From Candidatus Uhrbacteria bacterium GW2011_GWE2_46_68 (GTDB lineage: Bacteria; Patescibacteriota; Patescibacteriia; UBA9934; GWF2-40-263): a DNA stretch of 58,028 nucleotides. The notes beneath the pieces are model-generated. The model saw only the letters and a program-made list of their open reading frames with translations. It was not told where the DNA came from and ran no database searches. Below, in pieces: positions 1-58,028 of this stretch (position 1 is its first letter; each line of letters begins with the position of its first letter). The DNA lies in the NCBI GenBank assembly GCA_001002765.1, contig LCMS01000008.1:1-58028 (forward strand), given 5' to 3'. The translations under genes were made by a program, and so were the position numbers.

Positions 1-1279
1 CACAAAAAGTGAAAACTGTCCCTCCGAAGTCCCGCCAACGGCGGGACGAAGGGGGACTCTGTCTTCTGAACCTCCTTTATCCGCTACTCTCCACGAAGCA
101 ATCATGGATTCGGTTTCAAGTGTTCGTGATTCTCTTCCCAAAGAACACCGCGCGCATTTTGAAACTCTACGACAAGAGATCATTGATTTTACAAAAACTC
201 ACGGGATTTCCAGAGAATCTCTTGGTAAGCCCGATCTCCTCCGCGAGGCGACCGGCAAACTCTCCATTCCAGATCTCGAACGACTTGCCGATCTTCTTGA
301 GCGTTTTGAATATCTTCTCAAGAATGGGGAACCAAAGAAAGAAGACTATACCGAAGCCCTTGAGTATGCCGAAGAGTTTTATCATCTTCGCGAGCAATAT
401 GATTTCCAAGTCTCCCTTCTTGAACAAGTTGGGCTTCTCGAAAACGGAATGATCACGGGTATAGATGGTCATGAATATTCCATTCCAACTCTCGAACAAA
501 TTGCCATTCGTCTCTTTGAACGCCGTAGCGAACTTTTCACCAAACACGATCAAGGCTTTACCAAACTCCTCCTTGTTCCATTCGGGATGAGCCTTGATAC
601 TCTCCGAGAAACACTCAAACAATTCCTTCTTTCCCACAAGAAGTCCCATCCTTCCTTTGATCTTGATACTAATAATCCTCTCTGGATGCGTGAAGACTAT
701 CAAGGAGCAGACATAGGGGATTCTCCAAAGCTTGTCTATTATTCACAGTCTTTTGATCCGAAAGATCATCAAGGAAAGACAAAGATGGAGATACTTGAAG
801 AACAAGAAGACAATCAAGATTCCTTTCCTGGTTGGACTGTTCATCTTCTTCAGCCTTCTGATCCTTCCGATCCACATTCCCCGGGCTTTGCTTCCATTCC
901 CCGTGAAGGCCGAGGAACACCCCAGGGAGACCTCGTCGCTCGACCTCCTCTTGAAGCAGGTAAAACCCCCAGTGAATATCTTTCCATTTTTCAAGGAGCT
1001 CAAGGTGATAAAGACTCTCCCTATCATGGTGAAACAGGCACGACTCCCGAAGATTGGATCACAGCCTTTATGATTCATCTTTTGGAAACAGGAAAACCAA
1101 TGGATAACTGGCAAAATGACAAAGAAAGCATTTCTTACCTTATAGGAGCTTTTTTTCATTCCACCGTTACTGTGCCGCGTGCGTGTTGGGGTCGTAGTGC
1201 TCACCATGTCAGTCTTGGCGTGGATGTTCCTTGGCGTCAGACCGGAGGATTCGGCTCTCGTTTTTCGGTCATGATTTAA
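1..1279 (+). CDS. Paralog family protein, copy A (5' end open to window edge); hypothetical, C-terminal lectin/FGE-like tail inferred
   Basis: Frame of the 104..1279 ORF is open upstream to base 2. Near-identical to copies B, C and E (MDSVSSVRDSLP..HRAHFETLRQEIIDFTK). Confidence 0.8.
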   Translation, partial: TKSENCPSEVPPTAGRRGTLSSEPPLSATLHEAIMDSVSSVRDSLPKEHRAHFETLRQEIIDFTKTHGISRESLGKPDLLREATGKLSIPDLERLADLLERFEYLLKNGEPKKEDYTEALEYAEEFYHLREQYDFQVSLLEQVGLLENGMITGIDGHEYSIPTLEQIAIRLFERRSELFTKHDQGFTKLLLVPFGMSLDTLRETLKQFLLSHKKSHPSFDLDTNNPLWMREDYQGADIGDSPKLVYYSQSFDPKDHQGKTKMEILEEQEDNQDSFPGWTVHLLQPSDPSDPHSPGFASIPREGRGTPQGDLVARPPLEAGKTPSEYLSIFQGAQGDKDSPYHGETGTTPEDWITAFMIHLLETGKPMDNWQNDKESISYLIGAFFHSTVTVPRACWGRSAHHVSLGVDVPWRQTGGFGSRFSVMI

Positions 1280-1324
1280 TTTGCTCATTCCGTGCAGCTT
1301 ACTGCGCGGAGATTCATTTTTTCT

Positions 1325-2260
1325 ATGCCTCAAAAATATAAAACAGCCTTGGTGACCGGAGGAGCGGGGTTTATCGGATCCCATATCGTCGATGCGCTCA
1401 TTCGTCGGCATATAAAGGTATATGTGGTGGATGATCTTTCCCGCGGGCTTACCAAAAATGTGAATCCAAATGCACATTTCACCAAAATGTCTATTTTGAA
1501 TCCACAGTTACCAAAGCTCATGGAACGGATCAAACCTGATATCGTTTTTCATTGCGCGGCCCAGATTGATGTGCGCAAAGCTGTGGAAGATCCCGCCTTT
1601 GACGCCGAGGCCAATATTTTAGGCACGCTTAAGGTGGCGCATCTTGCCGGAAAACTTGGCGCCAAAAAATTTATTTTTTGCTCCACAGGCGGAGCCATGT
1701 ATTCCGATACCGCACGTCCTCCTTATAGTGAAAAAATTTCCGCTGACCCCATTTCTCCTTATGGCATTGCCAAGCGTTCAGCGGAAATGTATCTCTATTT
1801 TGAACACATGGTGCATGGCATGCCGTTTGTGGCGCTTCGATACGCCAATGTGTATGGGCCGCGTCAACGCTGCGATGGGGAAGCGGGAGTCATCGCGATT
1901 TTTGGAAAAAAGATGCTCGAAGGAAAACAAGCAGTGATCAATGGAGAGGGAAAACAAACACGCGATTATGTGTATATCGATGATGTGGTGCGCGCCAATA
2001 TGCTTGCGATGACTCATCCTGTCAGCGGCATTTATCATATTGGCACAAGCATACAAACAAGTGTGAATACGCTTTTTCGTAAAATCAAAAAACTCACCAA
2101 GTCCTCCGTACCTGAACGCCACGAGTCGGCTTGTCCTGGTGAAGTCATGCGTTCCGCGCTCGATTATCGCAAGGCAAAAAAAGAATTAGGATGGGTGCCG
2201 CAGGTATCATTGGATGAGGGATTAAAGAAAACGATTGCGTGGATGCAAATGCATACGTAG
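1325..2260 (+). CDS. NAD-dependent epimerase/dehydratase (UDP-glucose 4-epimerase-like)
   Basis: Rossmann motif TGGAGFIGSHIVD, YGIAKRSAEMY active-site YxxxK. Confidence 0.9.
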   Translation: MPQKYKTALVTGGAGFIGSHIVDALIRRHIKVYVVDDLSRGLTKNVNPNAHFTKMSILNPQLPKLMERIKPDIVFHCAAQIDVRKAVEDPAFDAEANILGTLKVAHLAGKLGAKKFIFCSTGGAMYSDTARPPYSEKISADPISPYGIAKRSAEMYLYFEHMVHGMPFVALRYANVYGPRQRCDGEAGVIAIFGKKMLEGKQAVINGEGKQTRDYVYIDDVVRANMLAMTHPVSGIYHIGTSIQTSVNTLFRKIKKLTKSSVPERHESACPGEVMRSALDYRKAKKELGWVPQVSLDEGLKKTIAWMQMHT

Positions 2261-2284
2261 GGGTGAACGGCCGTTCACCCCTAC
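2257..2284. repeat. REP-like perfect palindrome GTAGGGGTGAACGGCCGTTCACCCCTAC
   Basis: 28-bp perfect inverted repeat overlapping the epimerase stop codon; belongs to the GTAGGGG palindrome family in the window. Confidence 0.85.
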
Positions 2285-2310
2285 CGGATATTGGATTGAA
2301 ATTTTATAAC

Positions 2311-2931
2311 ATGCCCCACATCACCCAATCACAATTGACGCGAGCGGTGCAGATACTCAAACAAGGCGGCGTCGTTCTCTTTCCCACCGAGACAGTGTAT
2401 GGCCTTGCGGCAGATGCAACAAACAGAAAAGCTCTACGACGTTTGCGCTTACTCAAGGGTCGCGCTAGAGAAAAAACGTTCCCCTTGATTGTTTCAAGTT
2501 TTGCCATGGCAAAACGTTATGCGATTTTTTCCCCGCGACTTTTAGCGCTTGCAAAGCGTTATTGGCCGGGGGCGTTGACCATCATCGCTCCCGTACGTCC
2601 TCAATCCGGATTAGCACCAGATGTTATTTGTCATGGCACGATTGCGATTCGTGTTTCCTCTCATCCTGTGGCAAGATCGCTTTCCCGTCGCTTGAACGGG
2701 CCGATCATCGCCACTTCGGCCAATCATTCGGGCGATCCGTGCGCATATACCACCAAAGAAGCTCTGGCCTCGCTTGGAAAATCCGTAGAGATACTTTTGG
2801 ACGCGGGGCCTCTTTCTAAACGCGCATCCTCGACTATCATCAAAGAAGAAGACGGAAAGATCACGGTGTTAAGGCGAGGGAGCATTAAAATACCAAAATG
2901 GTATGTGGCCGAGAGCAAAAAAAAGCTATAG
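2311..2931 (+). CDS. tsaC: L-threonylcarbamoyladenylate synthase (Sua5/YciO/YrdC family)
   Basis: GGVVLFPTETVYGLAADA; KRAREKTFPLIV-type motif; TSANHSGDP. Confidence 0.9.
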   Translation: MPHITQSQLTRAVQILKQGGVVLFPTETVYGLAADATNRKALRRLRLLKGRAREKTFPLIVSSFAMAKRYAIFSPRLLALAKRYWPGALTIIAPVRPQSGLAPDVICHGTIAIRVSSHPVARSLSRRLNGPIIATSANHSGDPCAYTTKEALASLGKSVEILLDAGPLSKRASSTIIKEEDGKITVLRRGSIKIPKWYVAESKKKL

Positions 2932-3715
2932 CCAAAATTTTCTTAAAGATCGCCATGTGCTCGCGAAGATTATTGAAGCTTCCGAAATTCAAAAAGGGGA
3001 AAGAGTGCTTGAAATCGGATCGGGAACCGGGGAGTTGACCCAAGTCTTGGTGGACGCAGGAGCGCAAGTGCTGGCCGTGGAATTAGATCATGATCTCATT
3101 CCCATTCTGACAAAACGCTTCGGAGCATCTATTGATCTTGTAAAAGGAGATATTTTTGACGTGATTCCATCGGGAATCTCGGTAGAAATAAAAACGTCTA
3201 CAAAGACTATCACTTTAGAAGAAGGGAAGTATAAGATCGTGGCGAATATTCCCTATGCGATCACTTCTCCTATTTTGGAAAGATTTTTATCAATTTCCCC
3301 GCGACCATCAAGTCTTATTCTCACTATTCAACGAGAGGTCGCGGATAGGATCATGGCAGAACCTCCTGATATGAGTTTGTTATCCGTTGTCTGTCAACTC
3401 TATGGACAATGTCGTCGCGTCCTCAAAGTCTCCAAAGGCGCATTTGCACCTGTACCAAAAGTGGATTCTGCGGTTATGCGGTTCGATCTTTTGAAAGATC
3501 ATCAACCAAAATATATTGAGCCTGTGGTTGCGTTAGCCAAACAAGGATTTTCTGCCAGGCGTAAGCAATTACACCACAATCTTCATGGCTTCCAGGGAAT
3601 AACCGAAACACAGGTCAAAGAGACCCTTGTAAAGATGGGACTCGATCCGCGTGTGCGCGCGGAAAATCTTACGCCACCACAATGGATGGATTTACACGCA
3701 CGATTATTTTTTTAA
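2903..3715 (+). CDS. rsmA: 16S rRNA (adenine(1518/1519)-N6)-dimethyltransferase
   Basis: KKSYSQNFLKD, VLEIGSGTGELT, NIPYAITSPI motifs. Confidence 0.93.
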   Translation: MWPRAKKSYSQNFLKDRHVLAKIIEASEIQKGERVLEIGSGTGELTQVLVDAGAQVLAVELDHDLIPILTKRFGASIDLVKGDIFDVIPSGISVEIKTSTKTITLEEGKYKIVANIPYAITSPILERFLSISPRPSSLILTIQREVADRIMAEPPDMSLLSVVCQLYGQCRRVLKVSKGAFAPVPKVDSAVMRFDLLKDHQPKYIEPVVALAKQGFSARRKQLHHNLHGFQGITETQVKETLVKMGLDPRVRAENLTPPQWMDLHARLFF

Positions 3716-3825
3716 AACCTGTGCAAAACTTTTTAAAAACTTCTGGGGTTACCGGAGGTTTTTTGTTATACTGAGAAAGCAAGCAATCCTCGTGAGTTCA
3801 GTGAAAAATCACAGAGGATGCGGAT

Positions 3826-4500
3826 ATGCCAAAGAGTTTCCAATCGGATCGGCAGCATCACGAACTTTCCTCCGAGCAGAAGGTCGGTTTTTTGTTATTG
3901 ATGATTTTAGGTGTGGGGGGATTGGTACTCGGATTTCGTTCCATGCGCTCCAGTTTATATCGCCCATTTGAAGAACAAGTGATGGAATATGCGGGCCAGG
4001 ATTTCTTGACATCCAGTGAAGCGGAAGAAAAACAAAAACAAGAACAAAAAAATATTGATACGGATGGAGATACATTAAGCGATTACGATGAGCTCTACGT
4101 CTTTAAGACAAGTCCTTATCTTCCTGATACAGATTCTGATGGGTATAGCGATGATGTGGAGGTTTTTTCGAGCAATGACCCCAATTGCCCCATGGGATCG
4201 GACTGTACTGTGATTTCTGCCGAGACGGCAGGAAGCGATGAAGTGGACACAGCCGAAATGCTCGAAGGAGTGGGAGTGGATGGAGAACAAGTAGAGTCTT
4301 TGCAAACACAAGAGGAAATCATGGCCTACTTTATGAGCATGACTCCTGATCAAATTCGGGAGATGCTTTTGGAGGCCGGGGTTACAAAAGAAGAGATTGA
4401 TGCATTAAGTGATGAAGAGATTCAAAGTTTGTTCGACGCTTCGCTCACCGAGGCTCTCGCTTCCGGATCGCTCGATCAAACACAAATCGAAACCGAATAA
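3826..4500 (+). CDS. Membrane-anchored protein with EF-hand/thrombospondin-3-like Ca-binding repeats
   Basis: N-terminal TM segment; DTDGDTLSDYDE and DTDSDGYSDDVE repeats. Confidence 0.65.
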   Translation: MPKSFQSDRQHHELSSEQKVGFLLLMILGVGGLVLGFRSMRSSLYRPFEEQVMEYAGQDFLTSSEAEEKQKQEQKNIDTDGDTLSDYDELYVFKTSPYLPDTDSDGYSDDVEVFSSNDPNCPMGSDCTVISAETAGSDEVDTAEMLEGVGVDGEQVESLQTQEEIMAYFMSMTPDQIREMLLEAGVTKEEIDALSDEEIQSLFDASLTEALASGSLDQTQIETE

Positions 4501-4503
4501 CGT

Positions 4504-6837
4504 ATGTTTGGCGTTTTCAAAATAAAAATAAAAAGGGCAGGGAAAATAAGCGTCTTTAGTATTGTATTGACCGTGCTTTTGTTTGCCGGTTTTTTCCAAC
4601 CGATTTTTGTGCAAGCGCAAGTGGACCCTATCGCCACCACCGAGGCTGCACTTGAAACAGCATCCGGGGCTGTTCCTGGAATATACGCGAATCCTCCCGA
4701 AGGCGCGGCAAAGGCATTGGAAACCACGGATGAAAAAATCATCAAACCTACCATTCAAGTCGCGCTTTTAAGTGCGCTTCTCAATCTGGGGACTTTTGTA
4801 TTCGATCGTCTTGCCTATGATGCGGCCATGGCGGTCGCCACAGGAGGTGAGGGTCAATCACTACTCATTTGGGACAAGTCGGCTGTGGATAATTGGGCGC
4901 AATTTGGTTTGGATGTGGCAGGGGAGGCGATGGGATCTTTATCCGAGCTTTCCGGAGAGTTGCTCGACATCAAGTTTAATCTTTGTACACCCGAAGATCC
5001 TTTGATTCTTTTGGCTTTACAGCTTTCAATCAAACAAGCCTATCAACCCGAAGAGCCAAAATGTGATTTTCGTGATATCCAAAAAAATTGGAGCTCTTTT
5101 CTTTCCTCCACAGTGAGTCGTTATGTCACTCCCGAGGGGATCAGCCAGACGGTACTGGAAACATTTGGCAAAGGATTGCGGCCGGGAAATAACGAGCTAA
5201 GCGCAGCCATTGGTCTCAATATCAAGGTGCATGAGCAAGTGGCTCAAGCGAAATGGAAAAACTTTTTTACTCAAAATGCTTCGGATGGATTCCAGGATGT
5301 GCGGGATTTTTTAACCGGAACCGTCAAAACCCCGGCCTCCATTTTAAAGACAAAGTTTGAAGAAGACGTGGTCAAAGCGGAAGATAAAAAAGTAAATTTG
5401 ACCATGAGCGCGGTTTTGGAAAACACCCATCTTATCTCTGGTATGTTTTTGCAGGCAGCCAGTGTGTTTACCAATACGCTTTTATCCCAACTCCTCAACA
5501 AACTATATACAGGGTTGTTTGATATTGAACCTACGGAAATTGATTTATCCGATTATGAAGGCGTGTCGGTTGGAAGCATGGAAGATGCGGAGGAAAGTTT
5601 TTCACGCATCGTGACAACAAATCCCATTTCTGTAACCGAATATAATGCGTTGAGCGAATTTGTCGTATGTCCAAGCGGGGGAGTCATGAACCGCAATCTT
5701 AACAATTGTGTCATGGATGCAAATCTCGCGGCTGCAGTAGCGCGCGGGGAAACATCCGGAGAAACTTCTCTTACGGTGCAAGAAGCGATCGATGAAGGGT
5801 TGTTGCGCGGAGATTGGCCGCTTATTTCCCCTGAAGATTTGGCACGCAATCAAGACCCCTATTGCTATACCTATGGGTATTGCTATGGCAATGTCGTTAA
5901 AATGCGCAAAGCGCGCATTGTTCCGGTTGGATGGGAAATGGCTGCCATGCGCAACAGTTCTTCCAATCCTTCCACGCTTCAGGAAATTGTGGATGGATTC
6001 GATGATTGTGATGCAAACGGGAATATTGATGATGACACGCACAAGTGGTGCCATTTGATTGACCCCAATTGGGTGCTCAAATATCCAGACACACAATGTC
6101 GCGCTATAGCCATGGGTGAGATTATGACAACTTCACTGTCGTCCGGGCGTGCAAGTTCTTGTGTGGATACCCCAAGTTGCATTGAGGAAAATGGAGAAGG
6201 ACAGTGTATCGGCGGGTATGGGTATTGTGTGCGTGAGAAAAATACGTGGCAGTTTCGCGGGCAAGAATGTCCAAGCGAGTATGCCACATGTCTCTCGTTT
6301 ACCGAAAATTATTCCGGTGAAAAAGTGAATTATCTTTTGGATACCGTGGACTTTAGCGTGTGTGACAGCGAAAACGCGGGGTGCGAGTGGCTACGTACCA
6401 ATCAATATTATAACGATGGGGGAACACTTTCCGATACAAGCGATGATTCCTATGGTTGGCTTGGGCCAAACGAAACATTTGATACAGCCGCGCGCGCGGC
6501 ATCAGTGCAGTATGCCGGCACCTCACGATCCACAAGTCCCATCACCTATATGGCAGACTCCGGAACGGCCTATACATACAACCGCTATGCTTATGAGGAT
6601 CGCGTGTACTTTAATCATGAAGTCGAGGCTTGTACCTCAAGTGATGCGGGATGCGGTGAGTTTTACGAAATTGACAACGGGCTTACCTTAAACGTCATTC
6701 AAAATTCCAGTTTTGAAGATGATGAAGATGATGACAATGTCCCTGATTCTTGGAGCCGGATTATGTTTGGACCGATGAAACCGCACAGATCGTGCAACAA
6801 GGAATCACGCTTTCACCACACGCTTTTTATACCTTGA
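4504..6837 (+). CDS. N-terminal part of giant cysteine-rich secreted protein (frame 1)
   Basis: Signal/TM segment followed by Cys-rich region; continues in another frame at 6750. Confidence 0.75.
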   Translation: MFGVFKIKIKRAGKISVFSIVLTVLLFAGFFQPIFVQAQVDPIATTEAALETASGAVPGIYANPPEGAAKALETTDEKIIKPTIQVALLSALLNLGTFVFDRLAYDAAMAVATGGEGQSLLIWDKSAVDNWAQFGLDVAGEAMGSLSELSGELLDIKFNLCTPEDPLILLALQLSIKQAYQPEEPKCDFRDIQKNWSSFLSSTVSRYVTPEGISQTVLETFGKGLRPGNNELSAAIGLNIKVHEQVAQAKWKNFFTQNASDGFQDVRDFLTGTVKTPASILKTKFEEDVVKAEDKKVNLTMSAVLENTHLISGMFLQAASVFTNTLLSQLLNKLYTGLFDIEPTEIDLSDYEGVSVGSMEDAEESFSRIVTTNPISVTEYNALSEFVVCPSGGVMNRNLNNCVMDANLAAAVARGETSGETSLTVQEAIDEGLLRGDWPLISPEDLARNQDPYCYTYGYCYGNVVKMRKARIVPVGWEMAAMRNSSSNPSTLQEIVDGFDDCDANGNIDDDTHKWCHLIDPNWVLKYPDTQCRAIAMGEIMTTSLSSGRASSCVDTPSCIEENGEGQCIGGYGYCVREKNTWQFRGQECPSEYATCLSFTENYSGEKVNYLLDTVDFSVCDSENAGCEWLRTNQYYNDGGTLSDTSDDSYGWLGPNETFDTAARAASVQYAGTSRSTSPITYMADSGTAYTYNRYAYEDRVYFNHEVEACTSSDAGCGEFYEIDNGLTLNVIQNSSFEDDEDDDNVPDSWSRIMFGPMKPHRSCNKESRFHHTLFIP

Positions 6838-9800
6838 GTTTTTATGCGCGTGAGGAGGAAACCAGTGAAGTGGATTTGCAAGTGTATCTCACCTTGGTGG
6901 ATGCACAGGGGGATGCCGTGGATCTTTCCGGCTATTCGTACGGAGGAGACTGTACGCGTTTAGCAAATATTTTTACGATCGGAGCATCGATTGATGAAAG
7001 CGAATGGACACGTTATTCTTGCACCTTTACGACCGCCGATGAGACAACCTATGCCGAGGTTTCAGTCGGTTCTGATGAAAACATCTTTTTTGACGCAATC
7101 CAGCTTGAGTATGGCGAAAACGCGAATGATTTTGTTGAAGGTTATAATGACAATACCCTCACCTCCACGTACTTGATCGCTCCGCCCGATTATCTCGGAT
7201 GTGAAGGAGATGAAGATGATCCAAGCGCTTGTGACAACTATGCGCAAGTGTGTGCGTCCGCGGAAGCCGGATGTTTGTTGTATACGCCGCAAGATGGTGA
7301 TCCGTCGGTCCCGGCCATTTTATCCTCAAGCGACGAATGTCCGGACGAGTGCGTGGGTTATACCACCTATAAGCAAGAATCCACCCTGTACGACAGCGAA
7401 GAATTTCCCTTGTATTTCATTGAAGATCGCGCTGTCGCTTGCACCGAGCAATATGCGGGTTGTGAAAGTTTTACAAATTTAAGCGCCGTGGAAACCGGAG
7501 GAGAAACAGCCGAGTCTTACACCTATTTGCGTCCCTGTCTGACCGAGGAAATGTCAGACGGCACCAGCGACAAAGAATCCTCCACATTTTTTACATGGGA
7601 GGGGTCAGATGTGGAGGGGTATCAATTGCGTACCTGGCAACTTCTTGAATCCAATGGAAGCGATAGCGCCACCCTGACATTCGTTGCTTCTGCGGAAACC
7701 GAACAAGATATCGGTCAGGCTCCTTGTACACAATGGAATGTCACATCAGAGACAACGATCGCTTGCGATGACATAACAGGTGCACATTTGGTGGACATTG
7801 CCAGGGATGATACATGCGATCAGCATGACGACATTTTTGAAAATCCCGATTGTCGCGAGTTTTTTGACAGCGAAGGAAAAGTGCACTATCGCCTGTGGTC
7901 ACAAACCATTTCGGTGACCGATGCATGTGTGGCTTATCGTTTGGATAATGCCGAGCAATTGGATTGCGAGGATTCGGGCGGGTATTGGACAAGCGCAGGC
8001 GCATGTCGTTATTTCGGTTTTTCGGAAGAAAGCACACAGTGTCCTGTCTCTTCGGTTGGGTGTCGTGAATATACCGGCGGCGCCGGACGCAATGCTTCCA
8101 CGGTTTTTTCCGATACATTTGAAGACGGTGATGTGGCCGGATATGAAACCACTTATGCGATATCATCTTTGAGCAACGAGTCCGTTGCCACAGACGGTCA
8201 CTCTCTCAAAATCGTTATTCCTCCCTCCATAACTTTGGGGTATGTAAAGACTCTTCAGTCCTACGCGGTTTCCGCCACTCCATCAACCATTTTTGATTCC
8301 ACAGATGCGACGAGCTGTACTTCCGGATCCATTGTGGGTTCTTTCTGTGAGATTGATGCGGACGGAGATGGAACAGTGGATTGTTCGATTGAGGAAGCGG
8401 ATAATTCCTGCGGAACCTTGGATGATACACTCGTGGAAGGTAAAACTTTTGTGTTGAGTTTCTGGGCCAAGGGAAATGGAAATCTTTATGTGGAATTGGT
8501 AGAGGCCGGAGGGGGCGGGACAGCTCATGATTTTGTGGATGCCACTGATGCCACAGTAACGTCCATTGCCCTTGACGGTTCTTGGCAGTTGTATGAACTG
8601 GGACCCCTGGACACCAGTGACTTCACAGATTTTGATGACAGTGCGGTTTTGCGCTGGAGCGCGGATGCAAACGTTACTTTTTACCTTGATAATATCTCGC
8701 TCAAACAAGCGGAGGAGAACATTACTCTTATAAAAGATTCCTGGGTCGTGCCTTCCACATGCGATCAAACTCCCACGGGTGTGGATGCGGATCAGTATTA
8801 CCTCGGCTGCGAAGCGTATACCGACAGCGAGGGAGAAGATGCGTATGCCTATCAATTTTCCGATTTATGCCGCGAGGATGCAGTGGGATGCAAAGCTTTT
8901 TACGATACGCAAGAGAGTGACTCGGAATATACTCAAGTCTTTAGCGCGCGTTGCGAAAATCACACGGCAGGCGATCCCGCCGATCCGGTTGCGGTTTCTT
9001 CCACGACAAATTGTGTCGTGGACGGTGTCACTTATTGTGCGATTACCACAGGACGTTCTTATTGTTTGTTTGATTTTGACGGTTCGCTGCCTGTGGATCT
9101 TCCTTCCGATTCCACCATGAGTGTGATTTTGGGTCCTGAGGCTGTTGTGGTTACAAACGACACTCCGCGTCATTTGATCGAAAGCGATAGTATGACATGT
9201 TCAGACGCAGCAGTCGGGTGTCAGGAATTGGGATTTCCAACGTATTCCCAAGATAAAACCGAAGTGACGGAGTTTACCTCGGTTTACTTTATCAATGACC
9301 CCGAAAGTTACGGAGACATTTTGTGCGATGATGAAGCGTTGTTTTGTGAGGCGTGGACAGGGACCGAGCAGGGAACGTATTACTACAAAGACCCTGTGGA
9401 TCAAACGTGTACGTATGAAACCGAAGTAACGGTTGGAAGTGTGGAGTATTCGGGGTGGTTTAGATCTGATGCACAAGAACCTTGTTATTGGACAGATGTT
9501 GATGGGGATGAGGCTTTTACCTCGGCCGATACTGCGTATTTGATTTCCGGAACCCAGGCCGGTATTTGGCGAAATGGGGATGATGCGTATGTGGGCTGGG
9601 TTGCGGAGTGCAAATCAACTTATGATTTGTGTTCCGAGTTTATTGATCCTATGGATGTGGCCGCCGGGCTGTATGAGGATGGCATGTCCTATTATTATCT
9701 TGATGATGAAGAGCTTGATGAAAGCACTTTGCGCGACAGCGAACGTTGCAGTGGGAAGGTGAGTCAAAAAGAAGGCTGTGCGCTTTTCTTAAACACTACA

Positions 9801-12800
9801 GATTCAGAGTTAAGTTATAACGCCTCAGCGAGTTACATGGCTTCCGCCCATGCGGATGAGTTTTTTAGCGATGAGGCCGATTCTCTCCAAGATCCCATTG
9901 ATTGTGAGGGGACGGGCGGGGGGGTGGTGACCACGGCTGACGGGACGACATCTTATGATTTGTGCGCCAGGCGGTGTGTGTATACCACGCAAACCGACGA
10001 CGCGATCAACTCGCCCATGGCCATGGCTTATACGGGTATCGAGGTTGCGGGCACAGAGCGATTTATGGAACGCTCTTGCTATACGAGCGATGATTGCATT
10101 GATTTACAAACCACAAACGGGGAAACGGTTGCGGGTGTTTGTACAAACACAGATGACCTTTGCAGCGGAGCCATGTATTCCATGGATCTGGGCGCTTGTG
10201 ACCTCACAAATGACACCAATACGATTTTGAAAGTGGATCGCGATCGCGCATGTGCGGCCTGGTTGTCGTGCTCCAGCAGCCAAGTGAGTTGGGATGAAAC
10301 CTCCTCTACCTATCAAACGATTTGCAATGATGTGTCTTTATGCTCGGAATATACGGCGCAAGGAGACTCAAGTTTTTGTGATGAATATATTTCGACCCAG
10401 GCTGACGTGCTCACACCGGCTGTCTATGCGCAGCGCGATACGTCTTGGAACGGATGGGACTATGCCGGTTACGCGATTGCGCAACAATTACCCATTGAAC
10501 ATTATGGCCAGTTTAATATCGCGCCAACCAAGTGGTGTGTATCAAGCGAAGGGTACGTGTTGAGTCCTGGAGCCGGAAGCGACATTCCTTTTGATGAGTG
10601 CAGTGAAGACAGTGATTGCGCAAGCGGAACATGTGAACCTGCCGATGACATGTATCGATTATCTTATGTGGCAGGGACTTGTGATACAGACACGGTTGGG
10701 ACAGGCGGTACTTGTTATGTCGGTGCGTGCGCGGATGACGGATCTTCTTGTTCAAGCGACGATGAATGTGATGGAAGCCAATGTGTGGTCGGCTATTGTC
10801 AGGTGGTGTCAGATACGGATTGTTCCAAAGCCGCTGATTGCGCGGGGGTGAGCTATGGCGGGACATTGACTGCGGTTTGCGACACCCTTCAAGGGACGTG
10901 TGTGGACGCGCTTGTTCCAAACAGCAATACCTGTGTGGAGACAAGTGAATGCAGCGCGTCGGCAGCTACCTGTACGTTGACGGCAAACACCTATACGGGC
11001 TCGTGTTTTAGTGAAGCGTGTTTGACCGATATTCGCGATGCCAACGAAGACGGCATTCCCGATCCGTTTGATGCTTATGGCGCGCGTGAAAAAGAATGTC
11101 GCGGATATCCGGAGGCCACATCGCCTTACTCCGCATCCCAAGAAACAGGAATTGTGGAAAGTTGGATCAGTGACGAAGGGAGTTCGGAAAGCACTCCGAG
11201 CGGATTGGATTCACGACCCTATACACTGCGATACGGATTCCAGTCCGCCGACGTATGTGCGCCCATTACCAATGTGGACGGATCGGATTATTTTGCCACC
11301 GATGATTGCACGTGTTCTTACAAAAAAGCGTCGTATAGCGATGGAGCGGCTATACGTTATTATTCGGTTGATTATGCGGAAAGTGACACCTTGCCCGGCG
11401 TTTGTTTGGGCGGGGACAATGACGGACTTTATTGTGATTCCAATGACGATTGTTCCGATATCGACGAGGACTTTACAGGCATTTGTGGTAAGCGTTCACA
11501 ACTCGATACCTATTATGGATGGGAAGGATATTGTTTGGAAAAAGATACATCCATTCAAATCTTCGGCAGTTCTGCGGAAGAAAACCGCGCCTGTTTGACT
11601 TGGCTTCCGGTTGATCAATTAGTGGGCTCTACCGATTTGTACGGCAAATACACTGAGGCAGGGTATGACGACGGAGACACCTATTATTGCGCGGATATCA
11701 GCGGTTCCTATTCTCTTCGCACAACAGCGTCGGCGGATGGAACAGGATTGTCTTGCGCAGAGACCGTGGGTGTATGTGATGATGGACATGAAACTTTTGG
11801 GGATTTCTTGGACGAGATAGAAACAGATGGGGATTGTCTTGAAAGTGTCCTGTGTCCTGATGGTTATTTCGGGGTTATGACCGGATGTGGAGGGTTGGGA
11901 TATGATACAACTGGGGAGGGGGATGCGGATGCTTGCACAGTTGGTAATGACGACTGCTCTTATTTTTGCGTGCCCAAAGGTTCCTTTCATACCGATACCG
12001 GAGAGCCTTGCCAGGATCCGGGGACCGAAGGGGAGTATGCGAGAAAATACACGATAGACAACGGAATGGTAGAGGGGACCTCCATAACGCGTTACGAATG
12101 GTTTGAATCAAGTTTTGAGGTTTACATGACGGCAAATGCGAGTTTTATAGATTTGCTTAGCGCATACGATGATTGTGAAGTAAGTGGAGTCACAGATTCG
12201 ATCAATGATTTTCTTCATCCTTATACTATCGGAGACGATTTCCCCAGTACAAGTTACGGAAGCAATCGAGGGTATTATAATTTTAACCTCACTGATTCCA
12301 TAGATTTGGACGCAGCATGCACCAGTCTTGTACAGGTTGCGGTTGAATCGGATTACATCAATAAAGCATGGACTAATCGTGTGTGGAACGAATCAAATAG
12401 TCCTGATGCGGACGGCTATATCATTAATGACGCAAGTACACATTTTACTTATCCTGTCAGTCTTGAGCATGAGGTTTTTGGAAAGCTGGGAGGATCCATT
12501 GATACAAGCGGAGCAGGTGGAGATGGACAACCCGCCATGGCAGTGACTTGTGAAGATGAGACAGATATTCGTAATGCTCGTTCATCTATCACGTGTGCCG
12601 AAAGGTACGCCATAACAGGGGATGGAAGCGATGACGCCTGGCCATATCTTGAAATAGCGACCTCCGAGGGTTTTTATATGGACACAACGTACTGTCTTGA
12701 TTCTGATTGTGCATGCGAACAAGATACGGTTGATGTGGATTGCAACAGTGTGGGAGGTGTGGCTCCAACATGCAGTTCTAGCACTTGTGACATTGGACCA

Positions 12801-13874
12801 AACATGGGTGATGGATGTGATGATGATTCGGATTGTCTTATTTATGAATGTATCGAAGTTGGGAGAGATACAGGAGAAACTGGTGTTGGGGATTATTCCT
12901 ATCCGGTGTATGGGTGCGGAATAGAAACAGGAAGAAGCGTTGTTTCCAGTGAGACGGAATCCGCAGCGATCAGTCGTCTTGCGCAGATTTTTGCAGAGTC
13001 CTATCTCGTTTATTCATTTGATGATGGGTATAGCGGTATCAATGATTTGACTGTCGATGCGGCCTCTTCTTTGGGACATTATGGGAGATATGGAGAAAGC
13101 AGTTCGGTCAGTTGGATTTGGGAAGATTTGATGCGCGGAGACGATGATACAACGTATACATCTTTCAATCCCGAGCCTCCGGTGGTTATATCAGTTGGGG
13201 ATTGTTCGGGGACCGTATGTGAGGAGGGGGAGGAGGATGCGTTTAGCGTGAACGAGCAGGATCAGGGAGAAGTGCGGGGAGCGGAGGGAAATTTGCACGC
13301 GACTGCGCGGTTTTATACCAGTGCGGATGAAAACCAAATGCCGATTCGTACGATTTTGGTGGACTGGGCTGATGATGAGACCGGGTTTGGAACCTATAGT
13401 GGCTCCACAGCAGATGATAATTTTTACAAGAACCATCGTGGAGTAAGAGATATCAGTAATCCGGTAAACCAATGTTCGGCAGGTGCGGACACATGGGATT
13501 TATACTCGGATGCTTGCGATAGCAGTTATGTGGCGTTTACCCATGACTATGTTTGTTCGGAAGGCGTTGTCTCTGGTCTGGAATCTTGCGATCAGGATGA
13601 GGAAGGGAATGTCACCAATTCGCCATGTGTGAACGATGAGGGCGCCTGTGTCTTCCGTCCGCGTGTGTTTGTGCAGGATAATTGGGGATGGTGTACGGGG
13701 GTATGTGATGCAGGACTTGATGGAACATCGGGGTGTTATGAGGATGAATCTATTGATACTGGATATGAGGATGAATGTGATTGGGAGAATTGTCCTGGTG
13801 GGACAAGGTGTGGCGCAACCTCCGGAATAGACCCATGGGTTTACTTTGATGGAGAGATTGTGGTGGAACCGTGA
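6750..13874 (+). CDS. C-terminal part of giant cysteine-rich secreted protein (2374 aa ORF from a TTG; likely the same gene as 4504..6837, frameshifted)
   Basis: Long ORF with many Cys pairs and a carbohydrate-binding-like NSSFEDDEDDDNVPDSW...ITLSPHAFYTLSFYAR module split across the two frames. Confidence 0.8.
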   Translation: MEPDYVWTDETAQIVQQGITLSPHAFYTLSFYAREEETSEVDLQVYLTLVDAQGDAVDLSGYSYGGDCTRLANIFTIGASIDESEWTRYSCTFTTADETTYAEVSVGSDENIFFDAIQLEYGENANDFVEGYNDNTLTSTYLIAPPDYLGCEGDEDDPSACDNYAQVCASAEAGCLLYTPQDGDPSVPAILSSSDECPDECVGYTTYKQESTLYDSEEFPLYFIEDRAVACTEQYAGCESFTNLSAVETGGETAESYTYLRPCLTEEMSDGTSDKESSTFFTWEGSDVEGYQLRTWQLLESNGSDSATLTFVASAETEQDIGQAPCTQWNVTSETTIACDDITGAHLVDIARDDTCDQHDDIFENPDCREFFDSEGKVHYRLWSQTISVTDACVAYRLDNAEQLDCEDSGGYWTSAGACRYFGFSEESTQCPVSSVGCREYTGGAGRNASTVFSDTFEDGDVAGYETTYAISSLSNESVATDGHSLKIVIPPSITLGYVKTLQSYAVSATPSTIFDSTDATSCTSGSIVGSFCEIDADGDGTVDCSIEEADNSCGTLDDTLVEGKTFVLSFWAKGNGNLYVELVEAGGGGTAHDFVDATDATVTSIALDGSWQLYELGPLDTSDFTDFDDSAVLRWSADANVTFYLDNISLKQAEENITLIKDSWVVPSTCDQTPTGVDADQYYLGCEAYTDSEGEDAYAYQFSDLCREDAVGCKAFYDTQESDSEYTQVFSARCENHTAGDPADPVAVSSTTNCVVDGVTYCAITTGRSYCLFDFDGSLPVDLPSDSTMSVILGPEAVVVTNDTPRHLIESDSMTCSDAAVGCQELGFPTYSQDKTEVTEFTSVYFINDPESYGDILCDDEALFCEAWTGTEQGTYYYKDPVDQTCTYETEVTVGSVEYSGWFRSDAQEPCYWTDVDGDEAFTSADTAYLISGTQAGIWRNGDDAYVGWVAECKSTYDLCSEFIDPMDVAAGLYEDGMSYYYLDDEELDESTLRDSERCSGKVSQKEGCALFLNTTDSELSYNASASYMASAHADEFFSDEADSLQDPIDCEGTGGGVVTTADGTTSYDLCARRCVYTTQTDDAINSPMAMAYTGIEVAGTERFMERSCYTSDDCIDLQTTNGETVAGVCTNTDDLCSGAMYSMDLGACDLTNDTNTILKVDRDRACAAWLSCSSSQVSWDETSSTYQTICNDVSLCSEYTAQGDSSFCDEYISTQADVLTPAVYAQRDTSWNGWDYAGYAIAQQLPIEHYGQFNIAPTKWCVSSEGYVLSPGAGSDIPFDECSEDSDCASGTCEPADDMYRLSYVAGTCDTDTVGTGGTCYVGACADDGSSCSSDDECDGSQCVVGYCQVVSDTDCSKAADCAGVSYGGTLTAVCDTLQGTCVDALVPNSNTCVETSECSASAATCTLTANTYTGSCFSEACLTDIRDANEDGIPDPFDAYGAREKECRGYPEATSPYSASQETGIVESWISDEGSSESTPSGLDSRPYTLRYGFQSADVCAPITNVDGSDYFATDDCTCSYKKASYSDGAAIRYYSVDYAESDTLPGVCLGGDNDGLYCDSNDDCSDIDEDFTGICGKRSQLDTYYGWEGYCLEKDTSIQIFGSSAEENRACLTWLPVDQLVGSTDLYGKYTEAGYDDGDTYYCADISGSYSLRTTASADGTGLSCAETVGVCDDGHETFGDFLDEIETDGDCLESVLCPDGYFGVMTGCGGLGYDTTGEGDADACTVGNDDCSYFCVPKGSFHTDTGEPCQDPGTEGEYARKYTIDNGMVEGTSITRYEWFESSFEVYMTANASFIDLLSAYDDCEVSGVTDSINDFLHPYTIGDDFPSTSYGSNRGYYNFNLTDSIDLDAACTSLVQVAVESDYINKAWTNRVWNESNSPDADGYIINDASTHFTYPVSLEHEVFGKLGGSIDTSGAGGDGQPAMAVTCEDETDIRNARSSITCAERYAITGDGSDDAWPYLEIATSEGFYMDTTYCLDSDCACEQDTVDVDCNSVGGVAPTCSSSTCDIGPNMGDGCDDDSDCLIYECIEVGRDTGETGVGDYSYPVYGCGIETGRSVVSSETESAAISRLAQIFAESYLVYSFDDGYSGINDLTVDAASSLGHYGRYGESSSVSWIWEDLMRGDDDTTYTSFNPEPPVVISVGDCSGTVCEEGEEDAFSVNEQDQGEVRGAEGNLHATARFYTSADENQMPIRTILVDWADDETGFGTYSGSTADDNFYKNHRGVRDISNPVNQCSAGADTWDLYSDACDSSYVAFTHDYVCSEGVVSGLESCDQDEEGNVTNSPCVNDEGACVFRPRVFVQDNWGWCTGVCDAGLDGTSGCYEDESIDTGYEDECDWENCPGGTRCGATSGIDPWVYFDGEIVVEP

Positions 13875-13893
13875 ATCATGAAATAATTTCACA

Positions 13894-13916
13894 GGGGCTG
13901 GCACAAGGCCAGCCCC
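13894..13916. repeat. REP-like palindrome GGGGCTGG-cacaagg-CCAGCCCC
   Basis: Inverted repeat; similar copies near 14224, 15551 and 20293. Confidence 0.75.
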
Positions 13917-13933
13917 AACCAAAAATAATAGAT

Positions 13934-13961
13934 AAACCCCCTTAAAGTAAAGGGGGTTTAT
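13934..13961. terminator. Bidirectional-looking terminator TAAACCCCCTT-aaag-TAAAGGGGGTTTA
   Basis: GC stem with flanking A/T tracts immediately before the RAYT start codon. Confidence 0.7.
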
Positions 13962-14664
13962 GTTTATACCATACACGAAAAGGAAATCACTACGTTTGAA
14001 GGAATGGAATTATACCAATCCCGGTGCCTATTTTGTGACCATATGTACACAAAAGAGAGAAATGGTGTTTGGAGAAGTGAAGGATGGAGAAATGATAATG
14101 AATGTCATTGGGAAAATGGTTCATCACATATGGAATGAATTGCCAAACAAATTTCCAGACATTGTATTGGATGAATATATCGTCATGCCCGATCATTTCC
14201 ACGGAATCATATGGATCACCGCCGTAGGGGCCGGCCTTGTGCCGGCCCATGGTCTTGTGCCGGCCCAATGTACCGTGTCCGTCCGGAATGCAAAATCCGA
14301 TCATTGTTCAAATGATAATGGAAACATGACAATGGATACGGGGGTGGACACGAGGGCGGAGAACGTAGGGGATGGCCTTGTGCCATCCCTATGCACCGTG
14401 CCATCCCAAAACGTAGGGGTGGACACGAGGGCGGAGAACGTAGGGGTGGACACAAGGTCCACCCCTACGTTGGGTGATATCATTCGGGTTTTCAAATCAA
14501 TGACAACGGTCGAATATATTGTTGGTGTCAAAAAACAAAATTGGCCATCATTTTCATGCCGTCTCTGGCAACGCGGATATTATGATCACATTGTGCGCGA
14601 TGAAAATGATTTATCCCGTATCCGAGATTATATTCGTAATAATCCATCTGTATCCGACATATGA
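13960..14664 (+). CDS. REP-associated tyrosine transposase (RAYT, Y1_Tnp/IS200-like)
   Basis: NPGAYFVTICTQKR, DEYIVMPDHFHGIIWI (HUH), LWQRGYYDHIVRDENDLSRIRDYIRNNP. Confidence 0.9.
   Translation: MFIPYTKRKSLRLKEWNYTNPGAYFVTICTQKREMVFGEVKDGEMIMNVIGKMVHHIWNELPNKFPDIVLDEYIVMPDHFHGIIWITAVGAGLVPAHGLVPAQCTVSVRNAKSDHCSNDNGNMTMDTGVDTRAENVGDGLVPSLCTVPSQNVGVDTRAENVGVDTRSTPTLGDIIRVFKSMTTVEYIVGVKKQNWPSFSCRLWQRGYYDHIVRDENDLSRIRDYIRNNPSVSDI
14224..14473. repeat. REP-like palindromes and ~30-nt direct repeats inside the RAYT coding sequence
   Basis: GTAGGGGCCGGCCTTGTGCCGGCCC; GTAGGGGATGGCCTTGTGCCATCCCTA; GTAGGGGTGGACACAAGGTCCACCCCTACG; repeated GGGTGGACACGAGGGCGGAGAACGTAGGGG. Confidence 0.85.
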
Positions 14665-14697
14665 GCGGGAAAATTTATAGACGTGACATTTCACATG

Positions 14698-14755
14698 GGC
14701 GGGGGAACCCCGCCCGTACATCCGTGTCGTAGGGGAGGGGTTCCCCCTCCCATGT
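14698..14755. repeat. Paired REP-like palindromes GGGCGGGGgaaCCCCGCCC and GGGGAGGGGttCCCCCTCCC
   Basis: Two GC-rich inverted repeats head-to-tail just downstream of the RAYT. Confidence 0.8.
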
Positions 14756-14816
14756 GTCCATGTCCCTCCCATGCACAAACAAAAAAAGCCCGGCATGATG
14801 CCAAGCTTCGTAGTCC

Positions 14817-15497
14817 CTAATGGACGCGTCGCATATCCTCCTCATAGAGGAGTTCTCCCTCAAGATCCCACCTTTCCCAGTGAATGATCTCGAGGTCTTC
14901 CTGAATATAACCAGTCCACCGGCTGCCTCCGATTCCTTCGTCAGTCCAGTCGAAAGTATAGCCGGTGAGCGGAATGGTTCCATTAGGAAGTCCATGCAGT
15001 GCGACGTAATCATGACCCAGATCAGAAAGAAGACCATCAGGGGAACGGATTTCCGTCCAGATCATGTACTCATACCCATCCACGTCGCTGACGTACTGGG
15101 TCGGTTCTTCGATCTTCACCCCGTAGGCGTAGTCCTCGTCCCACTCATAGGTGAACGTGGCTTCATCGTCCTTGGCTTCCAGCTTCTGGGCCCAGGAGAT
15201 GTACCAGAAGACATCATTCTCGGCCGTGATCTGCCAAAGGCCGGTCTTGTGAACCTGTACCTGACAGGGCGCGGTGCAGGATTCGTCGCTGTCACCTTGC
15301 GCGGTCACGACAACGGGTGTGCCCGAGACCGGATCGAAGTCGAACGTCACGGTGTAGTCGTCCGGGACGTCGGTGTCGTCGGTGTCGGTATCGGTGTCGT
15401 CGGTCCCAGTATCATCAAAGATCTCACAACCCACCAACCCCGCGCACGAAGCGAGGGGCAGGAGGGCAAAGAGCACGTACGCGGTAGCGGTACGCAT
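14817..15497 (-). CDS. Putative lipoprotein with Asp/Thr-rich linker
   Basis: MRTATAYVLFALLPLASCAGLVGC lipobox-like start, then DDTGTDDTDTDTDDTDVPDD. Confidence 0.6.
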   Translation of the reverse strand: MRTATAYVLFALLPLASCAGLVGCEIFDDTGTDDTDTDTDDTDVPDDYTVTFDFDPVSGTPVVVTAQGDSDESCTAPCQVQVHKTGLWQITAENDVFWYISWAQKLEAKDDEATFTYEWDEDYAYGVKIEEPTQYVSDVDGYEYMIWTEIRSPDGLLSDLGHDYVALHGLPNGTIPLTGYTFDWTDEGIGGSRWTGYIQEDLEIIHWERWDLEGELLYEEDMRRVH

Positions 15498-15546
15498 GAT
15501 GCACCTCATGATGCCCCAGCCGTTTGCACGGCAGGGATTGGTTGTG

Positions 15547-15572
15547 GTAGGGGCTGGCCTTGTGCCAACCCA
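15547..15572. repeat. REP-like palindrome GTAGGGGCTGGCCTTGTGCCAACCC
   Basis: Same family as 13894 and 14224. Confidence 0.65.
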
Positions 15573-15807
15573 TGGGATGGGATTTCTCCCATCATGGAAA
15601 GAGCAATGATCCCGTTGGGGACCAGGTGTCGGTAAGTTTTTGTAAACCCCACCAACATCCGGCCCTCAAAAAAATCGCCCAAAAGGGGCGTATTTAATTT
15701 CCCCCTACAGCTCTATGGGAACACAAGAAAGCTTCCTAGTCAATCACGATTTATCAACACGGTCAAGCCAATCTACCTTATTTTTGGCCAATTCTAGCGT
15801 TTATCCA

Positions 15808-15838
15808 TTGACAAAACCGTAAAAATACGGTTTACTAT
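15808..15838 (+). promoter_or_regulatory. Promoter with embedded palindrome: TTGACA then AAACCGTA-aaaa-TACGGTTT
   Basis: -35 TTGACA at 15808-15813; perfect 8-bp-arm inverted repeat at 15814-15833 in the spacer. Confidence 0.5.
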
Positions 15839-15893
15839 TTCGTTCCAACAGACACATCAGATCTCAACCCGTGCCGATACAAGGAGGAACACC

Positions 15894-16217
15894 ATGGAGA
15901 GTGTCATCAGTTCACTCGTATCCCATCCATTCGGAACCTTCGCCGCTGTCTTCCAACTCTTGGCTATTTTCTGGGGTGGACCAAGCCAGATTTGGAAATT
16001 GTACCGGGAGAAAAATGCCTCGGCGTTCAGCTTGCCGATGTTCCTCTTTCCCGCCATGGCCAGTGCCAACTGGATGATCAACTCCATCAGAGAGGTACCG
16101 AATCTCGGTCTGTTCATCTCACAAGTTCCGGCCATAATCGTTTCGACGATCATTGTTGGCCAACTTCTGTACTACCGCCGCCGTCCGTCTGTGCCTGCTA
16201 CTTCCCATGCGAAGTAG
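15894..16217 (+). CDS. Small PQ-loop/SemiSWEET-like membrane protein
   Basis: 107 aa, multiple TMs, GGPSQIWKLYREKNASAFSLPMFLF motif. Confidence 0.6.
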   Translation: MESVISSLVSHPFGTFAAVFQLLAIFWGGPSQIWKLYREKNASAFSLPMFLFPAMASANWMINSIREVPNLGLFISQVPAIIVSTIIVGQLLYYRRRPSVPATSHAK

Positions 16218-16238
16218 CTTTTTCGTTTGAGTCAAACT

Positions 16239-16262
16239 GGGGTCAGGTCTTTACCTTTTACC
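16239..16262 (+). repeat. Left terminal inverted repeat of Y1 transposase element
   Basis: GGGGTCAGGTCTTTACCTTTTACC, exact reverse complement of 17141-17164. Confidence 0.9.
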
Positions 16263-17120
16263 CTTTTTTATTTTTTTCGATTTTCCCCTTGCGATAAGAC
16301 TTACTGTTGTAGGGCTAAGATGCAAAAAATGAGCGATAGTACTACCGGAATAACCGCAACATTCGCGCGCAAAACGTATAGCACTGTTTCGTTCTTCTAT
16401 CCCCCGAATATCTCTAAATAGTTCTTCAAGACTCGGCCTGCCGATAATTTTTTCTGCGCGAGATACCTCCTTTTTTTCGGAAGATTTTTTTGCGATCCTC
16501 CATACTTCATGAACAAATTGCGGAGAACCAAGAACGATTCCATCTTCCTTTCTCATTTTAGGCATCTCTCTTTCCAGCCCCTCCATCACAAATGTTCTAT
16601 ACATTTTGTACGCTTTAGATAACTGGGAAGAAAAGTAGTCGAGCGTCCAATTTATTGTAAGCCAAGGAGGGGATTTTTTCAGTCCGGAGGTAAAACAAAA
16701 ATTGCTCCATGGCCATTTTTCCGGAGACATGACCAAACCAGACCTTACAGGATTTAGTACGACATATCGGGACACCTCGAGCAAATATGATTCTTTTTCA
16801 ACAACAAATGCTTTAAATCTTCCTTGGAATACATGCCCAGTTGTGTTGTGTCTTTTGTTGAACCTTTGTGTGTAAATGCCGTTAAGATCACGCATACCGG
16901 AGGAAAGATTCGTCTCGGGGGTTTCTATAATCAAATGGTAATGATTATTCATGAGGCAATAGGCGTGGCAAATCCAATGATATGTTTTGATGACGGATGT
17001 CAGAGTTTGTAGAAAAATTTTTCGGTCTGTATTGTCAAGAAAGATGTCTTGTTTTCTGTTTCCTCTAACAGTAATGTGATAAATCGCTCCTGGATAAATG
17101 ATACGCAATGGTCGTGTCAT
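16251..17120 (-). CDS. REP/Y1-type transposase with C-terminal HTH
   Basis: MTRPLRIIYPGAIYHITVRGNRKQDIF, CLMNNHYHLIIETPE, GHVFQGRFKAFVVEKESYLLEVSRYVVLNPVRSGLV. Confidence 0.93.
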   Translation of the reverse strand: MTRPLRIIYPGAIYHITVRGNRKQDIFLDNTDRKIFLQTLTSVIKTYHWICHAYCLMNNHYHLIIETPETNLSSGMRDLNGIYTQRFNKRHNTTGHVFQGRFKAFVVEKESYLLEVSRYVVLNPVRSGLVMSPEKWPWSNFCFTSGLKKSPPWLTINWTLDYFSSQLSKAYKMYRTFVMEGLEREMPKMRKEDGIVLGSPQFVHEVWRIAKKSSEKKEVSRAEKIIGRPSLEELFRDIRGIEERNSAIRFARECCGYSGSTIAHFLHLSPTTVSLIARGKSKKIKKGKR

Positions 17121-17140
17121 AGTAGTAACAGTATAGCAGA

Positions 17141-17164
17141 GGTAAAAGGTAAAGACCTGACCCC
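17141..17164 (-). repeat. Right terminal inverted repeat of Y1 transposase element
   Basis: GGTAAAAGGTAAAGACCTGACCCC. Confidence 0.9.
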
Positions 17165-17281
17165 AATGACCCCTATTGAGAAATATCTCGTGTCGTCTGT
17201 ACCATTGTGAATAGATCGGATTTGAAAAAGACCATCAGGATGATGGTCGAGAGGAAGCATCGAATTTTTTGAAAGGAAAAC

Positions 17282-17572
17282 TCAATCCTTGTCGTTTGAA
17301 CGTTTTTGTTCCCTCGTTGCTTTGTTATAGCGCGCTTTTTCTCCGAAGACGACCATATTCAAGCCAATGATGGAGACAAGGAAGATCATTCCCTCATATT
17401 TTTTATCTTGGGGGAGTGAGAGAAAATCAGCAAGAAAGGGCGGTAGCTTCAGATAGCCGTGAGAGAAGACATCACTCAAGAGAAGAAAAAGCATAGGTAC
17501 AACTATGGGAATGACTCCCAAAGAAGAAATCGTACTCCCATGGTTTTCGAACCATTTGGTGAAAGAGCGCAT
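17282..17572 (-). CDS. Small hypothetical membrane protein
   Basis: 96 aa with two predicted hydrophobic segments; positively charged tail. Confidence 0.45.
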   Translation of the reverse strand: MRSFTKWFENHGSTISSLGVIPIVVPMLFLLLSDVFSHGYLKLPPFLADFLSLPQDKKYEGMIFLVSIIGLNMVVFGEKARYNKATREQKRSNDKD

Positions 17573-17750
17573 GTTGACCTCCTTGTGTATAGTAAACTTT
17601 TTATTTTTTTTAGGAAAGCAGAAAAGAGAGACCCTCTTTTCAAAAAGGCCTTTTTGTGGTGCAATGCGACGTCTGTTCTTTCCAAATCAACTTTTTCTTT
17701 TTCGCGGTTTTTTCCGCCTTTCCTTCCAAAACCTTGCAGGAGAAACACCT

Positions 17751-18632
17751 ATGAAAAACAAGTCACAACCCTTGCTGCTCATCGGTTTTATTTTGTTTCT
17801 GTTGACTCTCGCATTTTGCGCAGAGAAAGCACATGGCGCCTGCGAGAGCCAGGCAACGGTAGAGGAAATCATCTCCTTGGTGCGCGAAGGCGAGAAGGCG
17901 TTTGAGGATATGGAACAAGCCTCCCTTCTTTCCGCGCGCGATCGCGCGCTTAGCGCCTTGCGGTGCCTCAACGCTCCCTTGACCCCAGCGGACGTCATCC
18001 ACGTTCACTGGCTTATGGCCTTGTCTTATTTCACCACTGATCGCTCCCGTGTAGGCGCCATTTTGCTTGCAATCCAACGTTTGGATGCCACGCGGCAAAT
18101 TGGAGAGAGCTTTGCTCCTTCACAAGAGCATCCGCTTGCCAAGCTTTACGCGCAAGCTCGATTTCTTCCCGATGGAGAGTTTGAGCCTGTGTATCCGCCC
18201 CAAGACGGATGGGCTCTTGTCAATGGTGTGCGTGGAGCGGATCGTCCTCTTACACAGCCTGCGGTTGTCCAAATTTTCGATGCACAAGGTACGGTCATGG
18301 AAACGCGCTACATCGAGCCTGGAGAAACCATGCCCATCTGGGGTCCCAAACCCCTCGATATTCCTTATGTGCGCATGAGTCCCAGACCCTGGGGCATTTC
18401 TGCGGGTGCAAGTGGAGTGGCCGCGATCGGTTGCTATGCCGTGGCCCTTGCCACCAAACATCAGATCATGGACATGGAAAATCCTGTCCCCGACGATAGT
18501 GTCCCCGCACTGCGCACCCGCGCCAATCTCTTCGGAGGTTTTGCTGTGGGACTTGGTGTTGTTTCCGTGGGCCTGGGTGCTGCGTCCACCTTTCTTGCCG
18601 TCAAACCTGCAAACGAAGGAGGAGGCCCATAA
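17751..18632 (+). CDS. Exported hypothetical protein paired with the downstream kinase
   Basis: Signal peptide MKNKSQPLLLIGFILFLLTLAFC; AGGAG upstream; stop overlaps start of kinase ORF. Confidence 0.65.
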   Translation: MKNKSQPLLLIGFILFLLTLAFCAEKAHGACESQATVEEIISLVREGEKAFEDMEQASLLSARDRALSALRCLNAPLTPADVIHVHWLMALSYFTTDRSRVGAILLAIQRLDATRQIGESFAPSQEHPLAKLYAQARFLPDGEFEPVYPPQDGWALVNGVRGADRPLTQPAVVQIFDAQGTVMETRYIEPGETMPIWGPKPLDIPYVRMSPRPWGISAGASGVAAIGCYAVALATKHQIMDMENPVPDDSVPALRTRANLFGGFAVGLGVVSVGLGAASTFLAVKPANEGGGP

Positions 18633-20230
18633 TGGATTCCGTTTTACACGGCATTGGTCTTCTCGAACCTCAGACTGATGGTCGGTTTCGACCGATTCAC
18701 GAACTCGGCGAAGGGGCCATGGGATCAGTGTGGCTTGTGCGCGATAATACGCTTGGCGTTGATCGCGCGGTAAAGATTCTCAAAGCTATCATTGCGCGAA
18801 GTCCGGTGCTTTGCAGCCGATTTTTGCGCGAAGCGCGAACCATGGCTTCGCTCAAGCACGCTCATGTAGTCACTGTGTATGATTACGGCAAGATCAAGGA
18901 CGCAACCGTGGGAGGGGAGGAACTTTATCTCCCTTATATCATTATGGAATTCATCGAGGGCGGAAGCCTCGAGGAATATCTGGATCTTGTGGGAGGGCCG
19001 CTTCCTCCGCGATTTGCCATTACTGAGATTCTGCGTCCGATCTTGAAAGCGCTCGATGTTGTCCATAAGGCGGAGATCGTGCATCGCGATGTCAAGCCTG
19101 CCAATTTCCTCATTGATCATGGAGTAATCAAGCTCGGAGACTTTGGAATCGCACATGCGGAGATTGAAAACGCGACCAAAGGTTTGACCTCGGATCGTGA
19201 TGTGCTAGGCACCTTGATTTACATGGCGCCCGAGCAGTATCTCAGATCGGCCAAGGCAGACGCGCGCAGTGACTTGTACGCGACCGGGATGATCTTGTGG
19301 CAAGCGCTGCGTGGAGAGAAGCCAGAAATGCCCTTGTTGGGAACACGCTTGGCGCAAGACGTTCAACTTATGGAAGGGATTCACGAGGCGCTTCACCCTG
19401 TGCTTTTTCGCGTCATGCGCGCCAAGCCCGAGGATCGTTTCGAAACGGCCGAAGAATTTTTGCAAACGCTTGAAGATGCGCTGCCGCTTCTTCCCGAAGA
19501 TCCGCCCGATGTTCTTCCCCTGACTGCCTATGAGAAAAAGAAAAAGGAAGGGGATCACTCTCCTGCGATTGTGGAGGAACCTGTTGTGCCCGAAGATCCT
19601 GATCGTCCGGGAATGACGATCGTGGCTCCCGAAGAAATGGGTGATATTTCCGCCGGAAGCAATACATTTTTGGGACTGGATGAAAAAGAGAAATCTTTGA
19701 CTGTGATGGAGAGGAGAGCGGGTCGATCTCTTTTGCTTCGGCGGGGGATTGCAGGCGCGATTGTGTTGTCGCTTGCGGTTGCAGGAGGGATCTCCTGGTG
19801 GCTGTTCTCACAACCCGTTGGTGTTCCTCTCGATCCAGTGGAAGCGATCACTGAAGAGTCTGTTGCTGTTCCCGATCCTGTTGTTGAAATCAAGGTTCCT
19901 GATCCACCCCCTGTGGTCGAAGAGCCTATCGTCAAAACCGAGAGTAAGACAAAGTCCAAGGTCGTCAAGACGATCGCTCCTGTGGAACCCGATCCTTTGC
20001 CCCAGACGCCTGTGAAGGTAAGTGTGGGAGTAGACGGAGATGCCAAGGGGGTGTGGATTTCTGCGGGTGACGCATCTCATGCGCTTCCTGCCGAAGTCCT
20101 CCCGGGAACCTACACGATTGAGGCACAGTTTGATGGGGAACGTATGGTTGCGGGATCAGTGACGATTACGGAAGGTGCGTCAGCAACGATTGTTTGTCAA
20201 AGTACGTTTGCCAAGTGCAAGAAGAAGTGA
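18632..20230 (+). CDS. Hanks-type Ser/Thr protein kinase with C-terminal TM and extracytoplasmic domain
   Basis: LGEGAMGSVWLVRD, IVHRDVKPANFLID, KLGDFGIA, GTLIYMAPEQ motifs; TM ~GIAGAIVLSLAVAGGISWWLF. Confidence 0.93.
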   Translation: MDSVLHGIGLLEPQTDGRFRPIHELGEGAMGSVWLVRDNTLGVDRAVKILKAIIARSPVLCSRFLREARTMASLKHAHVVTVYDYGKIKDATVGGEELYLPYIIMEFIEGGSLEEYLDLVGGPLPPRFAITEILRPILKALDVVHKAEIVHRDVKPANFLIDHGVIKLGDFGIAHAEIENATKGLTSDRDVLGTLIYMAPEQYLRSAKADARSDLYATGMILWQALRGEKPEMPLLGTRLAQDVQLMEGIHEALHPVLFRVMRAKPEDRFETAEEFLQTLEDALPLLPEDPPDVLPLTAYEKKKKEGDHSPAIVEEPVVPEDPDRPGMTIVAPEEMGDISAGSNTFLGLDEKEKSLTVMERRAGRSLLLRRGIAGAIVLSLAVAGGISWWLFSQPVGVPLDPVEAITEESVAVPDPVVEIKVPDPPPVVEEPIVKTESKTKSKVVKTIAPVEPDPLPQTPVKVSVGVDGDAKGVWISAGDASHALPAEVLPGTYTIEAQFDGERMVAGSVTITEGASATIVCQSTFAKCKKK

Positions 20231-20235
20231 TGACG

Positions 20236-20263
20236 AGAGACTCTACGACAGAGTCTCTTTTTT
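20236..20263 (+). terminator. Rho-independent terminator
   Basis: AGAGACTC-tacgaca-GAGTCTCT followed by TTTTT. Confidence 0.75.
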
Positions 20264-20289
20264 GTTACGGGCTGGTGCAATGACATATC

Positions 20290-20316
20290 CCATGGGCTGG
20301 CACAAGGCCAGCCTCT
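20290..20316. repeat. REP-like palindrome GGGCTGGcacaaggCCAGCC
   Basis: Near-identical to the 13894 copy. Confidence 0.7.
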
Positions 20317-20382
20317 ACTTCCTTTCGGTTGATTTTTGAGGCACACTGTATGGGCGGGGAAATCCATATTTATTTTTGACTT

Positions 20383-21645
20383 ATGATTGATCCAAAACTT
20401 CTCATTGATGCGCCGGAACTTGTTGTTGCAAACAACCGTAAACGGCATAAAAATCTTGATATCGCAAGCGTTTCTTCCCTGTCTTCTTCACGCAAAACAT
20501 TGCTCGAAAAAGTTGAAAACCTACGAGCCAAAGCAAACGAGATCGCTGGCCGTATTCCAAAAACCGATGCAAACGATCGGCCTACTTTGATCGAAGAAGG
20601 TCGCCGTATCAAAGAAGAAGGAAAGATCCTCGAGGTCGAGCTTCAAAAAATTGAAGCCGAGTTTGAAGCAGCATGGCGCCAATATCCCAACATTTTGCGT
20701 GAGGATGTTCCCGAAGGCACAGGTGAGGAAGGTAATCAAGTCATTCGAACTTTTGGAACGCCTCCAACTTTTCCATTCACCCCCAAAGATCATTTAGAAA
20801 TCGGAGAAAAGCATGGATGGATTGATATGGAGCGTGCAGCCAAGGTTTCCGGCGCACGCTTTGCCTATCTCAAAGGTGAGATGGTTGAGCTTGAACTCGC
20901 ACTTTTGCAATATACGTTTAGTACCTTGATCAAAGAAGGATTCACCCCGGTTTTTCCTCCACACATAATTTTTACCAAAGCCATGGGAGCTATGGGATAT
21001 TTGGAACATGGGGGAGAGGAAGAAGTGTATCATCTCAAAAACGATGACACGGTGTTGATCGGAACTTCCGAGCAAGCCATGGGGCCCATGCTCACAGATG
21101 AGATGCTTGCAGAAGATGAGTTGCCATTGCGTTTTGCCGCATTTTCTCCTTGTTATCGTCGAGAGGCGGGAAGTTATGGAAAAGATTTGCGCGGCATTTT
21201 ACGTATGCACCAGTTTGATAAAATTGAGATGTTCAGTTTTACCGTACCCGAAGTGTCCGATGCCGAGCATGAGTTTTTGCTTGGTGCGCAAGAGAAATTG
21301 ATGCAAGGGCTCGGACTTCCATATCGTGTGATGAAACTTTGCGCCGGCGACATCGGTGCACCTTCGGCCCGCACCTATGATATTGAAACATGGATGCCTT
21401 CACAAAACACCTATCGCGAAACGCATTCCACCTCAAACACAACTGACTATCAGACACGACGATTGAATATTCGTGTGCGACGAGAGGGAAAAAATGCGCT
21501 TGCCCACGCACTCAACGGAACTGCCTTTGCCATGGGGCGCATCATGATCGCTCTGATCGAAAATAATCAGCAAGAAGATGGGAGTGTAAAGGTGCCAGAA
21601 GTATTGCAACCTTGGATAGGGAAAGATCAAATCGGAGTAAAGTAA
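20383..21645 (+). CDS. serS: Seryl-tRNA synthetase
   Basis: Class II motifs: LIGTSEQAMGPMLTDEML, FSPCYRREAGSYGKDLRGILRMHQFDKIEMF, NGTAFAMGRIMIALIENNQQEDGSVKVPEVLQPW. Confidence 0.96.
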   Translation: MIDPKLLIDAPELVVANNRKRHKNLDIASVSSLSSSRKTLLEKVENLRAKANEIAGRIPKTDANDRPTLIEEGRRIKEEGKILEVELQKIEAEFEAAWRQYPNILREDVPEGTGEEGNQVIRTFGTPPTFPFTPKDHLEIGEKHGWIDMERAAKVSGARFAYLKGEMVELELALLQYTFSTLIKEGFTPVFPPHIIFTKAMGAMGYLEHGGEEEVYHLKNDDTVLIGTSEQAMGPMLTDEMLAEDELPLRFAAFSPCYRREAGSYGKDLRGILRMHQFDKIEMFSFTVPEVSDAEHEFLLGAQEKLMQGLGLPYRVMKLCAGDIGAPSARTYDIETWMPSQNTYRETHSTSNTTDYQTRRLNIRVRREGKNALAHALNGTAFAMGRIMIALIENNQQEDGSVKVPEVLQPWIGKDQIGVK

Positions 21646-21655
21646 TCCACAAGAG

Positions 21656-21685
21656 AAAACCCCAGTAAACACGCCTGGGGTTTTT
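21656..21685 (+). terminator. serS terminator
   Basis: CCCCAG-taaacacg-CCTGGGG then TTTTT. Confidence 0.75.
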
Positions 21686-21714
21686 GTTATCCACAATTTA
21701 TCATATAAAAACCG

Positions 21715-21742
21715 TTGACTTTAGCAAAAAATACCGTATTCT
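21715..21742 (+). promoter_or_regulatory. Sigma70-type promoter for orphan RNA
   Basis: TTGACT (21715-21720), 16-bp spacer, TATTCT (21737-21742). Confidence 0.65.
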
Positions 21743-21749
21743 GGATTAT

Positions 21750-22413
21750 TGTCGAGGGCAGGTAGGCTGTTCCCCGGAAGAGGATGCAGCCCTACATCGA
21801 CAACACGGACGCTCTTGTCCACAGTGGGATAATTCTCGCCAAAACAGATCAAGGCGCGCAAGCACCAGAAATCTGTTATGCGAGGAAAACAGACAGGTAA
21901 AGCCCCGGAGAGTCCGGGACACGAAGCCGGTTTGGCAAGAGGTTCAGTGTTTTTCTTGGCCGAGAAGGCCACGGATGTACGAGAGTCGAAACGGTTGTTA
22001 GCGGTACGGTCACGATGGCAAGTGAGAGACCCCCCGGGTCCCCAAGTGCCTCAAGCGTCTTCTCCAAGATATCCCGCGGGGGTGAACTAGGATAAAGTCG
22101 CGACCAAGACTCTCCGTGACGTAAACACGCGCCACGTTTGCAGCTTTATGCGAAAACCCTCCAGGGGTGTCGGCAACCACAGCTGCCAACTGGACTGTGA
22201 GCTTCACACAAACTGTGTGAGCGGATGGCCCTACACAGGCCGACCGCATGCACAGGAAGCGCACCCATCCGTGTGCGCTCCCCGCATCTTGTCGTCGTTG
22301 ACGTCCTCCCCTCTCTCCTTTTGGGACGACGGAAGCTTCGCTTGGCGGGGAGCGCCTGCCCAACCTTTGTTCCTTTTCCCGACCGTGCGGCACCCCAGGT
22401 GCCGCTTTTCTTT
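21750..22413 (+). ncRNA. Large structured non-coding RNA of unassigned class
   Basis: Own promoter and terminator; many perfect stems (see findings); no convincing ORF. Confidence 0.65.
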
Positions 22414-22415
22414 TT
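22387..22415 (+). terminator. Rho-independent terminator of orphan RNA
   Basis: GCGGCACC-CCA-GGTGCCGC then TTTTCTTTTT. Confidence 0.85.
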
Positions 22416-23076
22416 GTGGAATAAGTCCCATGGGCACCATAAGACCTATCATCGAGCAAAATTTATCCACAACAAAATGTTTTTTTCCTTCAACACAAAA
22501 GAGTTTGGCACGCTTTTTGTGTGCAGTTTTATTTTTTTGTCCGAATCATGCAAACAAAGATTCCTTTCCATATTATTTGTTCGGCGAAAAAGGAGAATGC
22601 ATTTTTGCAAAATATGTCAGCAGACGGGAAACACAATCACTTTTTTTCAAAAATAGAGAAACGATGAGAAAATTTTTTTCATTTTTGTTTTAGATACTGT
22701 TGATCGACCTCAACAAAATTCATAGCTCAACCAAGCTAAAAAAGTATTGACCCATGTTCAAATGTTTGATGATCTAAGGTTAGATCGTCTGCGCAAAAAA
22801 TTATCTGCCTTACGCGAACGGAAAGATGCACATGTGAGGTATCGAACATCTTTCTATCGCAAACGCGGAACACTTGCGCACAAAGGAGGGGAGGGGCGAT
22901 CCGACCAAAACGAAGAAAAGGGGATGAAAGAGCATGCGGGGGTTTGCTCCGTCATCCCCCTTCGCTTCCCTCATAAGCGGTGCGTCGAATATTTTCTGAC
23001 AAGACAGGAGGCCTCGTGTGTTGTCAGAGATGGTCGATGTCCGGCCTCTCGCGTTCATTCACAAGCGAGGTTTCCC

Positions 23077-25062
23077 ATGTCCGCGCAACTGTTCCGCATT
23101 TTTTTCTCCATGTGCCTGTGCGTTTTTTCTCTCATGGGTTGTCCGCCCGCATTTTTCATGGATGATGATACGGCAGAGGATGCCTATGGCGACGGCAATC
23201 GCGGCGGCGGTCTTGGCACCATTCATCTCCCGTTTGCCCAAGGTGGCACGTCGAAATGCGTGCAAGGAGCCTATGGTTCCTACAGTCATGATTTCGAGTC
23301 CACCATGTACGATCTTGATTTCGATACGTCAAACACCGGGGATGAAGAAGTCTATGCGCCTGTTTCCGGCACGGTTCATGTGCACATGGAAAGCGCGACC
23401 ACGAATTTCGGTTATCACGTCAATATCGATCTGGGCGACGGCACCTATGTTGTCCTGGCTCACCTTGCCGACATCTTTGTCCTGGACGGGGATGAGGTGA
23501 CGGCTGGTCAATTGTTGGGATACGAAGGGTGTACCGGAAACTGCACGGGTGATCATGTGCATATCGGTCTTCATGAAGGTGATGCCGATCACGAAGCGCA
23601 GTATGGCACCTCGATTCCGACCGAGTACTACTTTGCCGATGCCACTGCTGACGGATCGTATGAGACGATCTCAAGTGTGGATGTGATCTGCGGGATCCGC
23701 AGCGAAGGGGATCCAGAGGAAGGACACACCTATCGCTCTGCGCTTCCGGTTTCGCTCTGGCATCCAAACGGTTCCCTGGTTAAAACAGGGGATAATGCCA
23801 AGACCTATCTGATCGAAGACGGCAAAGCCCGATGGATCGAAACCCAGGATATTTTTTGGAGCTTTGGGTATGATTTTGACAATGTTTCCACGATTTCTGA
23901 CGAAGAGCTTGCTTGCCTTGGTGAAGGCGAGACGCTCGAAGACACCGGAAGTGTGGAAGCGTTTTTGGACGATGACGATGATATCTGGCTCTTTGTGAAT
24001 ACCGGAAGCGAACGATTCCGTATTTGGGTGCGAGAGGAAGGATCTGACGCTGTGCTCGCTTCCTGGGGACTTCGCTACACACAAAGCGATCCGCCTGCGC
24101 ATCTCCAAAACAGTGACAGTCAATGGACTTCCTATACACCAGCTAGCGGCTATGCCGAGTTGCGTGATGGTTCGCTTGTCAAAGAATCCGATGCCTCAGA
24201 CGTGTACTTCGTGACTGATGGCATCGCGCTTCCCATCGTTGACTGGTCCACCTATTTGCTCATGGGCTTTTATGCCCACGAGATCATCACTCTGGAACCC
24301 GATGAACTTGCCGAAATTCAAGAAGATGTCGGTAGCTGTCGGGCCGGAGTGTGGTGTTTGGATGAGGAGGCTGTGACCACTTGCGGTGGAGGTTTGGATC
24401 TCGGCAGCGGTGGAGATTATGGTGGTGATGATGAGGGGGAGGAAGAAGAAGATGACGATGAAGATGACAGTGAAGATCCGCCTGAAGAAGAGGAAGATCT
24501 TCCCGAAGATGAGGATGAGGATGATCCGCCCGAGTATGACGATGAAGATACGGACGAAGAAGGAGATAGCGGGTTTGAGTACGATGACAGCAATCCCTGT
24601 GATGGTGAGGATGCTTGTGTGGAAGATATGGATGGCGATGGTCAAGATGAAACCTTGATGATGGCCGACCATATGTGGCTTACCTCATGGATTGATGGGG
24701 AGCCCACATACGTCTATGCCAATGCGTCCGGATGTTTTGATGGAGTGTTGAGCACTTCCGATCTTTTCGAAAGTGATCCCTCGACAGGCTATTACCTCAT
24801 CGACTTCTCGTCTTTCGTGGCCGGGTGCACAAGCGAACTTTCGCTCATCAGTTCGGTTGGTACGGACGGACATGATCCGCAAAGTGATATGAGCAACTGG
24901 TATTGGTGGCAAAATGCAGATTTTTGCTCGCAAGGTCACGATTTGTGTGAGCTTGAAAACAATGGAACTTCTTGGGAAGAGTGGCTCATCCGCGTGTCAT
25001 GGATTCCGTCCTATGGCCTTTTGGCAGATGGAAACGGATACACCTCAAACGACGAACTTTAA
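23077..25062 (+). CDS. Lipoprotein with M23/LytM-like peptidase domain and acidic low-complexity linker
   Basis: MSAQLFRIFFSMCLCVFSLMGC lipobox; PVSGTVHVHME...YVVLAHLADIFVLDGDEVTAGQLLGYEG...GDHVHIGLHEG; long D/E-rich stretch. Confidence 0.75.
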   Translation: MSAQLFRIFFSMCLCVFSLMGCPPAFFMDDDTAEDAYGDGNRGGGLGTIHLPFAQGGTSKCVQGAYGSYSHDFESTMYDLDFDTSNTGDEEVYAPVSGTVHVHMESATTNFGYHVNIDLGDGTYVVLAHLADIFVLDGDEVTAGQLLGYEGCTGNCTGDHVHIGLHEGDADHEAQYGTSIPTEYYFADATADGSYETISSVDVICGIRSEGDPEEGHTYRSALPVSLWHPNGSLVKTGDNAKTYLIEDGKARWIETQDIFWSFGYDFDNVSTISDEELACLGEGETLEDTGSVEAFLDDDDDIWLFVNTGSERFRIWVREEGSDAVLASWGLRYTQSDPPAHLQNSDSQWTSYTPASGYAELRDGSLVKESDASDVYFVTDGIALPIVDWSTYLLMGFYAHEIITLEPDELAEIQEDVGSCRAGVWCLDEEAVTTCGGGLDLGSGGDYGGDDEGEEEEDDDEDDSEDPPEEEEDLPEDEDEDDPPEYDDEDTDEEGDSGFEYDDSNPCDGEDACVEDMDGDGQDETLMMADHMWLTSWIDGEPTYVYANASGCFDGVLSTSDLFESDPSTGYYLIDFSSFVAGCTSELSLISSVGTDGHDPQSDMSNWYWWQNADFCSQGHDLCELENNGTSWEEWLIRVSWIPSYGLLADGNGYTSNDEL

Positions 25063-25066
25063 CGCG

Positions 25067-25093
25067 CCCCGGGCACTCTCGCCCGGGGTTTTT
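25067..25093 (+). terminator. Rho-independent terminator
   Basis: CCCCGGGC-actctc-GCCCGGGG then TTTTTC. Confidence 0.8.
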
Positions 25094-25153
25094 CTTCTGC
25101 CATGGATCCTCACCTCCGTGGGGATGACGGAGGGGGTGGATTCAGAAGACGTT

Positions 25154-25179
25154 GGATCCCCGCCTCCGCGGGGATGGCA
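25154..25179. repeat. REP-like element GGATCCCCGCCTCCGCGGGGATGGC
   Basis: Repeated at 25559-25581; related copies at 25105 and 25211. Confidence 0.8.
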
Positions 25180-25210
25180 AATACTCACACCGCTCTCCAC
25201 TACATCACCT

Positions 25211-25240
25211 TGCCACCCCTGCGGAGGCAGGGGTCTAGCG
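25211..25240. repeat. REP-like element TGCCACCCCTGCGGAGGCAGGGGTCTAGCG
   Basis: Nearly the same sequence occurs inside the paralog ORFs at 51595, 52864, 54187 and 57704. Confidence 0.85.
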
Positions 25241-25266
25241 TATCTATCATTTACCTGTGCATTAGT

Positions 25267-25551
25267 ATGAAATCAGGTTTTGTATATATCCTCGCCAGTT
25301 GTCCGTTTGGAACCCTTTATATAGGGGTTACCTCAAATCTTCCAAAAAGAATTTGGGAACATAAAGAAGGAGTTGTAAAAGGTTTTACAAAAAAGTATGG
25401 AATCCGACATCTTGTCTACTATGAGATACACAGTACCATCACGGGCGCTCTACAAAGAGAAAGACAGTTAAAAAGATGGAAACGAACTTGGAAAATAAAT
25501 TTGATTATGAATATGAATCCACAATGGAAAGATTTATATGAAGAATTATAG
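25267..25551 (+). CDS. GIY-YIG domain nuclease (YhbQ-like)
   Basis: FVYILASCPFGTLYIGVTSNLPKRIWEHK..GFTKKYGIRHLVYYE...ERQLKRWKRTWKINLI. Confidence 0.92.
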   Translation: MKSGFVYILASCPFGTLYIGVTSNLPKRIWEHKEGVVKGFTKKYGIRHLVYYEIHSTITGALQRERQLKRWKRTWKINLIMNMNPQWKDLYEEL

Positions 25552-25558
25552 AGGCGAT

Positions 25559-25581
25559 GGATCCCCGCCTCCGCGGGGTGG
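25559..25581. repeat. REP-like element GGATCCCCGCCTCCGCGGGGTGG
   Basis: Copy of 25154 element just past the GIY-YIG stop. Confidence 0.8.
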
Positions 25582-25640
25582 TTGTGGGGTGGAAAAATCA
25601 TCGCTCCCGGTGTGCTTTATGTGTTATACTAAAAGCAATT

Positions 25641-28589
25641 ATGAGACGTCTGCCACAATGTTTGCAGGCAGGGTGGTTCCGTTTACAGGAGGCTTTGCAT
25701 CCAAAAGATAAAAACACCTGGTGGAAGAGGGGAAGTGTTTTGGTTTTGATTCTCCTTGGAGTTTTTTTTGCGACAACACTTGTTTTTGCGCGAACACCGG
25801 TAACCACCGAACCGACTATATTGGACAGGCTCATGCTCGTCTTGGCCGGTTATGCCATGGGTGTGGCGGGCGCGCTCACTCAAGGGATTATCATCTGTGT
25901 TGATCTCGCCATTCGCCTCATGATGTATAACGGGTTTGTAACCTCACCTGTTGTGGGCGCTGGATGGGCGATTGTACGGGATGCCATGAACATGTTTTTC
26001 GTGATCATCCTCATCTACATTGCAGTGGTGACGATTTTTGGAAAGACAAAAGTCAATTGGATGCAGGCGGTTCCAAAGATGCTCATCTTTGCGATTCTCA
26101 TCAATTTTAGTCGTACACTTTGCGGCATCATGATCGATATTTCCCAAGTGGTCATGATGATTTTTGCCAATGCGCTACGCAATGTCGCGGCTGGCAACTT
26201 CATCCAAATGCTTGGGCTCAATGAGATTTATCTTTTGAGTGAAAACTCAACCGTGATCCAAGATGTCGCTGAAGGAACAGGCGCTCCTGTTGCTTTTGAT
26301 TGGTTTGCCGCCGGTCTTTTGTCCGTTTTTATGGTCGTGATGGTGCTTGCGGTCATTCTCGCTCTTGTCGCCATTTTAGCTTGGCGCATTGTAACCTTGT
26401 GGGTTTTGGTTGCCATAGCACCTCTGGCTTGGTTTATGGGAGGCATTGCTGGAGTATTTTCACAGGCATCAGGGTATGCCGAGTGGTGGAAGCGTTTTGT
26501 TTGCGCCACAGCCATTGGGCCGGTTTTAACATTTTTTCTTTGGCTCACCCTTGCCGTGGCCGGTGCGGGCAGTTTGGCTGCCCGCGGAGGATTTGTTTCC
26601 ACAACCGAGCAGGGCAATCTCAATTTGTCTGGTAACATGAGTTCTATTTTTGAAGTGGAACATTTGATTAGTTTTGTTTTGGGTATGGGTATGCTTATGG
26701 CCGGGTTTGAAGCTGCCAATTCCGTTTGCCAAGGGTCTTCCCCTTTTGTTCAAAAAGCTTTGGGAAAAGCAAAAGGTATCCCAGCGCAACTGACTGCAGG
26801 TTTGCAAAAGTTTGCGACAAAACAAGCTAAGGCCGCCGGTGGCGCCGCAGCAGGACTTGGACTTAAAGGTGCTCGTAAACTTGGTGCCGGAGTCAAAGCA
26901 GCCGGGGGTCGTGTCGGTCGTGATGTGGGTGAGTGGGCCGGAGGGAAAGCGGGAATAAAATATTTTACAAAAAGAGGACGCGCAGGTTTATATCGAGACG
27001 TGGCCAGAAAGACTCGCGGAGGGGGTATTGTGAGTCGTGCGCTTTCCAAGCGCGCGGATGTTTGGGGCGAACAGTTGGAACGTGCGCGCATGGGAGAGGT
27101 GAAAGAAATGGGCAAAGGATTTGAGGGAATGTCCACACAATCCAAAGTCAACGAACTTTTGCGTCAAGCAAAAGGGAAAACCGGTACATCAAAATTGCGC
27201 GCCCAAAATTTGTTTATGGAATTGGCTGCCACCGAGGAGGGGCGCCGTCAATTAAGTTTGTCAGGAGTGACCGATGACTTCTGGAAGAAAAATGGAGCCG
27301 AAATGAACGAAACCTTTAAAAATGATCCTGACGCAAAAGGGAAGTTGGATGCATTTAAGAAAGCGCGTGTGGATTTGTCGGGAAAGAAATGGACTGACGC
27401 TGTTTCCACTTGGAGCGATGTGCAAGCCATGGATCCGGAGGCAATGGAAGCATTGGTAAAAAAGCACGGAATAGGGGATGTACAAAAACATTTGGAAAGC
27501 ATTGGATCAGACAAAAAAGGAGTCAGTGCTTGGCAATCTTTGAAGGGGTATGAGAAGGATGGCAACATAGTGAAGAGTTCAAATCTTAATGCTCAAGCCA
27601 TCTTAACAGGAACATCCACTGCACGTGGTATTCGTTTTGCTTCTGCTTCTGCTCAAGATTTGGCCAATGTGACCGATGAAGATTTGGTGGAAAATGTGAC
27701 CGAGAAGGGGGTGGGAAACGAGCATATTCGCAACCGTTTATTACGCAGCCGTTCGGTTAGTCGTATTAAAAATGCAAAAGCCAGAGAGGCATTGGCAGAG
27801 AGCATGCTTACATCAGGAGCAGCAGAGGCGGGAACGGCTCTGCGAGCAAATCCGATTCTTTTGGGAGCTTTGGGAGATAAACAAATGGAAAAGTTTACAG
27901 AAGACAACGATCTGCTTGCCGCCGCTCATGCAGCCATGCAAGATAAAAAGACCCGCGCGCAAATGACTGCGGCCATTAAAGCGGATCCGAAGGGAAACGC
28001 TCAACTGCAACAAAATATTGCCCGTCTGTTGGCAATGCAAGTGCAAAATGCAGGTGATGATGCAACAAAACAATCTGCACAAAGTCACCTCAACGAGTTT
28101 ATTGCACAATCACAAAGTACACATACAGCGGAAGCAACAACCTTGCGCGATGCAGGTTTGGCGCTTAGTCACGCAACAGGAGAAAAAGTTCAAGTGGAAG
28201 GAAATATCAAAAAACACGAACAAGAAAAAGAGACATTAACGCAACGCAAAGATTCTCCGAAAGAGGGTGATGAGGCTCGCTTAGCGCAATTGGAAGCTCT
28301 TTTAAAATCCGCAAACAAAGAACTTACTGATATTGAGAGCAAAATCCAAAGATTGAGTACTGCTCATATTGCGGCTCAAGCTAATCATGATAAGGCAAAT
28401 GCTCCCGTTTTGATGGGAATGATGCAGGCGGAACGCAGCTCACTTGAAAAAGTAAAAACGAAGATAGAGTCAGATAAAACTGCGCCAACAAACATTACAG
28501 AACAAACAAGGTTAGAGGCTGAATTGCAAAAAGTTATAGGACAAATAGCAAGTTTGGACGAAAAAATGCAAGCCCTAACATCCCCCTAA
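25641..28589 (+). CDS. VirB6/TrbL-like polytopic membrane protein with long cytoplasmic tail
   Basis: N-terminal multi-TM region, Gly-rich middle, charged coiled-coil tail; linked to PrgI/VirB4 genes. Confidence 0.65.
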   Translation: MRRLPQCLQAGWFRLQEALHPKDKNTWWKRGSVLVLILLGVFFATTLVFARTPVTTEPTILDRLMLVLAGYAMGVAGALTQGIIICVDLAIRLMMYNGFVTSPVVGAGWAIVRDAMNMFFVIILIYIAVVTIFGKTKVNWMQAVPKMLIFAILINFSRTLCGIMIDISQVVMMIFANALRNVAAGNFIQMLGLNEIYLLSENSTVIQDVAEGTGAPVAFDWFAAGLLSVFMVVMVLAVILALVAILAWRIVTLWVLVAIAPLAWFMGGIAGVFSQASGYAEWWKRFVCATAIGPVLTFFLWLTLAVAGAGSLAARGGFVSTTEQGNLNLSGNMSSIFEVEHLISFVLGMGMLMAGFEAANSVCQGSSPFVQKALGKAKGIPAQLTAGLQKFATKQAKAAGGAAAGLGLKGARKLGAGVKAAGGRVGRDVGEWAGGKAGIKYFTKRGRAGLYRDVARKTRGGGIVSRALSKRADVWGEQLERARMGEVKEMGKGFEGMSTQSKVNELLRQAKGKTGTSKLRAQNLFMELAATEEGRRQLSLSGVTDDFWKKNGAEMNETFKNDPDAKGKLDAFKKARVDLSGKKWTDAVSTWSDVQAMDPEAMEALVKKHGIGDVQKHLESIGSDKKGVSAWQSLKGYEKDGNIVKSSNLNAQAILTGTSTARGIRFASASAQDLANVTDEDLVENVTEKGVGNEHIRNRLLRSRSVSRIKNAKAREALAESMLTSGAAEAGTALRANPILLGALGDKQMEKFTEDNDLLAAAHAAMQDKKTRAQMTAAIKADPKGNAQLQQNIARLLAMQVQNAGDDATKQSAQSHLNEFIAQSQSTHTAEATTLRDAGLALSHATGEKVQVEGNIKKHEQEKETLTQRKDSPKEGDEARLAQLEALLKSANKELTDIESKIQRLSTAHIAAQANHDKANAPVLMGMMQAERSSLEKVKTKIESDKTAPTNITEQTRLEAELQKVIGQIASLDEKMQALTSP

Positions 28590-28613
28590 TGCCACAAGAG
28601 TGGGTATCGAGAT

Positions 28614-30467
28614 ATGGAGGACACTACACATAATCGAACATATGCCGATCTTCCCGAAGATGTGCTCTTGTTTTTGAGCGATGTGGATGCGGTAGATCAA
28701 GCGCAAGCATTTTTGAAAAAATACGGAGGCAAAGAGGAGGATGCCGCATTACTTTTAGGAACAGGAGAACAGATTGTACTTGGCGCAAAGGCTCTGGAGG
28801 ATTTACCGAAAATTTTAACTGATCTTTTTGGGATCGAGGAAAGCAAGGTGGCGGTTGCAGCGGCGGAATATGCAACAGTGCGATTACTTCCGATTGCCGG
28901 AGCGATCGGGGATGTGTCCGGACAAATCGTAAAATGGGGAGGAAAACTTGGTGATCTTTCACAAAATCAAGGCGCGATTTTGCCGCAAGTGACAGCCGAA
29001 CAATTTGTGGCACATGTGATAGAAGAGCTCAAAATCACCGAGGCCGAACCCGATCCCGCCGCGCAACATCGTCTCCTGCTTCTTTTATCTTCGTATGTGA
29101 AGGGTATTCGGGATTTGTCCGAGACAAAGGATGCGCTGATGCGTGGAGAAAAAATCGGTGGCATGGAATTACCCGAGGAAATTGCCGATGAACTCCTTTC
29201 TTACGTCAATGACAAGATGAAGTTCTTGCGCATTGCGGATGCAAAAAAAGAAGAGCCTTCTCACACATCAACAAAACCGGTTGTCCAAGCTTTGCCTCGT
29301 CCTCGTGTGCTGCGGGATATCAAACAGCCCACTCCTCCTTTGGCTCAAAAACCCGTGGAGCCAAAACCTGTTGTTCCACCTCCCGTTTCGCCCCCTGCCG
29401 TTTCTACAAAACCTCTTGCTCCCATCATCAAAAAACCAGAACCTGTGAAAGAGGAGGATTTTGGCAAAGCCGAAGAGCGTGAGGTAAAAGAAATCGCAAA
29501 CAAGCGCGCAGTTGCCACGTCATTTTCAAAAGAGACTGTACAGACAGATCAAATCGCGCAAATGATTTTACAAAAAATCAATCTTCCACTTACAGATCAG
29601 TTGCAAAAACGTTTTGCCGCATTGGTGGATGCGCGGCTTTGTGGTGTACGAGACGCCGATCAAACGCGTCAGCATTTGGCAAAACCCATTTTGCAAGGAG
29701 GACTGGGAATGGCAGGAGAGATGCTCGTGAAGGTGAGCGATATTTTGGAGGAAGAAGTGGGGCGCGTTTTTAAACCTCATGGGGAAAAGATTGCACAAGA
29801 AAAACAGAAATCTTTTCAAGAACAGAGACAAAAGAGCGAGCAAAAAAAAGAGGTAGATACGCGCGAGTCGCAACTTCTTTCAAAACGGTACGCGTCGATT
29901 ACAGGCAAAGCGCCCACAGAATCGGTTGAACCCATGCATGCAACGGGCGTGCGTGTGACCGCAAGCCAGTCCATTTCCGAACATTTAGATCGTCAAGAAG
30001 AAAAAATAGATAAAGCAAAAGTAAGACAAGTGATCGAAGCCGCAAAGCCTCCCGCTTTTGTCTCTACGGTTTCTCATTCCACACCAACCATTTTGCCTGC
30101 GGGCGATCGATCGAAAGTGCAGGATGTGCATTTCGCAAAACACTTGGAAGGATCGGTAGAGGAATTGAAACGTATGACGCTCGTGGATTTTCGCCGTCTT
30201 GCTTCGTCCGCAAGCGCGTCTGTTGATCGCGTCGTGGATAAAATCGAATTGTTGCGCGAGCAGGGGCCGGATCGAATGGTGGCGGGAGTGCAGGCATGGA
30301 AGCAGTCACCTTTATATCTTTCCTATGTGGCGCTTGCCAAAGAAGCGGTGTTGTCAGGACAGTCCATCAAAGCGTTACTTGCGGAGAAAAGAAAAATGGC
30401 GCCCGATGAACTTGGAAACGAAGAATTGGATGCGATCATGTCCATTAACGAACAGTTGAGATATTAG
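28614..30467 (+). CDS. Hypothetical protein in T4SS-like locus (617 aa, Pro-rich linker)
   Basis: Continuous ORF between VirB6-like and PrgI-like genes, same strand. Confidence 0.75.
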   Translation: MEDTTHNRTYADLPEDVLLFLSDVDAVDQAQAFLKKYGGKEEDAALLLGTGEQIVLGAKALEDLPKILTDLFGIEESKVAVAAAEYATVRLLPIAGAIGDVSGQIVKWGGKLGDLSQNQGAILPQVTAEQFVAHVIEELKITEAEPDPAAQHRLLLLLSSYVKGIRDLSETKDALMRGEKIGGMELPEEIADELLSYVNDKMKFLRIADAKKEEPSHTSTKPVVQALPRPRVLRDIKQPTPPLAQKPVEPKPVVPPPVSPPAVSTKPLAPIIKKPEPVKEEDFGKAEEREVKEIANKRAVATSFSKETVQTDQIAQMILQKINLPLTDQLQKRFAALVDARLCGVRDADQTRQHLAKPILQGGLGMAGEMLVKVSDILEEEVGRVFKPHGEKIAQEKQKSFQEQRQKSEQKKEVDTRESQLLSKRYASITGKAPTESVEPMHATGVRVTASQSISEHLDRQEEKIDKAKVRQVIEAAKPPAFVSTVSHSTPTILPAGDRSKVQDVHFAKHLEGSVEELKRMTLVDFRRLASSASASVDRVVDKIELLREQGPDRMVAGVQAWKQSPLYLSYVALAKEAVLSGQSIKALLAEKRKMAPDELGNEELDAIMSINEQLRY

Positions 30468-30515
30468 GGAAGAATTTCCGAAGTGAAGAATTGGAAATGA
30501 GAAATTTTTTACGCT

Positions 30516-30947
30516 ATGCCCGATCAATTCGTGGTTCCACAATTTATTGACACGGAAGACAAGATCATCGGCCCCATAACCGGTCGGCAGTTTATTATTT
30601 TACTCGTGGTCGTGTTGCTCGATGCTACTCTCTATAAGTTGCTTTTGTTTAATTATTTTCTTTTGGTGGGGATCCCTCTTTTTATCATAGGTGTGGTCTT
30701 TGCGTTTGCAAAAGTGAATGGCGTGTCTTTTCATTATTTTGTGTTGAATTTATTGCAAACCTTTCGCCGTCCGCGTTTGCGTGTCTGGGATAAACAAAAA
30801 ACCGACGATCAACTGCGGACATGGATGTTGCAAAAACCCGAGGAGGTTCCGTTGCCCGAAGTACGCAAGGCTCCTCCGCAAGGATCGCGTCTTCATGAAA
30901 TCACTCTTGTCGTGGATACGGGGGGGACTTATAAACCTGAAGAATAA
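30516..30947 (+). CDS. PrgI family protein
   Basis: VPQFIDTEDKIIGPITGRQFIILLVVVLLD, two TMs, directly upstream of VirB4-like genes. Confidence 0.8.
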   Translation: MPDQFVVPQFIDTEDKIIGPITGRQFIILLVVVLLDATLYKLLLFNYFLLVGIPLFIIGVVFAFAKVNGVSFHYFVLNLLQTFRRPRLRVWDKQKTDDQLRTWMLQKPEEVPLPEVRKAPPQGSRLHEITLVVDTGGTYKPEE

Positions 30948-30949
30948 GT

Positions 30950-31624
30950 ATGCTAAACAAAAAACCAACAAACGTCGCGCCTTCCACTCAGCAATACATT
31001 GATATTGCCGAGATTCGAGATGATCTCGTTGTGATGAAAGATGGAACGGTACGAGCGGTACTCATGGTGTCGAGCATTAACTTTGCGCTCAAATCTTCCG
31101 AGGAACAAGAAGCCATTGTGCAAGCCTATATTACTTTTTTGAACGGACTCGAGTACCCGCTTCAAATTGTGATTCAGTCGCGTCGCATGAACATTGACGA
31201 ATATCTTCTGCGTTTGCGCGAGCAGGAACGCAAAACACAAAATGAACTTTTGAAAGCGCAAATCACGGACTATCGGGATTTCGTTTCCGAACTCGTAGAG
31301 ATGGGGGACATTATGCAAAAACGTTTTTTCGTCGTAGTACCGTACGATCCGCTTTCCAATAAACGTCGTGGATTTTTCTCACGACTTTCCCAAGCCCTTT
31401 CTCCAATCGCCTCGGCGAAACTCAATAAAACTCAATGGGAAGATCGCAAAGTGGCCATGAGTCGTCGAGCTGAACTTTTGGGAGGACAATTGGAAAGCAT
31501 GGGGCTGACGGTTGTGCGACTCGATACACAAGGTCTTATTGAAATGTATTACGATGTGTACAACCCGGATATTTTTGGTCGTCAACCGCTACAAGATCTC
31601 GAAAAGATTCATCACGAAGAGTAG
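30950..31624 (+). CDS. TraC/VirB4 N-terminal-like protein
   Basis: QYIDIAEIRDDLVVMKDGTVRAVLMVSSINFALKSSEEQEAIVQAYITFLNGLEYPLQIVIQSR, adjacent to VirB4 ATPase. Confidence 0.75.
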   Translation: MLNKKPTNVAPSTQQYIDIAEIRDDLVVMKDGTVRAVLMVSSINFALKSSEEQEAIVQAYITFLNGLEYPLQIVIQSRRMNIDEYLLRLREQERKTQNELLKAQITDYRDFVSELVEMGDIMQKRFFVVVPYDPLSNKRRGFFSRLSQALSPIASAKLNKTQWEDRKVAMSRRAELLGGQLESMGLTVVRLDTQGLIEMYYDVYNPDIFGRQPLQDLEKIHHEE

Positions 31625-31629
31625 ATTTT

Positions 31630-33708
31630 ATGCCTATCGAGTTTGGACAATTGAAACAGTTAAGGCCACAGGTGCCACAACATGCCACCCCTCCTTTGAA
31701 AAAATCCGCAGAAGCGGAGCGCACACAACAAGAGAGTACGCTTTTGGAAGAGGAACGGATTTATCGGCAGGGGGTGGTGACCGTGCGCGACATGATCGCC
31801 CCGGCGTCGTTTGAAATCAATCCGACTTTTTTGCGCATCTCCGGCGTATATGCGCGCACCCTGTTTGTCATCACCTATCCTCGACAAATCGGACTGGGAT
31901 GGAGCTCACCGCTTATCAATCTCAATTACACATTTGATATCGCCATGTATTTTTATCCGGTAAAGTCATCCGTGATTTTGAAGCAATTGCAAAAGAAAGT
32001 GGGTATTTTGGAAGCGGGGATTGCAACCGAAGCAGAGAAAGGAGCAGCACGCGATCCCAAAAAAGAAACCGCTCTGCGTGATGCGGAATCACTGCGTGAC
32101 GCGATCACCCAAGGGGTGGAACATTTTTTCCAATTCGGATTTTATTTTACGATCTACGGAAAAGATAAAGATGATTTGGAGCGCAAGACCGAGGAGATCG
32201 AATCGCTTTTGGGAAGCAAACTCATCTATACCAAGGCGGGATTTTATCAAACCGAGCAAGGATTCAATTCCACGATGCCGCTTGGAAACGACGAGCTTTT
32301 GGTGTCCTATAACATGAACACGTCGCCGATTGCCGCCTCATTTCCATTTATCAGCTCTGATCTCACATCAGATAACGGTATTTTGTACGGGGTGAATCGA
32401 CACAATAATTCACTTATTTTATTTGATCGTTTCTCGCTGCAAAATGCAAACTGTGTCGTGTTTGCCACGGCGGGCGCGGGAAAGTCTTACGCGGTGAAGT
32501 TGGAAATTTTGCGATCGCTCATGATGGGACAAGATGTGATTGTGATTGATCCGGAAATGGAATACAAACATTTGTCCGATGCGGTGGGCGGCACTTACAT
32601 CAATATTTCTTTGGCGTCTGATGCAAAGGCCAATCCGTTTGATCTCCCGCGCGCTAAGGGTGAGGAAACAAAAACCGAAGACATCATTCGTTCGGCCGTT
32701 ATTACCGTGAAGGGGCTTTTGCGCATCATGATCGGCAAACCCTTGGGCCCGCAAGGACAAATCAGTTTTACGCCGGAAGAAGATTCGCTTCTTGATCGTG
32801 CGATTATCGAAGCGTATGCAAAAAAAGATATTACGTCTGATGTGCGCGATCTTTCACAAGTGGAACCGCCCATCTTGCAGGATCTTCAAGATATTTTGGA
32901 AGGCATGACCGGATCAAATGAACTTGTGGAGCGATTAAAAAAATATACTGAAGGCACGTTTGCGGGATTGCTGAATTCACCCACTACAGTGGAAATGAAT
33001 AATCAGTTGGTGGTTTTTTCCGTGCGCGATCTTGAAGATGAACTGCGACCCGTCGCCATTTACAATATTGTGACCTATATTTGGAACGTGGTTCGGTCGT
33101 CGCGCAAAAAACGCATTTTGGTGATTGATGAGGCCTGGTGGCTCATGCAATATGAGGATTCGGCAAAATTTATTTTCGCGCTTGTAAAACGTTGTCGAAA
33201 ATATTGGATGGGCGTGACCACAATCACTCAAGACGTGAATGACTTTTTGCGTTCACCCTATGGACAGGCGATCGTTACGAACTCCGCATTGCAACTTTTG
33301 ATGAAGCAAGCGCCTTCGGCCGCCGAGGTGGTGCAAAAAACATTCAATCTTACGGATGGAGAAAAATATTTGTTGATCGAGTCCGGAATCGGAGAGGGAA
33401 TTTTCTTTGCCGGGCAAAAGCATGCGGCGATTCGCGTGGTTGCGTCCTATACGGAAGATCAAATCGTGACGACCAATCCGCAACAATTATTGGATATTGA
33501 ACGAGCCAAGAAAGAATTTGAAGAACAGATGGAAGCGCAAGATGTGGGGGAAAGAGGGGAGCCTCTGGTGGAAACAAAAGAGGGAGCGTCCGAGACGCAA
33601 ACGCAAGCGTATCAACAAAAAGCGCAAGAGGCGGCTTCGGCTTTACTTTCCTCGGAGGAAAATGCAAAACAAGAAGCGGATCGCATTCGTCAATCTCTAT
33701 CAAATTAA
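31630..33708 (+). CDS. VirB4-type T4SS ATPase
   Basis: Walker A ATAGAGKSYAVKLEILRS; Walker B RILVIDEAWWLMQ; TQDVNDFL. Confidence 0.93.
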   Translation: MPIEFGQLKQLRPQVPQHATPPLKKSAEAERTQQESTLLEEERIYRQGVVTVRDMIAPASFEINPTFLRISGVYARTLFVITYPRQIGLGWSSPLINLNYTFDIAMYFYPVKSSVILKQLQKKVGILEAGIATEAEKGAARDPKKETALRDAESLRDAITQGVEHFFQFGFYFTIYGKDKDDLERKTEEIESLLGSKLIYTKAGFYQTEQGFNSTMPLGNDELLVSYNMNTSPIAASFPFISSDLTSDNGILYGVNRHNNSLILFDRFSLQNANCVVFATAGAGKSYAVKLEILRSLMMGQDVIVIDPEMEYKHLSDAVGGTYINISLASDAKANPFDLPRAKGEETKTEDIIRSAVITVKGLLRIMIGKPLGPQGQISFTPEEDSLLDRAIIEAYAKKDITSDVRDLSQVEPPILQDLQDILEGMTGSNELVERLKKYTEGTFAGLLNSPTTVEMNNQLVVFSVRDLEDELRPVAIYNIVTYIWNVVRSSRKKRILVIDEAWWLMQYEDSAKFIFALVKRCRKYWMGVTTITQDVNDFLRSPYGQAIVTNSALQLLMKQAPSAAEVVQKTFNLTDGEKYLLIESGIGEGIFFAGQKHAAIRVVASYTEDQIVTTNPQQLLDIERAKKEFEEQMEAQDVGERGEPLVETKEGASETQTQAYQQKAQEAASALLSSEENAKQEADRIRQSLSN

Positions 33709-33711
33709 TGT

Positions 33712-34278
33712 ATGGAACTTTCCAAACGCGTGAAAAAAATTTTGGTTTTTATCTTGATGCTTTTGATCGTGCTTTTGTTGATTTTGTATCTGGTGAGAAT
33801 TTGGTCATCGGTTCCTTCTCCTTTGGGATCACCTGTTGTGGAACAGCAAGAAGATCAAGTGGAAGAATCAGTGATAGATAAGGAGGCGGTGTCAGAACAA
33901 CAAGAAGCGGCAAAGGAGGTCAATGTCCGCACAGTGGTAAAAACATTTGCCGAGCGTTTTGGAAGTTATTCCAATGAGGCGAACTTTGCCAATATCACTG
34001 ATGTCTTGCCCATGATGACCGAGGCATATGCAACACAGACGCAAAGCGCGATAGACTCCTGGACGGCCTCGGATGTGTATTATGCGGTGACCACGCGCGT
34101 ATTGACGATGGAGATCACGATCGATGAAGAAGCGGGAACAGCGCAGGCCATTGTGAGCACACAACGTGAAGAAGCGCGTGGGGATGTACAAAATATTTCC
34201 GTGAGTTATCAAGAGCTTGTATTGGATCTTACACGTGTGAGCGGAAGTTGGTTTGTGGACAATGCCACGTGGCGATAG
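33712..34278 (+). CDS. Membrane-anchored VirB8/NTF2-like candidate
   Basis: Single N-terminal TM plus ~150-aa extracytoplasmic domain, next to VirB4. Confidence 0.45.
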   Translation: MELSKRVKKILVFILMLLIVLLLILYLVRIWSSVPSPLGSPVVEQQEDQVEESVIDKEAVSEQQEAAKEVNVRTVVKTFAERFGSYSNEANFANITDVLPMMTEAYATQTQSAIDSWTASDVYYAVTTRVLTMEITIDEEAGTAQAIVSTQREEARGDVQNISVSYQELVLDLTRVSGSWFVDNATWR

Positions 34279-34280
34279 GT

Positions 34281-34991
34281 ATGGGATGCTTGGACGTGTT
34301 TTTTCCGAGGTTTTGCGCGGGATGCAAAAAGGAAGGAACGCTGTGGTGTACAACCTGTCGGGAAACCCATCCACTCCAAATGGTTGGCGGTTTATGCCCG
34401 TTTTGTGAGAGTAAAGGCTCCTGGAGGACATGTCAGTCATGTCACCGGGAGACTTTTTTAGATGGGCTTATGGCGCTTACCTGGTATGCGGATCCTGCGG
34501 TGCGTCGAGTACTTACAACATGGAAGTATGTGGGAGATCAGGCGGCAGAAGAAGTCGTGCGCTGTTGGATACGACAAAAGGCGGATCATTTGGACAGATG
34601 GTGTCGGGATGTTGTGATCGTTCCCGTACCTTTACATAAGAGGAAATGTCGAGCACGAGGATTTGATCAAGCGCAAGTGATGGCACAGATGGTGGCACAA
34701 GAGATGGGGGGAGAATGGGCGAATATTTTAAGTCGTGTACGATTTACCTTACCGCAAGCGCAGCGTGGGGGAGGAGAAAGGATGGTGGGAGATTTGGATG
34801 ATATTTTTGAGGTGGTGGGAGAGGTCCCTGATCACATAGTGTTGTGTGACGACGTGTTTACAAGCGGTGCCACCATGGATGCGGCGGCGAAATGTCTGAA
34901 GGATCATGGAGCGAAAGAGGTGAGAGGACTGGTGATTGCCAAGGGTTCGGTTGATCATGGTACGGGAAGTCATGTGGGTAGTCCTGCTTGA
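34281..34991 (+). CDS. comF: ComF family phosphoribosyltransferase
   Basis: Zn-finger FCAGCKKEGTLWCTTC, PRTase VLCDDVFTSGATMDAAAKCL. Confidence 0.9.
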   Translation: MGCLDVFFPRFCAGCKKEGTLWCTTCRETHPLQMVGGLCPFCESKGSWRTCQSCHRETFLDGLMALTWYADPAVRRVLTTWKYVGDQAAEEVVRCWIRQKADHLDRWCRDVVIVPVPLHKRKCRARGFDQAQVMAQMVAQEMGGEWANILSRVRFTLPQAQRGGGERMVGDLDDIFEVVGEVPDHIVLCDDVFTSGATMDAAAKCLKDHGAKEVRGLVIAKGSVDHGTGSHVGSPA

Positions 34992-35108
34992 TTTTTTTCT
35001 AAAAATTTCGTATCTTTCACGCACCTGCTATCCCTGCAGAGGCATGGATCTTGTGTAGTTGATGGGCGGTCGCACGCAAAACAGAATGTTTTTTGCAAAG
35101 GCAATCAT

Positions 35109-35202
35109 GGAGAGGTACCCAAGTGGTTCAAGGGGACGGTTTGCTAAACCGTTAGGTCGGTTTTTAGCCGGCGCGAGGGTTCGAATCCCTCTCTCTCCGC
35201 CA
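35109..35202 (+). tRNA. tRNA-Ser(GCT)
   Basis: Class II cloverleaf GGAGAGG...TTGCTAA...GGTTCGAATCC...CCA with long variable arm. Confidence 0.95.
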
Positions 35203-35239
35203 TCCCATAGAGATCCAACTTCGTTGGAGTCATGTGGGA

Positions 35240-35287
35240 TGTCCCTCCGAAATCCTGCCCCATTGGCGGGACGAAGGGGAACTCTGT
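35240..35287. repeat. REP-like element GTCCCTCCGAAATCCTGCCCCATTGGCGGGACGAAGGGGAACTCTGT
   Basis: Near-copy of bases 18-62 at the window start. Confidence 0.8.
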
Positions 35288-35311
35288 TTTGGAACATGTA
35301 TTTTCGTATGA

Positions 35312-35400
35312 GGTGAGGTGGCCGAGTGGTTGAAGGCAGCAGTCTTGAAAACTGCCAGAGTGAATAGCTCTCGTGGGTTCGAATCCCACCCTCACCGCCA
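35312..35400 (+). tRNA. tRNA-Ser(TGA)
   Basis: GGTGAGG...CTTGAAA anticodon loop...GGTTCGAATCCCACCCTCACCGCCA. Confidence 0.95.
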
Positions 35401-35457
35401 GATTACCAAGTTCGAACCGAGGTAAAATAAGGGTTATCTTGGAATAAATAAAGAAGT

Positions 35458-36132
35458 ATGAAAATTATTAACACATATTCATTTAAAGGTGGAGAGAAGT
35501 TTCTCAAGACTAAACATCCGAAAGAACTCAAAGAAGTTCAAGATGCTATCAAAGCATTGGATGCCACCCTTTGCTTAACTAAAGAGAGTAAAGAGAAAAC
35601 TAAAAAAGGTCAGGTTTTGTTTTCTCCTGTCGATATGAATAATTACCTGAAACTCGTTTGTCACCAAAAAGGATGGACAACAAAAGCCGAGGAAGGTAAA
35701 AAGAGAAAGTTTGTAGAACCACGCCACGCTTTTGGCAAAGGACGATTTCGTGAGATGGACGGCATCAAGAATAAAGTTGGTCTTGAAATTCAATTTGGAA
35801 AATACGCCTTCATGGGTTATGACATTTTCTCAAAAATGATTATTTTCAAAAACTTAAAATATATTGAGTGTGGTATAGAGATTGTTCCAAGTAATGAGTT
35901 GGTAAAATTCATGTCCACAGGAGTCTCATCTTTCGAGCAACTTCTCGTTGATTTTGAACACAGAGGGGAAAGTAATATTGATATCCCGGTCTTTGTAATG
36001 AGTATTGGGCTTACAGATGAGGAAAAGACAAAATCTCAAACTCTTAGAGAACTTTTTCGTACTAACAAAAAGGAGGCCCTCTTAAAGATTAAATTGCGTA
36101 AATATAACGGATCAGCTCCCGGTCCCAAATAA
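35458..36132 (+). CDS. BglII/BstYI-family type II restriction endonuclease
   Basis: REMDGIKNKVGLEIQFGKYAFMGYDIFSKM: D-x8-E-x-Q spacing as in BglII (Asp84, Glu93, Gln95, from memory); convergent with a methyltransferase. Confidence 0.85.
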   Translation: MKIINTYSFKGGEKFLKTKHPKELKEVQDAIKALDATLCLTKESKEKTKKGQVLFSPVDMNNYLKLVCHQKGWTTKAEEGKKRKFVEPRHAFGKGRFREMDGIKNKVGLEIQFGKYAFMGYDIFSKMIIFKNLKYIECGIEIVPSNELVKFMSTGVSSFEQLLVDFEHRGESNIDIPVFVMSIGLTDEEKTKSQTLRELFRTNKKEALLKIKLRKYNGSAPGPK

Positions 36133-37701
36133 ACTCTCGCGAGCTTTTCTAAATTCATCTGGCAACTCAGCAAGTTTTACACTACTGGTTGGTTGATATA
36201 CCGGAGTCCCCATCATTCGGCGATTCAATGTTCCATCAGCGGCCGCTTTTACTCTTTCTTCAGCGATATCCAAATACTCTTTCATAATGTCTGATCCATA
36301 TCCTTTGCGATCATGAATGACTGCCGCACAAACTGAGCTTCCTACGCCAAGATAGGGATCAAGTACTGCGTCACCTGGGTTGGTCATGGATAATACTAAT
36401 CGTTCAATAAGCTCTATCGGGAATTGGCACGGGTGATCTGTCTTTTCTGGGTGATTATTTTTTACATTCGGAATATCCCAAACATCTTCGGGATTTTTAC
36501 CTAAAGGGTTACCCGACAAAGTTCCGTATTTTTCGTTTTTCTTAAAATTCTTTTTACCCGGATACTTTTGAGGTACACGTACTGGATCAAGATTAAATGT
36601 GTAGCTATCGCCTTTAGTAAACCAAACGATTGTTTCGTGGCGTCCTGAAAATCGTTTGGTGCAATGTAAGCCATGTCCGAATCGCCAAATAATACGGTTG
36701 CGAAGCTTAAGCCCATACTTTTTGCCGATCTGGTAAATCAACGCATCCAGCGGAAAGACTTCGCCATCTTTAGCAATATGATTCCCAACCTGCCAGCAGA
36801 TGCTTCCATCATCAGACAATATTCGAACGGCTTCTTCAAAGGTTTTTTCTTGCGCGGCGAGATATACATCCAAACTCGTTCGCTTTTCGTATTCTTTTCC
36901 AATGTTGTAAGGTGGCGATGTCACGATAAGTTTTACTGATTTATCTGGAATTGATTTCATCAAATCAAGCCGATCTCCTTGGAATAGGACAACATCTGCT
37001 TCTTTGCTGTATTTATTTGCAATTTTGATTTTTTTGTTTGAGGTAAACAATACACGCTGATCTGTAGTAATTGAAGGCTTTTGTTTCTTTGTATCTTTTT
37101 GTTCGATTTCTTCGCTAGTTTTTACAACATCTAAAACAATCCCCTGAATTGTTAAACGAGAAGGATGAATAAACTTTGGCTGTAAATCGGGATTAGCTGG
37201 CTGTAATCTTATTTGTCCTCTTTCTTTATAATACTTTTTGAGAGTAGCCTCGTTCTCGTCTATCAGAGCAACAATTTTTTGTCCATTTTCAGCAGTCGGT
37301 TGATTTCGCACAATCACCAAGTCTCCGTCATTAATATTTTCGTCAATCATGCTATTACCGGATACACGCAGAGCATAAACTTCCCCCTTGGGAACTTTAA
37401 ATTTAGGAATGGCTATAGTCTCTTTTTCCTGGATTGCCTCGATTGGTTCTCCGGCCGCGATAGTACCCAAAAGGGGAATTTTGACCATTGGATACTTAGA
37501 TGCAACACTGATCGCACGAGCCTTATTTTCTGTTTTTCCTAAATAACCACCTTCTTTGAGTTTTGAGATATGAAAATGAATAGTTGAAACAGAAGCAAGT
37601 TTAAGTCGCTTTCTAATTTCCTCAAAAGAGGGAGAGTATCCTTTCTTTATCGTATAACTTTCTATGAAGTCCAGGACTTCTTTTTGGCGTTTTGTGAGCA
37701 T
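36112..37701 (-). CDS. LexA repressor/S24 autoprotease fused to beta-class DNA methyltransferase (N4C or N6A)
   Basis: LexA wHTH LTKRQKEVLDFIESYTIKKGYSPSFEEIRKRLKLASVSTIHFHISKLKEGGYL; cleavage motif GTIAAGEP; GNSM Ser; EATLKKYY Lys; then TSPPYNIGKEY and DAVLDPYLGVGSSVCAA. Confidence 0.93.
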   Translation of the reverse strand: MLTKRQKEVLDFIESYTIKKGYSPSFEEIRKRLKLASVSTIHFHISKLKEGGYLGKTENKARAISVASKYPMVKIPLLGTIAAGEPIEAIQEKETIAIPKFKVPKGEVYALRVSGNSMIDENINDGDLVIVRNQPTAENGQKIVALIDENEATLKKYYKERGQIRLQPANPDLQPKFIHPSRLTIQGIVLDVVKTSEEIEQKDTKKQKPSITTDQRVLFTSNKKIKIANKYSKEADVVLFQGDRLDLMKSIPDKSVKLIVTSPPYNIGKEYEKRTSLDVYLAAQEKTFEEAVRILSDDGSICWQVGNHIAKDGEVFPLDALIYQIGKKYGLKLRNRIIWRFGHGLHCTKRFSGRHETIVWFTKGDSYTFNLDPVRVPQKYPGKKNFKKNEKYGTLSGNPLGKNPEDVWDIPNVKNNHPEKTDHPCQFPIELIERLVLSMTNPGDAVLDPYLGVGSSVCAAVIHDRKGYGSDIMKEYLDIAEERVKAAADGTLNRRMMGTPVYQPTSSVKLAELPDEFRKARESLFGTGS

Positions 37702-37706
37702 ATAGA

Positions 37707-37757
37707 TTGACTTGTTTACTATACGTCTATTATAATAGAACAAAAGTAGAAAATCAA
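37707..37757. promoter_or_regulatory. Overlapping divergent promoters centred on palindrome TCTATTATAATAGA (37726-37739)
   Basis: +: TTGACT 37707-37712, 18 bp, TATAAT 37731-37736. -: TTGATT (37757-37752), 17 bp, TATAAT (37734-37729). Confidence 0.7.
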
Positions 37758-37777
37758 ATTTACTTATCCCCACCAAT

Positions 37778-38524
37778 ATGGATAAACAACAATCGAACTC
37801 AGCCGAATTCAAGACACTTATGGAATATGCCAAGGAAATGCACCATAGGTACTTCCGAGCAATTTCAGCTTTCTATGCCTTTGAGGCTCTAAAAGAGGTC
37901 AGAGCACCAAATATCGTTGGTCAGTCAGATGCAGAAGAAAACGCAAAAACAATGGCTAGATACAATGGGCTTTTCACTCCGGCGGAAGAGGCTTTGAGAG
38001 TATATTTTTTCTTAGAACTTGCAAAAATGTTTGATTCGTCAAAACAGGCCTTGCATATCAACAAGATTTTGAATTTTACCGCGAGCAATCTCAAGAAATT
38101 AACAGTTGATGCTTTTAAGGAATACAATCAGAGTCAGCCCCGTGCTTTTCTTGAGACATTGGTTAATGAATATAAAGGGATGGATCACGAGGAGTTGGTT
38201 GTGATAAAAGAAATGCTTAATAAACACGAAACCGTTCTCGAAAAATTGGAAACATATCGAGATAAATGGTTGGCACATGATGATAAAAAGAAGCCGAAGT
38301 TGCCATCCATTACAGGTGAAGAAATAAAAGCCTTATTTGAAGTATTGGCAAAAATGCTAAATACCATAACGGGGCGGCTGAACAGTGAATCATGGACTTA
38401 CTCGCATGTTGAAGGCGATGTAAAACACCACATCCGACTTGTTGTGGATCATCTGCGAAGATTCGAGCCTTACCGCCTAAAGGAGATTGAAGAAAAATAT
38501 CAAATTAAGTCAAAAGAAAGTTAA
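37778..38524 (+). CDS. HEPN/AbiU2-like protein
   Basis: All-helical 248 aa with YRDKWLAHDD (R-x5-H HEPN-like motif). Confidence 0.55.
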   Translation: MDKQQSNSAEFKTLMEYAKEMHHRYFRAISAFYAFEALKEVRAPNIVGQSDAEENAKTMARYNGLFTPAEEALRVYFFLELAKMFDSSKQALHINKILNFTASNLKKLTVDAFKEYNQSQPRAFLETLVNEYKGMDHEELVVIKEMLNKHETVLEKLETYRDKWLAHDDKKKPKLPSITGEEIKALFEVLAKMLNTITGRLNSESWTYSHVEGDVKHHIRLVVDHLRRFEPYRLKEIEEKYQIKSKES

Positions 38525-38526
38525 TC

Positions 38527-39156
38527 ATGCAATTATCTAAAGAACAACTAGAAAAACTCAAACTTATTAAGGATTTTAAGATTGCTCTAAAAGACCTTGA
38601 GTTAGTGGTGAAAAATCCTGCACATTTATGGAACGGTCGGGATATGCAAAATTTTAGTCTACGACCTAGAGAAGCATGGGCAAATTGGTTAATCTGCGTT
38701 GTGCTCAGGTACATGCATAAAAGAGATATTACTTTTATGGAGGATGATAAAGGAGATGGATTTATTGTTGATAAGGAAAGAATAGTGATTGTTCCAACTG
38801 AGCATGTTTCTGCCCTAAACATTCCAAAGGGTAAAAAACTTCCATCCGGAGAACAGCGGGTCATTGATGCGATAGATTTAAAGATTGCAAAGGGCATTGA
38901 ATATGCAAAAGATAAACTTCTCGTTGTGTTTTTTGATGGTGCCGGAGAGTTTTACAGAAATAAAATCAGAGAAAACATATTCGGGAGACATGGTTTTGAA
39001 GCAGTGTTTTGTGTTGGTCTTTTAGATTCTAATGAAAGTGGATATTCTTACTCTGTAACAGAGTTTAGAGATTCTTTTGGAGTTCAATCGGTAACTCATA
39101 AAGTCGAAATAAATGGAGATTTTACCGACTGGAAAATTTCTCAAGTGATACGGTAG
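38527..39156 (+). CDS. Hypothetical protein, translationally coupled to HEPN-like gene
   Basis: Starts 2 nt after the previous stop; 209 aa; no motif assigned. Confidence 0.7.
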   Translation: MQLSKEQLEKLKLIKDFKIALKDLELVVKNPAHLWNGRDMQNFSLRPREAWANWLICVVLRYMHKRDITFMEDDKGDGFIVDKERIVIVPTEHVSALNIPKGKKLPSGEQRVIDAIDLKIAKGIEYAKDKLLVVFFDGAGEFYRNKIRENIFGRHGFEAVFCVGLLDSNESGYSYSVTEFRDSFGVQSVTHKVEINGDFTDWKISQVIR

Positions 39157-39559
39157 TGTAAACAATGACATCTATGGTTGATGTCTAAATGGAATAATCC
39201 ACTACATTTCGCCCCTTATCAGATTTCGGTTTCGGAACCTCAAACCATTCGGGGTGAATTTTGAAGATAGCTCGTAATTCCTGTATAATTGGATCAAGAG
39301 TCCAAATAGTTAGCCGTTTTACTTGATACTTTGGTTCTAACTTGCGGACATCGTGCCCGCCAATTTTCACTTTTTGTAAAATCGTAAGAAACAGCCTCGG
39401 CGCAAAGCGTGGAAGCCTGAAAAGAGAAAGACGGTTTTCCATAACGAATAGAATTCAAATGAGAAGAGTTTTGGGACCGAAAGGTTCCTACTTTTTTAAG
39501 GAAGACATGTGGCAAAGAAAATTTAACACGAGAGCGATTCGATTGACTCAGACAAAAAT

Positions 39560-39967
39560 ATGGCAAAAAAATTTGATTGGGATCGTGTTGGTTTGGATTT
39601 TGGAAATTGGGAAGAAGAAAAGATATGGGCTTTAGATCTCCCTGTTGTTGAGATGGATATCGCGGATTTGATTTGGCATTTTGATGCACCATTTTGGCCG
39701 AGCGATCATGGTGAGCGATGGGCCATAACTCCTTGGGATGTTATTCATGAGAAAGAAGGTACTTTGAATGAACAGAAAAATATGGAACATGCTGATCTAA
39801 AATATCCCATTGATATTTTACAAAATAAAGACAGGTGGCTCATCTTGGATGGAATTCACCGTCTCGCAAAATCATACAAGTTGGGATATTCCAAAGTGAA
39901 TGTCAGAATGATACCTCGAGAGAAACTTTCAGAAATTATTGTAAGCGATTCTATAGAATTGCCTTAG
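39560..39967 (+). CDS. Small ParB/sulfiredoxin-fold-like protein
   Basis: WLILDGIHRLAKSYKLGYSKVNVRMIPRE resembles ParB N-terminal box. Confidence 0.5.
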   Translation: MAKKFDWDRVGLDFGNWEEEKIWALDLPVVEMDIADLIWHFDAPFWPSDHGERWAITPWDVIHEKEGTLNEQKNMEHADLKYPIDILQNKDRWLILDGIHRLAKSYKLGYSKVNVRMIPREKLSEIIVSDSIELP

Positions 39968-40076
39968 GAACACTTCTCATTTCATTGAGTGATAACAAAA
40001 CAAGACATTTTTATTTTCTACTGACATCTAAAATCGTTGACGCACAAAAAAGTTTCCTGTATAACAGAGACACCTT

Positions 40077-40153
40077 AGCGGGGTAGAGCAGCCAGGCAGC
40101 TCGCCGGGCTCATAACCCGGAGGTCGTGGGTTCAAATCCCACCCCCGCAACCA
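40077..40153 (+). tRNA. Initiator tRNA-fMet(CAT)
   Basis: CAT anticodon with GGG/CCC anticodon stem, unpaired A1:A72, ends CAACCA. Confidence 0.93.
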
Positions 40154-40237
40154 CGTAAAGACACCAGCTCGTCTGGTGTTTTTACGTTTTTCCTCTTCTG
40201 CTTCACAACGACATCGGGTATAATAATCGCGTTATCT

Positions 40238-41011
40238 ATGGCGCACATTGTTTCGGTCGTGAATCAAAAAGGAGGTGTGGGGAAAACGACAACGGCTTTA
40301 AATTTGGCCGCTTTTTTAGCAGAAGCCGGAAAGTTTGTGCTAGTGGTGGATTTAGATCCGCAAGCCAATGCCACCTCGGGTCTTGGTATTAATCATCAAG
40401 AACTTTCAGCCGGGACTTACGAGGCGCTTATCGGGAAACATCGCATTCGTGATTTGATTCACAAAACATCTCATGAGGGATTGAAAATTCTTCCGGCAAC
40501 ACAAGCCTTGGCGGGAGCCGCGGTGGAACTGGTTACCGTAGAAGATCGTGAACATTTTTTACGAAAAGCTCTTTTGGAAGTAAAAGGAGATTTTGATTAC
40601 ATTTTTATTGATAACCCACCATCTCTTGGTATCATCACGGTCAACGGATTGGTGGCATCCGATTCAGTTCTTATCCCTGTTCAAGCGGAATATTTTGCAC
40701 TCGAAGGGTTGGGACAGCTCATGGGGACAGTGCAACTTATTCGTGAAAATATTAAACCGGAACTCAATGTGATGGGAGCCGTCATCACTATGTACGACAG
40801 TCGCACGCGTCTCTCTAAGGAAGTATTGGAAGAGTTGTATCGTTATTTTCCAGATAAAATTTTCCGATCTGTGATTCCTCGCAGTGTTCGATTGGCCGAG
40901 GCTCCTTCTTTTGGTAAAACAATTTTAGGATATGATCCCGCATCCAAAGCGGCCAAGGCATATCAACGACTGGCGCGCGAATTTTTATTACGGGAAAATG
41001 AGTGGCTTTAA
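40238..41011 (+). CDS. parA: Chromosome partitioning ATPase ParA/Soj
   Basis: NQKGGVGKTTTALNLAAFLA, VDLDPQANATSGLG. Confidence 0.97.
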   Translation: MAHIVSVVNQKGGVGKTTTALNLAAFLAEAGKFVLVVDLDPQANATSGLGINHQELSAGTYEALIGKHRIRDLIHKTSHEGLKILPATQALAGAAVELVTVEDREHFLRKALLEVKGDFDYIFIDNPPSLGIITVNGLVASDSVLIPVQAEYFALEGLGQLMGTVQLIRENIKPELNVMGAVITMYDSRTRLSKEVLEELYRYFPDKIFRSVIPRSVRLAEAPSFGKTILGYDPASKAAKAYQRLAREFLLRENEWL

Positions 41012-41023
41012 TTGAAGGAGGAT

Positions 41024-41884
41024 ATGCATGTCAAACCCGCATTGGGACGAGGACTTGGATCCTTGATCCCCGGTGTTAAATCAAGCTATATCGAACGTGC
41101 GCTTCCGGATATCCGGCAAGAAGTTTTGCAAGTGGAAGTCGCAAAAATTCATCCCAATCCTCGCCAGCCGCGTCAGCGCTTTTCTCCGGGGGAATTGGAA
41201 GATTTGATCGCCTCCATCAAAGAGCATGGTATTTTACAGCCGCTTATTGTTACGAGAGATGGAGAAGGATATGAGCTCGTTGCCGGAGAACGTCGTTTGC
41301 GCGCATCGCGGACCTTGGGGCTCACTCATGTGCCGGCGATTGTGCGCGAGGCAACCGAACAACAAAAATTGGAATTGGCGCTCATTGAAAATATTCAACG
41401 ACAAGATTTGAATGCTGTGGAAGAAGCCTACGCATACAAGGCGCTTATTGATGAGTTTCAGCTCACCCAAGAAGATGTGGCGCGTCGGGTGGGGAAAAAT
41501 CGTTCGACCGTGGCAAATATTTTGCGCCTTCTTGATCTACCCGAAGAAATTTTACAAGCCGTACAAGAGGGGAGAATAATGAAAAGTCATGCACGGACAT
41601 TGTTGGCTGAAGAAGATCCAAAAAAACAAGATCACTTGTTTCGTCTCATGTTGTCCGGCCACATGACTGTGCGTGAAGTGGAGGAGCGTACAAAGCCACA
41701 AGGAAAAGGGACACCGGCAAAAAAAGTGAAGGACCCCAACATCTTGGCTCATGAGGAACGGTTGCGTGAGATTTTAGGAACCAAGGTGGAAATTTTTGAA
41801 AAGCGCGGGCATGGGAAAGTTTCCGTTCATTTTTATTCGCGCGAGGAATTATTTGAACTTTTGGACAAGCTGAGCGATTTATAA
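41024..41884 (+). CDS. parB: ParB/Spo0J partition protein
   Basis: LQVEVAKIHPNPRQPRQRF, GYELVAGERRLRASR, ALIENIQRQDLNAVEEA, RVGKNRSTVANILRLLDLP. Confidence 0.97.
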   Translation: MHVKPALGRGLGSLIPGVKSSYIERALPDIRQEVLQVEVAKIHPNPRQPRQRFSPGELEDLIASIKEHGILQPLIVTRDGEGYELVAGERRLRASRTLGLTHVPAIVREATEQQKLELALIENIQRQDLNAVEEAYAYKALIDEFQLTQEDVARRVGKNRSTVANILRLLDLPEEILQAVQEGRIMKSHARTLLAEEDPKKQDHLFRLMLSGHMTVREVEERTKPQGKGTPAKKVKDPNILAHEERLREILGTKVEIFEKRGHGKVSVHFYSREELFELLDKLSDL

Positions 41885-41888
41885 AAGA

Positions 41889-41914
41889 AGGCCGCCTTTC
41901 ATCGGGCGGCTTTT
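41889..41914 (+). terminator. parB terminator
   Basis: GGCCGCC-tttcatc-GGGCGGC then TTTT. Confidence 0.75.
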
Positions 41915-43430
41915 AAGTTGAGCGATGTTTGACGGATTTTTTTGCTTTCTCACGTCCTTGCATCACATGGGTAATCCATCCTTTGACCGTATGGCGGGTG
42001 GCATCACGAATTTTTTGGCGTGCATGACGCGTTTTGCAAAATTTTATCCAATCCGCATTTGGGGCTTTACGATTTTTGTCAGTAAGAATATCGACAATAT
42101 CTCCGGATTTTAACGATGTATCCAAATTGGCCACTGATCCGTTGATTTTGACTGATGCGCATTTGTTTCCGATATCCGTATGAATCGCATAGGCGAAATC
42201 CACAGGCGTGCCGCCTTCCGGAAGCTCGATCACATCTCCCTTGGGAGTAAAAACAAAGATGCGATCTTTGAACACGTCAATCTTCAAGATTTCCAATTGA
42301 TCCAAAAAATCTTTTTTGGTTTCAATTTCTTTTTGAATACCCACAAGTTCCTCGATCCATCGTAATTGTTTACTTGGTTTATTTCCCCCTTCTTTATAGC
42401 GCCAATGGGCGGCAATACCGTATTCGGCGATTTCGTGCATTTCCCGTGTGCGAATTTGGAACTCCACCACCTCTCCGTTTTCGGTAAAAACCGTTGTGTG
42501 CAATGACTGATAACCATTGGGTTTTGGTTGGGCAATATAATCTTTGATGCGACCGGGAACCGGACGCCACTTTTGATGCAATAGGCCAAGTACGGTATAG
42601 CACTCTTCCACATCTTGGAGAACAATGCGCACAGCCAAAAGGTCGTAGATTTTGCTTAAATCTCCTTCATAACGTACGAGCTTTGTGTGAAGACTGTAAA
42701 GACGTTTCACACGACCATAGACCGAGGCACTGGCAATGGCATTTTGCGAAAGGATATCTTCGGTTTGATGAATGATATGACTCACAAAGACCCCCTTTTC
42801 ACGCACCTTCATTTCCACAATGCTGCGCATGTGTTCGTATTCTTTTGGATCCAAATAGGCAAAAGAGGCATCTTCCAATTCTCCTTTGATCTCGTTCATG
42901 CCCAGTCGTCCGGCAATAGGGGCGTAGATTTCGAGTGATTCCTCAGCAATGCGTTTTTGTTTTTTCTTAGGCATGGCATAGAGGGTCTGAAGATTGTGAA
43001 GACGATCGGCGAATTTCATGAAAATGACACGCACATCAGAGGCCACAGCCAAAAACATTTTGCGCATGTTTTCCACATAGCGCTCCACACCTTGGTATTT
43101 CATTTTTTTAAGTTTGGTCACACTATCGACCAAGGTGGCAATGTCATCTCCGAATTGTTGACGAAGGTCATCAAGCGTAATGTCCGTATCTTCTACGACA
43201 TCATGGAGCAGACCCGCAGCAATCACATGAAGGTGCAGTTTCATTTGCGCAAGACGATACGCAACAGCCAGAGGATGGGTAATGACCGGATGACCGGTGA
43301 GACGATATTCATCACGATGCGCGCGTTTTGCCAGTTCAAAAGCGCGTTGGAGTAATTCCAAATCCGGTTGTTTATAATTTTGTTTGACGAGTGTTTCCAA
43401 GTCTTGGTAGGAGTAAACAATCTCGGGCAT
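41913..43430 (-). CDS. RelA/SpoT-type (p)ppGpp synthetase/hydrolase
   Basis: HD motif LLHDVVEDT; YQSLHTTVF synthetase motif; TGS domain DRIFVFTPKGDVIELPEGGTPVDFAYAIHTDIG. Confidence 0.95.
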   Translation of the reverse strand: MPEIVYSYQDLETLVKQNYKQPDLELLQRAFELAKRAHRDEYRLTGHPVITHPLAVAYRLAQMKLHLHVIAAGLLHDVVEDTDITLDDLRQQFGDDIATLVDSVTKLKKMKYQGVERYVENMRKMFLAVASDVRVIFMKFADRLHNLQTLYAMPKKKQKRIAEESLEIYAPIAGRLGMNEIKGELEDASFAYLDPKEYEHMRSIVEMKVREKGVFVSHIIHQTEDILSQNAIASASVYGRVKRLYSLHTKLVRYEGDLSKIYDLLAVRIVLQDVEECYTVLGLLHQKWRPVPGRIKDYIAQPKPNGYQSLHTTVFTENGEVVEFQIRTREMHEIAEYGIAAHWRYKEGGNKPSKQLRWIEELVGIQKEIETKKDFLDQLEILKIDVFKDRIFVFTPKGDVIELPEGGTPVDFAYAIHTDIGNKCASVKINGSVANLDTSLKSGDIVDILTDKNRKAPNADWIKFCKTRHARQKIRDATRHTVKGWITHVMQGREKAKKSVKHRST

Positions 43431-43545
43431 AATAAAATCAGCGTAATATAGGAACGGCGCTCTGTAAAGGAATTTTTCGTTTTAGAAATTGCGATTCCTT
43501 CTTAAACACGGTACCTTATAGTCATCAGATCATAATTTTTTATGT

Positions 43546-44310
43546 ATGCCTGAGAGCAGAGAAGGGTTTTCCCCACCAGAGAGGACAGATTCATCCACAA
43601 CCGAAAAAAGAAAAGGGCGAGGACGTCGGGATCGCCGAAGAAAAGATCGGGAAAGAAAAGGATCAGCAGGAGGATCGGATACGGAAAAAGTCACCGTGGT
43701 TCCTCGGCCGGGATCAGAAAAACATCCTGGTTCAACCCCGGATGTTTCCTCCACACCACCGGTCACCTCAGGAACAACTTCTTCTCCCGACAGATCTCGA
43801 TCTTCTGGTACGGCAAAACCACCTGACGCAACTAAGACGGACACACGTGCCCCATCGGTTGATACGTCAGACGATGACGATGATGATGGAGACGCTGCGG
43901 TGTCCACACCTTTAGATTCTCCCGCATCACCCACGTCTTCTCTTGATTCGGCCATTCCCGTCAGTGACAAAGATACCCGTGACATTTTTATTCCAGACGG
44001 AGAGGGGGTAGGCGACAAAGCAAAAAAATGGTTTCAAAAAGGTGGAAGAGGATTGGGATTTTTGGGGCTGGGGAGTTTGGGGGTGTTTGCTCATTTGTTC
44101 CGCATCACAGCAAGGACAGCACATCAAGCCTATGACAGCATCCTCTATTTTGCGGAAAAAGCTTTGTATGAGAACAGCGGCGTCAACAAAACGATTCCTT
44201 GGAAATGGTTTGTGAAACCACCGGAGGAACCGGAATATCTCAAAGCAAAAAAACGTTTGGAAGAAATGCAAAAACGCAGTGGAGGTGGGGGAGGAGATAA
44301 AAGAAGATAA
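43546..44310 (+). CDS. Hypothetical protein with long low-complexity N-terminus
   Basis: Continuous 254-aa ORF; basic/Ser-Thr-rich N-terminus, conserved-looking C-terminus with hydrophobic segment. Confidence 0.6.
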   Translation: MPESREGFSPPERTDSSTTEKRKGRGRRDRRRKDRERKGSAGGSDTEKVTVVPRPGSEKHPGSTPDVSSTPPVTSGTTSSPDRSRSSGTAKPPDATKTDTRAPSVDTSDDDDDDGDAAVSTPLDSPASPTSSLDSAIPVSDKDTRDIFIPDGEGVGDKAKKWFQKGGRGLGFLGLGSLGVFAHLFRITARTAHQAYDSILYFAEKALYENSGVNKTIPWKWFVKPPEEPEYLKAKKRLEEMQKRSGGGGGDKRR

Positions 44311-44336
44311 AAAATCAGGGGCAAGCCCCTGATTTT
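44311..44336. terminator. Bidirectional terminator between convergent genes
   Basis: AAAATCAGGGG-caag-CCCCTGATTTT. Confidence 0.85.
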
Positions 44337-46599
44337 ATTTTGACCGTTGTTTGAATCGTGACGGTGGTCTCAAACGTTTTTTTACCAAAAGTTCCATGGC
44401 TATCTCCTTGGTTACCTGTGAGGGTTCGAGTTTTTTTCCAAGCGAGGCATTGGTAATGCCGTCAGTGACATACGGACCGAAGCGACCGGATTTGAGCAAA
44501 ATAGGTTTATGGGAAACAGGATCTTCCCCGAACTCTGCCAGTGGAGTGAGTGCGGCTTGTTTTTGTGCAATCGCCTCTGTCACCAAGGTTTGTGCCTGTA
44601 CTTCCGTGATGGTCAAAAGATCAAATGGAGGTTTGAGTGAAGTGGAAAGTAATCCCGTTTTAAGATAAGGGCCAAAGCGGCCGATGGTGGCATAGATAGG
44701 CTCGCCCTCCTTGGTATGCCCAACAAGTCGCGGAAGAGCCAACAATCCTTGCGCCTGATCGACGGTAATCGTATCAAAGAAAAGATCTCGGGGAAGCGGA
44801 ACACGTTTGGGTTTAGGCACTCCTTTTTCTTTTTCTTCTTCTCCCAGTTGCACATACGATCCATAGCGCCCCGAGCGGACACGAATATTTTTTCCTGTGG
44901 CAGGATCGGTTCCCAAAATGCGATCGGGCAAAATATCTTCTCGTTTTAGATCTTCCATTTTTTCGGTGATGTTTTGATGGAAGGGGGTATAAAATTGTTT
45001 GAGCATGGGGATCCATTCCATTTCTCCTTCCGCGACTTCATCCAAATTTTTTTCCATCTTTGCCGTGAATTGATAATCCACAATATTGGGAAAATGTTGG
45101 ACAAGCAAGTCATTTACAATACAACCGATATCGGTGGGCTTGAGCTTTTTTTGATCATCACGCTCCACATATCCACGATCCAGAATCGTACTAATGGTCG
45201 GCGCATACGTGGATGGTCGGCCGATCTCATATTCTTCCAAGACTTTTACCAAGGTCGCGTCCGAATAGCGCGCAGGTGGTTCGGTAAAATGTTGGGTGGG
45301 CGTGAGGGAAGAAAGGGCAACAGGATCACCCACGACAAGCACGGGCAACCATTTTTCTTTGGCTCCTTGATAGATTTTCATAAATCCATCAAAGAGAACG
45401 CTGTGACCGGTTGAACGAAAGACAAAATCTTTTGCCATGATATCAACACTGGTACGCTCCACGCGCGCCGGAGGAAGTTGAGAAGCCAAGGTACGACGCC
45501 AGATCAAATCATAGAGTTTGACATGTTGCGCTTGAAGAGGAGATTTGATTTCTTGTGACGTCACACGAATATCCGTAGGACGAATGGCTTCGTGCGCTTC
45601 TTGAGCACCTTTCTTTTTTGTTTTGTATTGCTTGGGTCCCGTGGCATAGGCAGCACCAAGAGTTTGCACAATATACTGCTGGGTTTCTCCTAAAAATTTG
45701 TCCGCAAGTGTCAAAGAATCCGTACGCATATAGGAGATGCGACCGGTTTCATACAAGTCTTGCGCCAACTTCATGGTTTGCTTGGCAGAGAATCCCAATT
45801 TTTTGTTTGCTTCCATTTGGAGTGAAGCCGTTGTGAATGGAACCGGAGGTGCTTTGGAGACTTCCTGTTTTTCCACCTGAGTTACTTGATACGATGCGCT
45901 TGCAAGATCTTGCAGAACAACTTGGGCCTCGGCTTCATTTTTGATGGATAACTTCTCGAGTTTTTGTCCATGGGCATGAGTAAGTTTTCCTTCAAATGTT
46001 TGCCCTTCTTTTTCAAATAGCGCATCCAAACTCCAATACTCTTCTATTTTGAATGCATCGCGTTCACGTTCACGATCCACTACCAGCCGTACCGCGACCG
46101 ATTGCACGCGACCGGCCGAAAGACCGGATCGCACTTTGCGCCACAAAAGTGGGGAAAGCTCATATCCCACAAGGCGATCGAGAATACGTCGCGTTTGTTG
46201 TGCATTGACAAGGTGCATATCAAGCCAACGCGGATGAGCGATCGCTTCTTCAATCGCAGTTTTGGTGATCTCATGAAACGTGATGCGTTTTGCTTTTTTT
46301 GAATCAAGCTCAAGGGCTTGGGCAATATGCCAAGCGATCGCTTCTCCTTCGCGGTCGCTATCGGTCGCCAGATAGACCGTATCCGATTCTTCGGCGGCTT
46401 TTTTGAGCGCACTCACCACTTTTTTACTGTCATTTGGGACAAGATATGTTGGTGCAAAGTCATGTTCGACATCTACACCGGTTTTACTTTTGGGAAGATC
46501 ACGAATGTGTCCGTAGGAAGAAAGCACTTGAAAATCTTTTCCCAAAAAAGCGGAAATCGTTTTTGTTTTCGTCGGAGACTCGACAATGAGAAGTTGCAT
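44335..46599 (-). CDS. topA: DNA topoisomerase I
   Basis: MQLLIVESPTKTKTISAFLGKDF, TDSDREGEAIAWH, ISYMRTDSLTL active Tyr. Confidence 0.97.
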   Translation of the reverse strand: MQLLIVESPTKTKTISAFLGKDFQVLSSYGHIRDLPKSKTGVDVEHDFAPTYLVPNDSKKVVSALKKAAEESDTVYLATDSDREGEAIAWHIAQALELDSKKAKRITFHEITKTAIEEAIAHPRWLDMHLVNAQQTRRILDRLVGYELSPLLWRKVRSGLSAGRVQSVAVRLVVDRERERDAFKIEEYWSLDALFEKEGQTFEGKLTHAHGQKLEKLSIKNEAEAQVVLQDLASASYQVTQVEKQEVSKAPPVPFTTASLQMEANKKLGFSAKQTMKLAQDLYETGRISYMRTDSLTLADKFLGETQQYIVQTLGAAYATGPKQYKTKKKGAQEAHEAIRPTDIRVTSQEIKSPLQAQHVKLYDLIWRRTLASQLPPARVERTSVDIMAKDFVFRSTGHSVLFDGFMKIYQGAKEKWLPVLVVGDPVALSSLTPTQHFTEPPARYSDATLVKVLEEYEIGRPSTYAPTISTILDRGYVERDDQKKLKPTDIGCIVNDLLVQHFPNIVDYQFTAKMEKNLDEVAEGEMEWIPMLKQFYTPFHQNITEKMEDLKREDILPDRILGTDPATGKNIRVRSGRYGSYVQLGEEEKEKGVPKPKRVPLPRDLFFDTITVDQAQGLLALPRLVGHTKEGEPIYATIGRFGPYLKTGLLSTSLKPPFDLLTITEVQAQTLVTEAIAQKQAALTPLAEFGEDPVSHKPILLKSGRFGPYVTDGITNASLGKKLEPSQVTKEIAMELLVKKRLRPPSRFKQRSK

Positions 46600-46637
46600 A
46601 GAGATGTCAGTGATAATGCGGGATCGCATTTTTTTCG

Positions 46638-47738
46638 TCAAGCAAGAGAGGAGACGCGAATATAATATTGGCTCCCCACATGTTTAATGATTCCTTTCAT
46701 TTCAAGCAAGGTGAGAGTGCTCGAAACGGCGGAAGAAGAAAGATGAGTTTCTTCGATGAGCACATCAATGTGTTTGGGGTCAAGCGAGAGAGTGGTAAGC
46801 AGTTGTGATTCTTCCTGTGTGGAAGGAGTGTAGGCGACAGATGATATGGCGGGCGTTTGCAGGGAAGGCAAAATATCCGTGGGTTCGGTGACGGGGATGG
46901 CCCCCATTTTGAGAAGATTGTTGGGCCCTTCACTTAAGGGAGAAGTGATGGGACCCGGCACGGCGTAGACATCACGTCCGGCATCCAAGGCCGCTCGTGC
47001 GGTAATCAAGGATCCGGATTTTTTATTGGCTTCAATAATCAAGGTTCCCTGACACCATCCGGCAATTAAACGATTGCGAAAGGGGAAGTGTTGTTTAAGT
47101 GGAGGAGTTCCCATGGGAAATTCACTCACAACCGCTCCTCCTTGATCCACAATACGTTTTGCCAAGGAGAGATGCTCTTGCGGATACAGCGTTTCCTCAT
47201 CAAGTCCGGAACCGAGAATGGCCACAGTTGTCCCTTTTTCTTCAAGAGTGATGGTGTGAGCCAGGGCATCAATGCCATAGGCAAGACCACTGACGATGAT
47301 AAGAGGGGATTGTGCAAGAGGCGTGATGAGTTGTCTGGTGACAAGTTTTCCGTACAAGGAAGGATGTCGAGATCCTACGACCGCCAAGGTGTGTCGCGAA
47401 GGATCGGGGAGGGAGCCGCGCACAAAGAGCAAAGGAGGCGGATCGTAAATGGTGCGTAACAGAGTTGGATAGAGGGGATCTTTATAATGAACAACGTGGA
47501 TATTTCGCGTTTGGAGATCCACCCATTCTTTTTGCGGATCAATGTTTTTTCTTTCCTCACAAAACGTTTTTGCTATGGGTGGTTCTATGCCACAAAGGAT
47601 CAATTCTTCCAAAGGAGCTTCAAACGCTTTTTGCATGGACGGAAATCCTTTTTCCAGTCGTGTAAGACGAATCGCACCAAACGGGCGAAATCGGACAAGT
47701 CCGAGCCAAAAGGGAATATCGTTTGGAGAGATAGGCAT
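46638..47738 (-). CDS. dprA: DNA processing protein DprA
   Basis: VVGSRHPSLYGK, IVSGLAYGIDALAH, EANKKSGSLITARAALDAGRDVYAVPG. Confidence 0.95.
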   Translation of the reverse strand: MPISPNDIPFWLGLVRFRPFGAIRLTRLEKGFPSMQKAFEAPLEELILCGIEPPIAKTFCEERKNIDPQKEWVDLQTRNIHVVHYKDPLYPTLLRTIYDPPPLLFVRGSLPDPSRHTLAVVGSRHPSLYGKLVTRQLITPLAQSPLIIVSGLAYGIDALAHTITLEEKGTTVAILGSGLDEETLYPQEHLSLAKRIVDQGGAVVSEFPMGTPPLKQHFPFRNRLIAGWCQGTLIIEANKKSGSLITARAALDAGRDVYAVPGPITSPLSEGPNNLLKMGAIPVTEPTDILPSLQTPAISSVAYTPSTQEESQLLTTLSLDPKHIDVLIEETHLSSSAVSSTLTLLEMKGIIKHVGSQYYIRVSSLA

Positions 47739-47752
47739 ACCAAGAAACCGCT

Positions 47753-48238
47753 TTAGGCGGTTTTTGGAGAAAGATGATTCAAGAGAACTTGAATCGCTTG
47801 ATCAAGAATAGCGGGCAGTTGTGTTTCCTCCTCCGGTGTCCAACGCTTTAGCACCCATTCATCAAGAGGGATATCGGGAAACGTTGGGCGACCAATTCCT
47901 ACACGCAAGCGAGCAAGCGATGTTCCGCTTGGGAATAGATCTAAAATGGATTGCATCCCATTGTGTCCTGCCGAGGATCCGCTGTCTTTAAAACGCAATG
48001 TGCCAAAAGGGAGGTCGGCATCATCATATCCACTGACATTCATGAAAGTTTGCGGTTTACACAAAATGATTTTTTCATGATCAATCACATGCTCGGCAAT
48101 TTCGGCTTGAAGGGAAGATTTTTTACGAAAAGAAATATTCCAGTGTTTGGCGAGCGCATCCAAAACCACAAACCCCATATTGTGGCGTGTGTGTGCATAG
48201 GTGGTTCCGGGATTTCCCAGGCCGATCACTGCTTTCAT
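47753..48238 (-). CDS. pth: Peptidyl-tRNA hydrolase, apparently with an internal in-frame deletion
   Basis: MKAVIGLGNPGTTYAHTRHNMGFVVLD, KPQTFMNVSG|YDDADLPFGTLRFKDSGSSAGHNGMQSI. Confidence 0.9.
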   Translation of the reverse strand: MKAVIGLGNPGTTYAHTRHNMGFVVLDALAKHWNISFRKKSSLQAEIAEHVIDHEKIILCKPQTFMNVSGYDDADLPFGTLRFKDSGSSAGHNGMQSILDLFPSGTSLARLRVGIGRPTFPDIPLDEWVLKRWTPEEETQLPAILDQAIQVLLNHLSPKTA

Positions 48239-48242
48239 AAAG

Positions 48243-48547
48243 TTAAGAAGAGACAGCTCCTGCGGCGCGCGCATGGAGGCGTATGGGAGTTCCTTCCAAA
48301 GGAAAACGAACACGCAATTGATTTTCGAGATAATTCAAATACATCTTGTGCAAAGAATCTGCGCGTCGGGCTTTTACAGTAAGCATAAAACGTGGAGGCG
48401 CGCCTTCCATTTGTTGCAGATCGATCAGTTTGGGAGGTTTCACATCACGGTTTGCAGGAATCGGTCGACGATGCTCAATAGCTTTTTGTAAAAAAGCGAC
48501 CAAGGTTTCGTGAGGAATTTGTTGCAAACGATGGTGCTGTTTTTGGC
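48243..48547 (-). pseudogene. der: Out-of-frame C-terminal KH-like domain of Der
   Basis: IPHETLVAFLQKAIEHRRP...KLIDLQQMEGAPPRFMLTVKARRADSLHKMYLNYLENQLRVRFPLEGTPIRLHARA. Confidence 0.75.
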
Positions 48548-49564
48548 AGAGATAAAAAGTTGAGGCGCCCATGTCAAAAAAGGGATGGAGCGTTCGATGT
48601 AATCTTGATATTCATTGATCGTTGAGGTTGTTTTGCCTTCCACCAAATCCCATTTATTCACCACAAAAACAAGACCCGCGTTTGTATCTTTGAGAAGTCC
48701 GGCCAAAGTGCGCTCCTGATTTCCAAACGGTTCGGAAGCATCCAAAATAAATAATACGACATCGGCTTTTTGAATGGCGCGGATCGTGCGTTCTACACCT
48801 GCTTCTTCCAACCCTCCTGTTTTTCTGATTTTTTCTTTTTTGCGAATGCCGGCCGTGTCAATAAACAAATACGGCTTTCCATCATGTTCAATAAGGACGT
48901 CGTTGGGCTCGCGTGTAGTATGAGAGATAGTGCTTGTAATAAAACGTTCTTCTCCCACAAGGGCATTGAGCAAAGTGGATTTACCAACATTTGGTTTTCC
49001 AATAACCGCAATGCGCGTTGCTTCGATGAGTGCCTGTTCACCAGGAGGTTTTTGCAGGGTGATCAATTGTTCATAGACGACCTCCAAAAGATCTCCTACT
49101 CCATTTCCTTTAACCGCGGAAATGGGAACAGGGGCGGGGAGTCCAAGCATACGCCATTCTGGCTCATGAGCATTGGCGCGATGGCGCATAGTCTCTGCCT
49201 TGTTTCCAACAACGATGACCGGAGTGGATTGATGGCGCAAGAGGGTTGCCAGTTCCATATCCTGTGGAAGAGGCTCGTGTTGGAGATCAACCAAAAACAA
49301 AATAAGATCCGCTTTTTTAATGGCTTTTTTTGTTTGACGTATGGTGCCTTGATGAATTTCGTTTTGAAGATCCCCATCCATTCCGCCGGTATCAATCACA
49401 CGAATCACTTTTCCTTTCCACAGACAACGACCTTCTTTCCAGTCTCGGGTCGTTCCGGCCTCACGAGAAACCAAAGCCTTTCGTTCTTCTAAAAGACGAT
49501 TAAAAAGAGTGGATTTGCCGACATTGGTGCGACCGACAAGGACAACCGTAGGAAGAGAGTTCAT
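48440..49564 (-). CDS. der: GTPase Der, C-terminal KH-like domain out of frame
   Basis: Two G domains VGRTNVGKST and IGKPNVGKST; C-terminal domain found in ORF 48243..48572 (-) in another frame. Confidence 0.9.
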   Translation of the reverse strand: MNSLPTVVLVGRTNVGKSTLFNRLLEERKALVSREAGTTRDWKEGRCLWKGKVIRVIDTGGMDGDLQNEIHQGTIRQTKKAIKKADLILFLVDLQHEPLPQDMELATLLRHQSTPVIVVGNKAETMRHRANAHEPEWRMLGLPAPVPISAVKGNGVGDLLEVVYEQLITLQKPPGEQALIEATRIAVIGKPNVGKSTLLNALVGEERFITSTISHTTREPNDVLIEHDGKPYLFIDTAGIRKKEKIRKTGGLEEAGVERTIRAIQKADVVLFILDASEPFGNQERTLAGLLKDTNAGLVFVVNKWDLVEGKTTSTINEYQDYIERSIPFLTWAPQLFISAKNSTIVCNKFLTKPWSLFYKKLLSIVDRFLQTVM

Positions 49565-51171
49565 AGAGAGGTGAGTGGATCAGGAGAGGTGGCTCCGAGA
49601 ATAATAAGGAAATCGAGAGGGGATTGTGTGGCCAAGTTTGGAAGGTCATCAACAAGAGCGGCGATTTCTTCTTGAGGAATGAGAGACCCGGAGGCAATCC
49701 ATCCGGAAGGGGAAACAATGATATCTGCCTTTATGACATCACAAATCGTTTGAAGATCACTCGCCTTGGCTCCATTGGTAAAATCATAGACCGTGGTATA
49801 GGCATAATCGCGCTTGGAGGCATTGCCGATTTTTAACACGGCCAGACCAAGAGCATCCAGTTTTTGTGAGGTGGCTGAGGCAAGACCAGCAGTGGTAGTG
49901 CCGTTTTGCACTTCTACCTTGATCGCGTTTGGATCATTCATGATCCAAGAAACCGTATCCGTCAAGCCTTGTGCAGCGATTTCCTCATCAGAAAGAAAGA
50001 TGGAAGAGGCCATGGCTTGGATCGGACGCCAGTCATTATTTTTAGGAAGGAGCACATAAGCGCCATCCATAATCGTGGCGTAAAGGGGAGAAGATTCCGA
50101 AGTATCGAGAACATGGGAGGCGATTTGGGAAGTGTCGATGGAGCGCAGGACTTTGGCCAAACGGACGATTTCCCAAACCGAGAGATTGGTGGCGATATTG
50201 TCTTCCAAGGTATTGAGAATGCTACTGATGCGGGAGGGGTTCAAAAGTGTAGAGGTGGAGAAAATTTTATTTTTGACGGCAATAAGGACTTGTTGTTGGC
50301 GGCGGCTTCGCGCAAAGTCCGATGATTCTCCATTGGTACCATGACGTGAGCGGACAAATTTAAGAGCTGTTTCCCCATCCATAGCAACCCAGCCTTGTTC
50401 AAACGAAATGGTTTCAAATCTGCAATCATAAGAAGGAGCCATGACCTCTTGAGCAGCTTCATCCACAAGAGTTTCTTCATCCATTATTTCTTCCGTCTCA
50501 GTTACGATTTCGCATTCCGCCATTTCCATGCCGTGGATGGGATACGCATAGTCGGCAAACGTTTGTTCGACATACACATCAATTCCTCCCAGGTCATCAA
50601 TGAGTTGTGCAAACCCGTCAAAGTCTACACGGACATAATAGTGCACAGGTTGGAGCAGAATATTTTCGACAACAGTGGAGGCCAAGGTGGGCCCATTGTC
50701 CTTTTGTTCCAATTCTCCATACGCATTGGCATGATTGATTTTGTACCAGCCGTATCCTGGGATGGGGACGGAAAGATCCCGCGGAACAGAGATGGTTCCC
50801 ACCGCGTCTGTAGAAGGTTGCCAGCTGGCAAAGATCATGGTGTCGGAAAGTTGAGGTCCTTCGTGACCCTCTCCCCCAACACCCAAAAGAAGAATGTTGA
50901 CGCGATCTTCATTTTCTCCGTCCAAGGTGCGCTCGCCTGTGCCAACCATTTGGCTTAAGGTGGAGAAAAAAGAAAAAGAAGAGTTGGCATTATTTGTTGT
51001 GGTGACTTGATAGGAAAATGCAGCGCTGAAGACCGCGCAAAAAATCAGAGCAGTCAAAAGAAATTTTCCATAAACAAAAAAAGGCTGTTTGCGTGTTGCA
51101 TCAAGCTGATATTTTTGTCGCAATAAATCCACTTTGATTTTTTCCATAGCGTAAGAACTGTAGGATAGCAT
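49561..51171 (-). CDS. LytR-CpsA-Psr family protein with LytR C-terminal domain
   Basis: RVNILLLGVGGEGHEGPQLSDTMIFASWQPSTDAVGTISVPRDLSVPIPGYGWYKINHANAYG; KVEVQNGTTTAGLAS. Confidence 0.93.
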   Translation of the reverse strand: MLSYSSYAMEKIKVDLLRQKYQLDATRKQPFFVYGKFLLTALIFCAVFSAAFSYQVTTTNNANSSFSFFSTLSQMVGTGERTLDGENEDRVNILLLGVGGEGHEGPQLSDTMIFASWQPSTDAVGTISVPRDLSVPIPGYGWYKINHANAYGELEQKDNGPTLASTVVENILLQPVHYYVRVDFDGFAQLIDDLGGIDVYVEQTFADYAYPIHGMEMAECEIVTETEEIMDEETLVDEAAQEVMAPSYDCRFETISFEQGWVAMDGETALKFVRSRHGTNGESSDFARSRRQQQVLIAVKNKIFSTSTLLNPSRISSILNTLEDNIATNLSVWEIVRLAKVLRSIDTSQIASHVLDTSESSPLYATIMDGAYVLLPKNNDWRPIQAMASSIFLSDEEIAAQGLTDTVSWIMNDPNAIKVEVQNGTTTAGLASATSQKLDALGLAVLKIGNASKRDYAYTTVYDFTNGAKASDLQTICDVIKADIIVSPSGWIASGSLIPQEEIAALVDDLPNLATQSPLDFLIILGATSPDPLTSL

Positions 51172-51271
51172 AGCAAAAAAATGCGATTTTTCAAGCGAAG
51201 TTTTTGAGGCTTTCTATTTGGATAATCCGTTGCCCTCCTCATTTTCTTGTGTTATCGTGTTTTTCACTTGG

Positions 51272-51348
51272 GGACGCATGGCTCAGTTGGTTAGAGCGCT
51301 ACCTTCACACGGTAGAGGTCCGTGGTTCGAGTCCACGTGCGTCCACCA
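51272..51348 (+). tRNA. tRNA-Val(CAC)
   Basis: GGACGCA...CTACC-TTCACAC-GGTAG...GGTTCGAGTCC...TGCGTCCACCA. Confidence 0.95.
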
Positions 51349-51490
51349 GTCCGAATTTGTTAAAGAAGTTTCCTCGGGGCTTCGGGTGGCAGGCTACCCA
51401 CAACTATTCAAGATAGAGTAAAGGGCTGGTTATGCTACGCGAGAGAAGCGAAGGGTGTGCGGAATCGAAAATGTCAAAGACTTATTTTTA

Positions 51491-51512
51491 AAACTTCCAT
51501 ACGAAGTTTTTT
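51491..51512 (+). terminator. Rho-independent terminator-like hairpin
   Basis: AAACTTC-catac-GAAGTTT followed by T tract. Confidence 0.6.
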
Positions 51513-51554
51513 TGTTTTTATTTAAAGAGTGAGAATGATAAGCTGATAATTACT

Positions 51555-52814
51555 ATGTTTCCTTTTTCTCGACCAACTTTTGAATCTTCTCCGTCTGCCG
51601 CCTCTGTGGAGGCAGGGTTCCAACGCACTTCGGAAGTCCTTGGTAAAGCCATCATGGATTCGGTTTCAAGTGTCCGTGATTCTTTGCCCGAACAATACCG
51701 CGCGCATTTTGAAACTTTGCGACAAGAGATCATTGATTTTACAAAAGCTCATGGGATTCCCAGAGAATCTCTTGGCAAGCCTGACCTTCTGCGCGAGTCT
51801 ACCAGAAAACTTTCCATTCCAGATCTTGAACGACTTGCCAATCTTCTTGAACGATTTGAATACCTCATTGTCAAAAAAGAACCTTGGAAGAATACCAAAG
51901 CCATCGAGTATGGAGAGAATTTTTATCACCTCAAAGAGCAATACGATTCCCAGGTCTCCCTTCTTGAACAAATAGGTATTCTCAAAGAAGGAGCCATCAC
52001 TGGTATAGATGGTCATGAATATCCCGTTCCAACTCTCGAACAAATAGCTTCTCGTCTCTTTGAACGCCGTGGCGAACTTTCCACTAAACACGACCAAGGC
52101 TTTGCTAAACTCCTCCTTGTTCCCTTTGGCATGAGCCTTGATGCTCTCCAAGAAACACTCGAACAATTCCTTCTTAAGTACAAGAAGGATCATCCCTCCT
52201 TTGATCTTTATACAGACTCACCTCTTCTGACGTGTAAAGACTATCAAGGAGCAGACATCGGAGATTTTCCTAAGCTTGTTTATTACCTACAGTCTTTTGA
52301 TCCGAAAGATCTTCAAGGAAAGACCAAGATAGAGATACTTAGGGAACAAGAAGACAATCAAGATTCCTTTCCTGGTTGGATTGTTCATCTTCTTCAACCT
52401 TCTAATCCTTCCGATCCACATTCCCCGGGTTTTGCCTCCATTCCCAGAGAAGGACGGGGAACACCCCACGGAGATCTCGTCCCTCGACCTCCTCTTGAAG
52501 CAGGTCAATCTCCCAATGAATATTTTTCTATTCTTCAAAAAGCTCGAGAGTATGAAGACTCTCCCTATCACGGTGAAACAGGTATGACTCCCGAAGATTG
52601 GATCACAGCCTTTATGATCCACCTTTCTGAAACAGGAAAACCTTTGGATGACTGGGAAAACGTCACAGAAAGTGACTCTTACCTTACAGGAGCTTTTTTT
52701 CGGTCCTCCGACCTTGTGCCAAGAGCGCACTGGAGTCGTGACCTTCATCGGGTTTTCCTCGTCCTTAGCGATAACTTTCCTAACATTGGAGTGCGGTCTT
52801 CGGTGATCGTTTAA
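51555..52814 (+). CDS. Paralog family protein, copy B
   Basis: Full-length member of the tandem family. Confidence 0.85.
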   Translation: MFPFSRPTFESSPSAASVEAGFQRTSEVLGKAIMDSVSSVRDSLPEQYRAHFETLRQEIIDFTKAHGIPRESLGKPDLLRESTRKLSIPDLERLANLLERFEYLIVKKEPWKNTKAIEYGENFYHLKEQYDSQVSLLEQIGILKEGAITGIDGHEYPVPTLEQIASRLFERRGELSTKHDQGFAKLLLVPFGMSLDALQETLEQFLLKYKKDHPSFDLYTDSPLLTCKDYQGADIGDFPKLVYYLQSFDPKDLQGKTKIEILREQEDNQDSFPGWIVHLLQPSNPSDPHSPGFASIPREGRGTPHGDLVPRPPLEAGQSPNEYFSILQKAREYEDSPYHGETGMTPEDWITAFMIHLSETGKPLDDWENVTESDSYLTGAFFRSSDLVPRAHWSRDLHRVFLVLSDNFPNIGVRSSVIV

Positions 52815-52826
52815 CCTTTGATATCT

Positions 52827-54137
52827 ATGTCTCTTTCTCGACCAATTTTTGAATCCTCTCCGTCTGCCACCCCTGCAGAAGCAGGGGCCCAGCGCACTTC
52901 AGCAAACCTCCATGAAGCCATGATGGATTCGGTTTCAAGTGTTCGTGATTCTCTTCCCGAACAACACCGCGCACACTTTGAAACTCTGCGACAAGAGATC
53001 ATTGATTTTACAAAAGTTCATGGGATTTCCAGAGAATCTCTTGGTAAGCCCGACCTCCTCCGCGAGGCGACCTGTAAACTCTCCACTCCAGATCTCGAAC
53101 GACTTGCCGATCTTCTCAAACGCTTTGAATATCTACTTAAGAATGGGGAACCGAAAAAAGAAGACTATACCGAAGCCCTTGAGTACGGAGAGAAGTTTTA
53201 TCGCCTCAAAGAGCAATATGATTTCCAGGTCTCTCTTCTTGAACAAGTAGGCATTCTCAAAGAAGGAGCCATCACTGGCATAGATGGTCATGAATATCCC
53301 GTGCCAACTCTCGAACAAATCGCTTCTCGTCTGTTTGAACGCCGTGGTGAACTTTCCACTAAACACGACCAAGGCTTTACCAAACTTCTTCTTGTTCCCT
53401 TTGGCATGAGTCTTGATGCTCTCCAAGAAACCCTCAAACAATTCCTACTCAAGCACAAGAAGAAGAATCTTTCCTTTGATCTTGATACTAATGAACCCAT
53501 TTGGCTGTGTGAAGACTATCAAGGAGCAGACATAGGAGATTCTCCTAATCTTGTCTATGAGCCACAGTCTTTTACAAAAGAAGGTCATGGGAGGAAGACA
53601 AAAGCACAAATACTCGAAAAACAATCCAAAGGACAATGGATCCCTGCCCCTGTAGGAGTGTCAGGAGAGAAGGGATTGGGAACCCCCGGTTGGACGGTTC
53701 ATCTTCTTCAGCCTTCTGATCCTTCCGATCCATATTCCCCGGGCTTTGCTCCCATCCCCAAAGAAGGCCAAAGAACATCCCAAGGTGACCTCGTTCCTCG
53801 ACCTCCTCTTGAAGCAGGCAAAACCCCCAATGAATATCTTTCCATTCTTCAAAATGCTCAAGGTGATAAAGACTCTCCCTACCATGGTGAAACAGGCATG
53901 ACTCCCGAGGATTGGATCATGGCTTTTATGATCCACCTTTCTGAAACAGGAAAACCAATGGATGACTGGGAAAACGGTACAGAAAGCAGATCTTACCTTA
54001 CAGGAGCTTTTTTTCGGTACTCCCTCGGTGTGTCTTTCGCGTATTGGCACCTTGACTCTCGTCAGGCTCGCCTCAGCTGGCACGGTCCTCGTGGTCGGGT
54101 TATGGGCATTGGCTTGCGGTCTTCAGTGATGGTTTAA
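52827..54137 (+). CDS. Paralog family protein, copy C
   Basis: Starts 12 nt after copy B stop (ATGTCTCTTTCTCGACC). Confidence 0.85.
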   Translation: MSLSRPIFESSPSATPAEAGAQRTSANLHEAMMDSVSSVRDSLPEQHRAHFETLRQEIIDFTKVHGISRESLGKPDLLREATCKLSTPDLERLADLLKRFEYLLKNGEPKKEDYTEALEYGEKFYRLKEQYDFQVSLLEQVGILKEGAITGIDGHEYPVPTLEQIASRLFERRGELSTKHDQGFTKLLLVPFGMSLDALQETLKQFLLKHKKKNLSFDLDTNEPIWLCEDYQGADIGDSPNLVYEPQSFTKEGHGRKTKAQILEKQSKGQWIPAPVGVSGEKGLGTPGWTVHLLQPSDPSDPYSPGFAPIPKEGQRTSQGDLVPRPPLEAGKTPNEYLSILQNAQGDKDSPYHGETGMTPEDWIMAFMIHLSETGKPMDDWENGTESRSYLTGAFFRYSLGVSFAYWHLDSRQARLSWHGPRGRVMGIGLRSSVMV

Positions 54138-54149
54138 CCTTTGATTTTT

Positions 54150-55406
54150 ATGTCTCTTTTTCGACCAACTTCAGAATCTTTCCCATCTGCCGCCCCTGCG
54201 GAGGCAGAGGGCCAGCGCACTTCAGCAAATCTCCACGAAGCCGTCATGGATTCGGTTTCAAGCGCCCGCGATTCTTTACCTGAACAATATCGCGCGCATT
54301 TTGAAACTCTACGACAAGAGATTATAAATTTTACCGAGGTTCACGGGATTTCCAGAGAATCTCTTGGCAAGCCTGACCTCCTGCGCGAGGTGACCGGCAA
54401 ACTTTCCATTCCATATCTTGAACGACTCGCTCTCCTTCTCGAACGCTTTGAGTATCTTCTCAAACACAAAGAGCCAAAGGAAATCACAGATCCTTTAGAA
54501 TATGCCGAAGAGTTTTATCATCTTCGCGAGCAATATAATTTTCAAGTAGAACTTCTTGAACAAGTCGGTATTCTCAAAGAAGGATCCATCCTAGGTATAG
54601 ACAGTAACATCTATCCCATCCCCACCTTGGAACAAATCGCCATGCGTCTGTTTGAACACCGCGAAAAACTCTCCATTAAACATGACCAAGGCTTTACTAA
54701 ACTTCTTCTTGTTCCCTTTGGCATGAGCCTTGATTCCCTCCAAGAAACCTTCAAACAATTCCTTTTAGATTATGCAAAAAAACATCCGGATTTTCCTCAA
54801 AATAAAAATTCTTTGCTTGCCGAACATTTTTATGTCGGAGCCGATGCGGGGGGTAACCCGAGACTTGTATATAATCCAGGATCTTTTCCACCAAAGTATC
54901 GTCACTATCAAACAAAAGAGCAGATACTTGACGGCCAATTAGCATTTCTATGTTTTGCTCCTGGTTGGAGAGTACTTCTCCTTCAATCTCCGGCAGATGT
55001 CAAAAAGGATGGTTTTGCTTCTATTCCTTTGGAACATTTGGGAACAACGCGAGGATCGAAAATTTTACGTCCAGATGTTGAGGCCCATAAAACAGCGGAT
55101 GATTATCTTCATCTTCTTTTAAAAAATCAAGATCGTCCCGATTCTCCTTACGAAGGAGAATCAGGTATGACACCGGAAGATTGGATTCTCGCCTATATGA
55201 TTCATCTCAGTGAGACAGGAGAGCCTCTCGACCGTTTTGAAAAAGGTGGAGCCGATAAGTCGATCCTCATAGGGGCGTATTTTTTATTTAAAGATGTTGT
55301 TCCCACTGCTTTTGGAGCAGTATCACCAGAAGTTGCACAATTAGGTTTTCTTGATTACAGATCAAAACACGATTTCACTGGTTCGCGTTTTGTACTTGAG
55401 GTGTAA
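54150..55406 (+). CDS. Paralog family protein, copy D (divergent C-terminal half)
   Basis: N-terminal ~200 aa close to copies B/C; remainder divergent but colinear. Confidence 0.85.
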   Translation: MSLFRPTSESFPSAAPAEAEGQRTSANLHEAVMDSVSSARDSLPEQYRAHFETLRQEIINFTEVHGISRESLGKPDLLREVTGKLSIPYLERLALLLERFEYLLKHKEPKEITDPLEYAEEFYHLREQYNFQVELLEQVGILKEGSILGIDSNIYPIPTLEQIAMRLFEHREKLSIKHDQGFTKLLLVPFGMSLDSLQETFKQFLLDYAKKHPDFPQNKNSLLAEHFYVGADAGGNPRLVYNPGSFPPKYRHYQTKEQILDGQLAFLCFAPGWRVLLLQSPADVKKDGFASIPLEHLGTTRGSKILRPDVEAHKTADDYLHLLLKNQDRPDSPYEGESGMTPEDWILAYMIHLSETGEPLDRFEKGGADKSILIGAYFLFKDVVPTAFGAVSPEVAQLGFLDYRSKHDFTGSRFVLEV

Positions 55407-55505
55407 TAGATTTAATTTCGAAAATGGGTCAAGCATTGCTTTTTCTCTTTTTCCGCGCTACACTGGGAACATCTTTTTGCTTTTTTAAGCGAATTTTAAG
55501 CAATT

Positions 55506-56132
55506 ATGATCAGACGCTTCTTTGAAAAGCGCGCCCGCATGCCCCTCGAACAGTTCTTCACTTCCAAACTCGGCCCCACCGTAGGAGCCGTTGTTTTATT
55601 TTTTTTGGAAGTCGCACAGGTCATGATCATCTCTGCTGCCATCATTCTTCCCATTCGTTATTTCCTCGTGCAACCGTTTTATGTCAAAGGCGCTTCTATG
55701 GAGCCTTCTTATTATGATCATGAGTATTTGATCATTGACGAATTGAGCTATCGTCTGCGCGATCCTATGCGAGGGGAAGTGGTGGTATTCCGTTATCCTC
55801 TGGATCCCAGCCAATTTTTTATCAAGCGCATCGTGGGTTTGCCCGGAGAAACGGTAGAGATTAACAATGGTCATGTCACGATTTACAACGAAGAGCATCC
55901 CAATGGGGAAATACTTGAGGAAGAGTATCTCCATCCCAATCTCACGGCAGGTAAGAAGATGGTAACGCTCGGGACGGACGAATACTACGTACTTGGAGAC
56001 AATCGAGATGAGAGTATGGATTCACGTAAGTTCGGCCCCATTACACAAGACGAAGTGATCGGGCGTGTGTGGATTCGTGGGCTTCCAATCTCGCGTATCG
56101 AAGTCATGGACATCCCTGTTTATAAATTTTGA
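55506..56132 (+). CDS. lepB: Signal peptidase I
   Basis: VKGASMEPSYYDHEYLIIDE, FIKRIVGLPGETVEI, YYVLGDNRDESMDSRKFGPI. Confidence 0.96.
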   Translation: MIRRFFEKRARMPLEQFFTSKLGPTVGAVVLFFLEVAQVMIISAAIILPIRYFLVQPFYVKGASMEPSYYDHEYLIIDELSYRLRDPMRGEVVVFRYPLDPSQFFIKRIVGLPGETVEINNGHVTIYNEEHPNGEILEEEYLHPNLTAGKKMVTLGTDEYYVLGDNRDESMDSRKFGPITQDEVIGRVWIRGLPISRIEVMDIPVYKF

Positions 56133-56136
56133 TCTT

Positions 56137-57603
56137 ATGACACCAAAAAAGACCAACGAAGAAGAGGAGTTAACTTTTGAGGAGGAAATTGAAAAAAAGG
56201 CAGCCGAAGAAAAAGGAAAAGCGAAAGCGGCGGCCGAGGAAGAAGGAAGACGCAGACGATCCCTTCCTACCTTGTTGCGAGGTTTTCGAGATATTTTGCC
56301 TGATGAGCAAGGTAAGTGGAATTTGCTGCGCGATACTATACGACAGGTTGCAGATGCTTATAGTTTTGATCGTATCGAGCTTCCGATTTTGGAAAAAACT
56401 GATTTATTTACACGGACAATCGGGAAACAGTCAGATATTATTCAAAAGGAAATGTACGTGTTTGAAGATCAAGCCGGGGACAAGGTCGCGTTGCGGCCTG
56501 AAGGGACGGCTTCTGTGGCGCGCGCGTATATCAATCATGGCATGTTGAACCTGCCGCAGCCGGTCAAATTGTGGTATCTGGGCCCCATGTTTCGTCATGA
56601 TCGTCCACAAGCTGGACGCTATCGTCAATTTTACCAAGTAGGATTTGAAATGATTGGTAGCAATGAAGCGATTGTAGATGCACAACTTATCGTGCTCGCG
56701 CATCGTATTTTGAAAGACATAGGTATTCCCATAACCGTACAGATCAATTCAATCGGTACTCCCGAGTGCCGAAGAGAATATTTGGTGGAGCTTACCAATT
56801 ACTTCCGTCCATTTCGTAAAAAATTAAACGAGGATGATAAGCGTCGTTTGCAGAAAAATCCTTTGCGCATTTTGGATAGCAAAGACCCGGTAGTACTAGA
56901 GTTATTGACCGGCGCTCCGCAAATTGTGGATTGGTTGGACGAGGTGTCAAAAGCGCATTTTATGAAGGTGCTCGAGTTTTTGGATGAGGCCGAGGTGCCC
57001 TACGCCTTGAATCCTTATTTGGTGCGCGGACTCGATTATTATACACATACAGTATTTGAACTTTGGGAAGATGGAGATGGGGGCGAGCTTGCTCAAAATG
57101 CTTTGGGAGGTGGAGGACGTTATGACGGACTTTTGGAACTTTTAGGAGGACGGCCAACACCGGCTTGCGGATTTGCCATGGGTCTTGAACGTATCGTGCG
57201 TTCTATGGCCGAGAGAAACATCGATCCTCCAGCAAGACCGGCTTCAAAAGTATTTTTTGCGCAATTGGGAGATGCCGCCAGGCGCGTGGGGTTACGGCTT
57301 TTTGAAGAGTTTCGCAAAGCCAAGATACCTGTTGCTGAAGCAACCGGAAAAAATTCTCTTAAGGCCCAGTTGGAAGTCGCCAATAAGTTAGGTGTGTCCT
57401 ACACCCTTATTTTGGGACAAAAAGAGGTTCTGGACGGGACGATTATTATTCGTGATATGGATTCCGGAGCGCAGGAGATTGTGGATATCAAAAAGGTCAC
57501 ATCTATTTTGCAAAGAAAACTTGAGCAATCTGAAGGAGTAAACCCTCTGTCTCACACGCCCGTTGCTGATCAAAAGCAAGGGACGGGTATCACAATCGAA
57601 TAA
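56137..57603 (+). CDS. hisS: Histidyl-tRNA synthetase
   Basis: LRPEGTASVARAYINH, GPMFRHDRPQAGRYRQFYQVGFE, LVRGLDYYTHTVFE. Confidence 0.96.
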   Translation: MTPKKTNEEEELTFEEEIEKKAAEEKGKAKAAAEEEGRRRRSLPTLLRGFRDILPDEQGKWNLLRDTIRQVADAYSFDRIELPILEKTDLFTRTIGKQSDIIQKEMYVFEDQAGDKVALRPEGTASVARAYINHGMLNLPQPVKLWYLGPMFRHDRPQAGRYRQFYQVGFEMIGSNEAIVDAQLIVLAHRILKDIGIPITVQINSIGTPECRREYLVELTNYFRPFRKKLNEDDKRRLQKNPLRILDSKDPVVLELLTGAPQIVDWLDEVSKAHFMKVLEFLDEAEVPYALNPYLVRGLDYYTHTVFELWEDGDGGELAQNALGGGGRYDGLLELLGGRPTPACGFAMGLERIVRSMAERNIDPPARPASKVFFAQLGDAARRVGLRLFEEFRKAKIPVAEATGKNSLKAQLEVANKLGVSYTLILGQKEVLDGTIIIRDMDSGAQEIVDIKKVTSILQRKLEQSEGVNPLSHTPVADQKQGTGITIE

Positions 57604-57657
57604 AATAACAGGGTATCCATAAGATAATTTTTGGAGAACGAGAAACGTAATCAGTTA

Positions 57658-58028
57658 ATGATTTTTATGTCTCTTTTTCGACCAAGTTTTGAATCTTCTC
57701 CATCTGCCGCCTCTGCGGAGGCAGAGGTCCAGCGCACTTCGGAAATTTTTGGCGAAGCCATCATGGATTCTGTTTCAAGCGTCCGTGATTCTTTGCCCGA
57801 ACAACACCGCGCACACTTTGAAACTCTACGACAAGAGATTATTGATTTTACAAAAGCTCATGGGATTCCAAAAGAATCCCTTACCAAACCTGCCGCTCTC
57901 CGCGAGGCGACCAGTAAACTCTCCATTCCAGACCTTGAGCGACTCGCTCTCCTTCTCGAACGCTTTGAATATCTGCTTAAGAATGGGGAACCAAAGAAAG
58001 AAGACTATACCGAAGCCCTCGAGTATGC
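57658..58028 (+). CDS. Paralog family protein, copy E (truncated by window end)
   Basis: MSLFRPSFESSPSAASAEAEVQRTSEIFGEAIMDSVSSVRDSLPEQHRAHFETLRQEIIDFTKAHGIPKE...; not in the ORF track because it is unclosed. Confidence 0.85.
   Translation, partial: MIFMSLFRPSFESSPSAASAEAEVQRTSEIFGEAIMDSVSSVRDSLPEQHRAHFETLRQEIIDFTKAHGIPKESLTKPAALREATSKLSIPDLERLALLLERFEYLLKNGEPKKEDYTEALEY

Follow-up and report, generated by a model that had tools for sequence, protein, structure and literature searches.

Target genes and variable tails in the window

We analysed a 58,028-nt stretch of DNA from Candidatus Uhrbacteria bacterium GW2011_GWE2_46_68 (hereafter the window), which is contig C8 of a 1.056-Mb, 99%-complete genome in 30 contigs. 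The window carries members of a protein family whose C-terminal tails are scrambled between copies. The genes and their tails, the latter being variable repeats (VRs) of a diversity-generating retroelement (DGR) as described below, are as follows.

2-1279, + strand: target gene A (5' end off the window), its protein 75% identical to that of copy C
1165-1276, + strand: VR of copy A, old
51555-52814, + strand: target gene B
52709-52811 (about), + strand: VR of copy B, with a 9-nt gap against the template repeat
52818-54137, + strand: target gene C
54023-54134, + strand: VR of copy C
54141-55406, + strand: paralogue D, C-terminal tail not a recognisable VR of this template repeat
57631-58026, + strand: paralogue E, cut by the contig end before its tail

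A tRNA-Val (CAC) gene (51272-51348) lies about 200 nt upstream of the B-C-D array, and is a possible insertion landmark. The coordinates of the three tails in the original prediction, made from the window alone, are right to within about 10-20 nt. Nevertheless, the copies had been described as near-identical outside the tail, which is an overstatement, as the proteins are about 60-75% identical to copy C in that part. Some target copies carry an in-frame insert reading like RWTPAFAGVAG before the GTPGW segment, while others lack it (window 52818-54137 and L003:2980-8161; L numbers are our own locus labels). This insert resembles the translation of a dispersed palindromic repeat. Searches against Pfam, NCBIfam and PHROGs gave no family for the target, and a structural model of low confidence (mean pLDDT 62) yielded no fold or sequence match, so that a C-type-lectin fold is unconfirmed.

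Strong protein matches to the target family cover 71.8 kb of the genome (6.8%), corresponding to about 55 gene equivalents, and 37 of the matches are at least 1.1 kb long. Some of the matches are fragments at contig ends.

A DGR cassette in the same genome

The original prediction held that the tails are targets of a DGR with its template repeat and reverse transcriptase (RT) outside the window, or relics of one. The predicted parts were found on another contig (C5) of the same genome, next to further target genes, in the order below.

C5:66509-66620: template repeat (TR, 112 nt), an A-rich near-copy of the tail
C5:66620-66964, minus strand: Avd gene
C5:66948-67936: DGR-type RT gene, divergent from avd

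The Avd protein matched NF033474 (E 2.7e-12) and PF22296 (E 4.4e-8), both below the curated bit cut-offs, as well as a PHROG Avd family (1.5e-12). The RT matched RVT_1 in both halves, which are joined only across a frame break described below, and bears the DGR motif IGNVTSQ. avd and RT overlap by 17 nt at their annotated starts. A strong GC-rich hairpin (ACGACGACGCAGCGTCGTCGT; L003:8310-8380) lies about 130-190 nt upstream of the TR, and could belong to the TR transcript or its promoter region.

Scanning of the target copies retrieved gave 31 ungapped VRs. A conserved VR 3' end was seen. In the 8 closest VRs, 146/224 TR adenines were changed, in contrast to 28/672 other bases (C 7/184, G 13/264 and T 8/224). 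When pooled over the 31 VRs, template adenines changed far more often than other bases (odds ratio 8.2, p 4e-137). Two VRs differ from the TR only at adenines (15/0 and 18/0 adenine/other changes), and two more nearly so (15/1 and 20/1). The tails in the window appeared to be older: copy A is changed at 23/28 template adenines and 33/84 other bases, copy B at 16/24 and 20/79, and copy C at 20/28 and 11/84, the adenine bias being clearest in C and weaker in A and B. Older VRs, including that of copy C, share non-adenine differences. In the 20 closest VRs, 114 of 162 such differences lie at columns where at least four VRs have the same alternative base, and we infer that these VRs were copied from an earlier version of the TR. 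The tail of paralogue D does not align to the TR as a VR, and D may be a non-diversified member or a target of a lost TR. Altogether, the identification of the tails as DGR targets is virtually certain, and the dispersed, greatly expanded target family is apparently served in trans by the one cassette on C5.

Simple repeats in Patescibacteria DGR loci

Unexpectedly, and invisible from the window, the RT gene is split by an 11-G tract just before the IPIGN motif. The tract is two bases over a multiple of three and needs 9 or 12 G to be in frame, so the assembled genome reads RT out of frame, while the two halves are otherwise open. Of 30 RT loci first examined (this genome plus 29 loci from relatives), most had a G9-G12 tract or a (GA)n repeat tied to RT, although G9+ tracts are rare genome-wide (8 in 1.06 Mb in this genome). 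By a count made by hand, about 24 of about 76 such tracts in 16 genomes lie at a DGR locus, which is about 0.2% of the sequence.

We then extended the survey to a larger set of Patescibacteria loci, sampled by RT similarity. Of 128 loci, 98 have a simple repeat in the interval of the avd start and RT (99 repeats in 158 kb), against 3 trinucleotide runs in 459 kb of flank, about a 96-fold difference in density. As a replicate, 60 further loci were retrieved, of which 57 were new; 41 of these have the repeat, with none in the flanks. In total, 139 of 185 loci (75%) carry an unstable simple repeat (G8-G15, or di-/tetranucleotides), and 46 lack one at our thresholds. In most relatives the repeat lies, read on the avd strand, between an ATG followed by a few codons and the Avd domain, as a C8-C15 or dinucleotide repeat. 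In a second clade, which contains the RT of this genome, it lies inside RT, around +360 or +500 to +613 nt of the RT model. A few loci have it near the RT end, and two Parcubacteria loci (L114 and L111) carry tetranucleotide repeats there (TGGA x8 and GATG x8, about 1014-1020 nt from the RT model start), a third repeat class at DGRs.

Although the avd start codon is inferred, all 120 loci with the avd tract have an open ATG within 60 nt upstream of it, against 44% at random points, and only 6/80 have an in-frame ATG soon after the tract. Frame states counted from a single upstream ATG were 22/19/21 in the first set and 10/12/8 in the replicate, uniform when pooled (32/31/29; p 0.93). In the group with the repeat inside RT, 2 of 14 are in frame, fewer than the third expected, though not significantly. 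Avd is intact in 38/40 out-of-frame loci, the other two being cut by contig ends, so out-of-frame does not mean decayed.

On an RT tree of 128 rows, the RT of this genome falls in a supported clade of 17, with Peregrini-, Peri-, Azam- and Moranibacteria among others. Repeat position changed at least 6 times and repeat unit at least 15 times, albeit this was a quick tree with many weak branches. What is conserved is repetitiveness at a frame-critical place, not a sequence. Near relatives at 76-88% nucleotide identity, albeit not strain-level pairs, differ in tract length: AC13 (L095, open) and AC10 (L117, broken) at 88% nucleotide identity, GA20 (L055) and GA18 (L061), and G8 (L106) and G9 (L125). 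The trait occurs in many named lineages, among them Nomura-, Kaiser-, Levy-, Yanofsky-, Berkel-, Uhr- and Peregrinibacteria. In contrast, twelve DGR-type RT loci from Vibrio, Bordetella and Faecalibacterium phages (BPP-1 included) and from plasmids of cyanobacteria and proteobacteria have no such repeat at avd or RT, only short trinucleotide runs further downstream, and wherever an avd is annotated in them, it runs in the same direction as RT. Of 34 relatives on viral contigs of IMG/VR, only about 4 carry a tract near RT, so the repeat is mainly a cellular Patescibacteria trait.

Probable phase variation of a mutator

From this anatomy, without read-level length variation or expression data, we infer that most Patescibacteria DGRs are phase-variable (probability about 0.85). 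RT and Avd are both needed for retrohoming in BPP-1 (PMC12875486). Replication slippage at the tract should restore or break the frame often and reversibly, so that a share of cells runs the mutator while the rest keep their current tails, and diversification comes in bursts in part of the population. The genome studied here is assembled in the OFF state, but its freshest VRs show activity recent enough that no other change has accumulated. If this is the case, targeted hypermutation across Patescibacteria is itself under stochastic, heritable on/off control by hypermutable repeats in avd or RT, with a minority of cells exploring new tails, and one such switch would govern roughly 55 target-gene equivalents in this genome. 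We consider this likely. How DGR activity is regulated in nature was called an open frontier in a 2026 study of BPP-1 (PMC12875486). Tract length can be read from existing metagenome reads, so the on/off state of many uncultured DGRs, and its link to VR diversity, becomes directly measurable. It would also mean that RT or avd genes that look like pseudogenes in Patescibacteria are often switched off instead of dead, so annotation pipelines may undercount working DGRs.

The cassette shares with DGRs of the BPP-1 type, and with the CPR DGRs surveyed by Roux et al. 2021 (PMC8144416), an RT with the SQ motif, Avd, a TR, C-terminal VRs and adenine-specific change. It differs in that avd is divergent from RT, an unstable simple repeat sits in avd or RT, and one cassette faces about 55 target-gene equivalents. 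Terms for homopolymer and frameshift do not occur in the main text of that survey, and we found no paper joining DGRs with phase variation in this sense, though only open-access papers were searched and absence of prior reports is not proof. Simple-sequence-repeat contingency loci (PMC11868660) likewise have a tract within the coding region near the start, G/C homopolymers of 8 or more or short-unit repeats, and out-of-frame states with otherwise intact genes. The switched gene here is, however, a mutator (Avd or RT) instead of a surface structure or modifying enzyme, and the switching itself is inferred. The multi-target DGRs of Thiohalocapsa PB-PSB1 (PMC10907252) also have several targets, some proposed to be served in trans, but comprise nine DGR loci with 15 targets, whereas here one cassette has a far larger target family.

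Alternatively, the repeats may act on transcription, by spacing in the divergent avd/RT promoter region, or through programmed slippage by polymerase or ribosome. The avd tract lies 28-76 nt upstream of the RT model start in the divergent region, and uniform frames would also be expected for a non-coding tract. Nevertheless, we regard this as unlikely, as in other lineages the repeat is deep inside RT, dinucleotide and tetranucleotide units do not suit programmed slippage, and the Avd domain follows the tract almost at once with no start codon in between in most loci. A promoter-spacing switch would still be phase variation. It is less likely still that the DGR is a dead relic with a permanent frameshift in RT and fossil tails. 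RT is out of frame in the assembly and most VRs carry old non-adenine changes, but two VRs differ from the TR at adenines only, the break sits exactly in the 11-G tract between otherwise open halves, and the same kind of break recurs in related DGRs with intact genes. A sequencing or assembly error in the tract length of an intact RT is also improbable. Homopolymers are error-prone, and one related locus (L134) has an assembly gap at the tract position, but an error could explain one length, not the recurrent placement of repeats, including di- and tetranucleotides, at avd or RT and nowhere else in the flanks, and frame states are spread evenly. Divergence of the tails without a DGR, by ordinary mutation, positive selection or recombination between paralogues of this large and partly tandem family, is contradicted by the TR, RT and Avd and by the concentration of changes at TR adenines.

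Interestingly, a G10 tract (L233:1452; C10:16951) sits at the frame break inside a divergent target-family gene, so some targets may be phase-variable too. Three further poly-G tracts of this genome (L228:2744, L230:1577 and L232:1649; C1:58243, C11:14576 and C20:5148, respectively) lie tens of nt upstream of ATGs of proteins with an N-terminus like G-[YM]-[VI]-PP-[ED]-A, one of which (C20) is a member of the target family. These tracts may be phase-variable promoters of related proteins.
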